Shown here: positions 1 through 64,000 of the stretch, one piece after another
Layout: the number at the start of each line of letters is the position of its first letter
Position numbering within the stretch: the stretch's first letter is position 1
Origin: Candidatus Neomarinimicrobiota bacterium
Lineage (GTDB): Bacteria > Fidelibacterota > Marinisomatia > Marinisomatales > S15-B10
DNA length: 64,000 bases
Reading direction: 5' to 3'
NCBI GenBank assembly: GCA_036476315.1
Contig: JAZGBI010000008.1
Span: 1 to 64,000, forward strand
Program-made: the position numbers and the translations under genes
Notes under the pieces: generated by a model
Told to the model about the DNA's origin: nothing
Database searches by the model: none
What the model saw: only the letters and a program-made list of their open reading frames with translations

Positions 1-1119
1 ATCATTCTGCTTTTCGCGTTATTTACCATTGCCGGCGGAATCCGTCTCACGGGCTCCCTCCGTGGCTCCCCTCAAGTAAATCTCGGATTCCTCATCCTGG
101 GAACATTCCTGGCCAGCTGGATGGGAACCACAGGGGCGGCCATGCTTCTGATACGTCCTCTCATTCGAGCCAATAGGTGGCGCGAGAAAAAGGTTCATAT
201 CGTGGTCTTCTTCATTTTCCTTGTTGCCAATATCGGTGGTTCATTAACACCCCTGGGCGACCCGCCGCTGTTCCTGGGATTTCTCCTGGGAGTCGATTTT
301 TTCTGGACCACTGTCCACATGATAAAACCGATGCTTCTGGTTGTGTTTATCCTCTGGGTGCTGTTCTACCTTATCGATTCGTACTATTTCGGACAGGAGG
401 TTCGCCATCCTCCCGCCGAGGAAGGCGCGGAAACACGAAGGCTGGGAATTGAGGGTTCCGTGAACTTTGTGCTTCTCGCAGGAGTTGTCGGGTCGGTATT
501 GCTGAGCGGGTTGTGGAATCCCCACATCTCCTTTATCATTTACCACGTGGAAGTCTTCCTTCAGAATGCAGTCCGGGATCTCTTGTTGTTGGCCCTCGTC
601 GTTCTCAGCTGGAAACTGACGCCCGGGGAAATACGAACGAAGAACGAATTCAGCTGGTTCCCAATGGTTGAAGTGGGAAAACTGTTTGCGGGTATCTTCG
701 TGACAATCATCCCGGCTATAGCCATATTGAAGGCTGGAGAGGAGGGGGTGCTCCGGAGTATCGTTGGAGTCGTATCCACGCCAGAAGGCGATCCCGTGAA
801 CGCCACCTATTTCTGGGCGACTGGTATTCTCTCAAGCTTTCTCGATAATGCTCCCACTTACCTCGTTTTCTTCAACACTGCAGGAGGGGACGCCACTGTT
901 CTGATGTATGACATCTCCAACACACTTCTGGCTATTTCCGCGGGCGCAGTATTCATGGGAGCCAATACCTACATCGGGAATGCCCCGAATTTCATGGTAA
1001 GATCCATCGCACAGGAAATGGATGTCTCCATGCCCAGTTTTTTCGGATACATGTTCAAATACTCGCTGCCCATTCTTTTTCCCATCTTTCTCCTGGTGAC
1101 ATGGTTCTTCTTCGTGTAA
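1..1119 (+). CDS. NhaD/CitMHS-type sodium:proton antiporter-like transporter, 5' end cut by the window
   Basis: The reading frame is open from base 1, so the start lies outside the window; 372 residues are visible. It is a hydrophobic polytopic inner-membrane protein. Two features fit the NhaD/'putative citrate transport' group of the ion-transporter superfamily: an early GSLTPLGDPPLFLGFLLG segment and a later pair, FLDNAPTYLVFF and GANTYIGNAPNFMV. Their re-entrant loops carry N/D-AP type motifs. By family it should exchange Na+ for H+ or carry a carboxylate; substrate cannot be settled from sequence. It ends 15 bases before nuoN on the same strand, so co-transcription with respiratory complex I is likely, which favours an ion-antiport role over citrate uptake (inference). 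Confidence 0.8.
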   Translation: MILLFALFTIAGGIRLTGSLRGSPQVNLGFLILGTFLASWMGTTGAAMLLIRPLIRANRWREKKVHIVVFFIFLVANIGGSLTPLGDPPLFLGFLLGVDFFWTTVHMIKPMLLVVFILWVLFYLIDSYYFGQEVRHPPAEEGAETRRLGIEGSVNFVLLAGVVGSVLLSGLWNPHISFIIYHVEVFLQNAVRDLLLLALVVLSWKLTPGEIRTKNEFSWFPMVEVGKLFAGIFVTIIPAIAILKAGEEGVLRSIVGVVSTPEGDPVNATYFWATGILSSFLDNAPTYLVFFNTAGGDATVLMYDISNTLLAISAGAVFMGANTYIGNAPNFMVRSIAQEMDVSMPSFFGYMFKYSLPILFPIFLLVTWFFFV

Positions 1120-1134
1120 AGGCGAAGGCTTGAT

Positions 1135-2586
1135 ATGGATGTGACCTATTATGTCAGTCGTGAAGATATACAGGGAATTCTCCCTGAGATCATTCTTCTG
1201 GTAGCGGCGCTGGTGATCCTTTCTTTGGAGATGCTTCCGAAACGTCGCCCGTCGCTCATGCTCGCCGTGAGTCTTCTCGGCCTCATGTCAGGATCCATTG
1301 CTGTCCTCCAACACGGAGGAGAACGGTCGGTATTCTCCGGCATGTTGTCCCTCAGTGCGTACACAATGTTCCTGGATCTCTTGTACATGGCAGTGGGAAT
1401 AGCCTCACTGGTGATAGCTCAGAATTATCTGGAAAGAAGAGGAGGAAGTCTGAGAGGGGAATACTACGCACTGATACTCTTTGCCGTCATCGGCATGATG
1501 CTCATGACCCGGGCCAACGATCTGGTCATCGTTTTCCTGGGCCTGGAGCTTCTCTCACTTTCCCTCTACGTCCTGGTGGGTTTTCTTCGTCACGACATCT
1601 ACAGCAATGAAGGGGGATTGAAGTATCTCCTTCTGGGTGCCTTTGCCACCGGTTTTTTCCTTTTCGGTGCGGCTTTGATCTACGGAACGACCGGAACGAC
1701 CAATCTTGAACAAATGGCCGTCACCATCGGTTCAGGTGGCGTGCTATCTCAGCCGATCCTTTCCCTGGGTATTGGACTGCTTATTGTTGGGTTTGCCTTC
1801 AAAGTAGCCATTGTGCCATTTCATATGTGGTCGCCAGACGTGTATCAGGGAGCCCCCACAACCATCACCGCGTTTCTCTGCACAGCGCCAAAGGCTGCTG
1901 GATTTGGTGCTCTTCTCAAGGTGTTTATTGTCGGATTCTCTCCGGAAAGTGACGCCTGGGTCGGATTGCTGTGGATACTCGCGGTTCTTACCATGACAGT
2001 GGGAAATCTTTCTGCCCTGGTTCAGTCAGACGTGAAGCGTATGCTGGCCTTCTCGAGTGTGGCCCATGCGGGCTATCTGCTCATCGGGGTGCTCGTTTTT
2101 GACACCCGCGGTATTGCGAGTGTTCTCTTCTATCTGATTGTCTACGCCGCCATGAATCTTGGCGCCTTCGCCATCGTCTCCATTGTGGAAAAGGGAGAGA
2201 TGGGACTTGCACTGGAGGACTACCGAGGGCTTGCAGCAAGGCACCCCTGGCTTTCAGCCGTTCTGAGCCTTTTTATGATTTCGCTGGCTGGCTTTCCGCC
2301 AACGGCCGGATTCACTGCGAAGTATGCCGTTTTCTCGGCTGCAATATCAAAGGGACATATCTGGCTTGTGGTCATCGCAGTCCTGAACACCCTGGTTTCT
2401 GTAATCTACTACGTTCGACTTATTGTCAATATGTATATGCAGAAGGAAAAAACGGAACTCGCCACGTTCGTTTCACCGAATACCATGTTGCTGCTGGCGT
2501 TTCTTGCCGCCGTTGTCATTCTCTTTGGCCTCATGCCGCAATGGCTTCTTGAGAACGCGAGGCAGGCTGCGACTGTTTTTTCATGA
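1135..2586 (+). CDS. nuoN: NADH-quinone oxidoreductase subunit N
   Basis: This 483-residue protein is a proton-translocating membrane-arm subunit of respiratory complex I (Mrp-antiporter-like fold). It has about 14 hydrophobic segments and the family's conserved middle: GLELLSLSLYVLVGF near residue 140, then FKVAIVPFHMWSPDVYQGAP near residue 220 with the Lys and Pro-His-Trp signature, and SSVAHAGYLLIG near residue 305. Length is normal for NuoN. Start is ATG 15 bases after the transporter gene; no other nuo genes are inside the window, so the rest of the operon presumably lies to the left. Confidence 0.95.
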   Translation: MDVTYYVSREDIQGILPEIILLVAALVILSLEMLPKRRPSLMLAVSLLGLMSGSIAVLQHGGERSVFSGMLSLSAYTMFLDLLYMAVGIASLVIAQNYLERRGGSLRGEYYALILFAVIGMMLMTRANDLVIVFLGLELLSLSLYVLVGFLRHDIYSNEGGLKYLLLGAFATGFFLFGAALIYGTTGTTNLEQMAVTIGSGGVLSQPILSLGIGLLIVGFAFKVAIVPFHMWSPDVYQGAPTTITAFLCTAPKAAGFGALLKVFIVGFSPESDAWVGLLWILAVLTMTVGNLSALVQSDVKRMLAFSSVAHAGYLLIGVLVFDTRGIASVLFYLIVYAAMNLGAFAIVSIVEKGEMGLALEDYRGLAARHPWLSAVLSLFMISLAGFPPTAGFTAKYAVFSAAISKGHIWLVVIAVLNTLVSVIYYVRLIVNMYMQKEKTELATFVSPNTMLLLAFLAAVVILFGLMPQWLLENARQAATVFS

Positions 2587-2621
2587 AGACGGAATAGAGG
2601 ATTTTTGCTACATTTGGTATC

Positions 2622-3176
2622 ATGAGGATTACCAAGGTTACCACCGGGACGGGCGATGACGGTACCACGTCCCTCTCCAGAGGAGAACGCGTGACGAAAG
2701 ATGATCCTCGCATTGCCGCCCTCGGATCCCTCGATGAAATAAACTCGGCCATCGGGGTGGTTCTCTCTTTCGATCCGGTTCCGGACATTGCAGAAGTCTT
2801 GACAGAAATTCAGAACGCCCTGTTCAACATCGGGGGGGAATTGGCGGTAGTGGACCATGAATTGGATCTAGTGACCGGGCAAGATGTTGAATTTCTGGAG
2901 GGAAGGATCCGCGATCTCAATTCGTCCCTATCTCCCTTGGAGGAATTCGTCCTTCCCGGGGGGTCGCGAGCCTCGGCCCATCTTCACCTGGCCCGTTCGG
3001 TCTGTCGACGAGCTGAAAGGGATTTCGTATCTCTTAGTCAAAAAGAAACCGTCAAGCCGGCATCTCTAACCTATCTTAACCGCCTTTCCGATTTCCTCTT
3101 TGTCGCGGCCCGGTACCAGAATTTGAAGGACGGGGGAAAGGAAAGTCAGTGGGAGCGTAAAGCACGCAATCCGTGA
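2622..3176 (+). CDS. pduO: Corrinoid (PduO-type) cob(I)alamin adenosyltransferase
   Basis: It transfers the 5'-deoxyadenosyl group of ATP to cob(I)alamin to make adenosylcobalamin in the cytoplasm. The 184 residues match the PduO/MMAB family from end to end. The N-terminal ATP-binding part has TKVTTGTGDDGTTSLSRGERV followed by KDDPRIAALGSLDEINSAIG. The C-terminal helices contain FVLPGGSRASAHLHLARSVCRRAERD and the YLNRLSDFLFVAARY signature. Length is typical. It begins 35 bases after nuoN on the same strand. No B12-dependent enzyme is visible nearby. Confidence 0.93.
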   Translation: MRITKVTTGTGDDGTTSLSRGERVTKDDPRIAALGSLDEINSAIGVVLSFDPVPDIAEVLTEIQNALFNIGGELAVVDHELDLVTGQDVEFLEGRIRDLNSSLSPLEEFVLPGGSRASAHLHLARSVCRRAERDFVSLSQKETVKPASLTYLNRLSDFLFVAARYQNLKDGGKESQWERKARNP

Positions 3177-3244
3177 TGTGTGAGAAGTGATGCGAAACTC
3201 AGAAAATCGAACACCTACCGTCTGACCTTCGGCAACTAACCACC

Positions 3245-3293
3245 CACCACTCACCACTCACCACTCACCAGTCACCAGTCACCAGTCACCACT
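3245..3293 (+). repeat. Heptamer tandem repeat (CACCACT/CACCAGT)
   Basis: Seven consecutive 7-base units follow one another: three CACCACT, three CACCAGT and one CACCACT, with degenerate units on both sides. It lies in a non-coding stretch after the cobalamin adenosyltransferase gene. The unit length and lack of spacers make it a minisatellite rather than a CRISPR array. Confidence 0.85.
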
Positions 3294-3300
3294 CACCCAT

Positions 3301-4020
3301 GATACCTCGAACCCGGTCGGGTTCTTTCCCCACTCCGAGGCAGCATGGCGCCTGGGCCATGTTCCTGATTCCATCCGTCATGGCACTGCGCACCCGTTTT
3401 GTTTCCGGCAATATATGATCTCTTCGCATTGCTGTCGAAATGGATTTCCCGGGCGAGGGAAGTATCGCCGAAAGAGATTTTCCCGAGATACTCTTATATG
3501 CTCGTTCCTCAGGGTTTACTGGCATGGATTGTCTTCAGTGTGCCCCTACTTCTCGTCGACGGGTCGTACATCCTGTCAGTAGTCTCAGATCCACCAGGAT
3601 GGGGACGGGACTCATTCGGAACGGCTGGTTTGCACCGGAATCCGTGAGTGGCGTCGCCCCATCGATATCGATGGGGGAAAATGGGAAGCAGTGACGTTTA
3701 CTCCGGAAGAAGAGGATGAGCTCACATTTCTCTGCTGGCAGTGGTGAAATAGTCGCCGTGGATGATCTCTCCGCTGTCACTTTCACCGTGGGAAGTCAGT
3801 AAGGCAAAATTAAACCTGGAACTGCGTTATCTTCCTTTTCAAGTTCTGGGAAAAATCGAGATTCTTGAGCTCAATTTGGGCAATGGGTCTCCCTCTGGGT
3901 TTTGTACCAGCTACTGTTGTCACGACGGATTTTCTTCGGACACCCTGGCACAGACAAGGAACGTCTTGTACCGGGAACAATTGTTGAACTAGTGGGTAAA
4001 AACGGATAAATTCGACAGCA
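3301..4020 (+). other. Gene-free stretch with frame-broken coding remnants
   Basis: About 850 bases between the adenosyltransferase gene and the metal island hold no intact gene. Short open segments in different plus frames look like one decayed gene. One, starting near 3440, reads EGSIAERDFPEILLYARSSG, which resembles the start of DUF4388/PATAN-type domains. It is followed in other frames by GEIVAVDDLSAVTFTVGSQ near 3730-3800 and by a segment ending VPGTIVELVGKNG and a stop near 4008. The DUF4388 resemblance is weak and from memory; I would only claim that the stretch is degenerate. Confidence 0.3.
3984..4012 (+). promoter_or_regulatory. Possible sigma-70-like promoter of the metal island
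   Basis: TTGAAC, a 17-base spacer and TAAATT sit just upstream of the first gene of the island (start 4026). The spacing is ideal and the hexamers are moderate. It is the best candidate upstream of this gene, but it is a short degenerate pattern. Confidence 0.3.
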
Positions 4021-4025
4021 GATCA

Positions 4026-4382
4026 ATGAAAAGAACAATCAGTCTGACCTTGATCACATTTTTCGTGTCGGTCCTTGCTCTACCTCTCTTTGCGGCCGCT
4101 GATAATTGTGATATGCCCTGTTGCCGGATAAATGTGCCCTGTTGCGAAACGGAAGACGTGACCTTGGAATGTCCCGCTCTGGCACAAGGGCAGGACAGAG
4201 CTTCCATCCTGCTGCCAATGCTACCTCGGCCGGTGAAATCTGAGTTTTGTTCTGTTTTTTATCTCAGTGAAGTTCCTGATTCCGATTTCGATTCTAATAA
4301 GGGTACTTGCCTCCCCTTTGATGGTCAGGTATCCTACCATAAGGTACCCTATTACTTCCTGACTCACTCCCTCCTGATTTAG
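4026..4382 (+). CDS. Small secreted Cys-rich protein, first gene of the metal island
   Basis: This 118-residue protein has a clear Sec signal peptide (MKRTISLTLITFFVSVLALP, then probable cleavage after FAA). Just after it comes a Cys cluster, CDMPCCRINVPCC, followed by two more Cys. The remainder is unremarkable. It lies 110 bases upstream of the CusC-type gene on the same strand. I do not recognise a family. Small Cys- or Met-rich periplasmic proteins often precede copper/silver efflux genes, so periplasmic metal binding is plausible (inference from signal peptide, Cys pairs and context). Confidence 0.65.
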   Translation: MKRTISLTLITFFVSVLALPLFAAADNCDMPCCRINVPCCETEDVTLECPALAQGQDRASILLPMLPRPVKSEFCSVFYLSEVPDSDFDSNKGTCLPFDGQVSYHKVPYYFLTHSLLI

Positions 4383-4397
4383 CCTTTCCTGCCCTGG

Positions 4398-4417
4398 GTC
4401 CCGAAAAATTTCGGGAC
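4398..4417. repeat. Short perfect inverted repeat (GTCCCGAAA arms)
   Basis: Nine-base arms GTCCCGAAA and TTTCGGGAC are separated by two bases. It sits in the 110-base gap between the Cys-rich gene and cusC. There is no T-run, so it is not an intrinsic terminator. Similar GTCCCGA/TCGGGAC arms occur again at 30490-30530, which suggests a dispersed palindromic element. Confidence 0.6.
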
Positions 4418-4492
4418 GAAACAAGGGTTCTGCTGACGTCAACGCCGGGCAACATCTGCCTGGACAAAAAGGCGGTAATAAAAGGAAAGGCT

Positions 4493-5731
4493 ATGAGACA
4501 CAATACCAAGATACTTCTGATTACGTTGCTCTTAACGGGCTCAACGTCTGCTGAGAACAAAGTTGATCCCGTAGACTTTCTGCTCCAGAAAAACAGGGAA
4601 GTTCTTGGCGCGCAGAAAGCTTACGAGGCTGCTGTGGAAAGGGTGAAAATCTTTGGAGTTCTGCCCGATCCCATGGCGGAATCATCGCTCTATCTCGAAC
4701 CGATAGAGACAGGCAATGGACCCATGCAGGGACAGTTCATGTTGGGGCAGAGATTTCCCCTTTGGGGCAAGCTCAAGCGGGAAAGAGCCGTGGCAAAGCT
4801 GAGGGCTGAGATAGGGTCGTTGGATCTTGAGCAAACCAAGATCAGGGTGGTATTCCGGATGAGAAAGAGTTGGGAAAATTACTTGAAACTCAAGAATTCT
4901 CTGGACATTCTTAACGGCTACAGAGAAGAGCTGGTGACCTTTCGCTCTATCGCCCTGACGCAATATGAAACAGGTGCGGGATTGACACAGCACCCAATAT
5001 TGAAACTGCAGATCGAAATCTCATTGATTGAGAGCCAGATTAATACGCTGCAAAGTGACTTTGAATCTGTCGCGAATGATCTTCAATCTCTTTTCGATGG
5101 AGTGTTCTCACCAGATCTGTTCGGCGATGAGCGAACGAATGTGCTCCCCGAGAACTCCGCCGAATCCTGGCTCGAAATCGCGAAGGAAACCCACCCCTTA
5201 TACTTGAAGATTCAACAAGAATTTCAGATTGCCGTGCTACAGAATGAGCTCGCTGTGAGGCAGAACTTCCCTGATCTGAGTGGCGGTCTGACTTACACAC
5301 TCATAGGTGAGGGCGAAAGGGAAATGTCGGGCTCTGACGCCTTCGGGTTTCGGGTGGGTCTAAACCTTCCCATCTGGTTCGGAAGGAACCGGGCCCGGAT
5401 CGAATCAACGGAGCTGAGTATCGCATCAAAAGGAGAGATGGTTGAGGAGGTCTGGAACCAGATTGAAGATGATAGCCGATCCACGAAAAGGGACATGGAT
5501 GAAATTGAGGAGACCTATATGCTCTACGACGAGAGACTCCTCCAGGAATCTGATCAGATGCTTTCGTCCGCCTTCTCTGCTTATGAAACAGGAAAGATCA
5601 GTTTCCTCGACGTTCTGGACAGTGAACGAATGGCAATAGAAGTCCGTCTTGATTTTGAAAGAATTGAAGCACAGCGGCGAATCGCCAGTGCGCACATGTT
5701 GAAATCCATTGGACTGATTCACCTGAAGTAG
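4493..5731 (+). CDS. cusC: TolC-family outer-membrane channel of a CusCBA-type heavy-metal efflux system
   Basis: This 412-residue protein has a short signal peptide (LLITLLLTGSTSA). It is followed by two long helical repeats of the outer-membrane efflux family. VERVKIFGVLPDPMAESSLY near residue 45 and FMLGQRFPLWGKLKRERAVA near residue 80 are typical of metal-RND TolC homologues. The second repeat ends with YETGKISFLDVLDSERM. It would form the outer-membrane exit duct for the RND pump encoded downstream. The 10-base gap to the membrane-fusion gene and the shared strand indicate one operon. The assignment as CusC rather than CzcC follows from the pump type next to it. Confidence 0.85.
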   Translation: MRHNTKILLITLLLTGSTSAENKVDPVDFLLQKNREVLGAQKAYEAAVERVKIFGVLPDPMAESSLYLEPIETGNGPMQGQFMLGQRFPLWGKLKRERAVAKLRAEIGSLDLEQTKIRVVFRMRKSWENYLKLKNSLDILNGYREELVTFRSIALTQYETGAGLTQHPILKLQIEISLIESQINTLQSDFESVANDLQSLFDGVFSPDLFGDERTNVLPENSAESWLEIAKETHPLYLKIQQEFQIAVLQNELAVRQNFPDLSGGLTYTLIGEGEREMSGSDAFGFRVGLNLPIWFGRNRARIESTELSIASKGEMVEEVWNQIEDDSRSTKRDMDEIEETYMLYDERLLQESDQMLSSAFSAYETGKISFLDVLDSERMAIEVRLDFERIEAQRRIASAHMLKSIGLIHLK

Positions 5732-5741
5732 GAGTAGAGAA

Positions 5742-7208
5742 ATGAAACCAAACAAAAGGAAAGCGAGGCTGCTATTTGCATTCTTTTTCAGTCTGGCGAT
5801 TCTGGTCGTTGGGTGTGGTCAGGAGGAGAAGAGACCGGAAGAAGCTCAAGCTTTAACTGAGGAGCAGCAACTCTATAGCTGTGGCATGCACCCCAATGTG
5901 ATCCAAGAAGGACCTGGGAACTGTCCCATCTGTGGTATGAAGTTAACCCCGATAGGAGGGGTCTCCACCGCCTCTGCCAGTGTATCTTCCACTTCCTCTG
6001 AAGAAAGGGGAGAGAAAAAGATACTTTACTGGCGGGCACCCATGGACCCGACATACATCTCCCCCAAACCCGGGAAATCCCCCATGGGGATGGATTTGGT
6101 TCCCGTTTATGAGGGGGAAGAAGCATTTGGCTCCACCGTGAAGATTAATCCCGTGGTTGAGCAAAACATGGGGATCAGAGTGGCCACAGCGGAGAAAAGA
6201 GATTTATACCGGAAAATTCGAACTATCGGGCGGATCGATTATGACGAATCCAAAGTGGCCCATGTTCACACGAAATTTTCCGGTTGGATCGAGAAGACCC
6301 ATGTCAATGTTACGGGCCAGAAAGTTTCCCGGGGAGAGCTGCTGCTGGATATCTACAGTCCCCAGCTGGTCTCGGCTCAGGAGGAGTACCTGGATGCCCT
6401 TCAAAACCTCCGGGCTCTGGGTGGCAAAGTGTCGGAAGGTGCCGGTGGCAATTTGCGAAGTATCTTGGCCTCTTCCCGGAGAAGAATGGAATACTTCGAT
6501 GTTTCGGAAGACCAGATAGAGCAAATCGCCAATACGGGGACGGTGACAAAAACGATGGGTATCCTGTCGCCGTTCAGAGGCATTGTCGTGGAGAAACACG
6601 CCCTCGATGGAATGGAGGTCGAGACTGGAATGATGCTGTACCTCATAGCAGATCTGTCGGAAATCTGGGTCTTCGCCGACATTTACGAGTATGAGGTGCC
6701 TTGGGTGAAGGAAGGTCAAGTTGCCACCATGACTTTGTCCTACGATCCTGGCAAAAAGTATAGAGGGAAGGTACAATACATCTATCCGTACCTTGAGGAG
6801 AAGACACGGACGATTAAGGTCCGACTCGTTTTTCCCAACCCCAGCCTCGACCTGAAACCTGGTATGTACGCCAATGTGGAAATCGAGTCTTCTCCGGTGG
6901 AGAGTGTAGTTGCTGTGCCTGTGGAGGCCGTCTTGTTTTCTGGTGAGAGGAATCTGGTATTTGTGTCATTGGGTGAGGGGCGATTTGCACCACGGGATGT
7001 CACGACTGGAATTGAAAGCGGGGATGGTTACTACGAAGTGAAGAAGGGACTGTCAGAAGGTGAGGTTGTGGTGACGTCGGGACAGTTCTTGCTCGACTCC
7101 GAGAGCAAGCTGCAGGAAAGCATTGCTAAGCTGCTTGAGATCCGGACTGGACTGGAAGAGGCCCATGATCACCAAATGCTTGAGGACGAGGAGAACGAGT
7201 CTCAATGA
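5742..7208 (+). CDS. cusB: CusB-type membrane-fusion lipoprotein with N-terminal heavy-metal-binding domain
   Basis: This 488-residue periplasmic adaptor links the RND pump to the outer-membrane channel. A lipobox (LVVG-C, Cys25) anchors it. Residues 45-71 form a heavy-metal-binding domain (CGMHPNVIQEGPGNCPICGM). Residues 96-123 form the second, Cys-free CusB-type motif ending MGMDLVPVY. From about residue 130 come the barrel-sandwich and beta-barrel parts: QNMGIRVATAEKRDL, the hairpin region, then GKVQYIYPYLEEKTRTIKVR and PGMYANVEIE. The two methionine/cysteine motifs fit periplasmic Cu(I)/Ag(I) capture. Its stop overlaps the pump gene by 4 bases. Confidence 0.9.
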   Translation: MKPNKRKARLLFAFFFSLAILVVGCGQEEKRPEEAQALTEEQQLYSCGMHPNVIQEGPGNCPICGMKLTPIGGVSTASASVSSTSSEERGEKKILYWRAPMDPTYISPKPGKSPMGMDLVPVYEGEEAFGSTVKINPVVEQNMGIRVATAEKRDLYRKIRTIGRIDYDESKVAHVHTKFSGWIEKTHVNVTGQKVSRGELLLDIYSPQLVSAQEEYLDALQNLRALGGKVSEGAGGNLRSILASSRRRMEYFDVSEDQIEQIANTGTVTKTMGILSPFRGIVVEKHALDGMEVETGMMLYLIADLSEIWVFADIYEYEVPWVKEGQVATMTLSYDPGKKYRGKVQYIYPYLEEKTRTIKVRLVFPNPSLDLKPGMYANVEIESSPVESVVAVPVEAVLFSGERNLVFVSLGEGRFAPRDVTTGIESGDGYYEVKKGLSEGEVVVTSGQFLLDSESKLQESIAKLLEIRTGLEEAHDHQMLEDEENESQ

Positions 7209-10200
7209 TTGAACGAATTATCGAGTGGTCAGTCAACAACCGGCTTATCGTCATTCTGGCTGTCGTGTTTGTGATCATTGGTGGATTTGTGGCCATGTCC
7301 ACAACTCCTCTTGACGCCATTCCGGATTTGAGTGATGTGCAGGTGATCATTTTCACGGAGTATTCTGGTCAGGCCCCTCAGGTTGTGGAAGATCAGGTGA
7401 CCTATCCCCTTACTACCGCCATGTTGGCTGTCCCCTATGCCAAGGTTGTCCGGGGCTACTCGTTTTTTGGACTATCTTTCGTCTACATCATTTTTGAGGA
7501 CGGAACAGACATGTACTGGGCGCGAAGCCGGGTTCTCGAGTATCTGAATTTCGTATCCGGAAGATTGCCTCAAGGAGTAACTCCCCAACTGGGTCCAGAT
7601 GCCACAGGGGTAGGGTGGGTGTATGAGTATACTGTGGAAAGCGACCGACACGATCTTCAGCAACTCCGTTCCATTCAGGATTGGTATCTAAGATATCAGT
7701 TGATGAGCGTTCCCGGTGTGTCTGAGGTGGCAAGTATCGGAGGCTATGTCAAGCAGTATCAGGTGGAAGTGGATCCCAACAAGTTGCTGGCATACAACAT
7801 GCCCCTGAACAAGGTCATGATGGCCATCAGAAGAAGCAATAACGATGTCGGTGGCAAGTTGATTGAAATGTCAGAGACCGAATTTATGGTCAGGGGCCTG
7901 GGGTACATTCAGTCTATCGACGATTTGAAAGGAATCCCCCTGGGAGTGGATGAGAGTGGAACCCCCATTCTATTACGAAACGTCTCCAATATTCATCTGG
8001 GGCCGGAGCTTAGGCGAGGCCTGGCGGAGCGGGATGGAGTCGGTGAAGTTGTTGGCGGCATAATTGTGATGCGCTACGGTGAAAATGCCCTTGAAGTGAT
8101 CAGGAGTGTCCGGGAAAAAATTGAGGCTCTGAAAACTGGCTTGCCCGAGGGAGTCAGAATCTTACCGGCCTACGATCGCTCATTGCTGATCGAACGGTCC
8201 ATCGACAATCTGAAGGAGAAGCTCCTGGAAGAAAGCATCGTAGTCGCCCTGGTGAGCATCATATTCCTGCTCCACTTCCGGAGTTCCTTCGTTGTCATTT
8301 TCACCCTACCTGTGGGAATCCTGATTTCCTTTCTGGTCATGAGGTACCAGGGTATCAATGCCAATATCATGTCTCTTGGAGGGATTGCCATCGCTATCGG
8401 AGCCATGGTGGATGCGGCCATCGTCATGATCGAAAACGTTCACAAGCACATCGAAAGGCGTTCTGGAGAAGTGGATCACTGGCAGTTGATCCTGGACGCA
8501 TCCAAGGAGGTAGGTCCAGCTCTCTTTTATTCTCTTCTTATCATCGCCTTTTCATTCATGCCCGTGTTCACGCTTCAAGCCCAGGAAGGGCGCCTTTTCA
8601 AACCCCTGGCATATACGAAAACGTATGCCATGGCGGCCTCTGCTCTGTTGGCCATCACCATTGTCCCGGTACTCATGGGCTACCTTATCAAAGGCAAGAT
8701 CATTCCCGAGAGAAAAAACCCCATCAACCGTTTTCTCATACGTGTGTACCGGCCTCTTGTCCGGTTCGTACTCCGGTTCAGGAAAACCACACTGGTAGTA
8801 GCAGCCGCCGTTCTGGGACTTTCGGTTATCCCGCTCAAGAATATCGGCTCCGAGTTTATGCCACCCTTGAACGAGGGAGACTTGCTGTATATGCCCACGA
8901 CGGATCCAGGGATTTCGATCACCAAATCCAGGGAACTCCTGCAACAAACGGACAAAATCATAAAGACCTTTCCGGAGGTTGAGCGTGTATTTGGCAAGAT
9001 TGGCCGGGCTGAGACGGCGACGGACCCTGCCCCTCTAAGTATGATTGAAACCACCATCACGCTCAAACATGAAAAGGAGTGGCCTGAAAGGAAACTGTTA
9101 ACCCGGTGGTATTCATCATTGAATGTACCGGAATGGTTACATTCAGCTCTGAATTGGGTCTGGCCGGAACGTCGTGCCGTGACCCATGAAGAGCTGGTTG
9201 AGGAACTGAACGCATCGATACAATTTCCCGGATTGACCAATGCCTGGACCATGCCCATAAAGACCAGAATCGATATGCTGAGTACGGGCATTAAGACGCC
9301 CGTTGGGATCAAGCTCATGGGTGCCAATCTGGATACGCTGGACGCTCTGGGTGCCCGAGTGCAGGCGATCGTGCAGAAATTGCCGGGAACCTTGAGTGTT
9401 TTTGCCGACAAAGTGACGGGAGGGAATTTCCTGGATTTTGAAATAAGCAGGAGTGAGGCCGCGCGATACGGGCTCACCGTTGGTGATGTTCAGGACATTA
9501 TTCAATCTGCCGTTGGGGGAATCAATGTCAGTTATACGGTTGAGGGATTGGAGCGTTATCCTATCAACGTTCGCTATAGCAGGGAACTGCGGGACAGTAT
9601 TACCAAGTTGAAGCGGGTCATCGTCCCGACACCAACTGGAGCTCAGATACCCATCAGTCAGGTTGCTCACATCAGAATCCGTAAGGGAGCGCCAGTCATT
9701 AAAAGCGAGAATGCCAGAAACACGGGGTGGCTATACGTGGATCTTGCCGGGATTGACGTGGGAACGTATGTCAAGCGGGCGAAGGTAGCCGTGGCGGAAG
9801 AACTGACCATGCCGGAAGGATATTCCCTTGTCTGGAGCGGACAGTATGAGTATATGGAAAGGGCAGCTAAGCGACTGAGGATAGTAGTCCCGGTTACTCT
9901 ACTGATCATCTTCCTGCTGCTTTTCTTCAATTTCAAGAACGTGAGTGAGAGCATGATAGTCATGCTCTCTTTGCCTTTCTCGCTTGTCGGCGGATTATGG
10001 TTCATGTACATCCTCCATTACAACATGAGTGTTGCCGTGGGCGTGGGTTTCATCGCGCTGGCCGGTGTGGCGGCTGAGACAGGAGTTGTCATGCTTATCT
10101 ATCTCGACCATGCGTATATGAGAAGAAGAGACCGGGGACAGATGAAGACAATGAAGGATCTTTACGATGCTGTCATGGAAGGGGCAGTTGACCGCGTCCG

Positions 10201-10414
10201 TCCTAAGATGATGACTGTGATTGTCATCATGGCGGCCCTCCTTCCGATCATGTGGGGACACGGGACAGGATCCCAGGTGATGAAACGAATTGCCACTCCC
10301 ATGGTGGGAGGCATGGTGACTTCCACGATCCTGACTCTTCTGGTCATCCCAACCATTTACTATTTGTGGAGGTCAGCAGGAATGAGAAGAGAAAACAAAA
10401 GGGAAGCCAGATGA
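7205..10414 (+). CDS. cusA: CusA-type heavy-metal RND efflux pump
   Basis: This 1069-residue inner-membrane RND transporter drives metal export with the proton gradient. The membrane motif IAIGAMVDAAIVMIENVHKH in TM4 carries the proton-relay Asp and Glu in the Cu/Ag-type (HME4) context. The segment FMPPLNEGDLLYMPTTDPGI followed by GKIGRAETATDPAPLSMIE matches CusA more closely than CzcA. Two sets of about six TM helices flank large periplasmic loops, and the length is normal. ATGA overlap with cusB; its own stop codon overlaps the next remnant frame. Strict substrate choice (Cu versus Ag) cannot be read from sequence. Confidence 0.92.
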   Translation: MIERIIEWSVNNRLIVILAVVFVIIGGFVAMSTTPLDAIPDLSDVQVIIFTEYSGQAPQVVEDQVTYPLTTAMLAVPYAKVVRGYSFFGLSFVYIIFEDGTDMYWARSRVLEYLNFVSGRLPQGVTPQLGPDATGVGWVYEYTVESDRHDLQQLRSIQDWYLRYQLMSVPGVSEVASIGGYVKQYQVEVDPNKLLAYNMPLNKVMMAIRRSNNDVGGKLIEMSETEFMVRGLGYIQSIDDLKGIPLGVDESGTPILLRNVSNIHLGPELRRGLAERDGVGEVVGGIIVMRYGENALEVIRSVREKIEALKTGLPEGVRILPAYDRSLLIERSIDNLKEKLLEESIVVALVSIIFLLHFRSSFVVIFTLPVGILISFLVMRYQGINANIMSLGGIAIAIGAMVDAAIVMIENVHKHIERRSGEVDHWQLILDASKEVGPALFYSLLIIAFSFMPVFTLQAQEGRLFKPLAYTKTYAMAASALLAITIVPVLMGYLIKGKIIPERKNPINRFLIRVYRPLVRFVLRFRKTTLVVAAAVLGLSVIPLKNIGSEFMPPLNEGDLLYMPTTDPGISITKSRELLQQTDKIIKTFPEVERVFGKIGRAETATDPAPLSMIETTITLKHEKEWPERKLLTRWYSSLNVPEWLHSALNWVWPERRAVTHEELVEELNASIQFPGLTNAWTMPIKTRIDMLSTGIKTPVGIKLMGANLDTLDALGARVQAIVQKLPGTLSVFADKVTGGNFLDFEISRSEAARYGLTVGDVQDIIQSAVGGINVSYTVEGLERYPINVRYSRELRDSITKLKRVIVPTPTGAQIPISQVAHIRIRKGAPVIKSENARNTGWLYVDLAGIDVGTYVKRAKVAVAEELTMPEGYSLVWSGQYEYMERAAKRLRIVVPVTLLIIFLLLFFNFKNVSESMIVMLSLPFSLVGGLWFMYILHYNMSVAVGVGFIALAGVAAETGVVMLIYLDHAYMRRRDRGQMKTMKDLYDAVMEGAVDRVRPKMMTVIVIMAALLPIMWGHGTGSQVMKRIATPMVGGMVTSTILTLLVIPTIYYLWRSAGMRRENKREAR

Positions 10415-10524
10415 AGGAGGTCAAAGCGTACATCCGGTGCTCCTTCTTGACTCAGCCTAACAGGCTACCTAGCGGTTTACCTGTCAGGTTGAATGTCGAT
10501 TCAACGAGGAGGCGAAGGATATGA
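10411..10524 (+). pseudogene. Probable remnant of a P-II-like regulator gene
   Basis: A 37-codon frame overlaps the cusA stop by ATGA and starts MKEVKAYIR, the usual N-terminus of P-II-like proteins that accompany metal RND pumps. After nine residues the similarity ends. The rest ([19 protein letters not shown]) is translated from an imperfect palindrome (CCTAACAGG against CCTGTCAGG, 10457-10489). A full P-II-like protein has about 100 residues. I infer loss of most of the gene by deletion or by capture of a palindromic element. The frame still ends 4 bases into copA, so it may couple translation of the two genes. Confidence 0.4.
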
Positions 10525-12800
10525 TAGACCCGGTTTGCGGAATGACAGTGTCTGAAGATGGTGCCGCGGGCTCATTTGTCCATGAGGACAAGACCTACCA
10601 TTTCTGTTCCGCCCACTGTCTGGAAAAGTTCAAGGAAAGTCCAGAGTCGTTCCTGGACGACAACGAAGAAGGGGAATCTGCCGAATCAACAGATGTTGAA
10701 TACACCTGCCCCATGCATCCTGAGATAGTCCAAGTGGGGCCGGGTGACTGTCCCATCTGTGGTATGGCGCTGGAGGTGAAGACAGTTACGCTTGAGGAGG
10801 AAAAGAATCCGGAGCTGGTGGACATGTCTCGCCGGTTTTGGGTGAGTGTGGTACTGACCTTGCCGCTTTTAATCTTGGTAATGTGGGAGATGTTCACTGC
10901 CGCTCGTTTGGTTCCCGTTTCGGTGGGGAAGTGGGTTCAACTGGTTCTGGCAACACCTGTTGTCCTGTGGGGCGGTAAACCGTTCTTTGAGCGCGGTTGG
11001 AAATCCGTCGTCCATCGAAGTCTCAATATGTTTACGCTGGTTGCGACCGGGACCGGTGTTGCGTACGTCTACAGTCTCATCGCGACACTGTTTCCACGGA
11101 TATTTCCAGACGCGTTTCGAGGTTCGGAGGGGGAGGTGGCCATATACTTCGAGGCGGCAGCGGTCATTACTACCCTTGTGCTGTTGGGTCAAGTGCTGGA
11201 GCTCAAGGCCAGGAGCAGGACAAGCAGTGCCATCAAAAATCTTCTGGGCTTGGCCCCCAAGACGGCAAGAATTGTGCGCGAGACCGGGGTAGAAGAGGAC
11301 CTCCCGCTTGAGGAGGTTAAACCGGGAGACAATCTGAGGGTGCGGCCTGGAGAAAAAGTGCCAGTGGACGGTGTCGTTCTGGAAGGAACGAGTAACATTG
11401 ACGAGTCTATGGTAACGGGTGAGCCGGTGCCTGTCAAGAAGAGAGGAGGAGACAGAGTCACGGGGGCCACCGTGAATCAGACGGGTTCATTCGTAATGAG
11501 GGCTGAACGTGTGGGAAGCGACACCCTTCTGGCTCAGATTGTAAAGATGGTGAGCGAAGCTCAGCGGAGCCGCGCCCCCATTCAGGGCTTGGCGGATAAA
11601 GTAGCCTCCTATTTTGTGCCAGCGGTGGTGGTTAGCAGTGCCCTAACATTCATTGTCTGGAGTTTGTTTGGACCCGAGCCTCGAATGGCTTACGCGTTAG
11701 TTAATGCGGTAGCCGTATTGATTATTGCCTGCCCCTGCGCCCTCGGTCTGGCAACACCTATGTCGATTATGGTGGGCACCGGTCGTGGAGCCACGGTAGG
11801 TGTCCTTATCAAGAATGCGGAAGCCCTGGAGACCATGGAAAAAGTGGACACGTTGGTGGTGGATAAGACAGGTACTCTAACAGAAGGAAAACCGAGACTG
11901 GTGACACTTGAAGCCGGAGATGCATACTCGCAAACTGAACTTCTGCAGTTGGTGGCGAGCCTTGAACAAGCCAGTGAACATCCTCTGGCAGCCGCCATCG
12001 TAGATGAGGCCAGAGATAAGGGCTTGGAACTGGCTCAGGTTAAAGATTTTGACTCGATCACGGGAAAAGGAGTGAGAGGGACGGTCAATGGTCAAGCTGT
12101 AGCTGTTGGAAATCGGAAATTACTCGAGGAATTGAACATTGAACCAGGTGACTATTCTGAAAAGGCAGAGGCGCTGAGGAAGAACGGAGAGACCGTCATG
12201 TTTATGGCAATCGATGGTAAAGCAGCTGGATTGTTGGGTGTCGCGGATCCCGTAAAGGAGACAACTCCGGAAGCAATCGAAGCACTGCGGAAAGATGGGA
12301 TCCATGTTGTGATGCTCACCGGGGATAACAGGACCACCGCCGAGGCGGTAGCAGAGAGCTTGGGGATTGATGAAGTCGAGGCGGAGGTGCTACCCGACAG
12401 AAAAAACGACGCGGTTAGAGATCTGAAAAAAGAAGGTCGGATGGTTGCTATGGCCGGCGATGGCATCAATGACGCTCCTGCTCTCGCCCAGGCACATGTT
12501 GGAATAGCCATGGGTACCGGAACCGATGTGGCTATGGAGAGTGCCGGTGTGACTCTAGTAAGGGGGGACCTGCAAGGGATTGTAAGGGCCAGACGTCTCA
12601 GCCGGGGAACCATGCGAAATATTCGTCAGAATCTCTTCTGGGCGTTTGTCTACAATTCCTTGGGTGTCCCTGTTGCCGCGGGTGTTCTTTATCCATTCTT
12701 TGGGATTTTGATGAGTCCCATTATTGCCGCAGCTGCCATGAGTTTCAGCTCGGTATCCGTAATTGGCAACGCCTTGAGGCTGAGGAGATTGAGATTATGA
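10521..12800 (+). CDS. copA: Copper-translocating P1B-type ATPase with YHS and heavy-metal-binding domains
   Basis: This 759-residue inner-membrane ATPase exports Cu(I)/Ag(I). Domain order is a YHS domain (residues 1-45, DPVCGM and [10 protein letters not shown]), a heavy-metal-binding domain (61-84, [20 protein letters not shown]), then the P1B core. Key motifs are the TGEPVP actuator, the intramembrane metal site CPC (around residue 405), the phosphorylation site [11 protein letters not shown] (around 448), SEHPLAAAI, and [11 protein letters not shown]. The last helices have YNSLG and MSFSSVS, the Tyr-Asn and Met-Ser-Ser signature of P1B-1 copper pumps. It lacks the usual N-terminal CxxC ferredoxin-like domain, which the YHS and metal-binding domains replace. 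Confidence 0.95.
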
Positions 12801-13156
12801 ACCGATATAAATTCGGGACAAGGCGTGAGACAGCCACCATTCTCGGGCGGATCCTGCCCGTTTTCGGTGTGGCCATCCTTATCCTCGGAATTTGGATCGG
12901 GGTCTTCCTCGAGAACCGGAACGAATCGGAGAAATCCGCGCAGTCGACGGCAGAGGTATTTGGAGCTACCACTATAGAGGTTGCTCGCGGATTTGTCTGT
13001 CCCTGCGGTTCATGCGGGGACGAAAGTTTGACCGTCTGTGTATGCCCCACGGCTCTGGAAGCCAAACGGTTTATTGAGGCCAACCTTAAGGAGGGACATA
13101 CACCGGCAGAAGTGGTGGAAATGGTTAAGAATGTGTACGGCCATTATAGAGGATAA
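12797..13156 (+). CDS. Membrane-anchored CcmH-like Cys-rich protein
   Basis: This 119-residue protein has one TM segment (residues 17-38) and a soluble C-terminal half. That half reads [22 protein letters not shown], then a helical tail with [20 protein letters not shown] and a terminal VYGHYRG. The arrangement (Cys motif followed by a three-helix region with EGxTPxEVVxxV..YG) resembles CcmH/NrfF of cytochrome c maturation. However, the Cys pattern is richer (CxCxxC...CxC) and the usual LxCP.C is altered. The ATGA overlap with copA ties it to metal export. A thiol-based copper chaperone or reductant role is inference. Confidence 0.75.
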
Positions 13157-13236
13157 GAAAGGAGTGGCGAATGATGAATCGTCTCTCATTTCACAACGGA
13201 GTAATGTCGTATTGAAAAGGGAAGGAGAACCGCACC

Positions 13237-13540
13237 ATGAGCTACTATTTCAGTAAAATCCTGAACCTTCCCTTCGTTGAGACTCTGGACAGGACGTCCC
13301 TCCCTTCGCCCACAAGGCTCTGTGCAGGAGATTTCCGGGGGACGAGTGGAGGTAGCGGCCGTTGATCCCATAGCGTCGATGAAGGCAGTGGAAAACGAGG
13401 AGTTGGGTCCGATTGCCGGTGAGGTACAACAGAAATTGCGCAGTGGCATCAGTAACTTGCAGGGTAGGAACGGAAGAATTTGTCTGGATGTTGATACGGC
13501 ACCATTGTTAATATTCTTCCGAAGTTCCTCTCTTGAATGA
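13237..13540 (+). pseudogene. DUF302 gene with internal deletion and frameshift
   Basis: A good ribosome-binding site (GGAAGGAG) precedes ATG 13237, and the first residues, MSYYFSKILNLPFVETLDR, match the start of DUF302 proteins. The frame then stops at 13365. In the next frame, from about 13322, the C-terminal DUF302 segment continues as VQEISGGRVEVAAVDPIASM and AVENEELGPIAGEVQQKL, ending at 13540 after unrelated residues. Roughly the middle half of a normal DUF302 domain is missing. A tiny frame at 13171-13215 with its own ribosome-binding site may be another relic. DUF302 genes are commonly found with metal and sulfur redox genes. Confidence 0.7.
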
Positions 13541-13583
13541 TGTCAGACTAATGATTGTATAACGAAAGAGAGGGGAGAAGAAA

Positions 13584-13955
13584 ATGAAACGAGTTCACAT
13601 ACTTTTTGTTTCACTTTTGTGGGTGGGATTTTTCGCTTGCGCCCAAGAGAAGAAGGGAGAGGAAACCGAAGGGCCTCCAGCGGTCGCTGAAGAGCCCGCA
13701 GCCGAAGTAGCCCAAGGAGAAAAGATCATGTATTACACTTGCCCCATGGAAGCCCATAAGCATGTTCACTCTCAAGAGGCCGGGAATTGTCCGGACTGTG
13801 GAATGGACTTGGTGTCAGTGGTTCAAACTGACGGGACAGACTTCGAGTTCTACACCTGTCCCATGCCCGAGCACAGCCACGTACGTCACAGTGAACCTGG
13901 GGAGTGTGATGAATGTGGGATGAAACTGCTTCCCGTGAAGTTGGGAAAAACCTAA
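13584..13955 (+). CDS. Lipoprotein with two heavy-metal-binding domains
   Basis: This 123-residue protein has a lipoprotein signal (lipobox GFFA-C, Cys19) and an acidic Ala/Glu-rich linker. Two tandem heavy-metal-binding motifs follow: YTCPMEAHKHVHSQEAGNCP ending DCGMDLV near residues 52-80, and YTCPMPEHSHVRHSEPGECD ending ECGMKLL near residues 92-120. Each motif has an extra His pair compared with the standard YTCPMHP form. It would sit on the periplasmic face of a membrane and bind Cu or a similar ion (family knowledge plus inference). A ribosome-binding site (AGAGGGGAG) precedes the ATG. Confidence 0.85.
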   Translation: MKRVHILFVSLLWVGFFACAQEKKGEETEGPPAVAEEPAAEVAQGEKIMYYTCPMEAHKHVHSQEAGNCPDCGMDLVSVVQTDGTDFEFYTCPMPEHSHVRHSEPGECDECGMKLLPVKLGKT

Positions 13956-14010
13956 TTCCACCTGTCAGATCGGACGTAGGTTCTACATAGAGCGCATCTC
14001 TCCTGTCAAT

Positions 14011-15234
14011 TTGATGAGAAGTCGTTCTAGAGGATTACCACTCGCTGCGGTCCTTGTCATCGTTCTTGTCTCTTGTGGTGGGCCTTCTTTTGAAGTTTTT
14101 GAAATACCGTCTCCGGGTGATCCAGGGAGCCGCTACCCCATGCCGAGTGGCACTGAGGAGGAATCCCTCCTCTTGAGCTGGCTGGAGCCGGAGGGGGGAG
14201 ACACATATGCGGTGAAAATGACGGAACGGCTGGGTGAGTCCTGGGGACCTGTTCGAGATATATTCGAAGGTGACCGTCTCTTTGTCAACTGGGCGGATTT
14301 TCCATCAGTCTATCAGGTTAGCGGTGACACGTACGTTGCCCATTGGCTCCACATGAAAGGCGAGGCGTCCTATGAGTATGATATCCAGATCTCCCACTCC
14401 CTGGACCGGGGATTCAGTTGGTCTCAACCTATTTCGCCACACAGGGACAATGTCATTGCGGAGCATGGATTCCTGTCGTTTTTTGTATTCCCGTCCGGCT
14501 CCCTGGGCATGGTGTGGCTTGACGGGAGGAACACGAAGTTTGCTCCAGAGGCCAGGGGCAGCGACTCAGGTGACATGGCTCTTTTTGCCACAACTCTTTC
14601 CGGCGGCAGGGAACTGGGTCCGGAAGTATTGCTGGACGGGAGAGTGTGCGAATGCTGTCCCACTTCAGCATTAACCCTTGGAAAGACAACACTTGTTGCG
14701 TACCGGGATCGTAGCGCAGAGGAAGTTCGCAATATTCAAATTGTGAGCCATGCTGACGGTTTTTGGGGAAATCCGGTCACCGTTCACGATGACGGGTGGA
14801 AGATCCCGGGCTGTCCCGTAAACGGTCCCGCACTTGCAGGGGAAGATGATGTTCTGTCTGTCGCTTGGTTTACCGCTCCGGGTGGTGATGCACAGGTGAA
14901 CGTGGCATTTTCCTTTGACCATGGTGCAACATTCGGAGAGCCTGTTAGGGTCGATGGTGGATATCCTTTGGGGCGGGTAGACCTTGAATGGATTCAGGAC
15001 AGTGCTCTTGTAAGTTGGGTTGAACTGTCTGGTGACACGGGAAGGGTCATGGTCAGAACTGTTTCAACAGATGGAAGGTTGTCTTCAGAAAGGATTGTGG
15101 GGACCATCGACCCCGAGCGAGGAAGCGGAATTCCCAGGATGGTTCGCCTCGGGGACTGGGTTTACGTGGCGTGGACATTCCAGGACACACCAACTGGTTT
15201 GGTGATCAAACGGTTTCAACTGTCCATGCATTAG
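14011..15234 (+). CDS. Sialidase-like (Asp-box) lipoprotein
   Basis: This protein of 406-407 residues starts at TTG 14011 or ATG 14014; neither has a strong ribosome-binding site. A lipobox (VLVS-C) is followed by a beta-propeller with Asp-box repeats (SHSLDRGFSW, SFDHGATFGE) of the BNR/sialidase fold. It contains a distinctive Cys cluster, GRVCECCPTSA, near residue 210, which may bind metal or form disulfides. The catalytic sialidase Arg triad and FRIP motif are not obvious, so enzymatic activity is doubtful. Its place at the end of the copper island suggests a link to metal handling, but that is only context. Confidence 0.7.
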   Translation: MMRSRSRGLPLAAVLVIVLVSCGGPSFEVFEIPSPGDPGSRYPMPSGTEEESLLLSWLEPEGGDTYAVKMTERLGESWGPVRDIFEGDRLFVNWADFPSVYQVSGDTYVAHWLHMKGEASYEYDIQISHSLDRGFSWSQPISPHRDNVIAEHGFLSFFVFPSGSLGMVWLDGRNTKFAPEARGSDSGDMALFATTLSGGRELGPEVLLDGRVCECCPTSALTLGKTTLVAYRDRSAEEVRNIQIVSHADGFWGNPVTVHDDGWKIPGCPVNGPALAGEDDVLSVAWFTAPGGDAQVNVAFSFDHGATFGEPVRVDGGYPLGRVDLEWIQDSALVSWVELSGDTGRVMVRTVSTDGRLSSERIVGTIDPERGSGIPRMVRLGDWVYVAWTFQDTPTGLVIKRFQLSMH

Positions 15235-15291
15235 TCTGGATTTTCCATTCCATCCGGGTGCTCCAACTCATCCAGAAACAACATTTTTTCC

Positions 15292-15320
15292 TTGACATTT
15301 ACTCGAAATCTGGCTACCAT
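15292..15320 (+). promoter_or_regulatory. Strong sigma-70-like promoter of the small-membrane-protein locus
   Basis: A perfect -35 hexamer TTGACA (15292-15297), a 17-base spacer and TACCAT (15315-15320). Transcription would start near 15327, leaving a 5' untranslated region of about 190 bases before the ATG at 15516. That is unusually long for this compact genome. The leader contains a GGTGGTCACC palindrome near 15480 and no open frame that I recognise. Confidence 0.6.
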
Positions 15321-15515
15321 TACTCTCGAGTTGGGGTTATTGATCTCGGAGCGATTAAGAGCTCAAGTTCATACCAACGCTAGAGTTTCGAAATACACTG
15401 ATCAATCTTCCGCAGGGCAGAATTCTTTGAACACCAAGGAGTCTTGGTTGTGTTAAGTCTTGTTGCCCAGACGGGGGGGTGGTCACCGCTGTCCAATTAA
15501 GTAGGAGGAATTACT

Positions 15516-15737
15516 ATGGCTAGCATCCAGGCGACGTTCTCCACGATCACCGGTTGGGCGAAGGAGATTGTTAACCTTCTATTGGCATTGGCGCTAATCT
15601 TTCTCGCCGTGGATCTTCTTTTCGGCGAGACCACGGGGATTATCGACAATGTTGCCGATCTGATTTCCAGCTTCATCGACTGGGGCGTCGTGGGACTGAT
15701 TTCCTTTATTGTTTTTCTGGCGATATACAGGTCGTAA
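15516..15737 (+). CDS. Small two-helix membrane protein, paralogue A
   Basis: This 73-residue protein starts MASIQATFSTITGWAKEI. It has one hydrophobic helix at about residues 19-36 and a second at about 57-71, separated by an amphipathic loop ETTGIIDNVADLISSF. The C-terminus is basic (IYRS). The ribosome-binding site is excellent (GTAGGAGGAATTACT-ATG). It aligns without gaps to the 73-residue protein encoded 144 bases downstream, with about 32 identical positions including MASI, TGW, the D.LF..TT core, SF and GVVGLI. I recognise no described family. Inner-membrane location is inferred. Confidence 0.75.
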   Translation: MASIQATFSTITGWAKEIVNLLLALALIFLAVDLLFGETTGIIDNVADLISSFIDWGVVGLISFIVFLAIYRS

Positions 15738-15750
15738 AGTTGGTTGCATA

Positions 15751-15782
15751 GTCCGTTTGTCCCCTCGTTTGAGGGGATGGAC
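15751..15782 (+). terminator. Hairpin between the two paralogues
   Basis: CCCCTC (15761-15766), loop GTTT, GAGGGG (15771-15776), extended by outer GTCC/GGAC arms. It is followed only by CTTTATTTCT rather than a clean T-run. It could be a partial terminator or a processing/stability hairpin that sets different levels of the two proteins. Confidence 0.4.
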
Positions 15783-15880
15783 CTTTATTTCTGGATAGAC
15801 AACAGGATCCAAACCTGCCATTTGTATGGTATGGTGAGGCGTCCGAGAGTATTGTCGTTAACAATGAGGGGGATTCACAT

Positions 15881-16102
15881 ATGGCATCAATAAGGGAGAC
15901 CATGAAAAACACCACAGGATGGTTGAGGGATATCTTTGACTTGGCCGTTGCTTTCATCTTGCTCTTTGTGGTAATCGACATTCTGTTTCCTGATACGACA
16001 AATGTGATAAATAACCTTGGTGAAATTGTGGGTAGTTTTGCGTCGGAGGGGGTTGTCGGGCTAATCGCTCTACTTTTCTTCCTTTGGATTTATAAGCGGT
16101 AG
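15881..16102 (+). CDS. Small two-helix membrane protein, paralogue B
   Basis: This 73-residue protein (MASIRETMKNTTGWLRDIFD...) has the same layout as the preceding paralogue. Helix one is at about residues 18-37, the loop is PDTTNVINNLGEIVGSF, and helix two is GVVGLIALLFFLWIY with a terminal KR. GAGGGGGATT supplies the ribosome-binding site. A strong terminator follows 40 bases downstream. Tandem duplication with equal length and conserved loop argues for selection on both copies. Function unknown. Confidence 0.75.
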   Translation: MASIRETMKNTTGWLRDIFDLAVAFILLFVVIDILFPDTTNVINNLGEIVGSFASEGVVGLIALLFFLWIYKR

Positions 16103-16144
16103 TTCAAGGTCCAGGCCGGCTACCGGCAATTGGGGTAACCTTTC

Positions 16145-16202
16145 AATCCCAATTCTGTTTCAGTCCCATCAAACGGGGTTGAAACAGAATTGGGATTTTT
16201 TT
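16145..16202 (+). terminator. Strong intrinsic terminator
   Basis: Two 18-base perfectly complementary arms (16145-16162 and 16180-16197, left arm AATCCCAATTCTGTTTCA) flank a 17-base loop and are followed by a T-run to 16202. It separates the small-protein locus from the yajC operon. Confidence 0.93.
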
Positions 16203-16283
16203 AGAAAGAAGATCACGGGCTAATGGCTTGATTTTCGACGGGGCCAGGTGTAACTTCGCGGCCGAAAAAGGAGGAACACAAAA

Positions 16284-16607
16284 GTGGATTTTTTATTCAG
16301 CCAGACGAATCAGACTCCCGGTGGAGGTGTATTTGGTTTCCTTCCTTTTATCCTGATCATGTTTATCATTTACTTCCTTATGATACGGCCCCAGATGAAA
16401 CAGCAACGCAAGAAAAAGGAGATGCTTCAGAATCTGAAGAAGGGAGACCGGGTCGTCACGGCGGGTGGAATTCTCGGAACGATCGCTGGATTTAAGGACA
16501 AGGACTCTGTTATTGTTCTGAACGTGGCTAAGAACGTCACACTCCATGTCACCAAATCATCCATTTCGGGTTTTGCCCAGAAAGAAGTGCCGCCAGGACA
16601 AAAGTGA
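16284..16607 (+). CDS. yajC: Sec translocase accessory subunit YajC
   Basis: This 107-residue single-TM inner-membrane protein associates with SecDF-YidC. The N-terminal helix FLPFILIMFIIYFLMIRPQM is followed by the family's KKKEMLQNLKKGDRVVTAGG and a small beta domain ending VTLHVTKSSISGF. The start is GTG at 16284, 9 bases after an AAGGAGG ribosome-binding site; no better ATG exists. It overlaps the deformylase frame by a few bases, the first of a long chain of overlapping housekeeping genes. Confidence 0.93.
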   Translation: MDFLFSQTNQTPGGGVFGFLPFILIMFIIYFLMIRPQMKQQRKKKEMLQNLKKGDRVVTAGGILGTIAGFKDKDSVIVLNVAKNVTLHVTKSSISGFAQKEVPPGQK

Positions 16608-17140
16608 TGACCGTTCTTCCCGTTGTGAAATACGGAGAAACGATCCTAAGGAAGAAAATGAGATCTGTCGAGGATATTTCCCAACTGTCAATCCTTGTGG
16701 ACGATATGTTTGACACCATGTATGAAGAAGATGGCATCGGTCTCGCGGCCAATCAGGTTAACGTCAATCTCAACCTCTGTGTCATTGACATTAGCCACAC
16801 GGAGGAATCTGATTCCCCGTTCGTCTTCATAAATGGGAAGATTCTGGAAAAGTGGGGGGAATCGGTCATGGAGGAAGGGTGTCTCAGTGTTCCGGGAATT
16901 CGAGTGGATGTCTCCCGTTCAGAAGGAATACGTTTTCGCTATGAAGATCTTTCAGGCGCCGATCATGAAGAGAAACTTGAGGGTTTGTTGGCACGAGTGA
17001 TCCAGCACGAGATGGACCACCTCAATGGCAGGCTCATTCTAGATCGCGTCAGTCCGGTCATCCGGAAGCAACTTAAGAATCAGCTCAGAGAGATTGCGAC
17101 TGCCAACCGGGACGAATCCGCCGAGCGGAAGACGGTTTAG
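16604..17140 (+). CDS. def: Peptide deformylase
   Basis: It removes the formyl group from nascent N-terminal methionine. All three metal-site motifs are present: GIGLAANQ (about residue 44), EGCLS (about 90) and QHEMDHL (about 134), which supply the Cys and two His Fe2+/Zn2+ ligands and the catalytic Glu. At 178 residues it is of normal length. Start is GTG 16604 or the adjacent ATG 16607; both overlap or abut the yajC stop. Coupling with fmt downstream is the classical def-fmt arrangement. Confidence 0.96.
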   Translation: MMTVLPVVKYGETILRKKMRSVEDISQLSILVDDMFDTMYEEDGIGLAANQVNVNLNLCVIDISHTEESDSPFVFINGKILEKWGESVMEEGCLSVPGIRVDVSRSEGIRFRYEDLSGADHEEKLEGLLARVIQHEMDHLNGRLILDRVSPVIRKQLKNQLREIATANRDESAERKTV

Positions 17141-17163
17141 TTTCCAAGAGTTCACAAAATCCC

Positions 17164-18090
17164 GTGCGAATTGTATTCATGGGGAACGCCGATTTCGCGA
17201 TTCCAAGCATCGCACGTCTCCATTCTCTGACGCACGAGGTTGTCGCCGCGGTGACAAATCCTGACAAACAACAGGGTCGGGGCAGAAATCCCAGTCCGAC
17301 TCCCGTTGCCCTGTTTGCCAGGAAACATAATATTTCCACGATTCAGCCGGATTCTCTCAAGAATAACTCACTTGTTTCTGAACTCATGGAGGTCCGTCCC
17401 CACTTGTTCGTGGTTGTGGCCTTCAAGATTCTCCCCCCCGAACTTCTCATCATTCCAGAGTACGGTTGCGTAAATCTTCACGGGTCACTTTTACCCAAAT
17501 ACCGGGGAGCTGCGCCTATTCAGTGGGCCTTAATGAACGGTGATTCAATGACGGGATTGACAACGTTTATTCTGTCTCCAAGCGTTGACACGGGGGACAT
17601 TCTCCTGAAGAAGGAGGTCGTCATTTTTCCGGATGACGATTTTGGATCTCTGTCGCAGAGAATGTCTCAGCTGGGAGCGTCCCTCCTCGTGGAAACCATC
17701 AGGAGAATTGACGCTCAGGATCATGGGCCTTTTCCCCAGGATTCTTCACTTGCCACAAAGGCCCCGAAAATAAGGCCGGATATGTGTAGGATAAATTGGG
17801 ACCGACCCGCTCGAGAAGTCAGGAACCAGATAAGGGCCCTATCGCCTGTCCCGGGGGCTTACACGGTACTCAGAGGCAGAAGACTGAAGCTGTTCCGATC
17901 CATCATCTCAGGAATGACGACCTCAAGTTGCGGTGAAATTGTTCTGGTGAAGCAGGATCGATTCGTCGTCTCGTGCTCGAAAGACAGTCTCGAAATTCAG
18001 GAAGTTCAGCTGGAGGGGAAAAGACGCATGCCGGCTCGAGACTTTCTTCTCGGATCCTTCCTGTCTGAGGGTGAACGACTTGGCGTATAG
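17164..18090 (+). CDS. fmt: Methionyl-tRNA formyltransferase
   Basis: This enzyme formylates initiator Met-tRNA using 10-formyl-tetrahydrofolate. Of its 308 residues, the N-terminal Rossmann formyltransferase domain has VFMGNADFAIPS and the catalytic NLHGSLLPKYRGAAPIQWA, with the later DTGDILL. The C-terminal domain follows KAPKIRPDMCRINWDRPARE, as usual. GTG start at 17164, 23 bases after def. The catalytic Asn-His-Asp set appears intact. Confidence 0.96.
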   Translation: MRIVFMGNADFAIPSIARLHSLTHEVVAAVTNPDKQQGRGRNPSPTPVALFARKHNISTIQPDSLKNNSLVSELMEVRPHLFVVVAFKILPPELLIIPEYGCVNLHGSLLPKYRGAAPIQWALMNGDSMTGLTTFILSPSVDTGDILLKKEVVIFPDDDFGSLSQRMSQLGASLLVETIRRIDAQDHGPFPQDSSLATKAPKIRPDMCRINWDRPAREVRNQIRALSPVPGAYTVLRGRRLKLFRSIISGMTTSSCGEIVLVKQDRFVVSCSKDSLEIQEVQLEGKRRMPARDFLLGSFLSEGERLGV

Positions 18091-19417
18091 CCCGGATTCA
18101 CGGTGGCACGCCGTTATGATCCTCTCCGAATTTGACCGCCAGAACCGGCGCCTCTCAGGCACAATTAATGATTATTTCCGCTCAATCAAACTCGCCCGGG
18201 AAGATTATCCTACCATCACCCATCTTGTTCAAGAAACCACCCGTTGGAGAGGTTATCTGGACTCCCTGCTTTCAGAGCGTTACCGCGGCAGGTTCCAGAA
18301 GATGGAGTACAGATTGAGGAACATTTTGCGGCTGGGTGCCTACGAGATCCTTTTCAGGAGTCGTGTCCCCAGATATGCCGTAGTGAACGAATCTGTGACT
18401 CTGGCGAGAAGGGCTGTCAATGAGAAAGCTTCAGGTGTGGCGAACGCTCTACTTCGCACCATCCAGTCCACCGATTATCCGAGGCCAGAGGAACTAAGAG
18501 CTGATGATTCTCCGGAAAAAATATCAAGGATTACTTCACATCCTGAATGGATGATTGAGCGATGGCTTCAGAGTTTCGGATTTGAGAAGACGCGCGAACT
18601 CTGTACCTGGAATAATCGTCCTCCTTCTTTTTCCGTTCGGCGAAACTGTCTCAAAGTTGGCCAGAAGGATTTCGAGCGTTTTCTGAATCGACAAAATGTC
18701 CGCTGGACGAGAAAAGAGTCGCTTGGCGAATTCTACGATGTGGACAAGTTGGCCCGTTTGGGACACACACAGGAATTTGAGTCGGGCTATTTTTCGGTTC
18801 AGGATATGTCAGGAGGACTGGTAGTCCTGTTGCTCGATGCTGACGAAAAGTCCAGGATCCTCGACGTCTGTGCGGCGCCCGGGGGGAAAAGCACTTACCT
18901 GGCAGAGCGATTGGGAAACAAAGGGGAGATCTGCGCATACGATGTAGATGAAGCGAGGCTGAGTCTCCTGGTCGACAATATTCAAAGGTTGGCACTGGAT
19001 TCAATTCAAATTTCTCAAGGAGATGCCGTTCTGGACAAGTTCCCTGCTGGCGACAGGGTTCTCCTGGATGTTCCCTGCTCAGGCACAGGTGTCATGGCCA
19101 AGAGAGCCGATCTTCGGTGGCGTCGTAGGAAAAGTCATATTCAAGAGATGCAATCCCTTCAACTCCGGATGCTCTCTCACATGTCGGACTTTGTCAAGCC
19201 CGGTGGTTTAATCGTCTATGCCACATGCTCTCTGGAAGAGGAAGAAAATTGGGAGGTTGCAGATCTTTTCCTTGCACAAAGTGAAGGGTTTGACGTCCTG
19301 AGAGCCGATGGCGTTGTTCCGGACAGATATGTTGATGAGCGAGGCGCTCTTCATACCTATCCTCCGGATCATGGGTTGGATGGTGTATTTGCCGTGATTC
19401 TGGAAAGGTCCGGATGA
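18071..19417 (+). CDS. rsmB: 16S rRNA (cytosine-967-C5) methyltransferase
   Basis: This 448-residue protein has a NusB-like RNA-binding N-terminal domain (about residues 1-140) and a SAM-dependent m5C RNA methyltransferase domain. That domain has DVCAAPGGKSTYLAERL for SAM binding, LLDVPCSGTGVMAKRADLRW with one catalytic Cys, and YATCSLEEEEN with the other. It overlaps fmt by 20 bases, so translation is coupled. The order def-fmt-rsmB is widespread among bacteria. Confidence 0.95.
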   Translation: MNDLAYSPDSRWHAVMILSEFDRQNRRLSGTINDYFRSIKLAREDYPTITHLVQETTRWRGYLDSLLSERYRGRFQKMEYRLRNILRLGAYEILFRSRVPRYAVVNESVTLARRAVNEKASGVANALLRTIQSTDYPRPEELRADDSPEKISRITSHPEWMIERWLQSFGFEKTRELCTWNNRPPSFSVRRNCLKVGQKDFERFLNRQNVRWTRKESLGEFYDVDKLARLGHTQEFESGYFSVQDMSGGLVVLLLDADEKSRILDVCAAPGGKSTYLAERLGNKGEICAYDVDEARLSLLVDNIQRLALDSIQISQGDAVLDKFPAGDRVLLDVPCSGTGVMAKRADLRWRRRKSHIQEMQSLQLRMLSHMSDFVKPGGLIVYATCSLEEEENWEVADLFLAQSEGFDVLRADGVVPDRYVDERGALHTYPPDHGLDGVFAVILERSG

Positions 19418-20178
19418 AAACATTTTTCCGATACTTGGTTGCCTTTGTGGGATTATCAGCTGTTCTCATCCTGATGCTGGACAAGATCATCATGCCGGCC
19501 TATGTCTCCCATCGTAATGACCGGTACCTACCCGACGTGAGGGGATTGCCTTATCCGGATGCAAGGGAGCGACTCGAACTGGAAGGATTTATAGCATTGA
19601 AGGGGGATACGAAATTCACAAATAAATATGCTCCGGGGACGGTCATCGATCAATATCCCAAGGCGATGCGGAAGGTCAAACCGGGAAGGAGGATTCGTCT
19701 GACGGTCGCGGAGAAGGAAAAGATGGTCCCGGTACCGGATGTCGTAGGAAAATCGTTACGAAGTGCACGGCTCGAAATCGAAGAAAGTGGTCTTCTCATC
19801 GATTCGCTCATCACCGAATTTGACATAGAAGTACCCACGGGTGTTGTTAAATGGCAGTACCCAAGACCAGGGGATCACTTGAGACGGGAAAGTGGACTTA
19901 CGCTCATTGTCAGTCAGGGAAAACCGCCCAATTTTTATCAGGTACCACAGCTTTTTGGCTTGAGCCTCACCAAGGCCGAGGAGCTGCTTCGCGAAGCGAA
20001 CCTCGAGGTGGGTCGTGTCACCTATCGGCAAAACGAGGATTTGGTTCCCTACACTGTTCTCGATCAATCCATGGAAGAAGGGCATATTCTTGATCACCCG
20101 GTCTCTATCGACCTCATCGTGAGCGTCATCGACTTGGAGGACGTATACAAGCGGCTTACCGCCCCTGACAGAAAGTGA
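19414..20178 (+). CDS. Membrane-anchored PASTA-domain protein
   Basis: This 254-residue protein has one N-terminal TM helix (residues 8-28) and three tandem extracytoplasmic PASTA domains (about residues 38-105, 106-173, 176-242). These are recognisable from repeats of the V(P)xVxGxxxxxAxxxLxxxGL pattern and the PxAGxxV..QxP turns. PASTA domains elsewhere bind peptidoglycan. There is no kinase domain, so this is not a PknB-type sensor. It overlaps the rsmB stop by 4 bases (ATGA). A cell-wall-related role is inference. Confidence 0.85.
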   Translation: MKTFFRYLVAFVGLSAVLILMLDKIIMPAYVSHRNDRYLPDVRGLPYPDARERLELEGFIALKGDTKFTNKYAPGTVIDQYPKAMRKVKPGRRIRLTVAEKEKMVPVPDVVGKSLRSARLEIEESGLLIDSLITEFDIEVPTGVVKWQYPRPGDHLRRESGLTLIVSQGKPPNFYQVPQLFGLSLTKAEELLREANLEVGRVTYRQNEDLVPYTVLDQSMEEGHILDHPVSIDLIVSVIDLEDVYKRLTAPDRK

Positions 20179-20264
20179 TGGACGATGAACCCGGTGCACC
20201 GAAGCGTCGTTAATAATCTAGTCCCATGAAGTGTGCAGAGGAAAACTAGGGTCCGGTCACGTCA

Positions 20265-20843
20265 ATGGATTATCGTAACGAAGTCTACCGAAAGATAGTG
20301 CATATCGCTTTTGCTCTTTTTCCGCTGAGTTATCTGTTTTTCCTCGACCGGGATGTAATGCTTTGGGTGCTTGGAATTCTCACGGGAACCATAGTGGTGG
20401 GTGAGGTGCTGAGAATGAGATTCGAATTCTTTTCCCGTCTGTACAGGTTGATTTTCGGCAGGATGGTGAGGGAGGATGAAAGCCACTCGTTTACCGGGGC
20501 GACATACACGTTGACGGGCTCGTTCCTGACAGTACTCATTTTTGAGAAGCATCCGGCGGTGTTTGCCCTATTGCTTCTGGCTCTCGCGGATTCCACCGCC
20601 GCTCTGGTGGGAAAGAGATGGGGGAGAACGCCTCTCGTAGAAAAAACTGTGGAAGGGACCGCAACCTTCCTGGCCATTGCCATTCTGCTGGCAGTGATTG
20701 TTCCTGGAATTCCGAAGTTTCCTGCCATTCTGGCGGCCTTAGTGGCTTCGGTGGTTGAACTGGTACCCTCTCCCGTCGACGACAACGTGATGATTCCGCT
20801 CTCAGCAGGACTCACCATAGCTTTGGTGAGCCTGATCACGTGA
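20265..20843 (+). CDS. Dolichol/phytol kinase-like integral membrane protein (SEC59/VTE5 family)
   Basis: This 192-residue polytopic protein is of the cytidylyltransferase-related lipid-kinase family (dolichol kinase, phytol kinase, DGK1). Diagnostic segments are RKIVHIAF near the start, SHSFTGATYTLTG, LADSTAALVGKRWGRTPL with the catalytic-type Asp and Gly-Lys, EKTVEGT, and SPVDDNVMIPLSAG near the end. It probably phosphorylates an isoprenoid alcohol with CTP. The short gap upstream (86 bases) holds no recognisable signal. It overlaps the next gene by 4 bases. Confidence 0.85.
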   Translation: MDYRNEVYRKIVHIAFALFPLSYLFFLDRDVMLWVLGILTGTIVVGEVLRMRFEFFSRLYRLIFGRMVREDESHSFTGATYTLTGSFLTVLIFEKHPAVFALLLLALADSTAALVGKRWGRTPLVEKTVEGTATFLAIAILLAVIVPGIPKFPAILAALVASVVELVPSPVDDNVMIPLSAGLTIALVSLIT

Positions 20844-22933
20844 GTTTCCTTGCGCCATCGGTTCTCTGGGGTCTTCTCGCAGCATCGGCTCCTATCATCA
20901 TACATCTGGTGAGCACCCGGCGTACGCAGACGGTCAATTTCAGTACAGTGCGCTTCATCAAAGCTCTTGAACACGATACCATTAAGAAGTTGAAATTGCG
21001 CCAGTGGCTCCTTGTACTTCTTCGAACTCTGGCCGTAGTTCTCCTGGTACTCGTATTTTCCCGGCCGGTGAAAACGGGATATTTTCCCTCCTGGGCTGTG
21101 GGAGACAGGTCCACCAGGATGGGCTTCCTCCTGGACAATTCCGGTTCCATGGGTGCCATATATGAAGGTGTAAGTTTGTTGAAAAGGTCAAAATCGATCG
21201 TCCTGAAAACTTTGCAGAGGGTCGAGGGAAAACTGTCGGCCGACATCTACCAAACAACACCCTTCAAGAGACGGTTTTCAGGAGAATTCCAGTCGGTGGA
21301 GCAGATCAGGGATATTCTGTCGGAGATTCATGAAACTTCAGGGAGAGACCATCTGTGGCAGGCCGTTGAGGAGCTTTTGAACCAGTCGATGATTGAGACC
21401 AGAGGCACGGGTGCCATCGCGAATGAGGAATTCTTCATTCTCAGCGACTTTCCAGCCACCGCACCCGGCCACTGGGAACCCGAATCTCCGACGAACTATG
21501 AGGTATCATCTGCACAGAGATTCTATCTTTTTCCTCAACCGGAAATAGAGGGCAACCTGAGCGTCCTGTCAGCAGATGTGCAGTCTCAGCTCCGTCTTCT
21601 CGGTCAACTCGTCTCTGTGGAGGCCACTATTGGAAACCATGCCCGAGCGCTCCGGAAAAATGTCCCGATCCAGCTCTATTTCGATGGAAATCGTGTTGGA
21701 CAGGTGGTCTCGGACTTACCCGCTTCGGAGTCCAAAGATTTTGTTTTCCAGGCGTTCCCCAACCGTACAGGATCGATCCGTGGAGTGGTAGAGATTCCGG
21801 AGGACGGATTCGAACTTGACAACCGGAGATTTTTTCAATTCTCCATTCCTCCAAGAATTCGATGCAAGGTTTTAGGTCCTTCTCAAGAACATCTTACCCT
21901 CCTCCGAGTTGCTCTGACGTCCATTAGCCAAGATTCTCTTTTCGTCGAGTTTGAGGAGCAGGATCCGTACGAGGTCGGTACCGTGTCCCTGGAAAAAACC
22001 GACGTTCTCATACTCATCGATCCCGCGGATTTCAGTCCTGCCATTGCCAAAGAGATCGCTGCATTTGCGAAACAAGGAGGGAGTATCATGGCGTTTCTCG
22101 GGGAGAGATACTCCAACTCTTTTGACGGGACTGTTGTGGAGGGTCTCTCTCTTCCCAACTCGCGAGGAATGACCGTTCTGGCCGAGGGCTCTTTCCATGA
22201 AGTAACGAAATATGACGCAAAACATCCACTCTTCCGCAATTTTCAGGCCATAAACTTGAGCAGGGAGATGCCCCGGATCTTCAAGCATGTGAAAATTGCG
22301 GACGGAGGTGAGGGCAAGGTGATTATGAGCATCTCCAACAATGAGCCGTTGCTTATGGAGATAAGGACACCCTACTCGAAAGTGCTGGCATTTGCCGCAC
22401 TGCCGAACCCAGAATGGACGGATCTTCCTCTTCGGGGTTTCTTCGTTCCGCTCTTGCATCGAATTCTGGTCTATCTCGCTGCAAGTGAATCAGAGGGAAG
22501 GTCTGTAGAAGTGGGGGAAACGGTTAACATTCCCCTCCAGCGCCAGTTCATCTCGGGTCAGCTTGAGATTGTAGGTCCCACGGGCAGAAGGACGAAACTC
22601 GTGCCGGATTACGTGGGCGAGCTTGTTACGGTGGATGAAGTGGATGAGGCCGGCCTGTATCGACTTCTTTCAAACGGTGAGGAGGTTTCATCCTTTGTCG
22701 CAAATGTGTCTCCGGCTGAGAATCCAGCCAAACGACTCACCGAAGAAGAATTGTTGAGTTTTTTCCCCTCGGACAGGACCAGGCTCGTGAGATCGGATGA
22801 GAACGCTCCGGCCGCCGTAATCGCGGCTAGGTGGGGAACCGAACTCTGGCGGCTGTTCCTGGTTGCCGCTCTGGCGGTGCTTTCCGCGGAGACCTGGGTG
22901 GGAAGAGTAAAGGGGGAAAGGAGCCGATCGTAG
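20840..22933 (+). CDS. BatA-domain and von Willebrand A-like membrane protein
   Basis: This 697-residue protein has a BatA-type N-terminal domain (MSFLAPSVLWGLLAASAPII, LLVLLRT-like second helix near residues 55-75). A VWA-like segment follows, starting MGFLLDNSGSMGAIYEG with the metal-ion DxSxS motif. After it come a long extracytoplasmic region, with a LIDPADFSP segment like glutamine-amidotransferase-fold domains, and a C-terminal TM helix near residue 680. Such proteins are common in the FCB group, near MoxR ATPases, but none is adjacent here. GTG start overlapping the previous stop. Confidence 0.85.
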   Translation: MSFLAPSVLWGLLAASAPIIIHLVSTRRTQTVNFSTVRFIKALEHDTIKKLKLRQWLLVLLRTLAVVLLVLVFSRPVKTGYFPSWAVGDRSTRMGFLLDNSGSMGAIYEGVSLLKRSKSIVLKTLQRVEGKLSADIYQTTPFKRRFSGEFQSVEQIRDILSEIHETSGRDHLWQAVEELLNQSMIETRGTGAIANEEFFILSDFPATAPGHWEPESPTNYEVSSAQRFYLFPQPEIEGNLSVLSADVQSQLRLLGQLVSVEATIGNHARALRKNVPIQLYFDGNRVGQVVSDLPASESKDFVFQAFPNRTGSIRGVVEIPEDGFELDNRRFFQFSIPPRIRCKVLGPSQEHLTLLRVALTSISQDSLFVEFEEQDPYEVGTVSLEKTDVLILIDPADFSPAIAKEIAAFAKQGGSIMAFLGERYSNSFDGTVVEGLSLPNSRGMTVLAEGSFHEVTKYDAKHPLFRNFQAINLSREMPRIFKHVKIADGGEGKVIMSISNNEPLLMEIRTPYSKVLAFAALPNPEWTDLPLRGFFVPLLHRILVYLAASESEGRSVEVGETVNIPLQRQFISGQLEIVGPTGRRTKLVPDYVGELVTVDEVDEAGLYRLLSNGEEVSSFVANVSPAENPAKRLTEEELLSFFPSDRTRLVRSDENAPAAVIAARWGTELWRLFLVAALAVLSAETWVGRVKGERSRS

Positions 22934-22935
22934 CG

Positions 22936-24216
22936 GTGGGGAGTTCGCAGGAGAGGGAAAGGGCTGTTCTTGTGGGTGTCATCCACCCTGGCATGTCGAA
23001 AGAAATAATGAAAGAACATCTGGACGAGCTGGAACTTCTGGCAGTCACAGCCGGTGCTGAAGTTGTTGGCAGAATCGTGCAGAAGCGTGACAGGATCAAT
23101 TCCAGGTACTTCGTGGGAAAAGGGAAGGCCGAACAGATTTCCCATCAAGCCACGGAGCTTGATGTGGATATTGTCTGTTTTGACGACGAACTCTCCCCGT
23201 CACAAGTACGGAATTTCTTGAGATTGACCCCCAGTGTCAAAGTCATTGACCGCACAGGTCTCATCCTTGACATTTTTACAAAACATGCCAGGACCCGCGA
23301 GGCGAAGACACAGGTTGAGCTTGCGCGACTGCAATACCTGTTGCCACGCCTCACGAGGTTATGGACTCACCTTGAGAGGCAGATGGGTGGTATCGGCACC
23401 CGGGCCGGGGCGGGTGAAACTCAGATTGAAGTGGATCGCCGCATGGTCCGTAACAGAATCGCAAAACTTCACGGCGAATTGGCCAGAATTGACCGTGAGC
23501 GGGAGACTCAATCCAAGCGGCGCAGAGGAATATACCGGGTAGCGCTTGTGGGATACACGAATTCGGGCAAATCGACTCTCATGAATGCGATCACAGGCTC
23601 AAAGGTTACCGTTGAGGACCAGTTATTCGCCACTCTCGATACCACAGTGCGATCACTTGTGCTCAATTCCAGTCACAAGATCCTAATGAGCGATTCTGTG
23701 GGATTCATCCGGAAGCTCCCACACGCGCTTGTCGCATCCTTTCGAAGCACGCTCAAGGAAGTTCTGGAAGCTGATCTACTCCTCATAGTGCTGGACGTGT
23801 CAAATCGGCAACTGGATGAGCATCTCCAGACGGTTCGCTCAGTTCTGATCTCCATAGAAGCACACAAGAAGAATTCCCTTTTGGTCATGAATAAGATCGA
23901 TCTCATCGAGGACTCTCAAATTCTTCGGGCTTTGAAGTCTCGATTTCCCGATGCGGTCTTCATTTCAGCCCTGAATCACCTGCGACTGGACGCTCTCTTG
24001 ATCAGAATTCAGAACACTATGGAAAGGTCATATAGGACCACCACCGTTGTCTTTGACCACAAGCTTGGAAAGGAGATTTCTTCCGTATTTCAGAATGTGG
24101 ATGTTCTGGAAACCCGCTATGAAGAGGATGGGGTACATCTTACCATACGCGGTGATGAGGCCAGTCTCAAGCGCGTACAGGCGATCTCAAGGGATGGGTC
24201 TCTGAATGCCGAATAG
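22936..24216 (+). CDS. hflX: GTPase HflX
   Basis: This ribosome-associated GTPase has about 426 residues from GTG 22936. The open frame extends back to 22831 inside the previous gene, but those residues (GCRSGGAFRGDL...) are not HflX-like, and 22936 gives the usual family length with AAAGGAG upstream. The N-terminal HflX domain has YFVGKGKAEQI and the linker GAGETQIEVDRRMV. The G domain has GYTNSGKSTLMNAI (G1), DTTVRSL (G2), SDSVGFI (G3) and MNKIDLI (G4). The G3 motif reads D-S-V-G rather than D-T-V-G. Confidence 0.94.
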   Translation: MGSSQERERAVLVGVIHPGMSKEIMKEHLDELELLAVTAGAEVVGRIVQKRDRINSRYFVGKGKAEQISHQATELDVDIVCFDDELSPSQVRNFLRLTPSVKVIDRTGLILDIFTKHARTREAKTQVELARLQYLLPRLTRLWTHLERQMGGIGTRAGAGETQIEVDRRMVRNRIAKLHGELARIDRERETQSKRRRGIYRVALVGYTNSGKSTLMNAITGSKVTVEDQLFATLDTTVRSLVLNSSHKILMSDSVGFIRKLPHALVASFRSTLKEVLEADLLLIVLDVSNRQLDEHLQTVRSVLISIEAHKKNSLLVMNKIDLIEDSQILRALKSRFPDAVFISALNHLRLDALLIRIQNTMERSYRTTTVVFDHKLGKEISSVFQNVDVLETRYEEDGVHLTIRGDEASLKRVQAISRDGSLNAE

Positions 24217-24229
24217 CCAGTATTGAAAA

Positions 24230-24266
24230 CCCCCCGGACGGGGGCGTTTTAGGAACGCGCTTTTTT
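24230..24266 (+). terminator. Double-hairpin intrinsic terminator after hflX
   Basis: CCCCC-GGAC-GGGGG (24231-24244) is followed by a second small hairpin GCGTT/AACGC and six T (24261-24266). It closes the yajC-hflX gene series. The remaining 220 bases to the convergent gene hold only short unconvincing frames. Confidence 0.8.
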
Positions 24267-24491
24267 CACGGTGGGCACCTCCCGGATAGATCAAACTTCC
24301 TTTACCCCGACCACTTGGGACGGGGAAGGCCTGTTTTCCTTACCCGGAGTTCAGTTCCCATTTATTCTTATTGAAGGTTCCAAAACCGCCGACACCGACC
24401 GAGGGAAGTTTTCAATTAGCCTTACTTCAATATTAGATGAAATTGTCGACTTATGAAAGAGAAAGAACCGATGGAAGGGGCAGGGGGTCGT

Positions 24492-26648
24492 TCATCTTAG
24501 CGCGTTGAGCATTTCGTCTGGATCCGTAGTTGGAGAATCGCAGGTGTAATTCTGGCAGACGTACGCCGTTGCATTCCCGTTGACGGCAACCTGGGTTTCC
24601 GTAAAAGGAGCCAGTTTCGCCAGCTGAGTTCCTGATCCATTGCTCGATTTAAGCAGAACGACTTTGTTCGGCAAGAATTGCGCCCGTACCACCTGGAGCA
24701 TTCTTGCGGTGTCGTCTCCGTCCAGGTCACCCACAATAACGATCTCATATGAAGGTCCCAGTCCAAAATCAACCGACAGAAGAAGCTGCGAGTGTCCAGG
24801 AGGATACCTCTTGACCTGAGAAGAGAATACCTTTCCGATTGCAGCCGCCTTCTCTTCCAGGTCGGATCTCCCCGTGATCCTTCCGATGCGGAGGAGGTCA
24901 AGGGCAGCTACTGAATTTCCCGAAGGAATCGCACCATCGAATACCTCCTTGGTTCTCACGATAAGCTCTTCCCCGTTTCTCGACGTAAAGAAGAAACCAC
25001 CCTCTTCCTCGTCCCAGAAGAGAGCGATCATCGTGTCTGTCAGTTCCACAGCCTGTTGAAGATAGGAGACTTCGAACGTTGTCTCGTACAGTTCCAACAG
25101 TCCCCAGACCATGAATGCGTAGTCTTCCAGATGGGCGGGGAGGGAGGCTACGCCATCCCGATATCTTTTCAGAAGGTATCCCTCTGAGGTTTTGAGAACG
25201 TCAAGAATGAAATCTGCTGCCGACCTGGCCGCATGGGCATATTCGTCGTTTCCAAGAATTCGTCCCCCTTTGGCCAGTGCAGCAATCATCAGTCCGTTCC
25301 AATCCGTGAGAATCTTGTCATCTTTAAAAGGGTGCACTCTTTTCTCTCGCGCCTGGAACAGGTTTTCGCGGGCCGCATTAAGACGGTTCCGAAGTTCCGA
25401 TTCACTCAGCCCGTATTCGGCCGCCAGGTCAGCCGTGGACCCCTGAAGATGCACTATGTTCTTCCCTCGCTTCTGGCCGCTCGCTTCCTCCCGGAAGTTG
25501 CCATTTTCGGAGATATTATATATTTCCGCAATCATGGAGCTTTCACGGTGGCCAAGTATGCTTTCAATTTCATCCAGTGTCCAGAGATAGAATTTTCCTT
25601 CTTCTCCCTCACTGTCTGCATCCTCTGCCGAGTAGAATCCGCCCTCGGGTGAAGTCATGTCTCGCAGGACATACGCAAAGGTTTCCCGGGCTGTGTTAGC
25701 ATATGCTTCCTTTCCCGTGGCCTGATAAGCTTCCAGATAAGCGATGGCGTTCATTGCCTGATCGTAGAGCATTTTTTCGAAATGGGGAACAAGCCACTCG
25801 GGATCCGTCGCATATCGATGGAAACCGAATCCCACGTGATCGTAGATACCACCCCATCGCATTTCCTTCAACGTTTTCTCCACCATGTGGAGAGCCCTTG
25901 AATCTCCCGTTCTCTTCCAGTAGCGGAGGAGAAAGGACAGATTATGGGCGGTTGGGAATTTAGTTCTGCCCTGGAAACCTCCACGGTCCTCATCAAACCG
26001 TTGGGAAAATCGAGTGAAAGCCTCATTAAGAATTTCTTCATCGAGAAGGTCGGTCCCGACAGGCGAGATGCGACGTTTCAATTCATCCACAAACGATTCG
26101 GCCCTGTCAGCTAATCTCCCTCTGTCGTTCCTCCAGATATCTCCTATTTTCGGGATAAGCTCCTTCATGCCCATCTGATTGAAACGGGTTTCACGGGGGA
26201 AATAAGTCCCGGCAAAAAACGGTTTCTTGTCAGGTGTCATGAGAATGGTCAGCGGCCAGCCTCCCCGGCCCGTCATGGTTTGACATACGGTCATATAGAT
26301 ATTGTCAATGTCAGGACGTTCTTCTCGGTCGACCTTAATGCTGATAAAGTATTCGTTCATAAGAGCAGCCGTGGCGGAGTCCTGGAACGATTCGTGCTCC
26401 ATTACGTGGCACCAGTGGCAGGTCGAATAGCCTATTGAGAGAAAAATTGGTTTGTCTTCTCTCTCGGCTGCCTCAAATGCCTCCTCTCCCCAAGGATACC
26501 AGTCCACGGGATTATCTGCGTGTTGTAGGAGATAGGGGCTTTTCTCTTCTGCCAGTCGGTTCATCTTCTTGCCCTCTAGGGATGAGTGACAGCTCATTAT
26601 CCCCGTCACAGAAATGATCACTCCTCGAAAGAATAAGTTCCTGATCAT
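24492..26648 (-). CDS. DUF255/thioredoxin-fold protein of the YyaL/SPATA20 family
   Basis: The C-terminal 690 residues, from the Met at 26564, match the family along its whole length: [21 protein letters not shown], then thioredoxin-like [16 protein letters not shown], and [16 protein letters not shown]. After these comes a six-hairpin (AGE/GH-like) toroid with [21 protein letters not shown] and [17 protein letters not shown] extend the start to ATG 26648 because the added segment ([20 protein letters not shown]) looks like a lipoprotein signal, although its lipobox is imperfect and no clear ribosome-binding site precedes it. ATG 26564 is the alternative. Function of the family is unknown; the CxxC hints at redox activity. 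Confidence 0.88.
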
Positions 26649-26845
26649 AAGTTCAGGCCAAGTTAACTGGCCGGGCGTCTGGTGTGCAAGGGGAACCTGT
26701 TGAAATTGCTGTCTCACGAAGGTAACTTCCGTCCAATTTGCTAGAAAAATGATCTTCGTCGGTTTCATTCTCACCTGTCAAGTTAGCTTTGTCCATATGT
26801 CTATCGGGCAATACCGGGACATGCAATTATGATGAATTGAAGATC

Positions 26846-28270
26846 ATGTATTTCTGGACAATCATTCTCTATCTTCTGGCTCTCATTGTGGTGGGGGCTT
26901 GGCGGAGCCGAAAGGTTAAGACGAAGGCCGACTTTATGGTGGCAGGTCGGAACGTCCCATCTTTCGTATTGCTGGGAACATTGCTGGCCACGTGGATTGG
27001 GACAGGTAGTATTTTCGGAAATGCAGAGAAGACCTATGAAGTGGGAGTGGCGGCTCTCATTCTTCCCTTGGCAGGAGTCGGTGGGATTGCTGTTCTGTCG
27101 GCCGTAGCTGGAAGGGCCCGTCGCTTTGAAGGATTTACGGTTCCAGACATCTTGGAGGCCAGATATAACAAATATGCGAGGGTGTTTGGCACCATCACCG
27201 TTGTCACTGCGTATATCACCATCGTTTCGTATCAATTTCGTGCCGGAGGGGCAGTACTACACCTTATTTATCCGGCACTTGACCCTCAAGTGGCTGTGAT
27301 CATAGCCGCTATTTTCGTCATTGCCTATACCGCATTAGCAGGGATGAGTTCTGTGGTTTATACCGATGTTGTCAACGGTGTGTTGATGACCTTAGGTCTC
27401 ATCATTTGTCTTCCCGTCTTGATGATCAAGACCCACGGTTTTTCTGGCATGAGAGAACTTGTTCCAGCAGACCATTTCCAGTTTTTCGGACGGCTATCGG
27501 GAATCGAAATCATCGGTCTACTACTACCGGCATTTCTTCTTGTGCTCGGGGATGCCAATATGTATCAACGATTCTTTTCAGCTCGAGATGAAGGAACCGC
27601 CCGCCGGGCGGTCATTTGGCTGGTTCTTGGAGTCGCTGTGGTGGAAACAGTCATTATCTTGAATGCCTTTTTTGCCACAGGTCTTCATCCACATCTGAAA
27701 AACCCTGGACATGTGATATTAAATGCCGCCTTTTTTGATTTGCCCGTCTTCTTCGGGGCTATTATGCTTGCAACTATCGTGGCCATCGTGGTTTCTACCG
27801 CTGACTCTTACCTCCTTGTCCCTTCCACCAGCGTAGTAAACGATATCTACATGCGGTTCATCAAACCAGATGCTTCGGATCGCGAAATCGTTCTTTTGTC
27901 ACGGGTGGTGGTTATCGTTCTTGGAGTCTTGGCTTACTACCTTTCCACATTAGATGAGAGATTTCTCGCGGTGGCACTGTATGCCTATACTATCTATGGA
28001 GCGGGCATTACGCCGGCTCTTCTCGCAGCATTTTTCTGGAAACGAGTCTCGACACCTGGGGCCTTGAGCTCTATTGTGTCCGGCACTGTTATGACTGTTG
28101 TCTGGAAGAATTACGGACTTTCGATAACAGTGCCAAAGGCCCTGGGGTTTCCTCAAGGCACTGTCGTAGATGCGGTGATCCCCGCTATTATTGTATCGGT
28201 GGTTCTGCTTGTTGTGGTGAGCCTGGCAACGAAGCCGACGCCTGAGAAATATGAGCGGTTTGCGAAATAA
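26846..28270 (+). CDS. Sodium:solute symporter family (SSF) transporter
   Basis: This integral membrane protein has about 474 residues from ATG 26846; the open frame extends to 26789 but those residues are hydrophilic and unrelated. It has about 13 helices of the LeuT fold. SSF features include AGRNVPSFVLLGTLLATWIG, the TVPDILEARYNKYARVFG signature near residue 100, and LATIVAIVVSTADSYLLVPS in the Na+-site helix with its Ser-Thr pair. Substrate is unknown. It is divergent from the DUF255 gene and convergent with the aromatic operon. Confidence 0.9.
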   Translation: MYFWTIILYLLALIVVGAWRSRKVKTKADFMVAGRNVPSFVLLGTLLATWIGTGSIFGNAEKTYEVGVAALILPLAGVGGIAVLSAVAGRARRFEGFTVPDILEARYNKYARVFGTITVVTAYITIVSYQFRAGGAVLHLIYPALDPQVAVIIAAIFVIAYTALAGMSSVVYTDVVNGVLMTLGLIICLPVLMIKTHGFSGMRELVPADHFQFFGRLSGIEIIGLLLPAFLLVLGDANMYQRFFSARDEGTARRAVIWLVLGVAVVETVIILNAFFATGLHPHLKNPGHVILNAAFFDLPVFFGAIMLATIVAIVVSTADSYLLVPSTSVVNDIYMRFIKPDASDREIVLLSRVVVIVLGVLAYYLSTLDERFLAVALYAYTIYGAGITPALLAAFFWKRVSTPGALSSIVSGTVMTVVWKNYGLSITVPKALGFPQGTVVDAVIPAIIVSVVLLVVVSLATKPTPEKYERFAK

Positions 28271-28319
28271 CGATGAGGAATCGTAACCTTTGTCAGGCCG
28301 AGTCGGTAAGTCTCGCGGG

Positions 28320-28754
28320 TTAGTCGGAGATGTAATTCAGGAGATTCTTCAGACCTTCCAGATAGCTCTTTTTACCCAATCCCGAAACCTGTCCGATGCA
28401 GACCGACACGATCACCGATCTTTTCCGGAATTCTTCCCGCTGGTGGATGTCGGTAAGGTGAACTTCTACAGCCGGAGTACCCACAGCGGAAATGGCATCC
28501 CGAATGGCATAAGAATAGTGTGCGAAGGCACCTGGGTTAATGAGGATCCCATCAGCCCAGGTCCGCTCCCGGTGAATGGTATCTATGATATCTCCCTCAT
28601 GGTTGGATTGAAAGAATCTGAAATTGTTGCCCGGAGCGGCCGGGCCCTCACTTAGCCAAGCCATCAGTTCTTCCAGCGTCTCAGTTCCGTAGATTTCCGG
28701 CTGCCGGGTGCCAAGAAGATTCAAGTTGGGGCCATTAATGACAAGGATATTCAT
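28320..28754 (-). CDS. aroQ: 3-dehydroquinate dehydratase, type II
   Basis: This 144-residue cytoplasmic enzyme performs step 3 of the shikimate pathway, dehydrating 3-dehydroquinate. It carries GPNLNLLGTRQPEIYG with the active-site Tyr-bearing loop, QSNHEGDIIDTIH, NPGAFAHYSYAIRDA with the catalytic His, and EVHLTDIHQREEFRKRS. It is the last gene of the operon and overlaps aroB by 4 bases. The symbol aroQ here means the dehydratase, not the chorismate mutase class of the same name. Confidence 0.96.
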   Translation of the reverse strand: MNILVINGPNLNLLGTRQPEIYGTETLEELMAWLSEGPAAPGNNFRFFQSNHEGDIIDTIHRERTWADGILINPGAFAHYSYAIRDAISAVGTPAVEVHLTDIHQREEFRKRSVIVSVCIGQVSGLGKKSYLEGLKNLLNYISD

Positions 28755-29827
28755 AATGATGCTAACGCTCGAATTATATGACGATCGACCACCTGATCGG
28801 AAATGATGGCATGACCCAGGCCTTGCAACAAAACGAAATGAAGTTTACCCCCCTTTGCCTTCTTGTCACGTTTGACGGTCTCCAACAAGGATGATGAATC
28901 TATTTCCCCCAGTTCCGGCAAGGGGAGTTTGCGAACGGCAGATTCCAGATGGTAGAAATCTTCATCACTCAAGTGTCCCAGATCCCGGGAGATACTCCCG
29001 GCGAGGATCATACCGTAGGCAACAGCCTCACCGTGCTTCAAAACGCCAAATCCCATGGTTGTTTCCAGAGCATGTCCAATCGTATGTCCGAAGTTGAGAA
29101 TGCGCCGAAGGTCTTTTTCCTGCTCATCTCGTGAAACCACCTCTGCCTTGATTTCACAGCAACGGGCGATGGCCTCCGTAAGCATGGTATCGTCCTCCCT
29201 CAAGACAATCGAATCGAGGTTCTCACTTACGCGATCAAAGAAGTTCCTGTCTCGGATGGCACCGTATTTTAGCATCTCTGCCATGGCTGAGACCATTTCC
29301 CGGTGAGGAAGTGATTCCACCAGGTTGGGATCTATGACAACGCCCTCCGGCTGATAGAAGGCCCCCACCAGATTCTTTCCCTGGGGAAGGTTTACCCCCG
29401 TTTTTCCCCCGATGGCCGAGTCTATCATGGCCAAAAGGGTGGTGGGAACCTGAACATAATCGACGCCTCTAAGATAGGTGGCCGCCAAAAAACCGGTGAT
29501 GTCTCCAACCACGCCTCCTCCGAACGCAACCAGCAGGGTGGATCGATCACAGTCCAGCTCTGTCAGTTGCTGATACATAGACTCCACCTGAGAAAGAGAT
29601 TTTGCATTTTCACCTTCGGGAATTACTATGGTTGAAGCGCGAACTCCGGCCGAAGCCAGTGTTTTTATTAAGGTGCCGTCACACATGTCCTTCACGGAGC
29701 GTTGTGTGATGACCACCCACCTGCGTTTCCGGTATGAGGCCAGAAGCTGAGGAATCTGATCCAGAAGGCCAGGCTTGACCCAGATGGGATATGATCTATC
29801 CTTCAAGCTGACTTCAATGATTTTCAC
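28751..29827 (-). CDS. aroB: 3-dehydroquinate synthase
   Basis: This 358-residue NAD+- and metal-dependent enzyme performs step 2 of the shikimate pathway. It shows VAFGGGVVGDITGFLAATYL (nucleotide binding), PTTLLAMIDSAIGGKTGVNL, NLVGAFYQPEGVVID, and metal-ligand helices with RRILNFGHTIGHALE and HGEAVAYGM. Overlaps aroK by 14 bases and aroQ by 4. Confidence 0.96.
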   Translation of the reverse strand: MKIIEVSLKDRSYPIWVKPGLLDQIPQLLASYRKRRWVVITQRSVKDMCDGTLIKTLASAGVRASTIVIPEGENAKSLSQVESMYQQLTELDCDRSTLLVAFGGGVVGDITGFLAATYLRGVDYVQVPTTLLAMIDSAIGGKTGVNLPQGKNLVGAFYQPEGVVIDPNLVESLPHREMVSAMAEMLKYGAIRDRNFFDRVSENLDSIVLREDDTMLTEAIARCCEIKAEVVSRDEQEKDLRRILNFGHTIGHALETTMGFGVLKHGEAVAYGMILAGSISRDLGHLSDEDFYHLESAVRKLPLPELGEIDSSSLLETVKRDKKAKGGKLHFVLLQGLGHAIISDQVVDRHIIRALASL

Positions 29828-30350
29828 GGCTCTTCCTTATGTGCCGGATAATCAGCTCCACGGCGCCATCATGCGTCATTTCATCGGTACTCACAGTGAG
29901 GCTTGCCACGGAACGATACGCTTCCTCGCGCTCCTTCCAAATCTGAGCGAGATGATTCTTGGCATCTTTTGCCTGTTTCAAGAGAGGACGAGAGGTTGGA
30001 TTTCCTATTCGCAGCGCAAGGGCACGGGGGGAGGCCTCCAATAATACTGTGATTCCCCGGTCCCTCAAAATTCTTCGGCTATTCTTGTCAAGGACGATTC
30101 CTCCACCTGTGGAAAAGACCTGATTGTTCTCTCTGGCCTTTTCTTCAAGAAGGGACCTTTCCAGTTCCCGGAATCGCTCCTCACCCCATTCGCGGAAGAT
30201 TTTGGTGATGGACTTCTGGGTTCGTTCCCTTATGATGATATCGGTATCGATAAAGGTCATGCTTAGTCGCTCAGCCAGAGCTCGTCCGATGGAAGTCTTG
30301 CCACTCCCCATCATCCCTACGAGAAAGATGTTTTTCTTGCTTGAGGTCAT
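29814..30350 (-). CDS. aroK: Shikimate kinase
   Basis: This 178-residue enzyme performs step 5 of the shikimate pathway. It has the P-loop VGMMGSGKTSIGRALAERL, FIDTDIIIRE, the shikimate-binding FRELERSLL, STGGGIVLD and the lid RPLL. The start is ATG 30350, with AGGAAGAA seven bases upstream; the frame is open to 30449 but those residues are translated from a palindromic repeat. It is the only operon gene separated from its neighbour by a sizeable gap (184 bases). Confidence 0.94.
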   Translation of the reverse strand: MTSSKKNIFLVGMMGSGKTSIGRALAERLSMTFIDTDIIIRERTQKSITKIFREWGEERFRELERSLLEEKARENNQVFSTGGGIVLDKNSRRILRDRGITVLLEASPRALALRIGNPTSRPLLKQAKDAKNHLAQIWKEREEAYRSVASLTVSTDEMTHDGAVELIIRHIRKSRENH

Positions 30351-30384
30351 TTCTTCCTGCCACTGCCAATCGAAGCGTAGCGCC

Positions 30385-30530
30385 TGCCAGCCACCTGCAA
30401 CGTGGGGCAGGCTGGCCAAACCAGAGGGGAGGCTGGAAATCCTGGACATTTTCGGGTCGGAGATCCCGACTGCTTGTCCCGCCAGAGGCGGCGGTCCCGA
30501 TCTTTTCGGGGATCCTTCGGGACTGCCACC
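30385..30530. repeat. Palindromic repeat cluster between aroC and aroK
   Basis: The 184-base gap contains successive inverted repeats: CCAGCC/GGCTGG (about 30388-30416), CCGCC-AGA-GGCGG (30479-30491), and TCCCGA-TCTT-TTCGGGGA with a further TTCGGGAC arm (30494-30531). The last arms match the element at 4398-4417. No T-run follows, so it is not an obvious terminator. It may act as a REP-like stabiliser or attenuating structure within the operon. Confidence 0.6.
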
Positions 30531-30534
30531 TGTC

Positions 30535-31725
30535 TCAATACCTCGCGCTCACTTGCATGTGTCCTCGAAGTTGTTCCAGCGAATCGCCCCCAAATTTTTC
30601 CAACAGGGCGTCAGCCAGGACAAAGCAGAGCATACTTTCGGCCACTACGGAGGCGGCGGGAACTGCACAGACGTCTGTCCGCTCTTTGTAGGCGAGCTTG
30701 GGCTCTTTGGTTTGAATGTCGACGGATCGCAGCGGCTTCATCAGGGTTGGGATGGGCTTCATGACCGCCCTGATCACGATGGGTTGAGCATTGGTCATAC
30801 CTCCCTCGATTCCGCCGGCATTGTTCGATGTTCGCTGAAACCGAGTACCATCATGGGTGATCTCGTCATGGACTTCACTCCCGAACCGGCCAGCTTGGGC
30901 AAACCCCAACCCGATTTCGACCCCTTTGAATGCGTTAACGGACATAATCGCTTCAGCAATACGGGCGTGGATCTTCTTGTCCCACTGTGAATGACTCCCG
31001 AGGCCATAAGGAAGTCCCGTGGCGATGATTTCGAAGGTTCCTCCCACTGAGTCTCCATTTCTCCTGGCATGGTCGATTGCTGAAATCATGCCTTCCTCGG
31101 CTTTCTTGTCCAAACACCGTACCGGGGATCCGTCGGCCAATTCACTCAACGCTTCCGGTGAAATACCCTCTGGGATGGGAGATGTGTCTTTGGTTGCATG
31201 GATCCGAGTTACGCGACTGCCGGTTGCATGGATCCGAGTTACGCGACTGCCGATTTCGATTCCCACCTCTTTTAGGAGTTTCCTGCATGTGGACGCCAGA
31301 GCAACTCGCATGGCCGTTTCTCTGGCAGAGGCCCGTTCCAGCACGTCGCGGATATCGTCGAAATCGAACTTGTGAAGCCCTGCGAGATCGGCATGACCCG
31401 GTCTGGGGAGGGTCACTCTGACAATCTCCCGTTCAACAGGTTCAGGGGACATTTTCCGTTTCCAGTTTGCCCAATCCTTGTTGGGCAGGATTAGACCGAT
31501 GGGAGATCCCAGGGTCTTGCCGTGACGAACCCCACAATATATCTCCGCCCGATCCTTTTCAATTTTCATTCGTTTTCCTCTGCCAGAGCCCCTCTGCCTC
31601 CGGGCCAATTGATAGGCAATGTAGTCTTCACTGATTTCCAACCCGGCGGGGATTCCTTCTATGATACCCAATAACCCTTTTCCGTGGGACTCCCCCGCTG
31701 TTAAGAAGTGAATTTTTTGCATCAT
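30535..31725 (-). CDS. aroC: Chorismate synthase with an in-frame 10-residue duplication
   Basis: This FMNH2-dependent enzyme performs the last shikimate step, converting EPSP to chorismate. It has TAGESHGKGLLGIIEGIPAG, RRQRGSGRGKRMKIE, RPGHADLAG, and DIRDVLERASARETAMRVA, with GGMTNAQPIVIRAVMKPIPT later. At 396 residues it is long for its class because of a perfect 30-base tandem duplication (31192-31251). This gives GSRVTRIHAT twice in the segment after the first 150 residues. The reading frame is preserved. ATGA overlap with aroE. Confidence 0.95.
   Translation of the reverse strand: MMQKIHFLTAGESHGKGLLGIIEGIPAGLEISEDYIAYQLARRQRGSGRGKRMKIEKDRAEIYCGVRHGKTLGSPIGLILPNKDWANWKRKMSPEPVEREIVRVTLPRPGHADLAGLHKFDFDDIRDVLERASARETAMRVALASTCRKLLKEVGIEIGSRVTRIHATGSRVTRIHATKDTSPIPEGISPEALSELADGSPVRCLDKKAEEGMISAIDHARRNGDSVGGTFEIIATGLPYGLGSHSQWDKKIHARIAEAIMSVNAFKGVEIGLGFAQAGRFGSEVHDEITHDGTRFQRTSNNAGGIEGGMTNAQPIVIRAVMKPIPTLMKPLRSVDIQTKEPKLAYKERTDVCAVPAASVVAESMLCFVLADALLEKFGGDSLEQLRGHMQVSARY
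31192..31251. repeat. Perfect 30-base tandem duplication inside aroC
   Basis: The unit beginning GGTTGCATGGATCC occupies 31192-31221 and is repeated without any mismatch at 31222-31251. The lack of mutations implies a recent event or strong exchange. It adds ten residues to chorismate synthase. Confidence 0.95.
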
Positions 31726-32564
31726 ATCTGATCCTCAAGAAACTGCTTGAGCATGGTTACATCCACTCGCTGAGATATGCGGGCGAGAAACCAAAGATCC
31801 AGGGAAGCCAGACCCTGGTGAATGAACATGTCGAGTCCGTCAACTGTTTTCGCCCCTACCATCGTTCCCGTTTTCAAGAACTTTGTCGATAAGGGCGTAT
31901 AGATGACGTCCACCAGGGTGTGACCCGGATGGATGAGATTTGGAGGTAGGGGACAATCATCGGTATGGGGGCTCATTCCCACCGGTGTGCAATTGATGAT
32001 GACCACATTCTCTTTCAGGCAAGGTTCCATCTGTTCAGGATCTAAGGCCTCGATGTGGGTCTTTGAATAAGATTTCGAAAAGAGGGATACGAGTTCAACA
32101 GCTTTCTCGGGATGCCGGTTCCCCACCCGGATCGCCTTTGCTCTGCCGGAGACGAGGGAGAATAGCACCGCTCGTGCTACACCTCCTGCCCCTAGCAGAA
32201 CAAAGGAGTTGCTTTCGGCATCAATCCCGTTCTCCTTAAGTGATCTTGAGAATCCCAACCAGTCTGTATCATAACCCGTGAGCCTGCCGTTTTCTCTCGC
32301 CACACAATTCACGGCTCCGATGAGTTGAGACTCCCGGCTCAGCTTATCGAGGTGGGGAATGACTGTTTCCTTGAAGGGAATGGTGATGTTGACGCCGTCC
32401 AGGTTCCCATCCCTCAGACTTACCATAATTTCTGGGACCGCCCTTTCCGTGATCTCGAGTTTCGTGTATTGGGCGTCCAGTCCCAATGCATGGAATACCC
32501 AGTTGTGCATGGAGGGACTCAAGCTATGAGCCAGGGGGTTTCCCACGACGGCGAAGTTCCTCAT
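31722..32564 (-). CDS. aroE: Shikimate dehydrogenase
   Basis: This 280-residue NADPH-dependent enzyme performs step 4 of the pathway. It has GNPLAHSLSPSMHN for shikimate binding, NITIPFKETV with the catalytic Lys, the paired Asp in YDTDWLGF, and the nucleotide-binding LLGAGGVARAVLFSL. It ends with DGLDMFIHQGLASLDLW. The start is ATG 32564, 22 bases after the aroA stop. Confidence 0.95.
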   Translation of the reverse strand: MRNFAVVGNPLAHSLSPSMHNWVFHALGLDAQYTKLEITERAVPEIMVSLRDGNLDGVNITIPFKETVIPHLDKLSRESQLIGAVNCVARENGRLTGYDTDWLGFSRSLKENGIDAESNSFVLLGAGGVARAVLFSLVSGRAKAIRVGNRHPEKAVELVSLFSKSYSKTHIEALDPEQMEPCLKENVVIINCTPVGMSPHTDDCPLPPNLIHPGHTLVDVIYTPLSTKFLKTGTMVGAKTVDGLDMFIHQGLASLDLWFLARISQRVDVTMLKQFLEDQI

Positions 32565-32586
32565 GGCAGTTGGTTTTCTTGGGTCT

Positions 32587-33858
32587 CTATGAAATGACTT
32601 TCCTTAACAGGTCACTAAAGTCCGGGCATGATACGCTCATGATTTCCGGATTGTCCATTTTCACCGGTTCTTGGGCTATGAGTCCTGCAATGGTAAAGGC
32701 CATGGCTACCCGGTGATCGTCGAACGTCGATATAGAGGCGCCCCGAAGGGGTGTCGGGCCACGGATGACAAATCCATCCTCACGTTCACTCACATGCGCT
32801 CCCATTCTTCGTAGATTGGTGCAGATGGCCTTGATGCGATCGGTTTCTTTCACCCTCAATTCTATGGCGTCACGAATCACGGTGGTTCCTTCGGCCTGGG
32901 TTGCCAAGACACCGAGAATCGGGAGTTCATCTATCATTCGAGGGATTTCTGTCCCCCCAAGGGAAATCCCTTTCAGGGGCTTATGGGTGATCTTGAGGTC
33001 TCCTATGGTTTCTCCGTATTCGTCGCGCTTGTTCAGTAATTGTATTCCCGCTCCCATTTCTTTCAGGGCATCGTAGAATCCCGTCCGGGTAGGGTTTAGT
33101 AAGACGCTTCTCAAGATTAGCTCAGAGTGGGGAATCACCGCAGCCGCCGAAGCGAGAAATGCTGCTGTGGAGGGATCCCCAGGGACGTTTATGTGAAAGG
33201 GTTTAAAGGGACGCTGAAGGAGGAAAACGGTGACGTGATTATCTGTTGTGGTGATATCCGCGCCGAGAATTTTCAACATGATTTCTGTATGATCCCGGGT
33301 TTTTGTTCTTTCGATCACGGTGGTCGATCCGGGCACGCCCAATCCTGCCAGGAGAACGCAAGATTTTACCTGGGCACTGGCAACGGGAGGGCGATATTTT
33401 ATTCCCATTGAAGGTGTCTTTCCTTTTAGTCGCAGTGGGAGATGACCGTTTCGGCCTTCAACCGTCGCCCCCATCATTTGCAAGGGGCGGATTATTCTGC
33501 CCATGGGCCGGCGGCTGAGCGACTCATCTCCCACCAGGGTAGCGGCAACCCCCTGTCCCACCAAAAGGCCCGTCAACAGTCTGGCTGTGGTTCCGGAATT
33601 GCCGCAATTCAGGGGATGATCTGGCCGCTTGAGTCCGCCCCCCAGTATGGTGATGCGGCTCAAAACCCTTTCGGATGGAACGCCGCACTCCTGCAAACAC
33701 AGGCGGGTGGATTCCACATCGATTGCGTTGGAACAGTTGTCGATGGTGCTCTCCCCATTTGTGAGGGTGCCAAGTATCAAGGCCCGGTGGGAAATGGATT
33801 TGTCTCCCGGAAATGTTAATTCACCCGATATCTTCATAGGTTGGGACTTTTTCTTCAT
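32587..33858 (-). CDS. aroA: 3-phosphoshikimate 1-carboxyvinyltransferase (EPSP synthase)
   Basis: This 423-residue enzyme performs step 6 of the pathway. It shows FPGDKSISHRALILG with the catalytic Lys, LNCGNSGTTARLLTGLL, GDESLSRRPM, ASAQVKSCVLLAGL, and DELPILGVLA and VKETDRI for PEP binding, then FDDHRVAMAF. The start is taken as ATG 33858, which overlaps the end of aroF by 38 bases. The frame is open to 33897, and ATG 33837 is a further option. The motif set is that of glyphosate-sensitive class I-like enzymes by general appearance, not tested. Confidence 0.94.
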   Translation of the reverse strand: MKKKSQPMKISGELTFPGDKSISHRALILGTLTNGESTIDNCSNAIDVESTRLCLQECGVPSERVLSRITILGGGLKRPDHPLNCGNSGTTARLLTGLLVGQGVAATLVGDESLSRRPMGRIIRPLQMMGATVEGRNGHLPLRLKGKTPSMGIKYRPPVASAQVKSCVLLAGLGVPGSTTVIERTKTRDHTEIMLKILGADITTTDNHVTVFLLQRPFKPFHINVPGDPSTAAFLASAAAVIPHSELILRSVLLNPTRTGFYDALKEMGAGIQLLNKRDEYGETIGDLKITHKPLKGISLGGTEIPRMIDELPILGVLATQAEGTTVIRDAIELRVKETDRIKAICTNLRRMGAHVSEREDGFVIRGPTPLRGASISTFDDHRVAMAFTIAGLIAQEPVKMDNPEIMSVSCPDFSDLLRKVIS

Positions 33859-34879
33859 GCTCTTTACCAATCTTCTTTCCCAGCGCCTTACAGACACCTT
33901 TTGCTAATCCCATGAGTTCAGAAAACTGTTCGGGCGGCAAAGCTTGAGGACCGTCGCAGAGGGCTTCTTCCGGGCGGTCGTGCACGTCCACGATGAGACC
34001 GTCGGCGCCGGCTCCGATTCCAGAAAGGGCATGAGGGATCACACTATATCGATGACCGCTGGAATGACTCGGATCCACAATGATGGGGAGGTGGCTCACC
34101 TCCTTCAAGGCCGGTATGATGCTGATGTCAAGTGTATTCCGGGCGTGGCTGGCAAACGTTCGAACCCCCCGTTCACAAATCGCAACGTGGGGTGTGCCGC
34201 TGGACATTAGGTATTCTGCAGACATCAAGGTCTCGTCAAGTGTGGCACTCATTCCTCGTTTCATGAGGACAGGTTTTCCCACCTTTCCCACGTCCTTCAG
34301 AAGGGTGAAATTCTGCATATTCCGGGCACCGATTTGAAGCATGTCAGCATACTGGTCCACCAAGGTTGCTGTCCCCGGATCAACGACTTCCGTAACAATC
34401 GGTAAACCTGTTTGATCTCGTGCTTCCGCAAGGATTTCCAGACCAGGCTCACCGAGCCCCTGAAAGGAATAAGGGGAGGTCCTGGGCTTGTAAGCCCCAC
34501 CACGGAGCATCTGGGCTCCCTGTTTCGCCACGTGGTGAGCGATGCGCAGCGTTTGATCGCGGCTCTCTACGGCGCACGGTCCTGCTATCATGACCACGTT
34601 GCCATCTCCGAACTTCACCCCGCAGACGTCAATGACGGAATTCTCCGGGTGCATGTCACGACTGGCAAGCTTGTAAGGCTTGGTGACAGGGATAACCTGC
34701 AAAACACCCGGCAATCCTTCGAGATATATTCGGTCTTCGGTATTCTTGTTGCCCGTAACTCCGATGGCCAGCCGGGTCCGTCCAGGGATCTCGTGGGGAC
34801 TATATCCCAGTTCTTTGATCCGTTCCTTGACTCGTTCAATTTGTTCCTTGGTGGCGGTTACGTTCATAACAACAAGCAT
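33821..34879 (-). CDS. aroF: 3-deoxy-D-arabino-heptulosonate 7-phosphate (DAHP) synthase with N-terminal regulatory-like domain
   Basis: This 352-residue enzyme performs the first committed step of aromatic biosynthesis (PEP + erythrose 4-phosphate). Residues 1-70 form a ferredoxin-like/ACT-like extension (MNVTATKEQIERVKERIKEL), as in AroA-beta enzymes where it mediates aromatic feedback. The TIM-barrel follows, with MIAGPCAVES, LRGGAYKPRTSPYSFQGLG, GARNMQNFTLLK, VLMKRG, and IIVDPSHSSGHR with metal and PEP ligands. One base separates it from tyrA. Confidence 0.95.
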   Translation of the reverse strand: MLVVMNVTATKEQIERVKERIKELGYSPHEIPGRTRLAIGVTGNKNTEDRIYLEGLPGVLQVIPVTKPYKLASRDMHPENSVIDVCGVKFGDGNVVMIAGPCAVESRDQTLRIAHHVAKQGAQMLRGGAYKPRTSPYSFQGLGEPGLEILAEARDQTGLPIVTEVVDPGTATLVDQYADMLQIGARNMQNFTLLKDVGKVGKPVLMKRGMSATLDETLMSAEYLMSSGTPHVAICERGVRTFASHARNTLDISIIPALKEVSHLPIIVDPSHSSGHRYSVIPHALSGIGAGADGLIVDVHDRPEEALCDGPQALPPEQFSELMGLAKGVCKALGKKIGKEHEEKVPTYEDIG

Positions 34880-34880
34880 A

Positions 34881-35606
34881 CTAATCTCTCCTTATGATCT
34901 TACCCCGAATGGTCTCAATGGCTGATTCCAGCGTCTCGATGATCGGTAGGGTGTATGGATTGAAGTTCTGAAGGTCTGTGAACAGTTCCCAGCTGTCGTG
35001 GCAGGTCTGATCGATGACATGCAGAAGGTCTCTGAAGCCCAGCGTATCGATTTCGGTCGGTTCCACACCGGCTTCCTTCAGGACACGGCCGACAAAGTGC
35101 GTAACCCCTTGCGTTCTGGCTGCCAACCGATCGTGCTCCTCAGGGGTCATCTCTACGACCTTGATAGCCTTGGATTCAAAGTATTCTTTCCAGAAAGGAA
35201 ACATGTCATAGTTGTCCCTTGTTGGATGCATCATCATGGTCAATCCTTTGGGCCTGGTAATGGAATCGGGCCCGAAAAGAGGATGCGTGGTAATAATCCC
35301 GATATGATCCGGAAGTGCCTCTTTCATCACGGTTGCGGGATACACCTTCACCGAACAAACATCCAGGATGGTTGTCCTTCCTGACAACCTGGGTGAGATG
35401 TCCAGGATTACCTCTTTAAACGCCCGGATGGGGACAGCGACAAAAATGGATTTCTCCTTCAATACTGTGTCGATGCCTGTGATTTCAACACCGAATTGCT
35501 CGTCTTGGACTTTCTCATCATAAGCCTTTACCTTGAAGTCGTCTGATAGGATCTTTCCCAGAACTCCTCCAAACCTTCCAAACCCGATAATACCTATACT
35601 AGTCAT
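34881..35606 (-). CDS. tyrA: Prephenate/arogenate dehydrogenase
   Basis: This 241-residue NAD(P)-dependent enzyme oxidatively decarboxylates prephenate (or arogenate) on the way to tyrosine. It has the Rossmann motif GIIGFGRFGGVLGKIL and the active-site THPLFGPDS, and an all-helical C-terminal dimerisation region. No ACT domain is present. The start is ATG 35606 overlapping the pheA stop (ATGACTAG); the open frame extends a further 11 residues upstream. The sequence looks like arogenate-type enzymes, but substrate preference is not decidable here. Confidence 0.9.
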   Translation of the reverse strand: MTSIGIIGFGRFGGVLGKILSDDFKVKAYDEKVQDEQFGVEITGIDTVLKEKSIFVAVPIRAFKEVILDISPRLSGRTTILDVCSVKVYPATVMKEALPDHIGIITTHPLFGPDSITRPKGLTMMMHPTRDNYDMFPFWKEYFESKAIKVVEMTPEEHDRLAARTQGVTHFVGRVLKEAGVEPTEIDTLGFRDLLHVIDQTCHDSWELFTDLQNFNPYTLPIIETLESAIETIRGKIIRRD

Positions 35607-36180
35607 TTTGGTCTTGCTTGAAATTCTTAACTCCGACAAAGAGGGTTAGATTATTCTTCAGGTCATGAATATTCTCCTGAAGAAGGACCAAACCGTAAAG
35701 GTCTGCGCATGCTTTGGGAGCGACAACGGCCGCCGTCTCAGGGAGTTTTCCTTCCTTTAACCGTCTTGCTGCTTCAGCAGTATCGTCTTCTTCAATGAGA
35801 GGACGTGTCCAGAAATGCTCCGCAACATAATCTCTGCACTGGAGCAGAGCCTGTTGATGAGAGTGAATCTCTGTAATGTCACCGATGAATACACCCCTCT
35901 TGCCCAGAAGATTTTGGCTGATAGGAATGTAAAACATCTCAACTATCTCGCATCGATGGTGGGCCAATGCCTCCACACTTTCTATGACAACTCCGCCCTG
36001 GGCATTTTCCATGGCGAAGATTCCGAAATCTACATTCTCATTTTCCACGGCACCCAGCACGGCTTCTGATGAAACAAGGTACTTCATCCTCACGTCCTCA
36101 ATACCGTGGTTGTTGGCAAAAATGGTTGCAGCTCCGTCGCAAAAACTACCTTTTCCACCTTGAATTCCAATGGTCGTCAT
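35599..36180 (-). CDS. pheA: Prephenate dehydratase catalytic domain, without ACT domain
   Basis: This 193-residue enzyme converts prephenate to phenylpyruvate. It starts IGIQGGKGSFCDGAA and has FAMENAQGGVVIESVEAL and IHSHQQALLQCRDYV, followed by AAVVAPKACADLYGL. It ends shortly after NNLTLFVGV, where typical enzymes have the TRF motif; the catalytic Thr is kept but the Arg is Leu. The C-terminal ACT domain that gives phenylalanine feedback in most homologues is absent. It overlaps trpA by 4 bases and tyrA by 8. Confidence 0.87.
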   Translation of the reverse strand: MTTIGIQGGKGSFCDGAATIFANNHGIEDVRMKYLVSSEAVLGAVENENVDFGIFAMENAQGGVVIESVEALAHHRCEIVEMFYIPISQNLLGKRGVFIGDITEIHSHQQALLQCRDYVAEHFWTRPLIEEDDTAEAARRLKEGKLPETAAVVAPKACADLYGLVLLQENIHDLKNNLTLFVGVKNFKQDQND

Positions 36181-36947
36181 GCTACGCCCTTCAGTTCTTG
36201 TACATAATTGAAAACCGTTGTCAAGGGATCATCGGATTCTTCGATTCTGCGGATAAGAGCAGTTCCCACCACGGCACCATCTGAAAGTTGGTTAACGGTT
36301 ATGACGTCCCTCCGAGTCTTGATGCCAAACCCGGTGACAAAGGGACTGACGCTGTTCTCCCTTACTCGAAGTAGGTAAGATTTCAATGCTTCTTTTCTAC
36401 CCATTTTTCCGCCTGTTATGCCCAGAATAGAGACGCAGTAGACCAGATCTCCCGCAATTTCAGAAATGTTGAGGATTCGGTCATTGGGTGTGTTTGGGGC
36501 AATCAGCAATATGGGCGAGATGGTGTTCGACTTGCAGAGGGAGACAAAGTCCGTTGCCTCTTCGGGAGGAAGGTCGGGAACGATGAGTCCATCCACTCCC
36601 ACTTGTTTACAGTCTGAGACGAAGGCTTGTGGCCCGTAATTCAAAATGGGATTAATGTATCCCATGATGGCGAGAGGAATCTCAGATGTACGCCGTAGTG
36701 TCTCGACCTGTTCGAGAATCCAAGTGACGGTTACGTGATTCTGCAACGCAACCTCACTGGATGCTTGAATAACAGGCCCATCTGCAATCGGATCAGAGAA
36801 GGGAATCCCCAGTTCAATCATGTCCGCCCCTGCTCGTTCCGCTGCAAGTACCAGTTCCGTTGTGGTCTCCAGAGCGGGAAACCCCGCAGTGAAATAGGGT
36901 ATCAGTTTTTCCCCAGGCCTTTTGAACAGTTCCACGATTCTGTTCAC
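36177..36947 (-). CDS. trpA: Tryptophan synthase alpha subunit
   Basis: This 256-residue subunit cleaves indole-3-glycerol phosphate to indole and glyceraldehyde 3-phosphate. It shows [34 protein letters not shown] with both catalytic acids, [13 protein letters not shown] and [13 protein letters not shown]. Overlaps trpB and pheA by 4 bases each, so it links the Trp branch to the Phe/Tyr branch in one transcript. Confidence 0.96.
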
Positions 36948-38155
36948 AGCCTTCTCCCCAGGTATTCTGCAACTGTCTGAACATCTTTATCTCCCCGGCC
37001 TGACAGGCATACGATAACATTTTCTTCTGGCTTGATTCCGTTTTCTGCATCGCGCAGAAAACTGAGGGCGTGGGCAGCTTCCAGGGCGGGGAGGATGCCT
37101 TCCTTTTCCGAAAGCCACGTAAAGGCTGACACGGCTTCCTCATCTGTGGCAGAGAGATATTCAACTCGGCCCGTCTTTTTCAGGTAGCTGTGTTCGGGAC
37201 CGACACCGGGATAATCGAGGCCCGCTGAGATGGAATGGGGGAGAGTGATCTGACCGTTATCAGACTGAAGCACAAAACTGGCTGACCCATGAAGAACGCC
37301 AAAGGTCCCTTTGGTCAGGGTAGCGGCATGATGGGTCGAGTCCAATCCGAGCCCGGCTGCTTCCACGCCCACCATTCGGACCTTGTCCTTAAGAAAAGGA
37401 TAAAACAATCCTATGGCATTGCTTCCACCTCCTATGCAGGCAACAAGAGTATCGGGAAGACTCTCCTTCCTTCCGATCTCAACGAACTGCGCCCTGGTCT
37501 CTCTGCCAATAATGGATTGGAAATCCCTTACAATCATGGGATACGGGTGAGGGCCCACCGTGGAACCAATGAGATAGTAGGTCGTCTCCACGTTCGTGAC
37601 CCAGTCTCGGATGGCTTCGTTTATTGCATCTTTCAGTGTTTTGCTCCCTGCAGAGACGGGCCGGATTTCAGCTCCCAGAAGCTCCATTCGGAAGACGTTG
37701 AGTTCCTGCCGGCGCATATCTTCTTCACCCATATAGACCACACACTCCAATCCAAATTGTGCCGCCACCGTGGCTGTGGCTACGCCGTGTTGACCTGCTC
37801 CCGTCTCTGCGATTATCCGGCGTTTGTCCATCCGCTCGGCCAGTAGGATTTGACCAACCGTGTTATTGATCTTGTGAGCCCCGGTATGGTTTAGATCTTC
37901 CCGCTTCAGGAAAACATCAAATCCCAATTCTTCCGAGATTCTCTCAGCGTGATAAAGGGGGGTCGGCCGGCCTGAGTATTCTCGGAGAAGATGTTCAATT
38001 TCGGCTTGAAACTTCCTGTCGTTCTTTGCGGTTGCATAGACCTCTTCCAGCTCATTAATGGCAGGTATGAGTGTCTCCGGTACATACCTCCCACCAAACT
38101 CTTCAAAATGTCCTTGTTCATCAGGAAGACCGTATGTGGTTTGATTGGGTTTCAT
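36944..38155 (-). CDS. trpB: Tryptophan synthase beta subunit
   Basis: This 403-residue PLP enzyme condenses indole with serine. It shows [36 protein letters not shown] with the PLP Lys, [14 protein letters not shown], and [15 protein letters not shown] for phosphate binding, then [16 protein letters not shown]. It is of the TrpB1 type that partners TrpA. Five bases after trpF. Confidence 0.97.
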
Positions 38156-38160
38156 GGTAA

Positions 38161-38799
38161 TTATGTATTGAAAGTATCTGAGTAATCTCCTGTTCGCTCC
38201 AAAACTCTGAACATCGTTCGTAATTTGGATTCATCTTTGATTCCCGGACTTCGTTCCACACCACTGTTAATGTCAATGGCATCTGGCCGAGCTGTGGCGA
38301 TTCCCTCGAGAAGGTTGTTGGCATTCAATCCGCCGGAAAGTATGATGGGGGTCTTGGTCTCCATCCGGGTGACTATTCTCCAGTCAAACGGATCTCCCGT
38401 CCCTCCAAACATCCCGCGCTTATGGGTATCCAGAAGGAAAGCGTGCACTGGATAGTTTTCGTAGTCTTCATGGGGAATCGAATTGCCGACCCTCAATACC
38501 CTTACTACCGGCAGTTTGATGAGCCCGCAGAGTTCAGGCGATTCGTCGCCATGCAGCTGTACAAAGTCCAGGCCCGCGGCGTCTGCGGTTTGATGAATCG
38601 TTTCCAGATCAGAGTTAACGAACACTCCGACCTTTCGGGTACTGTCTGGCAGTCTTTTGGAAATTTCCTTTGAAGTTTTAAGGCTCACATACCTGGGACT
38701 TTTCTCATAGAAGATGAGCCCGATGGCAGAGGCACCCAGCCTGGCTGCAAGGAGCGCATCATTGACAGTTGTGATGCCGCAAATCTTTACAGGTATCAC
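38161..38799 (-). CDS. trpF: Phosphoribosylanthranilate isomerase
   Basis: This 212-residue TIM-barrel enzyme performs step 3 of tryptophan synthesis. It has VKICGIT with the catalytic Cys, [45 protein letters not shown] with the catalytic Asp, and SGGLNANNL for phosphate binding. ATGA overlap with trpC. Confidence 0.96.
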
Positions 38800-39581
38800 G
38801 CCGCCGCTCCTTGTAAGAGGTGTCTTAGCGCTGAGCCCGGGGATGGTGATTTCATCAGCGGTGTGCCGATGAGGGCGGCATCGTAACCTGATTCCTTGAT
38901 GAACCGTAAATCTTCGGAAGTATGAATTCCGCTCTCTGCCACTTTTAGAGCGCCGGGTGGTAAAAGGGGAAATACCTGTGCACAGTGTTTCAGGTCCGTC
39001 TTCATGGTCTTCAGGTCTCGGGCGTTCACACCTACAATCCGGGGATCAAGTTTCTTGACAACTCCCAGCTTTTCTGTGGAGTAGAGTTCCATGAGAACGG
39101 CCAATTTCAGATCGGTTGCTGTCTGATATAGGTTTTCCAGCACTTCAGGCTGGAGTATATCAGCTATGAGAATGATGGCATCGGCGCCTGCCTGGTATGA
39201 TTCCCAGACTTGATACTCCGAGAGAATAAACTCTTTCCTGAGAACGGGAATATTGACGGCACGCTTTATCTTTCGGAGGTGTTCCAAATTCCCCCCAAAG
39301 TAATCTTCATCCGTCAGAACAGAAATGGCCGCGGCTCCATTCTGGCTGTACTCCCTGGCAATCGTTGCGGGGTCAACATCTGGCTTAATATTCCCGCCGG
39401 ATGGAGACTTTCGTTTGATTTCGGCAATGATTTGTATTCCCGGTTGAGCAAGGGAACGTTGGAAGTCCAGAATCGGAAATGGCCGTGATTTATTCCGAAG
39501 TTGACTTAATGGAACTAGACGTTTGGCTTCGGACAATTCTTTCTTCTTATGGAGGATGATCTCTTTGAGAATAGACATCAC
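38796..39581 (-). CDS. trpC: Indole-3-glycerol-phosphate synthase
   Basis: This 261-residue TIM-barrel enzyme performs step 4. It shows QIIAEIKRKSPSGGNIKPDV, ISVLTDEDYFGGNLEHL, PVLRKEFILSEYQV, ADAIILIADIL, GVNARDLKTMKTDL and KVAESGIHTSEDL. It is separate from trpF rather than fused as in enterobacteria. Overlaps trpD by 4 bases. Confidence 0.96.
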   Translation of the reverse strand: MMSILKEIILHKKKELSEAKRLVPLSQLRNKSRPFPILDFQRSLAQPGIQIIAEIKRKSPSGGNIKPDVDPATIAREYSQNGAAAISVLTDEDYFGGNLEHLRKIKRAVNIPVLRKEFILSEYQVWESYQAGADAIILIADILQPEVLENLYQTATDLKLAVLMELYSTEKLGVVKKLDPRIVGVNARDLKTMKTDLKHCAQVFPLLPPGALKVAESGIHTSEDLRFIKESGYDAALIGTPLMKSPSPGSALRHLLQGAAA

Positions 39582-40576
39582 GCCTTCGCTAGCCTTTCGA
39601 GTACACGAAGAGCGGCACCGGAGTCAATGGATTCTTCCGCCATCCTGATGCCTTCGTCTATGGAATCGACTTTTCCACTCACTCGAATGGCCGCCGCGGC
39701 ATTCAACACGACGATATCCCGATGGGGACCTTTCTTGCCCACGAGGACATTCTTGATGATAGCGGCATTGTGCTCAGGCACGCCGCCTTCAAGCATTTCC
39801 GGACGGGCGATTTCGATGCCGTAATCAGTTGGGGATAGTGTCACTGTTTTCACCTTACCATCGGTGGTTAAGTGGCTGATTCTGGTGGTGGATGTTGTGG
39901 TCATTTCGTCCATGCCGTCGTCACCGTGAACGACAAAGGCTTCTTCGGCGCCCAGAATCTTGAGGACCTGAGCGATTGTTTCCGTGAGGGCTCCGTCAAA
40001 AATTCCTATTAGCTGCCGTCTGACCCCCGCCGGATTGCACAAGGGACCCAGAATATTGAATACGGTTCGCACGCCCAAAGATTTCCGGGCCCCCATGGCG
40101 TATTTCATGGCGGGGTGGAGGGACGGGGCGAAAAGGAATCCTACTCCAATCTTATCGACACATTCGGCCATTTTTTCCGGTGGCATGGCTATGTCAACAC
40201 CCAGGGCGGATATGACATCAGCAGAACCCGATTTAGAGGTCATGGAGCGGTTTCCGTGTTTGGCCACTTTCACATCAGCTCCTGCCGCCACAAATGTGGC
40301 TGCTGTAGAAATATTGAACGTCTCTTTGCCATCTCCTCCTGTCCCGCACAGGTCAATGCCATCGGAGCGAATGGGAACGGGGGTCATTTTTTCGCGCATT
40401 GCCAGGGCAAACCCCGCAATTTCGGCGGCTGTCTCTCCTTTGTACCGGAGGGCAATGAGAAATCCCGCAATCTGGGCATCATCAAACTCACCCGACATGA
40501 TTCTCACCATGGTCTGTCTCGATTCCTCCTGGGTCAGGTTGTTCCCCGCAATTAGATGCTCCAACACCGCTTTCAT
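39578..40576 (-). CDS. trpD: Anthranilate phosphoribosyltransferase
   Basis: This 332-residue enzyme adds the phosphoribosyl group of PRPP to anthranilate. It carries DLCGTGGDGKETFNIST, VAKHGNRSMTSKSGSADV and FLFAPSLHPAMKYAMGARK, followed by RTVFNILGPLCNPA and VHGDDGMDEMT. It is a stand-alone protein, not fused to TrpG. ATGA overlap with trpG. Confidence 0.96.
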   Translation of the reverse strand: MKAVLEHLIAGNNLTQEESRQTMVRIMSGEFDDAQIAGFLIALRYKGETAAEIAGFALAMREKMTPVPIRSDGIDLCGTGGDGKETFNISTAATFVAAGADVKVAKHGNRSMTSKSGSADVISALGVDIAMPPEKMAECVDKIGVGFLFAPSLHPAMKYAMGARKSLGVRTVFNILGPLCNPAGVRRQLIGIFDGALTETIAQVLKILGAEEAFVVHGDDGMDEMTTTSTTRISHLTTDGKVKTVTLSPTDYGIEIARPEMLEGGVPEHNAAIIKNVLVGKKGPHRDIVVLNAAAAIRVSGKVDSIDEGIRMAEESIDSGAALRVLERLAKA

Positions 40577-41166
40577 GATTGCTGTCCTCCTCTATCCGTT
40601 GGCGAACGGGTAAGAAAGTTCTCAATCATCTTCATTCCATCTTCTGTAGCAATAGACTCCGGATGGAACTGCACCCCGTAAACCGGGTATTCGTTGTGCT
40701 CCAGAGCCATGATCAATCTATCATTCGTTTCCGCTGTCACCCTTAGACTGGCAGGGAGTGTCTCTCTTTCCACCACAAGGGAGTGGTAGCGTGTCGCCTC
40801 GAAGGATTCTGGGATATTGTGGAAAATCACTGAATCGTTGTGCGTGATGAGGGCCGTCTTTCCATGTACAATCTGAGGTGCTGGAATGATTCGACCATTG
40901 AAAGCAGCCGCAACGGCTTGATGGCCAAGACATACCCCGAGGATTGGGATTTTGTGGCCAAATTCTCTCACAAGGTCCACAGAGATTCCGGCATTCTCAG
41001 GTCTCCCCGGTCCTGGCGAGATAACGATTTTTTCCGGCTCCATTTCTTCGATGTTTTTCAGGGTCAACTCATCATTGCGATAGACTTCCAATTCAGATGT
41101 GAATGCCTGTGCATATTGAACCAGGTTGTAGGTGAAAGAATCGTAATTGTCCAACATGAGTATCAT
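40573..41166 (-). CDS. trpG: Anthranilate synthase glutaminase subunit
   Basis: This class I glutamine amidotransferase has about 197 residues from ATG 41166 (AGGTGA upstream; the frame is open to 41190). It delivers ammonia to TrpE. It shows LDNYDSFTYNLVQY, ISPGPGRPENAG, the nucleophile elbow GVCLGHQAVA, and the catalytic VQFHPESIAT. In some bacteria the same subunit serves folate synthesis; here it is within the trp operon. Confidence 0.94.
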   Translation of the reverse strand: MILMLDNYDSFTYNLVQYAQAFTSELEVYRNDELTLKNIEEMEPEKIVISPGPGRPENAGISVDLVREFGHKIPILGVCLGHQAVAAAFNGRIIPAPQIVHGKTALITHNDSVIFHNIPESFEATRYHSLVVERETLPASLRVTAETNDRLIMALEHNEYPVYGVQFHPESIATEDGMKMIENFLTRSPTDRGGQQS

Positions 41167-41173
41167 TGTCTGG

Positions 41174-42649
41174 TCACCTAACGAGGCCATTTTCAGCCAG
41201 ATCGATGGCTCTCATAATCGCCTCACCTTTGTGAACTGTTTCATGGTATTCACGGGTAGGATCTGAATCGTAGACGATCCCGGCTCCCGACTGGAAATAA
41301 ACCGTTCCTTCTTTCACGACAAGTGTCCGGATGGCGATGCAAGTGTTCATGTCGCCTATGAAGTCAATGTAACCGACAGCTCCGGAATAGATGCCCCGTC
41401 GTATCGGCTCCAGCTCATGAATCAGCTCCATGGCCCGGATTTTGGGAGCCCCTGTGGTCGTGCCGGCAGGGAATCCCCCCAGGAGGGCGTCGAACACATC
41501 CTTGTTGCCGTCGAGTCTTCCTATGACGTCAGATACAAGATGCATGACGTGGGAGTACTTCTCAACCACCGCGTTTTCTTTCACCTGAACTGAGCCAGCC
41601 TTGGCCACCCGCCCTACATCGTTGCGTCCAAGATCCAATAGCATCAGGTGTTCGGCCCGTTCCTTCTCATCGGAAAGAAGTTCCCTCGCAAGTTTTTCAT
41701 CCTGTTGCCGATTCTTTCCTCTGGGGCGTGTCCCGGCAATGGGGCGGATTTCCACTTCGCCGTCTTCCACCTTCACCAGGAGCTCGGGAGAAGCACCGAT
41801 AATCTCAAAATCATTCATTTTGAGATGGAACATGTAGGGTGAAGGATTGATGGTTCTCAGGGCTCGATAGACTGTGATCGGTTCCACTGGCGTATGTCGA
41901 TGGAACCTCTGGCTAAGAACAATCTGAAATATGTCCCCGGCTTTGATGTACTCTTTGGCCTTCAAAACAGCGGATTCGAATTCCGCTTCGCTCATGTTGG
42001 AATGAAGCTCGCTTCTTTCAATTCTCTCTGGAGTTTGATAATCTATGTCCGTGTGTAGATTTCCACCGATCATATCGATGCGTTTCCTGGCACGTTCGTA
42101 CGCAAGCTTCAAGTCGGTTTGAGAATCCACAGTCACGTTGCTGACCACGATGGCTTCATTCTTCAAATGATCAAATGCCAACAGGTCTTCAAATAACATG
42201 AACACAGCATCCGGAATGCCGAGATCATCCATAGGATAGGTGGGAATGTCCTCGGTCCACGTTACGGTTTCATAGCCCAGGTAGCCCACTAAACCCCCTG
42301 AAAAAGTTGGGATTCCTGACAATTTGGGGGCATCGTAGCCGGCGAGGATCTCTCGCATGGTTTCGAGAAATGACGTGTTGGACGTAACGGTGTCTCCATT
42401 TTCCTTGATGGTAGTTAAACCGTTGATGTGTGTGATGATTTTCTTTGGCTGGAGACCTATGAAAGAATAGCGGGAGTACCGGGTGCCTTTCTCAACGGAC
42501 TCTAGGAGAAAGGCGTAGTCAGAGTGTCGTGCGAGACGCATATGAGCTGATATGGGTGTCAGAAGATCAGCAAGCACTTTTTCATAGACTGGGATGGTCT
42601 TGTGCTTCCTCGCTAATTCTCTGAATTCGTCAAATTCCAATCTTGTCAT
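41174..42649 (-). CDS. trpE: Anthranilate synthase component I
   Basis: This 491-residue enzyme converts chorismate and ammonia to anthranilate. It has the LLES element followed by SRYSFIG near residue 48, which forms the tryptophan feedback site. The catalytic chorismate-binding domain has PSPYMFHLKM, IRPIAGTRPRG, MLLDLGRNDVGRVA and GGFPAGTTTGAPKIRAMELI, and ends with FQSGAGIVYDSDP. AAGGAGAG lies seven bases before the ATG. It is the first structural gene after the leader peptide and terminator. Confidence 0.97.
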   Translation of the reverse strand: MTRLEFDEFRELARKHKTIPVYEKVLADLLTPISAHMRLARHSDYAFLLESVEKGTRYSRYSFIGLQPKKIITHINGLTTIKENGDTVTSNTSFLETMREILAGYDAPKLSGIPTFSGGLVGYLGYETVTWTEDIPTYPMDDLGIPDAVFMLFEDLLAFDHLKNEAIVVSNVTVDSQTDLKLAYERARKRIDMIGGNLHTDIDYQTPERIERSELHSNMSEAEFESAVLKAKEYIKAGDIFQIVLSQRFHRHTPVEPITVYRALRTINPSPYMFHLKMNDFEIIGASPELLVKVEDGEVEIRPIAGTRPRGKNRQQDEKLARELLSDEKERAEHLMLLDLGRNDVGRVAKAGSVQVKENAVVEKYSHVMHLVSDVIGRLDGNKDVFDALLGGFPAGTTTGAPKIRAMELIHELEPIRRGIYSGAVGYIDFIGDMNTCIAIRTLVVKEGTVYFQSGAGIVYDSDPTREYHETVHKGEAIMRAIDLAENGLVR

Positions 42650-42676
42650 TCTCTCCTTACCGCTCCGCAGGGATAC

Positions 42677-42701
42677 AAAAAACCCCGCGTTTGCTGCGGG
42701 G
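42677..42701 (-). terminator. Intrinsic terminator between leader peptide and trpE (attenuator)
   Basis: Read on the minus strand it is CCCCGC, loop AGCAAAC, GCGGGG, then six T. It lies about 30 bases after the leader-peptide stop and 28 bases before the trpE start. Its position between promoter and first structural gene, right after an aromatic-rich leader frame, identifies it as an attenuator rather than an end-of-operon terminator. A stretch at the leader end (GGTTGGAG) could pair with TTTTCGACC at the base of the hairpin as an antiterminator; this pairing uses G-U pairs and is only a proposal. Confidence 0.85.
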
Positions 42702-42731
42702 TCGAAAACGGTCCATTCGTCTGCTATTTCC

Positions 42732-42806
42732 CTACACGGGCCGCTCCAACCCTCCTGAGGAGAACCACCAATAGTAATAACTAAACTGCTGAACTGTCTG
42801 ATTCAT
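42732..42806 (-). CDS. Aromatic leader peptide of the trp-phe-tyr-aro operon
   Basis: A 24-codon frame from ATG 42806 to TAG 42732 contains six aromatic codons in a seven-residue core: FSYYYWWF starting at codon 8 (TTT AGT TAT TAC TAT TGG TGG TTC). Phe, Tyr and Trp codons are packed together just ahead of an intrinsic terminator and trpE. A ribosome stalled for want of any of the three charged tRNAs would halt in the same place. The downstream genes make exactly these three amino acids. This is too short to be found by size alone. It has no Shine-Dalgarno sequence, and the predicted transcription start lies only about two bases before the ATG. Confidence 0.8.
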   Translation of the reverse strand: MNQTVQQFSYYYWWFSSGGLERPV

Positions 42807-42814
42807 TGTTTGAA

Positions 42815-42843
42815 AATATATTCTACTTCAAGTCCCGTTGCAA
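42815..42843 (-). promoter_or_regulatory. Promoter of the aromatic operon
   Basis: On the minus strand: TTGCAA (42843-42838), a 17-base spacer, TATATT (42820-42815). The ATG of the leader peptide follows eight bases after the -10 box. It lies in the 97-base interval between the chorismate mutase stop and the leader, so the operon proper can be transcribed without the mutase gene. Confidence 0.65.
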
Positions 42844-42903
42844 GATCTTTTTGTTGATTTCTCTCGAACTGTCCCTTGAATGCCTCTTCATTTTCTTGCA
42901 CCA

Positions 42904-43164
42904 TCACTCTTGGATCTTTCTTGTGGCGTGGAAAATGGACCTGAAGATTCGGGCAATTTGATCTCTCGATAGGATTCCCGCAGCTTGTTTTTCGAGACGA
43001 TCAATGATTTCCTTTTCCCGCTCTGGGTCTCCCGCCGATAAATTGAGTTCTTTCTTCAATTGGCCCAACTGCTCCACCAAGCCTATTCGCTCAGCCAACA
43101 ATCGGATCATCTCCTCATCGATCTCGTCAATCTGTTTTCGAAGCTGAGCTATTCTTTTGTCCAT
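42904..43164 (-). CDS. Chorismate mutase (AroQ class), monofunctional
   Basis: This 86-residue all-helical enzyme rearranges chorismate to prephenate. It has the family's pattern IDEIDEEMIRLLAERIGLVE, then LGQLKKE with the active-site Lys, DPEREKEI and a C-terminal QIARIFRSIFHATRKIQE. It supplies prephenate for pheA and tyrA of the following operon. It lies just outside the leader/attenuator, so it may escape attenuation or be transcribed from its own promoter upstream. Confidence 0.9.
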   Translation of the reverse strand: MDKRIAQLRKQIDEIDEEMIRLLAERIGLVEQLGQLKKELNLSAGDPEREKEIIDRLEKQAAGILSRDQIARIFRSIFHATRKIQE

Positions 43165-43201
43165 GCTGTTCGCGGATTTCTGTGTGACAACCTTAGCATT
43201 T

Positions 43202-43534
43202 CTCGGCCACTTCTCTGTATGCTTCTCTGAAAGGGCACACCTCGATTAACCAATTTGTACACTTCCTCGGTCAAGGCCTTCTCGCAATTCGTTTTGCTTA
43301 CCTCTGGCACCCAAACGACCCATTCATTATTTTGAAGAGGATCATTTTCCCCAGCCAAAACTTCACAGGAATACCGAGAGGGGAATGGCCGTCAGTGTCG
43401 GAAGACTTCGCCCGTGTCCCATTTTGGATCATAAGTTTACGGCCCTATCGCACAATACCATTCGAGGAGCAGCCGGCGGGGTGATTCTAAGCGCGGAGAT
43501 TATGGTGAAAAAGGGGCTGATCTCCTATGAATAG
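43202..43534 (+). pseudogene. C-terminal remnant of aspartate-semialdehyde dehydrogenase
   Basis: In one plus frame, from about 43262 to the stop at 43534, the residues LAPKRPIHYFEEDHFPQPKL, GMAVSVGRLRPCPILDHKF and TALSHNTIRGAAGGVILSAE match the C-terminal end of an Asd of the archaeal/fungal-like type. Further upstream in the same frame, GHFSVCFSE still fits, but a TAA interrupts it at 43247. The catalytic N-terminal half is gone. The remnant lies directly next to the chorismate mutase gene on the opposite strand and marks the left border of the accessory region. Confidence 0.75.
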
Positions 43535-43552
43535 GCGATGGCATCTGAAGAG

Positions 43553-44194
43553 CTAAACCTTGGAAACAACCGGTGGGTTCCTGGGCCAAGTTGGAGCTTG
43601 CGAGGGGGGATTGAGAACCCGGCGATAGTACTCGAAAATCTTTCTCGTGCCATGCCAATTCTCGAATCTTTGGAGCACCTGCACATCTCCAGTAAACCTC
43701 TGGGAAATCCCTTCCCGAACGTGGCCCGAAACGTACTCGAAATTCTTCTTTTTCGCCCAACTCAGGTAAACGCGTTTCAGCGTTTTGGCATAGCCATTCC
43801 CCTTATATTCTTTCATTACGGTGAAAGCATACGTGTACAGTGTGTTCTTCTTACCCATGTTGGAATCGCACTGGAAGGATGGGTCGTTTGAGAAGTATTC
43901 CAGGGGGACGCCTATGATATAGCCGATGATTTCGTCCCGGTACCTTGCCACAAAGGGTAGGGTGTCGGGATAGTTGAAGTACTTGCGGATACTTGCCTTG
44001 GTCAGTCTGGCAGAATCAATGAACTCTTCAACCAGGTGTTCCGAAATGAGAATAAGTTGGGGCACATCTTCTTCGCCAACCCTCTCAATCAATTCAACTT
44101 GAAAGCCAAACGGTGAGGAGGCAATGACCCGTGACCTTGTCGATTCGGCAATGTCCAGCGTTAACTGCCTTGATCCATTTGTTTTCTTCTCCAT
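43553..44194 (-). CDS. GNAT-family N-acetyltransferase
   Basis: This protein of about 213 residues has the GNAT core in its middle: TLPFVARYRDEIIGYIIGVP, then YTYAFTVMKEYKGNGYAKTL with the acetyl-CoA-binding Q/RxxGxG/A-type loop, and a following helix. The first 45 residues and the Pro-rich tail (NPPSQAPTWPRNPP) are unlike typical GNATs. Start ATG 44194 with ACGGAG upstream; GTG 44200 is possible. Acceptor substrate unknown. It is monocistronic. Confidence 0.8.
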   Translation of the reverse strand: MEKKTNGSRQLTLDIAESTRSRVIASSPFGFQVELIERVGEEDVPQLILISEHLVEEFIDSARLTKASIRKYFNYPDTLPFVARYRDEIIGYIIGVPLEYFSNDPSFQCDSNMGKKNTLYTYAFTVMKEYKGNGYAKTLKRVYLSWAKKKNFEYVSGHVREGISQRFTGDVQVLQRFENWHGTRKIFEYYRRVLNPPSQAPTWPRNPPVVSKV

Positions 44195-44259
44195 CGGCAC
44201 TCCGTTAGAATAATGCGGGAATGAAAATTAGGCAATCAATTTTATCTGTCATTGCTGTT

Positions 44260-44592
44260 TTACGAAGGGGTCCGCTTCAGTTGTTTCAATTGTTTCTCCT
44301 GAAAACCAGCTAGTAAAATCAACAGCTTACGAAGCTCTGTGACCATAACGTGACCATCCTGCCAACGAAGAACGGATGATCCTGTCCCGCCCCGGTGGGA
44401 TGGGATCGGCCATTCAATGAAATCAACATATGCTTTGTGATCGACTTTTGCTCGGGCGAAAAACCGGACGCGGGTGTGGGGTTTTCCATCAACAGCTGAC
44501 TCTAGTAATGCCACAGGATTCTTGAATTGAGAGGAAGCCGAATATGAAAAAGTATTTAGAGCTGAGTTAGGTAGGCAGGCACTACGTACCAA
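44260..44592 (-). CDS. Doubtful hypothetical protein
   Basis: A 110-codon frame without recognisable domain, rich in Arg, Lys and Ser, ending AGFQEKQLKQLKRTPS. No clear ribosome-binding site or signal. It lies between the GNAT gene and the toxin gene and may be a remnant or chance frame. The remaining bases to 44745 hold nothing I can identify. Confidence 0.25.
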   Translation of the reverse strand: MVRSACLPNSALNTFSYSASSQFKNPVALLESAVDGKPHTRVRFFARAKVDHKAYVDFIEWPIPSHRGGTGSSVLRWQDGHVMVTELRKLLILLAGFQEKQLKQLKRTPS

Positions 44593-44745
44593 TCCTCTTC
44601 TAATCTACTTTGTTCCGTCATGAAGTTTTGCAGTTTCACAAGATGCCAAGTTGTACAGCACCTATGGAAGCCGTTGTGACGCGAAGGTTATGGAGATTAG
44701 AGGATTTGCCTTGCGTGGGAAGAGTCGTAGGTTATTTGGAAAGGC

Positions 44746-45102
44746 CTAGCTTAAGTCGAAGACGATCCGTAAAGAGCTATCAATTTCTTCCAATAACTCA
44801 GATTCTAACTCGCCCCTAATCTCTGCCCCGCGCTTCTTGTGGTCGATCGGACGGGTTTGCAAACAATCCGCAACTGATTTCTTGTCGAGCCCATTTTGGG
44901 AGGATCGGCGAATTTCCACATTGGTTTTGATTCGACCTTTCTTCTTGCTCCAAGATGTGATTGGAACAACTTGGATAACAGGAACTTTTGCGTTGTAGAC
45001 GTTATTTGTCACTATTATACAGGGGCGACTTTTCCCTGTCTCAGACCCTTCGGTTGGATCCAAGTCAACGTCGATAATCATGCCCCGTGTGAGGTCACTC
45101 AC
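44746..45102 (-). CDS. MazF/PemK-type toxin endoribonuclease
   Basis: The 118 residues have the CcdB/PemK fold signature: TRGMIIDVDLDPTEGSETGK, then SRPCIIVTNN with the catalytic-region Arg, VIQVVPITS, and CLQTRPIDHKKR in the C-terminal half. It would cleave mRNA when free of antitoxin. It overlaps the upstream antitoxin gene by 8 bases, the normal order antitoxin-toxin. Confidence 0.9.
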   Translation of the reverse strand: MSDLTRGMIIDVDLDPTEGSETGKSRPCIIVTNNVYNAKVPVIQVVPITSWSKKKGRIKTNVEIRRSSQNGLDKKSVADCLQTRPIDHKKRGAEIRGELESELLEEIDSSLRIVFDLS

Positions 45103-45331
45103 TCGGCCATCCGTCTACTGCGGCTTCTGTCAGTTTCTTAATTTCAGAGTCTTCCTCATACAGTTCCGAATACAGAATGGCTGACTCTACCAACCTCTGA
45201 GTTTCAAACCTCTTTTTGAGCTGGTCAATTGCGGCACGCACGAGGGAACTTCTGTCCTTAAACCCAAATTCACCGCACCGATTTAAGAACTCATCTTGTG
45301 TCTCTTCAATGCTAATCCTTTTTTGTAACAT
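45095..45331 (-). CDS. Ribbon-helix-helix antitoxin of the MazF module
   Basis: This 78-residue protein has an N-terminal beta strand and helix-turn-helix-like ribbon (KRISIEETQDEFLNRCGEFG, then FKDRSSLVRAAIDQLKKRF) typical of RHH/CopG antitoxins, and an acidic tail (ELYEEDSEIKKLTEAA) that would cover the toxin. AGGGAGGAA precedes the start. As in related modules, it probably represses its own promoter in the AT-rich sequence 45332-45420. Confidence 0.8.
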   Translation of the reverse strand: MLQKRISIEETQDEFLNRCGEFGFKDRSSLVRAAIDQLKKRFETQRLVESAILYSELYEEDSEIKKLTEAAVDGWPSE

Positions 45332-45568
45332 TTTTCCTCCCTTTGGCCTTGGTTTATGACACCATTATTACGGCCCTAATATACGGTACAGAATTAAGAA
45401 CATCAATGAGGACTATTATACGCTCTTTGTGCGCTTTTGTTCCATTTCTTTGATACTTTTATCGAATAATTAGCTTTCCTCGCTTAGAAGTGCTTTAGAA
45501 CGCTTTCTCGGCCTATCTTGGGGCCGCCTTGTCGATACTATTACCCTCAGGAGATACAGTTGCCATAA

Positions 45569-45755
45569 TGATATTTCAAGAGATTTGCGCCAGAAATAAC
45601 GGAAAGCTTCCTATTGATAATATGATATCAGAATCGTAGTATCGATTAAAAGGGGTGTTATTCCACCGAGGGTGGTCGTCAAAACCTGACCTGGGTAATG
45701 CCAGCGTAGGAAATGAGAAAACAGACTATCAGAATCCTCTTCGGTTTGAAGGGGA
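45569..45755 (+). repeat. Direct repeat copy 1 (promoter, degenerate TPP riboswitch, hairpin)
   Basis: This segment aligns with 47713-47915 almost throughout, from TGATATTTCAAGAGATTTGC to the GAAGGGGA arm, with scattered substitutions and a net loss of 16 bases inside the riboswitch. It contains a promoter-like TTGATA-17-TAGTAT (45614-45642). The stretch 45332-45568 before it is AT-rich and holds no gene. Confidence 0.9.
45649..45717 (+). promoter_or_regulatory. Degenerate TPP riboswitch (copy 1)
   Basis: It keeps the 5' AGGGGTG and the 3' core ACCTGACCTGGGTAATGCCAGCG of the THI element. The central segment with the conserved GGCTGAGA, which recognises the pyrimidine part of thiamine pyrophosphate, is replaced by a short unrelated sequence. 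The following hairpin (TCCTCTTC/GAAGGGGA, 45735-45755) has lost its T-run. I infer that this copy cannot bind TPP normally or terminate efficiently. Confidence 0.75.
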
Positions 45756-45920
45756 CTTTCGTTTTCTTGACTCTTGCTTGATTTTCAACAACCTTGGTAA
45801 GTATTGTTTGATCCAATTATCAACTTGAATCGCAATTCATAATCTGTGCATTGGTTATTAACATAAAGACAACAATGGAGAAAGTCCTCAAGTTCTTTTT
45901 TTGCTGATAGTGATGGGGAT

Positions 45921-46163
45921 ATAAACATTTCCTCCCCAGTTGATTACGATATCAAAAGTGGTCTTGAAATTCCAGTGGAAGAACGCTCTCCGGAGGAGGT
46001 GACAAGGATTAAGGGAATTCAGTTTACGATTGAGGATATCGATGTGGCAACACCTCCCTCTGATGTGACTCCTGCTGAATCAATCAAAGGGATAATAACA
46101 GAAAAAGGAATTGCTGGATATCCTTACATTAGATCGTTGCAGGAACAAAAAAATGAGAGATAA
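45921..46163 (+). pseudogene. mtnA: 5'-truncated methylthioribose-1-phosphate isomerase gene
   Basis: An open frame that becomes MtnA-like near 45921 reads INISSPVDYDIKSGLEIPVE, then ERSPEEVTRIKGIQF and PPSDVTPAESIKGIITEKG, the C-terminal end of MtnA. The catalytic N-terminal domains (about 280 residues) are missing and a stop lies upstream at 45864. Its stop overlaps the mtnP start, so this was an mtnA-mtnP operon whose first gene lost its 5' part, perhaps when copy 1 of the direct repeat was inserted or recombined. Confidence 0.7.
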
Positions 46164-46947
46164 AATCAAAGTAGGTATCATTGGAGGTTCTGGACTTGAG
46201 GACCCAGCATTCATTGATAATTATTCATCTGCTAAAGTATCTACCCCATATGGAGAGCCAAGTTCTGAACTTATTCTCGGTAGAATCTCAGATATTCCGG
46301 TAGTAATAATCTCCAGACATGGAAAGGGCCATACAATTACTCCATCTAATGTGAACTACCGTGGGAATCTTTGGTCTCTAAAAGATCAGGGATGTACTCA
46401 TGTCTTAGCCACGACTGCCTGTGGCTCATTGAGAGAAGATATCAAACGAGGGGACTTTGTTCTTCCTGATCAATTCTTTGATCGCACCACAAAACGTGAA
46501 AGTACGTTTTATGATGAATCAAATGTTCAACATGTACCTATGGGATCACCTTTCTGTGAAAAGACACGTGCAGTTTTACAAAATCAAGCACAAAAATTAG
46601 AATTGAAATATCATCTGGGAGGAACCATAGTCACAATTGAAGGTCCCAGATTTAGCACTAAAGCGGAAAGTATGCTGTTCAGGTCATGGGGTTGCGATGT
46701 AATTAATATGTCGACGGTTCCTGAAGTGGTCTTAGCCCGTGAGCTTGGTATGTGCTACCAAAGTATTGCAATGAGTACTGATTATGACTGTTGGCATGAA
46801 AGCGAAGAAGAAGTATCGATGGAGATGATATTTGCAGTTATGGCAGAAAATGCTGAAAATGTTAAGAAACTAGTTATGAATACAATTCCATCTTTATCAA
46901 CAGGAGAATGCAAGTGCCAATCGTTTCATAGGAGTGCCAGTGAATAA
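46153..46947 (+). CDS. mtnP: S-methyl-5'-thioadenosine phosphorylase
   Basis: This 264-residue enzyme phosphorolyses methylthioadenosine to adenine and methylthioribose 1-phosphate. It shows VGIIGGSGLEDP, the phosphate-binding ISRHGKGHTITPSNVNYRGN and ATTACGSLREDIKRGDFVLP, GTIVTIEGPRFSTKAES, and INMSTVPEVVLARELGMCY with the Met-Ser-Thr purine site. ATG 46153 gives the standard N-terminus. Base composition is clearly more AT-rich than the surrounding operons, suggesting transfer. Confidence 0.94.
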   Translation: MRDKIKVGIIGGSGLEDPAFIDNYSSAKVSTPYGEPSSELILGRISDIPVVIISRHGKGHTITPSNVNYRGNLWSLKDQGCTHVLATTACGSLREDIKRGDFVLPDQFFDRTTKRESTFYDESNVQHVPMGSPFCEKTRAVLQNQAQKLELKYHLGGTIVTIEGPRFSTKAESMLFRSWGCDVINMSTVPEVVLARELGMCYQSIAMSTDYDCWHESEEEVSMEMIFAVMAENAENVKKLVMNTIPSLSTGECKCQSFHRSASE

Positions 46948-47461
46948 TAGAAAATTAAGGAATAAGATAAGAACGATTCCAGATTTTCCCAAAACCGGGA
47001 TACAATTCAGGGACATCACAACTCTTTTATTGGATAATGATGCATTCACGGAATCCATTGACATTTTTTGCGACGAGTTTAAGGACAAGGAAATCGATGT
47101 TATTGTAGGTATTGAAAGCAGAGGCTTCATTTTTGCTTCTCCATTGGCTCTGAAACTTGGGTGTGCTCTAGCTATAGCAAGAAAACCCGGTAAGCTACCT
47201 GGTAACAAAATATCAGTAGAATATGATCTTGAGTATGGAACTGACACAATTGAGATGCATACAGATGCTGTAAAAAAGGGAAACAGAGTATTGATAGTTG
47301 ATGACTTACTTGCAACCGGTGGCACAGCGAAAGCTGTTGGGGAATTGGTTAGAAAATTAAAGGGTGATATAGTCAGCTTTGCATTTCTAATAAATCTTCT
47401 GGAGTTAAAAGGTGTTAATTTACTTAAACCCCACCCGATTTTTTACATTGTTGAATATTAA
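46934..47461 (+). CDS. apt: Adenine phosphoribosyltransferase
   Basis: This 175-residue type I PRTase converts adenine and PRPP to AMP. It has TIPDFPKTGIQFRDITTLL, VIVGIESRGFIFASPLAL, ARKPGKLPGNKISVEYDLEYG, and the PRPP loop VLIVDDLLATGGTAKA. GTG start inside the end of mtnP (14-base overlap). It recycles the adenine released by MtnP, a sensible metabolic pair. AT-rich like mtnP. Confidence 0.95.
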   Translation: MPVNNRKLRNKIRTIPDFPKTGIQFRDITTLLLDNDAFTESIDIFCDEFKDKEIDVIVGIESRGFIFASPLALKLGCALAIARKPGKLPGNKISVEYDLEYGTDTIEMHTDAVKKGNRVLIVDDLLATGGTAKAVGELVRKLKGDIVSFAFLINLLELKGVNLLKPHPIFYIVEY

Positions 47462-47712
47462 ATAGGTCAAAGAAATGCCACCAAAGTCAGTAATTATGGA
47501 AATGATGAAGTTGTAACTCGGTGGGAGAGAGGTTCTTGCGCATTTCTATTAACGATTCATAATTCTGTTCATCGCAGCAGCAACCAGAATCTGAGAGCAA
47601 CCTCGCAAAGGATTATTGGCAGAAAACCAGGCACCATCCAAACAAGTGACATATTGAGATCGGCAGGTTCTGGCCAGGTTCCTGCGACCTTCAGGAGATG
47701 AAGTTTCTATCT

Positions 47713-47915
47713 TGACATTTCAAGAAATCTCCGCCAAGAATAACGGAAAGTTTCCGATTGATAATATGATATCAGAATGGTAGTGTCAATCAAAAGGGGT
47801 GTTATTCCGCCGAGGGTGGGATGGCTGAGATTAGACTCTTAGAACCTGAACTGGGTAATGCCAGCGGAGGAAATGAGAAAACAGACTATCAGAATCCTCT
47901 TCGGTTTGAAGGGGA
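47713..47915 (+). repeat. Direct repeat copy 2 (promoter, TPP riboswitch, terminator)
   Basis: It matches 45569-45755. It contains TTGATA-17-TAGTGT (47758-47786) as a promoter, then the riboswitch and its terminator. The two copies flank the mtnA remnant, mtnP and apt. The 250 bases between apt and this repeat show no gene. Confidence 0.9.
47793..47876 (+). promoter_or_regulatory. TPP riboswitch (THI element), copy 2, apparently intact
   Basis: All conserved blocks are present in order: AGGGGTG, GGCTGAGA (pyrimidine sensor), ACCTGAACTGGGTAATGCCA with GCGGAGGAAATGAG (pyrophosphate sensor and closing stem). It begins about ten bases after a promoter-like -10 box. The next gene downstream is an SGNH hydrolase at 48104, not a thiamine gene, so the switch looks orphaned. 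Confidence 0.88.
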
Positions 47916-47921
47916 TTTTTT
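47895..47921 (+). terminator. Riboswitch-associated intrinsic terminator
   Basis: TCCTCTTC (47895-47902), loop GGTTT, GAAGGGGA (47908-47915), then six T. It follows the aptamer by about 20 bases, the layout of a transcriptional OFF switch. Confidence 0.85.
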
Positions 47922-48103
47922 CTGATTCTCACACTGCTAGGCAAAATTGCACGTCGTATAGTCCCTGCAATACAAGAAGCCAATGAATCTCGGTGTCTCG
48001 GTATTTATATGTTACAATTGAGGTACAATCAGTAGTTATTCGGCATCCCAGCTAACTAAGGGTGGTTGTATTTCGCCAATCTCGATCTGAAAGGGGGCTG
48101 ATC

Positions 48104-48964
48104 ATGCGGAGCATTCTCGCAGATATTGAATTGTACATACTTCTAATCGCTATTCTCGATGTGGGAGCTATGATTTCAGGCTGTTCCCTGGTTTCTTCTG
48201 GAGGAGATGAAACGACGGCTCTGAAGCAAGCTTCTACTTTGATTGCTGAACGGGGAGACACAACTTGGGATCTCGTTGCATTGGGTGATTCCACCCCAAC
48301 AGGATCTGGTGTTAGCGCAGACCTCTCATATGTCCAAGTCTATTCAGCATACATTGAGGAGGATCTTGGGGTCGATGTAGTAGTCAAGAACTGGGCCACG
48401 AATATGACCCAGACCGTTGCAGACCACGTTGAGGCGGTCCGTAGTGGTGAGGAATTGCGCGAGGATCTACGAAATGCAGAGGTCATTACCATCTGGCTGG
48501 GATGGCATGACTTGATCCCCAATATCGGTATCGGGAGAGGTGGTCCCTGCTACGAGCGTGCCGATGAAGTAGATGTGGACTGTCTTGGTGAAGTGACAAA
48601 TCCTATGCGGGAGGGTTTCGATAAGCTCTTGTCAGAGATTGTGTCTCTTGCAAGCCCAGATGAAACGTTAATCCTGATAGCTGATGTTGGAATTCCGTCT
48701 CTTTTCGTGGCGAGATGGAAAGAGTACGGCACTTTGGATGTATTGAAACGGGATGCCTATGAGGTATGGCGCGAATACATTATTCAAGCTGCCCGCAAGT
48801 ATCAGGTCCACGTTGTCAATACATATGAGGTGCTTAATGGACCGAACGGCGATCAGGAGACGCCACCCCAGTATATGCAGTCCGATGGCCTTCATTTCAA
48901 TGAACAAGGGCATAAGTTGATTGCTGATCTTCATCGCAGGGTGGGATACGAATACTCCCGATAA
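48104..48964 (+). CDS. SGNH/GDSL-like hydrolase lipoprotein
   Basis: This 286-residue protein has a lipoprotein signal (GAMISG-C, Cys27). The SGNH blocks are LVALGDSTPTGSG with the nucleophile Ser, VVVKNWATNMTQT, ITIWLGWHDLIPN in place of the usual GxND, and DGLHFNEQGHKLIADL with the catalytic Asp and His. It probably acts as an esterase or lipase outside the cytoplasm. ATG 48104 follows AAAGGGGG. The gap 48965-49302 after it contains no gene I can support. Confidence 0.82.
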   Translation: MRSILADIELYILLIAILDVGAMISGCSLVSSGGDETTALKQASTLIAERGDTTWDLVALGDSTPTGSGVSADLSYVQVYSAYIEEDLGVDVVVKNWATNMTQTVADHVEAVRSGEELREDLRNAEVITIWLGWHDLIPNIGIGRGGPCYERADEVDVDCLGEVTNPMREGFDKLLSEIVSLASPDETLILIADVGIPSLFVARWKEYGTLDVLKRDAYEVWREYIIQAARKYQVHVVNTYEVLNGPNGDQETPPQYMQSDGLHFNEQGHKLIADLHRRVGYEYSR

Positions 48965-49302
48965 TTCGAACTTGACCTGACGTGCAAGGCTATGGTGTAA
49001 TTGTCAGAGTCTCTTCTCTCTCCGAAATGGCCTTCACACGATCTTGAATGTCCCAGTCAATTCTGCAATGTCATTTTCCTCCGTTAAGTCTGGATACACA
49101 GTTTGTAAATGGGATTCCCGATTATGGTAACGTGAGCAAAACGTGACCAAAAACAACACACAATGGTACACAGAACTTCACCAGTCAACACAGTGAGAAA
49201 TCACTATCGCTCGTCGGAAAACCTGGTTTCTCGTCGCATGATGGATGGATTCATATTGACCAAAGTTTCGAGTGTTTCTCCTGGGGGTCCCATGTAACTT
49301 TC

Positions 49303-50133
49303 ATGGACGTGCAATCCTTCTCAGATATCCTCGATCATCAAGTTCGCGCGGTGGATTCCCGGTTGTGTGTGGGGCTGGACCTGGACGCAAACAGAGTCAG
49401 TTCAGGCGGATCGACGTCATTTGAGAATCTGAGGGATTTCGGACGGATGGTCATCGACGCCACTCTCAAGTTTGCGGCAGCATTCAAACTCAATTTCGCC
49501 TTTTTTGAGCGCCATGGAAGTGCGGGATTTCGATGGTTGGAGGACATTCTGAGTCAGATCGATGGTCGGAGGCTCACCATAGGGGATGGAAAGTGGGGCG
49601 ACATTTCCAATTCGGCGGAACATTACGCCTCCGCCATATTCGATAAGTTTGGATTTGATGCCGCAACGGTGAATCCATACATGGGTCGTGATGCCATTAT
49701 TCCATTTCTTGAAAGATCGGAAAAGGGAGCATTTGTCCTCTGCTTGACATCCAATGACAGCGCATCAGATCTACAATATCAGAAGGTGGGGAACGCGAGG
49801 TTGTACGGGAGAGTTGTATCGCTGACAAGAGAATTGAATGTAAACAACAACTGTGGTCTTGTGGTTGGAGCAACCAGGGAAGCAGAACTTGGATATGTGC
49901 GGGAACGAGCAGGGAATATGCCCTTTCTTATCCCGGGCGTCGGCGCCCAGGGTGGAAATCTGGAAGCAAGCGTCCGGATTGGGAATAGAGGCGGCGTTGC
50001 ACTTATCAGTGTTTCCAGGAGCATTCTGTATGCGGGGGACCAAAGTGAGGAGGCGATCCGCAAAGCAGCAAAGGAATACAGCCACCGGATCAATGCCTCT
50101 CTCGAGCATGGAAACTCCCCCAGCGGGTCTTGA
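49303..50133 (+). CDS. pyrF: Orotidine 5'-phosphate decarboxylase, type 2
   Basis: This 276-residue enzyme performs the last step of UMP synthesis. It shows DSRLCVGLDLD, FKLNFAFFERHGSAG, and DGKWGDISNSAEHYA with the catalytic Asp-x-Lys-x-x-Asp. It ends with PFLIPGVGAQGGNLE and GVALISVSRSILYA. The active-site block is less standard than the usual D-A-K-R-G-D-I: Trp replaces Arg and Ser-Asn-Ser follows. The Lys and both Asp are kept. It is followed one base later by pyrE. Confidence 0.92.
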   Translation: MDVQSFSDILDHQVRAVDSRLCVGLDLDANRVSSGGSTSFENLRDFGRMVIDATLKFAAAFKLNFAFFERHGSAGFRWLEDILSQIDGRRLTIGDGKWGDISNSAEHYASAIFDKFGFDAATVNPYMGRDAIIPFLERSEKGAFVLCLTSNDSASDLQYQKVGNARLYGRVVSLTRELNVNNNCGLVVGATREAELGYVRERAGNMPFLIPGVGAQGGNLEASVRIGNRGGVALISVSRSILYAGDQSEEAIRKAAKEYSHRINASLEHGNSPSGS

Positions 50134-50134
50134 A

Positions 50135-50713
50135 ATGAAGAGTATTCTTGAGGTGATGAAGTCGACCGGCGCCATTACGGAAGGTCACTTTCTTCTCACC
50201 TCCGGTCGACACAGCGGTGTCTATCTGGAAAAATTCCGCCTGCTGGAAAATCCAGAGATCCTGGATGATGTGGGTCGGCTCATGGCTGAGGCGTTTGGAG
50301 AGGAAGAAACAGACGTTGTTCTCGGAGCCGCAGTTGGTGGAGTTCTGTTGAGTTACGCCACGGCACGGGTACTTAAGAAACGGGGAATCTTCGCGGAGAG
50401 GGTGGATGGAAGACTGGACCTGAGGCGCGGCTTCGTTCTGCACCAGAATGAAAGGGTCCTTATCGTCGAGGATATTGTGACCACCGGTGGCTCCGTGGAA
50501 GAGTTGATCCAGGTTGTAGAGGGACACAGGGCCAGGCTGGTAGGGATTGCGTGTCTGGTGGACAGGACAGAAAAAGGGGTCGATTTCGGACATCTTACAA
50601 AGCCCCTCTTAAGATATCCTTCAGTATCCTGGGAGTCCCGTGATTGCCCGCTCTGCAAAAGTGGTATTCCCATTGAATCGAGAGGCCGAACGGGAAAGGA
50701 AGAAGAATCGTGA
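50135..50713 (+). CDS. pyrE: Orotate phosphoribosyltransferase
   Basis: This 192-residue enzyme couples orotate and PRPP to OMP, the substrate of PyrF. It shows GHFLLTSGRHSGVYLEKFRL, GAAVGGVLLSYATAR, and the PRPP loop RVLIVEDIVTTGGSVEEL, with a short Cys-containing tail (RDCPLCKSGIP) of a kind also found in OPRTs of other phyla. Start is ATG 50135; the open frame reaches back into pyrF but without similarity. Confidence 0.95.
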   Translation: MKSILEVMKSTGAITEGHFLLTSGRHSGVYLEKFRLLENPEILDDVGRLMAEAFGEEETDVVLGAAVGGVLLSYATARVLKKRGIFAERVDGRLDLRRGFVLHQNERVLIVEDIVTTGGSVEELIQVVEGHRARLVGIACLVDRTEKGVDFGHLTKPLLRYPSVSWESRDCPLCKSGIPIESRGRTGKEEES

Positions 50714-51357
50714 GATTCTCGATGCTTCCCTGGTCGCTATTCTGGCTCTGGGTGGCTTGCGGTGAGAAGCCCACGGAATTGGCCGTCATTAACACAGATT
50801 TCGGGAAAACAGTGGTACGATTCTATGACGACGTGGCACCAAAACATGTTGAGAGTTTCAAAATACTTGTGTCCCAAGGATACTTCGACGGAACCACATT
50901 TCACAGGGTCATACCGGGATTTGTGATTCAAGGAGGTGATCCCAACACCAGAGATGAGGATCGAGCGAATGATGGTCAGGGGGGCCATGCGGGGAAATAC
51001 TATGGGATAGGCGATGAGGAGGATCCAAATACCTGGCAGCTCCCTGCTGAGTTTAGCAAAAGGCGACACGTGCGTGGTGCCCTATCCATGGCCAGGTCCG
51101 ATAATCCCAACAGTGCGGGAAGTCAGTTCTTCATCTGTGTGGAACCCGTTTTTCGCCTGGACGGTAGATACACCGTCTTCGGCCAGATTGTTGAGGGAAT
51201 GGACTTTATTGACAGAATTGTGAACGTGGACACACCCGGAAAACTCGATCCCAATTATCAAGGACGCGACAAGGACAATCCATTGGTACCCGTGCCTGTG
51301 ACAATTCGTCTCAGTACTGATCGGGAACTTAGGATCGAGATTCAAGGAAATTCATGA
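50710..51357 (+). CDS. Cyclophilin-type peptidyl-prolyl isomerase lipoprotein
   Basis: This 215-residue protein has a lipobox (LWVA-C, Cys17) followed by a cyclophilin domain: FHRVIPGFVIQGGDPNTRDE, SMARSDNPNSAGSQFFICVE and LDGRYTVFGQIVEGMDFID, which include the active-site Arg, Phe, Gln and His-less loop. GTG start overlapping the pyrE stop by 4 bases. It would assist folding in the periplasm or on the outer membrane. Confidence 0.9.
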   Translation: MRFSMLPWSLFWLWVACGEKPTELAVINTDFGKTVVRFYDDVAPKHVESFKILVSQGYFDGTTFHRVIPGFVIQGGDPNTRDEDRANDGQGGHAGKYYGIGDEEDPNTWQLPAEFSKRRHVRGALSMARSDNPNSAGSQFFICVEPVFRLDGRYTVFGQIVEGMDFIDRIVNVDTPGKLDPNYQGRDKDNPLVPVPVTIRLSTDRELRIEIQGNS

Positions 51358-52274
51358 GTCGGCGGCTGAGAATCGGACTGGCGCTGGCCGGCGGAGGGGC
51401 CAGGGGAGCAGCACATATTGGGGTCCTTCAGGTTTTCCATGATCACGGCATTTCCATTGACGCCGTAGCCGGAAGTTCAGCTGGAGCGGTGATCGGAGCC
51501 ATGTATGCCGCGACCCTCGATCCCGTTTGGGTGGAGAACCGATATCGTGAGTATCTGAACAGCGCCTGTTTTAGGGACTTGGGTTTGCATCACTTAAAAA
51601 ACGGGTCTAACCGGGGTGATTCATTTCTTGAACAGGTCAGTCGTTTTGTCAAAGACAGACTGGTGATTACGTTAGCCCTGAATCGAAAAGGAATTATTGA
51701 AAGAGCGAAGCTGGAGAAGAGTATTGAGTTCCTTCTCCCCGTGAAAGATTTTTCGGATTTGAAGATTCCCCTCTCCGTTGTTGTCACCGATTTGAATGCG
51801 GGCTCCGAACTCGCTATTTCATCGGGTGATCTCATTGACGCTGTGGTTCACAGTTCCTCCATTCCAGGTTTCATCTCTCCTTCCCAGAAGGATGGACAGA
51901 TTCTTGTGGACGGAGGCGTTGCCGCGCCCATTCCCATAAATCACTTGCCAAAATGGGCTGTCGATTTTACAATTGCCGTCGATATTGCATTGCGGGAAGT
52001 CGATAGCCTGGGGGATTTCAATTTGATTGAACTTATGACCCGGACAAAGCTGGTTACGGGCGTCAAGCTCGCTGATGAACTCGCCAGAAGGGCTAACTTC
52101 GTCATTGAACCGGAAGTGGCGGGCGCGCATTGGTCCGAATTCCAGCGTACGGAAGAGCTGCTGGAAAGCGGACGCAGAGCTGCAGTGTCCGCCCTCCCTT
52201 CTCTTCGGGAACAGATCAACCTGAGAAATCGTTGGACTTTCAAGCTCATGAAAAGGTTCAGAAACAGCGCATGA
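51354..52274 (+). CDS. Patatin-like phospholipase
   Basis: This 306-residue protein has the patatin oxyanion loop ALAGGGARGAAHIGV, the nucleophile elbow AGSSAGAVIG and the catalytic dyad Asp in LVDGGVAAPIP. There is no signal peptide or barrel, so it is a short RssA-like cytoplasmic lipase. ATGA overlaps on both sides tie it to the cyclophilin and DsbD genes. Confidence 0.9.
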   Translation: MSRRLRIGLALAGGGARGAAHIGVLQVFHDHGISIDAVAGSSAGAVIGAMYAATLDPVWVENRYREYLNSACFRDLGLHHLKNGSNRGDSFLEQVSRFVKDRLVITLALNRKGIIERAKLEKSIEFLLPVKDFSDLKIPLSVVVTDLNAGSELAISSGDLIDAVVHSSSIPGFISPSQKDGQILVDGGVAAPIPINHLPKWAVDFTIAVDIALREVDSLGDFNLIELMTRTKLVTGVKLADELARRANFVIEPEVAGAHWSEFQRTEELLESGRRAAVSALPSLREQINLRNRWTFKLMKRFRNSA

Positions 52275-54187
52275 GACGGGAAGGACTAAATAAGTACCAC
52301 CATCTGGCATTCGGCTTGCTTCTCGGCTCGATCCTCTTCGCTCAGGTTGACTCACCAGTCAACGTTACTGCCCGGTTGGACCCTTCTACGTTGCGGGCGG
52401 GAGAGGTACTGATGGTTTTCGTCGCGGCCCAGATGGAGCCCGGGTGGCATATCTATTCGGTCAATCGATTTTCCGAAGGCCCTATCCCCTCGAGAATAAC
52501 CGTGGAAGGGGAAGGAGTCATCGATCTGGTCGGTCCCACGATGGAACCTGAACCGGTCACCAAATTCGATGAAGGGTTTCAGACGGAGACGCACCACCAT
52601 GAGGGCACGGTGACTTTTGAGACTCCCGTCAGGATTCTCTCCTCATTGGATCCAGGCAGTTACTCTCTTGAGGCAAAACTTCTCTATCAGGCATGTGATC
52701 CAACGATCTGTTACCCCCCCCGCACAGTATCATTCATGCTGAGTTTTACGGTGGAACCGGGGGAGGCCCGAATCGAGGAGACATCGATCACCGCCTTCCC
52801 AACAACTGGGAGTGGCAGCAATACCGACGTACGGGCGGCGATTCGACAGGGAGGTGGGTCGTACTTATTGCTGGCTGTCTCCATGGGCTTTCTGGCACTT
52901 CTGACTCCGTGTGTTTTCCCGATGATTCCCATCACGGTCTCTTATTTCACGAAGCGGGAGGTCACCAGAAAGCGGGCAGTAGGTGAAGCGGGACTCTATG
53001 GCATCGGCATAATTCTCACCTTTACTCTCATCGGTTTCGTACTCACCTTTCTTTTCGGGGCTGGCGGAATTAACCGGCTGGCTGCCAGTCCGGTAGTCAA
53101 TAGTGCGATTGCTCTCATTTTCATTCTGTTCGCATTCAGCCTGTTCGGGTTGCTGGAGATTCGTCTCCCTTCCAGCTGGATAAATGCCATCAACCGTAAA
53201 TCGTCTGCAACGGGTGGTGTGATAGGCATTGTACTGATGGCATTCACGTTTTCTTTAACAACGTTTACCTGCACAGTACCATTCGTGGGAACGGTTATGG
53301 TGGCGGCGCTCCACGGTGATATCTTCTGGTCACTGCTCGGAGTGACAAGTTTCGCTTCCGTATTCGCCGCTCCGTTCTTCCTTCTGGCTCTGTTTCCTTC
53401 CTGGCTCAAGTCCATGCCCAAGAGCGGAAACTGGATGAACTCGGTCAAGATCACCATGGGCTTCCTGGAACTCGCCGCCGCTTTGAAATTCGTGAGCAAT
53501 GTCGATCTTGTCCATCAATGGGAGATTGTCACCCGCCCGGTGTTTATCTCGATCTGGCTTGCGATTGCCCTTGTTATGACCTACTATCTATTGGGTAGAT
53601 TCCGATTCCCCCATGAGACAGCAACCCAATCGATTGGAGCTCTCAGAGTCGTCTTCGCAACATTCTTTCTGACAATATCTTTGTACCTGTTCCGGGGACT
53701 TTTTGGATTTCCTCTTGGTGAACTGGATGCTTTCCTGCCGCCGAGAGATTACGGCAATCCCGCATCCATATCGATGTTTTCTGCAGCAGCGGTGGGAGAA
53801 GAAGAGAGATGGCTCACGAATTACGCAGAAGCTCTCTCTCTGGCAAGAACTGAAAACCGGTCGATTTTTGTCGACTTTACCGGATATACGTGCACCAATT
53901 GCCGATGGATGGAATCCAATGTGTTCACCCGGCCCGAGATAAAGAGTCTTTTCGAGCAGTTGATTCTTGTGAAACTCTATACCGATGGACCCAAGCCGGA
54001 ACATGAAGAGAACCTTCGCTTTGAGCAGGAGCGGTTTGGCACTATCGCGTTGCCATTTTACGCGCTCATGTCTCCAGAGGACCTGATCATTGATACTTTG
54101 CCCGGCCTCACGAGGAATGTTGACAAATTTACCAATTTCCTCAGGAAAGGAATCCGCAAGGGCCAGCTCGCAACCTTTTCAGAATGA
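52271..54187 (+). CDS. dsbD: Thiol:disulfide interchange protein DsbD
   Basis: This 638-residue inner-membrane electron carrier passes electrons from cytoplasmic thioredoxin to periplasmic thiol proteins. It has a signal peptide, then an N-terminal alpha-like domain (residues about 20-180, with a CDPTICYP motif). The eight-helix membrane domain has the redox Cys214 in [10 protein letters not shown] and Cys334 in [11 protein letters not shown]. The C-terminal gamma-like thioredoxin domain has [10 protein letters not shown] (Cys541 and Cys544). Start ATG 52271, ATGA overlap with the lipase gene; the frame is open further upstream. Could support the Cys-rich proteins of the metal island (inference). 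Confidence 0.94.
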
Positions 54188-54238
54188 GGTCTGGCATCAT
54201 ATACTTCGGACCGGGGTATTTCCATGAGGAAGTGAAAA

Positions 54239-54793
54239 ATGCTTAACACCAGAAAGCTCTTACTTCTGGCATCCGCACTCACTATTCTCCTTGTCGCCGG
54301 GATTATCGCGACGGAGAAGGAATGGTCCGGAGAACTGGATGCCTCCGGGGCGACAATGAATCTCCCTGGAAGCGCGGATGTCGCGGGGACAAAGGCACCG
54401 GATTTCACTCTGACCGACCTGGAGGGGGATTCCGTGTCATTGTCTGACTTCAAAGGCAAGGTGGTCATATTGAACTTTTGGGCCACCTGGTGTGCCCCGT
54501 GCCGTGAGGAGATACCAGGGTTCATAGATCTCCAAACGAAATATGAAGATGACATCGTCATCCTGGGCATTTCTGTAGATGAGGATGGTTCCGAAGTGGT
54601 TCCTCGCTTTGTCGAGAGATTTGGAGTCAACTACCCCGTCCTTTACGCAAGCGCAAAAGTAATAAGCGATTACGGTGGCATTACAGGTATCCCAACTTCA
54701 TTTGTCCTGGACCGCGACCTCCTCATACAACGCCTCTATGTGGGATATCGGCCGTTGTTCATGTTCGAGCGGGATATTGAGTTACTGATCTAG
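54239..54793 (+). CDS. TlpA/ResA-like membrane-anchored thioredoxin
   Basis: This 184-residue protein has an N-terminal hydrophobic anchor (residues 7-25) and a periplasmic thioredoxin-like domain of the AhpC/TSA-Redoxin kind. It shows [37 protein letters not shown] with the CxxC at 85-88, and the cis-Pro in [12 protein letters not shown]. It lies 51 bases after dsbD and is a likely electron acceptor of DsbD. Confidence 0.92.
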
Positions 54794-54935
54794 TCTAAAG
54801 GTCTGGAGTACAGCACAAATCGTTCAGCTCAATAAGAGAATCTCAGTTTCTATTTTCGTCCTTTGCTGCCTCATCTGGCTGCCGGGCAGTAAGTCAGGTC
54901 TAACGGACTACTGGCAACAGTGGGTCCATTACGAC

Positions 54936-57785
54936 ATGGAGGTTCACCTCGATCCAGATCAACATCTTCTGAAAGGTGAATCCACCATTACTTACGCAAA
55001 TAACTCTCCCGATACGCTTGACAGTATTTACTTGCACCTGTATCCCAACGCTTTTCAGGAAGGCTCTGTCAAATATCGTGAATTCCAAAGGGTACGGTTT
55101 GCGGGCGGTATATCGCAAGATAATCCAAGCTACATAGAGGTCCTTGATTTCGAAATAGCCGGGGAGAACGGTCTCCTTTCGTCTGATTTCAAGATTGATG
55201 ATAGTATCCTCTCTGCCACGTTACCTCAACCTGCGGCGCCTGGCGATACTTTGGTGGTCACGTTGTCCTGGGAACACAAAATACGTGAACGGGCGGGGCG
55301 AATGGGATACTCCGGGGAGCAGTACGACATGGCTCAATGGTACCCGAAGATGGTGGTATACGATGACAAGGGTTGGCACAACGTTCCATTTCATGCCATA
55401 GGGGAATTCTACGGCGAGTTCGGAGATTATGATGTTACGATTGGTATTCCTGAAAAATACATTGTGGGAGCTACGGGAGTAGTGGTACAGGGAGACCCCG
55501 GCTGGACGTCAGTGAGTGTGGACACGGCGATGGAGTTTTCGGAGTGGCTCGCGTCCCGGGACACAGTAGAGAGGGATTCGGCGGCACGGCGAATTGTCAC
55601 GTTTCACGGAGAGGACATTCACGACTTCGCCTGGATTGCATCTCCCACGTTTGTCTACGAGCCTGGTGAATGGAACGGTATCGACGTTCATGTTCTTTAC
55701 AATGCATCGGTAGGAGAAAAATGGACCCGAGTGGTTCGGGAACGGTCCGAAAGGGCTCTGGAATGGCTGAGTACGAGGTTTGGTCCCTATCCATATCCCC
55801 AGGTGACCGTGACACACGCCATGCGCGGCGGTGGAATGGAATATCCCATGCTGGTCATGAATGGAACCGAATCAGAAGGATTGATTGTTCACGAGATAGG
55901 TCATATCTGGTTTTACGGGATTCTCGGGAATAATGAGGTAGATGAGCCGTGGCTGGACGAAGGATTCACTACGTTTCAAACTCGATGGTATCTGGAAGAT
56001 CGATATCCGCCGTATGGTCTTGATCTGGAAAGTTCGAGTCGATACAACGATTTTCAGAAGCGGTTCTGGAGTTTCAACTCGATTTCTGAAAGGTCGCAGT
56101 GGAGCGTAATCCGTTTCATGACGAGTGGACATGATAGACCTATAGCGACCAAGTCTTACCATTCTCCAGGATACAACGTCTACCGCCAGAATGCCTACAC
56201 CAAACCGTCCCTGATGCTCCAATCCCTTCGGTCCGCTCTGGGGGAAGAAGTATTCGACGAAGCAATGAAAACCTACTATGCGCGATGGAAGCTTAAGCAT
56301 CCCAACGAAAAAAGATTTCGCGATACTATGGAAGAGGTGAGCGGACAGGATCTCGACTGGTTTTTTGACTCCTGGCTTCACAGCACATTCCAATGCGACT
56401 ACGCTCTCAAAGGCTGGAAGAAGAAGCGCCTGGAAGATGGAAGCTATGAGGTGACTGCTACCATTGTCAATCGGGCCAATATGTTTTACCCTCTGGAAAT
56501 TGATGTCGCTCTCGCGAACGGCGATACGTTCCGAACCCGTTGGACGGACTATCTCTGGCGCTGGAAGGATGAGGTCACGTTTGCGGTCCCCTCAAGACCT
56601 GAAAGAATTGTCCTCGATCCTGATAATGAAACGCTCGACATGAACCTTTTGAACAATTCTTCGGGTCTTCCCCCTTATAGAGTCGTCTTCAACTGGCCCG
56701 GGATGGCCTTTTCGCCAAGGGATGGTTATGCGTTAAAGTGGAATCCTCTCCTATGGTACCACAAGAATGATGGCCTCAAGCCGGGACTATCCCTACTGAG
56801 GACTTACGGTCATTGGACTCGGTTGGAAATGTCCCTCACAGCCGGGGTGAAGTCCAAACGGGTTCACGGTAAGGCTCATTATTCGAAATCGTTAAGCTTT
56901 TTCCTGCCTTCACTCACGTTTTCTGCCAGTGGATACAGTTTGGAGGGCGTCAGGGGTGCCGGTCTGGATTTGGATTACAGATGGAACAGATATTACGGTT
57001 ATCCACCGCACCATACCGCTCACTTCGGTCTCTACGTAACAGATGCGGATGGTACTGACTACACTGATCTGTACGAATCTGGAACCGTCACGGTTTTCTA
57101 TGGAAAGTACGCCGCTCGGGCGGATCTGGGACAATTTGGTGGGATTCTCAATCTTGGAGTTTTCTCCGCTCCGGGGGGTTTGGGAGATTGGACCTTTGCC
57201 CGCCTTGTATCCGATCTTGAACTGCGTGGCCGAGCGTCAGGATTCAGTTTTGCGGGCAGGTTCATCGCCGGCTACAGCCTCGCGAACAGTGGGGGGCTGC
57301 CGGTCCAGGAAAAGTTCACCGTCCATGGGGCCGGTTCCGGTGACTATTTCTCGAAACCGTATCTTCGTCATTCCTCCTCCATGTACAACATCGAACTTGG
57401 TGAGAACGATTTTCTGAGAAATCATTTTCACCTTTACGGAGACGCAAATCTCCGGGGGTATTATGAGCACGGATTCGAAGGTGCAGAGAATCTGGTAGCG
57501 GCGACGGCTGAGCTCTCCCGTTCTCTTCCAATTCCGGTTCTGAATTCATCTGCCCGTCTGTTTTTCGACGGGGGTTGGCTCTGGAGTGAGGTGGATAATC
57601 TTGATGGCCAGCTGCTCACAGACTCGGGATTCGGGTTCACATTGAGAAAACGAGTTATTGGAGCCGATTTGAAGTTCCGGATAGATTTCCCGTTCTGGCT
57701 AAACACGGAGGCCGACGCGCCGGAAGGGATCAGAAAGATCGACTTCTCCCGGTGGGTGTTCGGGTTTGATGCTGGTCTCCCATGA
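54936..57785 (+). CDS. M1-family metallopeptidase fused to a C-terminal beta-barrel-like domain
   Basis: The catalytic part has GGGMEYPMLVMNG, HEIGHIWFYGILGNN (Zn ligands 319 and 323) and the third ligand Glu342 in WLDEGF, with the correct 18-residue spacing. From about residue 590 the sequence changes to alternating aromatic strands. It contains FHLYGDANLRGYYEHGFEGA, a pattern of Omp85/surface-antigen barrels, and ends WVFGFDAGLP. ATG 54936 is the first standard start, but homology (DYWQQWVHYD) and a hydrophobic signal (ISVSIFVLCCLIWLPG) continue upstream in frame to about 54819 without any ATG, GTG or TTG. The real N-terminus is probably upstream. Confidence 0.85.
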   Translation: MEVHLDPDQHLLKGESTITYANNSPDTLDSIYLHLYPNAFQEGSVKYREFQRVRFAGGISQDNPSYIEVLDFEIAGENGLLSSDFKIDDSILSATLPQPAAPGDTLVVTLSWEHKIRERAGRMGYSGEQYDMAQWYPKMVVYDDKGWHNVPFHAIGEFYGEFGDYDVTIGIPEKYIVGATGVVVQGDPGWTSVSVDTAMEFSEWLASRDTVERDSAARRIVTFHGEDIHDFAWIASPTFVYEPGEWNGIDVHVLYNASVGEKWTRVVRERSERALEWLSTRFGPYPYPQVTVTHAMRGGGMEYPMLVMNGTESEGLIVHEIGHIWFYGILGNNEVDEPWLDEGFTTFQTRWYLEDRYPPYGLDLESSSRYNDFQKRFWSFNSISERSQWSVIRFMTSGHDRPIATKSYHSPGYNVYRQNAYTKPSLMLQSLRSALGEEVFDEAMKTYYARWKLKHPNEKRFRDTMEEVSGQDLDWFFDSWLHSTFQCDYALKGWKKKRLEDGSYEVTATIVNRANMFYPLEIDVALANGDTFRTRWTDYLWRWKDEVTFAVPSRPERIVLDPDNETLDMNLLNNSSGLPPYRVVFNWPGMAFSPRDGYALKWNPLLWYHKNDGLKPGLSLLRTYGHWTRLEMSLTAGVKSKRVHGKAHYSKSLSFFLPSLTFSASGYSLEGVRGAGLDLDYRWNRYYGYPPHHTAHFGLYVTDADGTDYTDLYESGTVTVFYGKYAARADLGQFGGILNLGVFSAPGGLGDWTFARLVSDLELRGRASGFSFAGRFIAGYSLANSGGLPVQEKFTVHGAGSGDYFSKPYLRHSSSMYNIELGENDFLRNHFHLYGDANLRGYYEHGFEGAENLVAATAELSRSLPIPVLNSSARLFFDGGWLWSEVDNLDGQLLTDSGFGFTLRKRVIGADLKFRIDFPFWLNTEADAPEGIRKIDFSRWVFGFDAGLP

Positions 57786-57949
57786 TGATTTCCACGTGAT
57801 TGCTCCAACGGGGTCATGCCATTCAACCTGCACAACGACTTTCCCGCAGGCCTTGCCGCCGGCGCCCCGGCATAAGACGCACCACCTAAATTTTCCCTGA
57901 AACTTTCGTTTAGGTTTTACATTGAACATGTGGATTTGAAGGAGAAGAT

Positions 57950-59362
57950 ATGAAAAAACAGCTAACAGTTGCTTTCACAACACTCTTTTCCGTATCGCTT
58001 TGGGCACAGCTACCGTCACAAAAGGAGTTCAGCCAGATGTTCTCTCAAGTGGTAAAAGAAGTGGGCCCGGCGGTGGTTACCATCACGAGTGCCAAGATTG
58101 TCAAGAGGGAAGGACGGAGGTTCCGTCACCAATTCGAAGATTTTTTCGGTGAAGATTTCTTCCGCTTCTATTACGACAACCCGGACGGAGATATGAGAAG
58201 CACCGTTCTGGGTTCTGGTGTCATCGTGGATGCTGAGAACGGATACGTTCTCACAAACAACCATGTGGTTGAAAATGCTGATGAGATTACTGTACTTCTC
58301 ATGGACGAGAGGGAGTTTTCCGCCGAAATTGTGGGCAGGGATTCACAAAGTGAAGTTGCGGTTCTTCGCATCGACGCGGACGATTTGACAGCGGCAAGAA
58401 TGGGAGATTCCGACCGATTGGGTGTGGGAGAATGGGTTCTTGCCATCGGCAGCCCTTTCTCGCAGAATTTAAGTCACACCGTTACCGCGGGGATAGTGAG
58501 CGCCAAGGGCCGAAGTCAAGTTCTGGGGGGCGTTAATTACCAGGACTTCATTCAAACTGATGCAGCCATCAATCCTGGCAACAGTGGTGGTGCTCTCGTA
58601 AATCTGGAGGGGGAACTGGTGGCGATCAATACTGCCATCGCAACCGGAGGCTTTTCCCGCGGGAACGTGGGAATTGGCTTCGCCATCCCCATCAATCTGG
58701 CGAAAACCATCATGACGGATCTGATTACTGAAGGACGCGTCATCAGGGCCTGGCTGGGCGTCTACATTCAGGACGTAAATGACGGTATTGCGAAAGCGCT
58801 GGGACTCTCTGACCGTGAGGGCGTTGTTGTTCTGAGAGTTCAAGATGATAGTCCTGCTGAAGATGCGGGGATCGAAGTGGAAGATGTGATTGTTGAATTC
58901 AACGGTGCAAAGGTGAGGGATGTGGCTCATCTGAAGAACCTGGTGTCTACAACTCGTCCGGGGACGCGGGTTGCACTGGAGTTGATTCGTAGCGGTAAAC
59001 CAAAGACGTTGCGCGTGCGTCTCGATGAATTCCCTTCGGAAGAGAAGGTTCTCGCTTCCAGCGAGAGAATGTCACCGGAGCTGGGTGTCAGGGTGGAGGA
59101 CATTACCCCCACGTACGCGAGAAGATTGAACCTCGATGAAGATAAGTCCGGTGTAGTTGTGGCTGAAGTCAGCCCAAACAGCGCCGCCGCCCGGGCGGGA
59201 ATACAAACCGGTGACCTGATTACCCGCATCGGGGGAAAGGACATTTCTTCCAGGCGAGAATTCCAGAAAGCCGTAAAACAGCAGAAAAAAGGATCTACAA
59301 TTCTTTTCCTCGTCTACAGACCTGGCAGAGGGTCGATGTTCATACCTGTTGAGAATCAATAG
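57950..59362 (+). CDS. degP: HtrA/DegP-type periplasmic serine protease
   Basis: This 470-residue protein has a signal peptide, a trypsin-like domain and two PDZ domains (about residues 265-360 and 375-465). Catalytic His105 is in LTNNHVVENADE and Ser212 in INPGNSGGALVN. At the Asp position of the triad there is Glu135 (DSQSEVAVLRI). An acidic aromatic loop (FEDFFGEDFFRFYY) near residue 65 is typical of Do-like proteases. AAGGAGAAG precedes ATG 57950. The 160 bases upstream contain GAAACTT and other ECF-like features, too weak to call. Confidence 0.93.
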   Translation: MKKQLTVAFTTLFSVSLWAQLPSQKEFSQMFSQVVKEVGPAVVTITSAKIVKREGRRFRHQFEDFFGEDFFRFYYDNPDGDMRSTVLGSGVIVDAENGYVLTNNHVVENADEITVLLMDEREFSAEIVGRDSQSEVAVLRIDADDLTAARMGDSDRLGVGEWVLAIGSPFSQNLSHTVTAGIVSAKGRSQVLGGVNYQDFIQTDAAINPGNSGGALVNLEGELVAINTAIATGGFSRGNVGIGFAIPINLAKTIMTDLITEGRVIRAWLGVYIQDVNDGIAKALGLSDREGVVVLRVQDDSPAEDAGIEVEDVIVEFNGAKVRDVAHLKNLVSTTRPGTRVALELIRSGKPKTLRVRLDEFPSEEKVLASSERMSPELGVRVEDITPTYARRLNLDEDKSGVVVAEVSPNSAAARAGIQTGDLITRIGGKDISSRREFQKAVKQQKKGSTILFLVYRPGRGSMFIPVENQ

Positions 59363-59395
59363 TCGCAGTTTCTAGTCCCCGGGTTCAATCTCATA

Positions 59396-59415
59396 GAGCT
59401 CCTTGGAGCTCTTTT
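59396..59415 (+). terminator. Small intrinsic terminator after degP
   Basis: GAGCTCC, loop TT, GGAGCTC, then four T. The rest of the 275-base gap to the next gene shows no feature that I can support. Confidence 0.6.
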
Positions 59416-59637
59416 GCTATTCCCCGAAAGAAGAGGTGGTTCATGGCCGGATTTAGAAATACGTCTGGGAGTTTAGAGTGCCTTACGCTAATTTGGCAGT
59501 GGCCGGTTCAAGACCTGATTCTGACCGGTTCGTAACGATGCAAACCACTCATGTTCAGCGAATTGGTCTCCCATGAATCGCTCTGAATTTCTGGGGCTTC
59601 CTTTACGGGCGAGGGAGGCTCTCTCTGATGAATTTTC

Positions 59638-60390
59638 TTGAGGACAAGCAAGACCCCGAGTCATAATGTGGACCTGTCCATCATTATTCCCGTTTTCAAC
59701 GAACGTGAAAAAATAGGAAAAGACGTAGAAGCGGCCGTTGCTTTCCTGAAGGCCCACGATTTCTCCGGGGAGGTCATCGTTGTGGATGACGGAAGTTCGG
59801 ACGGAACCCCCGATCTGGTCAACACACTGCTCCCTCCTTCTGACATACCCGTCAAAATTATTCGTTATGCCCATCGTGGAAAGGGATTCACCTTGCGCAA
59901 CGGGGTTATCAATGGACAGGGTGACTACATTATGTATACCGATAGCGGGGGCTGCGTACCCTTCGAGAATATTCTGCCCGGAATGGTCATGCTGAAAGAA
60001 GGACGATGCGATCTGGCTCATGGCTCCAGGAGGCTCAACGAAAGCAAGATTCTGCGACCCCATTCGTGGCATCGGCGAATTCTGTCCAGGATTTTCCGGT
60101 GGTTCATGATTAGCTGGATGAGAATCCCCGGCGAACTGACGGATACCCAGTGTGGTTTCAAGATCTACACGGGAAATGTGGCCCGGGATCTTTTTGGGAC
60201 GTGCATTTCAAACGGTTTCATGTTTGAAGTGGAGATTATCATACGAGCCATGAGGCGAGGCTTTCGCATCAAGGAGTTCCCGGTTGAATGGATGGCAGAC
60301 AGGGATAGCCGATTAAGACTGTGGAAGAATCTCCCACAAGGCTGGCTGGAACTCGTGAGAATCAGGAAGGTGCTACGGGGACAGAAGTAG
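59638..60390 (+). CDS. GT2-family glycosyltransferase (dolichyl-phosphate glycosyltransferase-like)
   Basis: This 250-residue protein has the GT-A fold: DLSIIIPVFNEREKIGKDV, VIVVDDGSSDGTPDLV, HRGKGFTLRNGVINGQGDY, and the DxD-like YTDSGG in place of the usual D-A-D. TDTQCGFKIY and IKEFPVEWMADRDSR follow, as in ALG5/DPM1 relatives that make polyprenyl-phosphate sugars. Start is TTG 59638 or GTG 59665; neither is certain. It pairs logically with the membrane GT39-like enzyme encoded at 61325-62911. Confidence 0.87.
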   Translation: MRTSKTPSHNVDLSIIIPVFNEREKIGKDVEAAVAFLKAHDFSGEVIVVDDGSSDGTPDLVNTLLPPSDIPVKIIRYAHRGKGFTLRNGVINGQGDYIMYTDSGGCVPFENILPGMVMLKEGRCDLAHGSRRLNESKILRPHSWHRRILSRIFRWFMISWMRIPGELTDTQCGFKIYTGNVARDLFGTCISNGFMFEVEIIIRAMRRGFRIKEFPVEWMADRDSRLRLWKNLPQGWLELVRIRKVLRGQK

Positions 60391-60413
60391 TGTCTTCAAA
60401 ACGAACAGCTATT

Positions 60414-61328
60414 CTATTGCGAGATGGAATGATCGCTCCAGGAACCGAACCGGAGCACTCTCTCTTCAACAGTATCCGGATTGTCTTCGAGAACGATCAT
60501 AGAGAAGACGTCCTCGTGTCGAACACAGAAATCCTTGACATCTTCCAGTGACATCACCATGAAGGCGGTGGAGAGTGCGTCGCTGGTAGCGGCAATACTG
60601 GCAGAAGCCCATGCTGCGGTTCGACCCTGAGCCGGTCTTGCCCTCTGGGAGTCAATGATATGCTGTCCCTTTTCCAAACCAGAACCGCTAATGGCTCGAT
60701 CCTTGAGCTCCAATTGCGCAAGCACTTCCTCCCGGTTATCAGGATGACTCGTCGTAATGGGCCATCCGGATCTTCCCGGTGGTGCACCTAGTGCGAGAAC
60801 GGAACTGAATCCTGCATGAATAAGGGCTCGTTCCATATCCCAGTCGCGCAAAATGTCAGCCATTCGATCGACCGCATATCCTTTTCCAAAGCCTCCGAGA
60901 TCTATACTCACCTGTGGCGACAGAACTCGTACCGAGTGGTCTCTTTCGTTTAGTTCAAGGCAAAAGCCCGCGGGGGGAGGGGACTGGGAACCAGCCGTAA
61001 TATCGAATGCACCACCCGTTTCCTCGTACAGAGTCGAGCACATTTTCAGGCATTCGAATGTATCGGGACCGATCCGGATTGAGCGACCCGGTGAGAGGTT
61101 GTTGAGGCGTGAGATATCGCTGTTTTCAATGAAACGACTGATCTCCTGTTCCAGCTGTTGGATTTCCTCGAACGCTTGCCAGGCCGCCTGCTCGGCATAC
61201 TGGATATCTTCATGAAGGACGTATATCTCAAACATGGATCCCATAAGCTTGCGGGCACTGCGGTGTATTCCGGTAGTGTAATCAAGGTCTCCCATGCCGG
61301 AAATCACGGGCTTGAACGATCGGTTCAT
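60414..61328 (-). CDS. apbE: FAD:protein FMN transferase
   Basis: This 304-residue protein attaches FMN to Thr/Ser of periplasmic or membrane targets. It shows KLMGSMFEIYVL, SRFIENSDISRLN, GGAFDITAG, the signature SIDLGGFGKGYAVDRM and the C-terminal AATSDALSTAFMVM with metal ligands. No clear lipoprotein signal is visible with this start. It overlaps the next gene upstream by 4 bases and is convergent with the GT2 gene. Confidence 0.92.
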   Translation of the reverse strand: MNRSFKPVISGMGDLDYTTGIHRSARKLMGSMFEIYVLHEDIQYAEQAAWQAFEEIQQLEQEISRFIENSDISRLNNLSPGRSIRIGPDTFECLKMCSTLYEETGGAFDITAGSQSPPPAGFCLELNERDHSVRVLSPQVSIDLGGFGKGYAVDRMADILRDWDMERALIHAGFSSVLALGAPPGRSGWPITTSHPDNREEVLAQLELKDRAISGSGLEKGQHIIDSQRARPAQGRTAAWASASIAATSDALSTAFMVMSLEDVKDFCVRHEDVFSMIVLEDNPDTVEERVLRFGSWSDHSISQ

Positions 61329-62911
61329 TGTCTCTCCAACCGCTCCAGCAAATCGTTCCGGATGTAGCCGCGCAGTTCAACGCCGGGACGGAGCTCGATG
61401 TAGGAGTCGAAAAGGGGTACATACAGGTGTACCTCTCCTGGACCGGCCGATCCGTAGAGTTTGCTGACGAGATCTGTCTCGACCTCGGGAGAGGCGATTA
61501 TGAGAGGAGCGTTTGGCGCGCTTTCATCAACCGTATTCCACCAGCCCACATTGGAGAAAGACCGCAAGTACCATGGAAGAGGCCAGTAGTCGTCCCCAGG
61601 CCAGATGACCTGAATGGGCAGATCCTCCCCAGAGGGATGGGCGCGGGAGACTGCTTCCACTCGACGGGCAACGGCTATGACATCGTTTCGTGGGTGAGCG
61701 TACACATACGGGTTTACGGGATCTGAAGAATACCGAAAGTTCGCAAGGTATGTCTGCCTCACAAGTTGGATGGCGCCGGCTGTCAGCAAAACTGCTACCA
61801 CGATTCGCATATGATAACTCTTCTGCGACCTGATAATTACCGTCGCTCCCAGCCCGGCCAAGAGGATCATCCCGTAATGAAATGTCAGCAAATTCCAGGG
61901 CGTCTTGTACGGAATTGCTGAGAATATAGCAGTCATGATCAGTGTAAAGTAGGCGATGTAGCGGCCAAAAGGCGCACTCACCCCAGCGATTCCTGATTTG
62001 GTCATCAACGCAACGATTCCACAGAGGGCCAGAATGATGATGAGTCCCTCGCTCCACACCGGGCCCGAGCCAAAGCGTGAGTAAAGGAGAATCTTCAGGT
62101 AGTAATACCATGAATGAATATGCCAATCGCTCTGAGTTCCCCGGCTGAGGTAGGCGCCGTATGATCGAAAAGCGTCCACGAATCCCTCGGGATTGGAAAG
62201 AAATGATGAATGGAATAACCCGGAGACGAGTGCTCCCACCAGAATCGCGATTGCTCCATGGCGAAGGTTCACCTTTTCCATGTTTCCAAATGATATCGCT
62301 CCCCCCCGTTCCGTCCTTTTACGTGATACTGTCAAGATGAAAGCCAGAACCATCGAGGAAAAGACGACCAGACTTGTCTCCTTGGTTGCGTGTGTCAGTC
62401 CGAAAAAAAGACCGGTGAGAACGGCCCAGATCGATGTCCTGTTCTTGGTATACCGGAACGCAGATATGACTGTGCCGAATGTGAAGAAGACAAATAAAGT
62501 TTCCTGGATATAGTAGCGACTGAAGAAAACCATGGCAGGAGAAATGGCGGCAATAAAGGAAGAGATAATGACTGCGCGGAGGCTTAAGCCATCGATCAAC
62601 AGGAAGGGCAAAACGGCAAGAAGCACTCCAAAGAAAACAGGTACTATTCGGAGAACCGTCTCATTGAGGTCCTTTAATTCTCGGACGCCAGATAGACGGG
62701 CGGGGATAAGGGTAACGTAGTTGAGCGTTGGTCCGTGGAATTCCTGGGGATTATACCGGTAGTAGCCGTCTTCGAGAAGGCGCCCCAGTTTCACCGCGTG
62801 AATCGCTTCGTCTCCGTGCATGGGTCGATCTTCCAGCTTGGGGAGACGAAGCGACAGTGCAACCAAGGAAGAAAGGAGAATGAAGATAACCGGTGTTCTC
62901 TGCCATTTCAC
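61325..62911 (-). CDS. Agl23-like membrane glycosyltransferase (TIGR03663 type, GT39 relatives)
   Basis: This 528-residue polytopic protein has about ten TM helices after the signature loop LEDRPMHGDEAIHAVKLG and YRYNPQEFHGPTLNYVTLIP near residues 25-70. These match the TIGR03663/'flippase activity-associated' group of GT-C enzymes. The conserved HGDE supplies the acidic catalytic residues of the first loop. The C-terminal 130 residues are soluble and periplasmic. It probably transfers a sugar from a polyprenyl phosphate; acceptor unknown. Confidence 0.85.
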   Translation of the reverse strand: MKWQRTPVIFILLSSLVALSLRLPKLEDRPMHGDEAIHAVKLGRLLEDGYYRYNPQEFHGPTLNYVTLIPARLSGVRELKDLNETVLRIVPVFFGVLLAVLPFLLIDGLSLRAVIISSFIAAISPAMVFFSRYYIQETLFVFFTFGTVISAFRYTKNRTSIWAVLTGLFFGLTHATKETSLVVFSSMVLAFILTVSRKRTERGGAISFGNMEKVNLRHGAIAILVGALVSGLFHSSFLSNPEGFVDAFRSYGAYLSRGTQSDWHIHSWYYYLKILLYSRFGSGPVWSEGLIIILALCGIVALMTKSGIAGVSAPFGRYIAYFTLIMTAIFSAIPYKTPWNLLTFHYGMILLAGLGATVIIRSQKSYHMRIVVAVLLTAGAIQLVRQTYLANFRYSSDPVNPYVYAHPRNDVIAVARRVEAVSRAHPSGEDLPIQVIWPGDDYWPLPWYLRSFSNVGWWNTVDESAPNAPLIIASPEVETDLVSKLYGSAGPGEVHLYVPLFDSYIELRPGVELRGYIRNDLLERLERQ

Positions 62912-63639
62912 ATCTTGCCCACGGGTTTACCGTAGATTTCCACTTCGACATAGTGATTCAGGTCGTTGCCCGTGTTACCGTTGCTGTAGAGGCGTACATA
63001 TTGAGCTTTCACGCCTTTCGCGTCGATCAATTTTCCTTCGGCAGTCTCCACATAATGGAGGTCCTGGCCTGTTCCCAGACCCGATGAGTTGTCATGATCG
63101 TTGTTAAACAGGGTCTTCACATTTGTGTCAAACTCGGGGTCGTCAGCGACCTGAATCACAACATCAAAATAGACGCGGGGATTCTTGTGGAAATGCCACA
63201 AAAGTACTGCGTAGATGTCATGGGGAGCTCCGAGATCTATGGTGATGTGTTGCAGGAAAGGACCGAGTTCCACATAACTTCCTTCGGTACCTTTCTTATC
63301 CCCGTCAGTGCACAGTTCAAGCTCTCCGATGATAGGTTCTCTATCGCTGCTGTCCACCGGTCTGCCGAGAGCGACATTTCTTGTCCCTGATGGAGCATAA
63401 AATGGCGGACGGGGTTTTCCCAGCGGCTTCTCAAGTTTGGGAACCCGCATATCCTGAGGGGTACCGATGAACATGGGTTTGGGCAGCTCAATATCCAGGG
63501 GCGCCATTTGTTGACCCGTTGTATCGGAAGGTGTTTGACTTGCGGAATAGGCTTCATCTTTATTCGGACAGGGTACAATCAAGGCCAATGAGACCAGGGA
63601 TAGTGCGCTCATATTGACGCGGATGCCTCTCTCCATCAT
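62908..63639 (-). CDS. Secreted protein with F5/8 type C (discoidin-like) domain
   Basis: This 243-residue protein has an N-terminal hydrophobic segment (SALSLVSLALIVPC), a Pro-rich linker and a galactose-binding-like beta-sandwich. That domain shows RNVALGRPVDSSD, SYVELGPFLQHITIDLG, IYAVLLWHFHKNPRVYFDVV and AQYVRLYSNGNTGNDLNHYV, and ends VEVEIYGKP. Such modules bind carbohydrate; no catalytic domain is present. It overlaps the membrane glycosyltransferase gene by 4 bases. Confidence 0.82.
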   Translation of the reverse strand: MMERGIRVNMSALSLVSLALIVPCPNKDEAYSASQTPSDTTGQQMAPLDIELPKPMFIGTPQDMRVPKLEKPLGKPRPPFYAPSGTRNVALGRPVDSSDREPIIGELELCTDGDKKGTEGSYVELGPFLQHITIDLGAPHDIYAVLLWHFHKNPRVYFDVVIQVADDPEFDTNVKTLFNNDHDNSSGLGTGQDLHYVETAEGKLIDAKGVKAQYVRLYSNGNTGNDLNHYVEVEIYGKPVGKM

Positions 63640-63656
63640 GTTGTTCTTCTCCTCAT

Positions 63657-64000
63657 CTAGACATTCCGAATATCCGGAGATTCTCCCTTTTCTGGAGTTA
63701 GCTCCACGGCTTTGTACCCCCCCTTCGCTCTGAAGTAGAAGATAAGGATCAGGTAACAGACGAGCATTGCGGCGGGGAAAAAGGCGACTTTTGCCAGGGC
63801 ATTCTTCTTCGCTCCGTCACTGATTCTTTGGATCACTTCCCTTTCCCCGTTGCGTAGCCCCTCAACCTTTTCCTGGTCAATGGGTTGGTAGGTCCCGAAC
63901 ACGCTCAGTTTCTCCTCTCCCACAACCTGTGAATGGAGGGCGGGATTCTCTTTTTCAAGTTCCGTTTCGATGGCTTTGTCCTGAATATTTCCCAGGAATG
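63657..64000 (-). CDS. C-terminal part of an MFS-type transporter, cut by the window edge
   Basis: The frame is open to the right edge, so about 113 C-terminal residues are visible. They begin FLGNIQDKAIETELEKENPA, continue with a soluble loop (FGTYQPIDQEKVEGLRNGER) and one last TM helix (VAFFPAAMLVCYLILIFYF), and end with a short tail GGYKAVEL. This arrangement matches the end of sugar-permease-like MFS proteins found with discoidin-type genes in several phyla. That is from memory; the diagnostic N-terminal part lies outside. Confidence 0.6.
   Translation of the reverse strand, partial: FLGNIQDKAIETELEKENPALHSQVVGEEKLSVFGTYQPIDQEKVEGLRNGEREVIQRISDGAKKNALAKVAFFPAAMLVCYLILIFYFRAKGGYKAVELTPEKGESPDIRNV

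Follow-up and report, generated by a model that had tools for sequence, protein, structure and literature searches.

The trp-phe-tyr-aro supraoperon described here is in all likelihood governed by a ribosome-mediated transcription attenuator, for which shortage of any one of the three aromatic amino acids would suffice. The mechanism appears to be the ordinary one of classical ribosome-mediated attenuation, and it is the three-amino-acid form that seems unusual; we regard this assignment as well supported. Translation of the leader, ribosome stalling and the response to each amino acid we infer from sequence. According to the proposed mechanism, transcription would start at or next to the AUG of a short leader frame. 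With an ample supply of all three aromatic aminoacyl-tRNAs, the ribosome would reach the stop codon and cover the segment GGGUUGG at the end of the frame; the CCCC arm would then pair with its own 3' arm, and termination would occur ahead of trpE. Scarcity of charged Phe-, Tyr- or Trp-tRNA would instead stall the ribosome inside an eight-codon cluster; GGGUUGG would then be available to the 5' arm of the terminator as a pairing partner, and RNA polymerase would read through. Such OR logic would be a consequence of the arrangement, because the codons for all three amino acids are grouped a short way ahead of a single switch point.

The window, that is, the whole stretch of 64,000 nucleotides that was analysed, comes from a genome of 2.6 Mb that is 96% complete. 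As had been predicted from its letters alone, a 24-codon frame with an FSYYYWWF core is found on the minus strand, with a promoter-like site 5' to it and an intrinsic terminator 3' to it, followed by trpE. The leader peptide frame (MNQTVQQFSYYYWWFSSGGLERPV, 42806-42732, minus strand, 24 codons plus TAG, ATG start) has homologous leaders in relatives. Its regulatory cluster F-S-Y-Y-Y-W-W-F (42785-42762, minus), in which the aromatic class is conserved by position in 24 leaders, comprises two Phe, three Tyr and two Trp codons within eight. A cluster of this kind, with seven aromatic codons in eight and all three amino acids represented, occurs at one place only in the six frames of the window, and none was found in 40 simulated sequences with the dinucleotide frequencies of the window. 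A short, translated-looking frame with a run of regulatory codons is present before a biosynthetic operon, as in attenuators of this class.

The first gene past the attenuator is trpE (42649-41174, minus; Pfam Chorismate_bind and Anth_synt_I_N), and the rest of the supraoperon, trpG, trpD, trpC, trpF, trpB, trpA, pheA, tyrA, aroF, aroA, aroE, aroC and aroK, extends over 41190-29814 on the same strand. That the downstream transcript serves all three aromatic amino acids was borne out by Pfam matches of TrpE, PheA (PDT; gene at 35599-36180, minus), TyrA (PDH_N; 34881-35639, minus), DAHP synthase (aroF; 33821-34879, minus) and AroC (30535-31725, minus). The further claim of the original prediction, that one leader controls the whole aromatic pathway, would hold for nearly all of it, but not quite for the whole, because aroQ, encoding a type II chorismate mutase of 86 aa (43164-42904, minus; Pfam CM_2, PF01817, E=1.7e-23), lies upstream of the leader and of the leader's own promoter; aroQ is located directly upstream of the leader in many relatives too. 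Upstream of aroQ, at 43149-43534, probable gene remnants were recognized by eye, one resembling the C-terminus of Asd (plus strand) and the other that of argininosuccinate lyase (minus strand). In the aroC gene of the window ten codons are tandemly duplicated in frame (GSRVTRIHATGSRVTRIHAT), which represents either a recent micro-duplication or an assembly artefact. A TPP riboswitch is present at 47785-47890 on the plus strand (57.9 bits, above the gathering score).

A consensus scan identified a sigma70-type promoter-like pair, TTGCAA-17-TATATT, at 42843-42815 (minus). The -10 box ends 8 nt ahead of the leader ATG, and therefore the frame is probably translated from a leaderless transcript. 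In most multi-aromatic leaders of the relatives, the distance from the end of a -10-like box to the first in-frame start codon is 7-10 nt, so that, as far as consensus scans indicate, transcription would start at about the AUG; the corresponding gap in the Trp-only leaders of families f23 and f29 is mostly 21-29 nt. A leaderless attenuator frame is known in Sinorhizobium meliloti trpL (PMC7298713). Taken alone, the promoter and terminator scans of the window are both near chance expectation; the calls are credible because the elements are conserved in relatives.

The best named matches to the TrpE of the window are MAGs of Candidatus Neomarinimicrobiota. Among 245 genomes of this phylum, 63 yielded TrpE, and 60 regions together with the window made up the 61 loci examined. 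A leader frame and a terminator precede trpE in 54 of them (examples from relatives are MSTKTDRFNYYWYYQTRGLETRP, MNTKIYYSWYWFFSREGVL, MRNGNEKFNCYYWWFFYGGLRRQP, MIFNLKKYFFYFWYYNNMGNC and MNSFVPTFFYYWWFRSTG). The seven loci without a leader are two at contig edges (L161, L171), two whose operon has another gene order, with trpE in its interior (L196, L197), and three from genus g39 (L170, L172, L174). In G130, G132 and G134, genomes of that genus with upstream sequence available, no leader or terminator was detected before trpE, and another g39 genome, G133, has kept the leader. The three g39 loci belong to genomes that have the supraoperon yet have neither leader nor terminator; in two of them, L170 and L172, aroQ and trpE are separated by a gene similar to those for cation-efflux transporters.

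The intrinsic terminator of the window (GACCCCGCAGCAAACGCGGGGTT and a T-run, 42703-42677, minus; -14.2 kcal/mol) has an 8-bp GC-rich stem. In all 51 leaders listed, a terminator lies 26-46 nt past the leader stop, as expected of the attenuator class. The original prediction called for folding of this region in search of a structure that would exclude the terminator, and such an antiterminator is present and covaries between leaders. Its 5' strand (GGAGGGTTGGAGCGGCCCGTG, 42755-42735, minus) overlaps the end of the leader frame, and its 3' strand (AATGGACCGTTTTCGACCCCG, 42717-42697, minus), supported by predicted pairing and covariation, is shared with the 5' arm of the terminator. The predicted RNA duplex of the window amounts to -22.5 kcal/mol and is in the top ranks when compared with partners taken from other genera. 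In most leaders, a GGG-led segment at the end of the frame pairs with the 5' arm of the terminator, and in most of those having GGG it begins 6-12 nt past the last aromatic codon. Duplexes within leaders are stronger than those that combine strands of different genera, with mean ranks of 0.14 and 0.16 (p about 1e-6 and 1e-5), and pairing outside the GGG/CCC core reaches 0.68, compared with 0.57+/-0.03 for permuted partners, a value not attained in 2000 permutations. The single-sequence folding z-score, -1.13, was not significant.

We simulated stalling by setting the A site on each codon, masking 13 nt downstream and folding the transcript only as far as the terminator loop; the pooled counts from these simulations and from the leader table include L162, a locus discussed below. 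Placing a Phe, Tyr or Trp codon in the A site gave sequestration values for the terminator arm of 0.62, 0.63 and 0.63, respectively, and in 34 of 51 leaders the arm was released no more than two codons past the last aromatic codon. The stall contrast averaged 0.37, as opposed to 0.07 for shuffled linkers, and E. coli trpL (sequence confirmed), used as a calibrator, gave the same profile. The drop simulated for the window's own leader was modest, from 0.70 to 0.36, which is weaker than in most relatives, and the simulation does not resolve the switch in leaders of family f25. Thus, in simulation, a stall at the cluster would expose the antiterminator, as had been proposed, and in most leaders a ribosome at the stop codon would not. 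Together with duplex covariation, these results point to a mutually exclusive antiterminator that is exposed on stalling at the cluster. When the full leader, including the 3' arm of the terminator, was folded at equilibrium, the terminator won in most leaders; hence, kinetics must decide the switch, as they do in classical attenuators. Equilibrium folding says little about a kinetic switch, and was abandoned as a test of it in favour of the loop-limited fold.

The codons present in the leaders roughly follow the genes of the operons they precede. Phe, Tyr and Trp codons were all found in each of 35 leaders, from 23 genera, of trp+pheA+tyrA(+aro) operons, a class that takes in truncated contigs assigned by genus and from which L162 (genome G107) was moved to the trp-only class; such supraoperon leaders contain 4-8 aromatic codons of all three kinds. 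In family f25, whose operon consists of trp, tyrA, aroQ, DAHP synthase and aro genes, with pheA located elsewhere in the two genomes checked, the leader core is YWWYY, and Phe is absent from three of five leaders. Genus g30 has a WWYNY leader devoid of Phe, and no pheA or tyrA match was obtained in two of its genomes (86-87% completeness). For loci L158 and L161, neither genome (G093 and G094, 86-87% complete) gave a PheA or TyrA domain match, making it possible that these bacteria are Phe/Tyr auxotrophs; the leader of G093 has no Phe codons. The distant families f23 and f29 possess trp-only operons with WW or WWW leaders. Exceptions were also encountered. G107 and G157 have trp-only operons preceded by YLIWFW and FWW leaders, respectively, and in f24 an operon of trp and common-pathway genes has a leader with Phe, Tyr and Trp codons; in all three, Phe codons are retained though the operon is without pheA. 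No convincing Phe leader was detected before pheA genes located outside the operon. G107, G157 and f24 aside, the leaders broadly carry codons for the amino acids that their operons make. Since the number of independent changes is small, this correspondence, read from sequence, should be regarded as a trend with exceptions and no statistical proof.

A similar leader logic was encountered outside the phylum. When 78 TrpE loci, the majority belonging to other phyla, were scanned, this revealed mainly WWW or WWWW leaders, and in one Geobacteraceae MAG a leader (MNSNRFYITFSFYFWLGFYFSPSARVKV, L109 8829-8742, minus) with a terminator ahead of DAHP synthase. Among Geobacterales, a Phe/Tyr/Trp leader (..FYFWYGFYFRPSAR..) followed by a terminator was present upstream of DAHP synthase in 30 of 30 loci (L232, L234-L262). 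Their start codons are about 8 nt past the likely -10 box, the terminator arm has a pairing partner in the antiterminator GTCTGCCCGGG, and among the 14 leaders folded, the arm was released at the last aromatic codon wherever it could be located automatically. The logic would be the same as in Neomarinimicrobiota, because DAHP synthase feeds the synthesis of all three amino acids; the context and the leader sequences differ, which suggests independent origins. In the same scan, WWW or WWWW leaders with terminators were seen upstream of trpE in Smithella, Syntrophaceae and deltaproteobacterial MAGs (L083, L094, L102, L119, L137), and in an Acidobacteria MAG (L080 915-999) a possible Tyr/Trp leader, MVGGFQGNYWYWRGVLGADRVRSLPVP, precedes a terminator and trpE.

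One could argue that the element operates in practice as a trp attenuator, in which the Trp codons, read by the rarest charged tRNA, alone matter, and those for Phe and Tyr serve as hydrophobic filler or weak modulators. Trp is indeed present in every leader and WW in many. Moreover, the Phe-Tyr-Phe leader aroR, upstream of Corynebacterium glutamicum aroF, is reported to respond to Phe and not to Tyr (Neshat et al. 2014, as reviewed in PMC11802643), a caution that leaders can contain codons to which they do not respond. However, leaders of the distant trp-only operons in the phylum consist of WW or WWW and little else, in contrast to the supraoperon leaders; Phe, Tyr and Trp codons share the same geometry relative to the switch; and the DAHP synthase leaders of Geobacterales contain many Phe and Tyr codons with one or two for Trp. 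We therefore consider sensing of Trp alone improbable.

A second alternative, which we find very unlikely, is that the nascent chain rich in Phe, Tyr and Trp arrests the ribosome, in a TnaC-like manner, rather than empty A sites. A bulky aromatic chain is encoded near the switch point, as this would require. Codon alignment of 24 leaders from 24 genera, anchored on the last aromatic codon, bears on the question. The aromatic fraction is 0.92-1.00 at positions -4 to 0, 0.33-0.71 at -7 to -5, and 0.00-0.08 at +1 to +4; upstream of trpE in relatives, the aromatic cluster thus stays and the flanking codons drift, as anticipated for a regulatory cluster. The order of Phe, Tyr and Trp varies freely between genera (FSYYYWWF, YYSWYWFF, YFFYFWYY, TFFYYWWF) and the aromatic class remains constant, which codon sensing predicts, whereas a conserved peptide would not behave in this way. 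Such scrambling fits codon sensing and not sequence-specific arrest, and the existence of WW-only versions at trp-only operons also speaks against an arrest peptide. The reading that the hairpin merely terminates the transcript of aroQ and that the small frame is spurious is strongly disfavoured and hardly credible: aroQ does end shortly upstream in many relatives, but frame, cluster, GGG spacing and promoter are kept in leaders otherwise different, covariation links the terminator arm to the end of the leader, and leaders exist without aroQ upstream (f15, f23, f24, f25, f29).

On balance, we favour attenuation by codon sensing, and think it fairly probable that the leader is a three-input OR gate in RNA, which would sense Phe, Tyr and Trp independently and switch the whole aromatic pathway, with its codon alphabet edited by evolution as the operon gains or loses genes, and which arose independently in Neomarinimicrobiota (trp-phe-tyr-aro supraoperon) and in Geobacterales (DAHP synthase). 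In this uncultivated marine phylum the leader precedes almost the entire pathway. Other regulators were sought and gave no match: the T-box covariance model had no match in the whole genome, TRAP (PF02081) is absent from the assembly, and TrpR has no match in the genome. The roughly matched changes of leader codons and operon genes would constitute a natural record of a regulator's specificity being rewritten, and the Geobacterales leaders offer a cultivable setting for the same question.

A search of the window against Rfam, Trp_leader and Phe_leader included, gave no match at gathering score, and L009 alone has a sub-threshold Phe_leader match (39.6 bits versus 55). In the open-access literature, to which our search was confined, we found no report of a combined Phe-Tyr-Trp leader; aromatic attenuators described there concern one amino acid each, except for aroR with Phe/Tyr, and by that measure the Phe-Tyr-Trp form is new. 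A 2010 survey, which added Firmicutes, gives Proteobacteria and Actinobacteria as the only groups in which leader-peptide attenuators had been known until then (PMC2965389).

The element resembles E. coli trpL and pheL in having a short frame with regulatory codons, a choice between antiterminator and terminator, and a terminator before the first gene; these leaders deal with one amino acid each, whereas here three are combined in one cluster and the start is probably leaderless. The trp attenuator of S. meliloti, trpL, contains, as far as is known, Trp codons only. Its likeness to the present element lies in the leaderless frame (PMC7298713). By pathway, the closest system is C. glutamicum aroR, a leader that likewise precedes a DAHP synthase gene and mixes aromatic codons of different kinds; as described in the review, it differs in having no Trp codons and in preceding an aroF operon rather than a trp-phe-tyr supraoperon (PMC11802643). 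By logic, the closest systems are enterobacterial leaders in which one leader carries codons for several end products of its operon, giving OR-type control. These are thrL (Thr, Ile), ilvL (Ile, Val, Leu) and ivbL (Val, Leu). They belong to the branched-chain and threonine pathways of Gammaproteobacteria, whereas the leader described here would combine all three aromatic amino acids in an uncultivated phylum, and, in further contrast, the composition of its cluster varies with the content of the operon.
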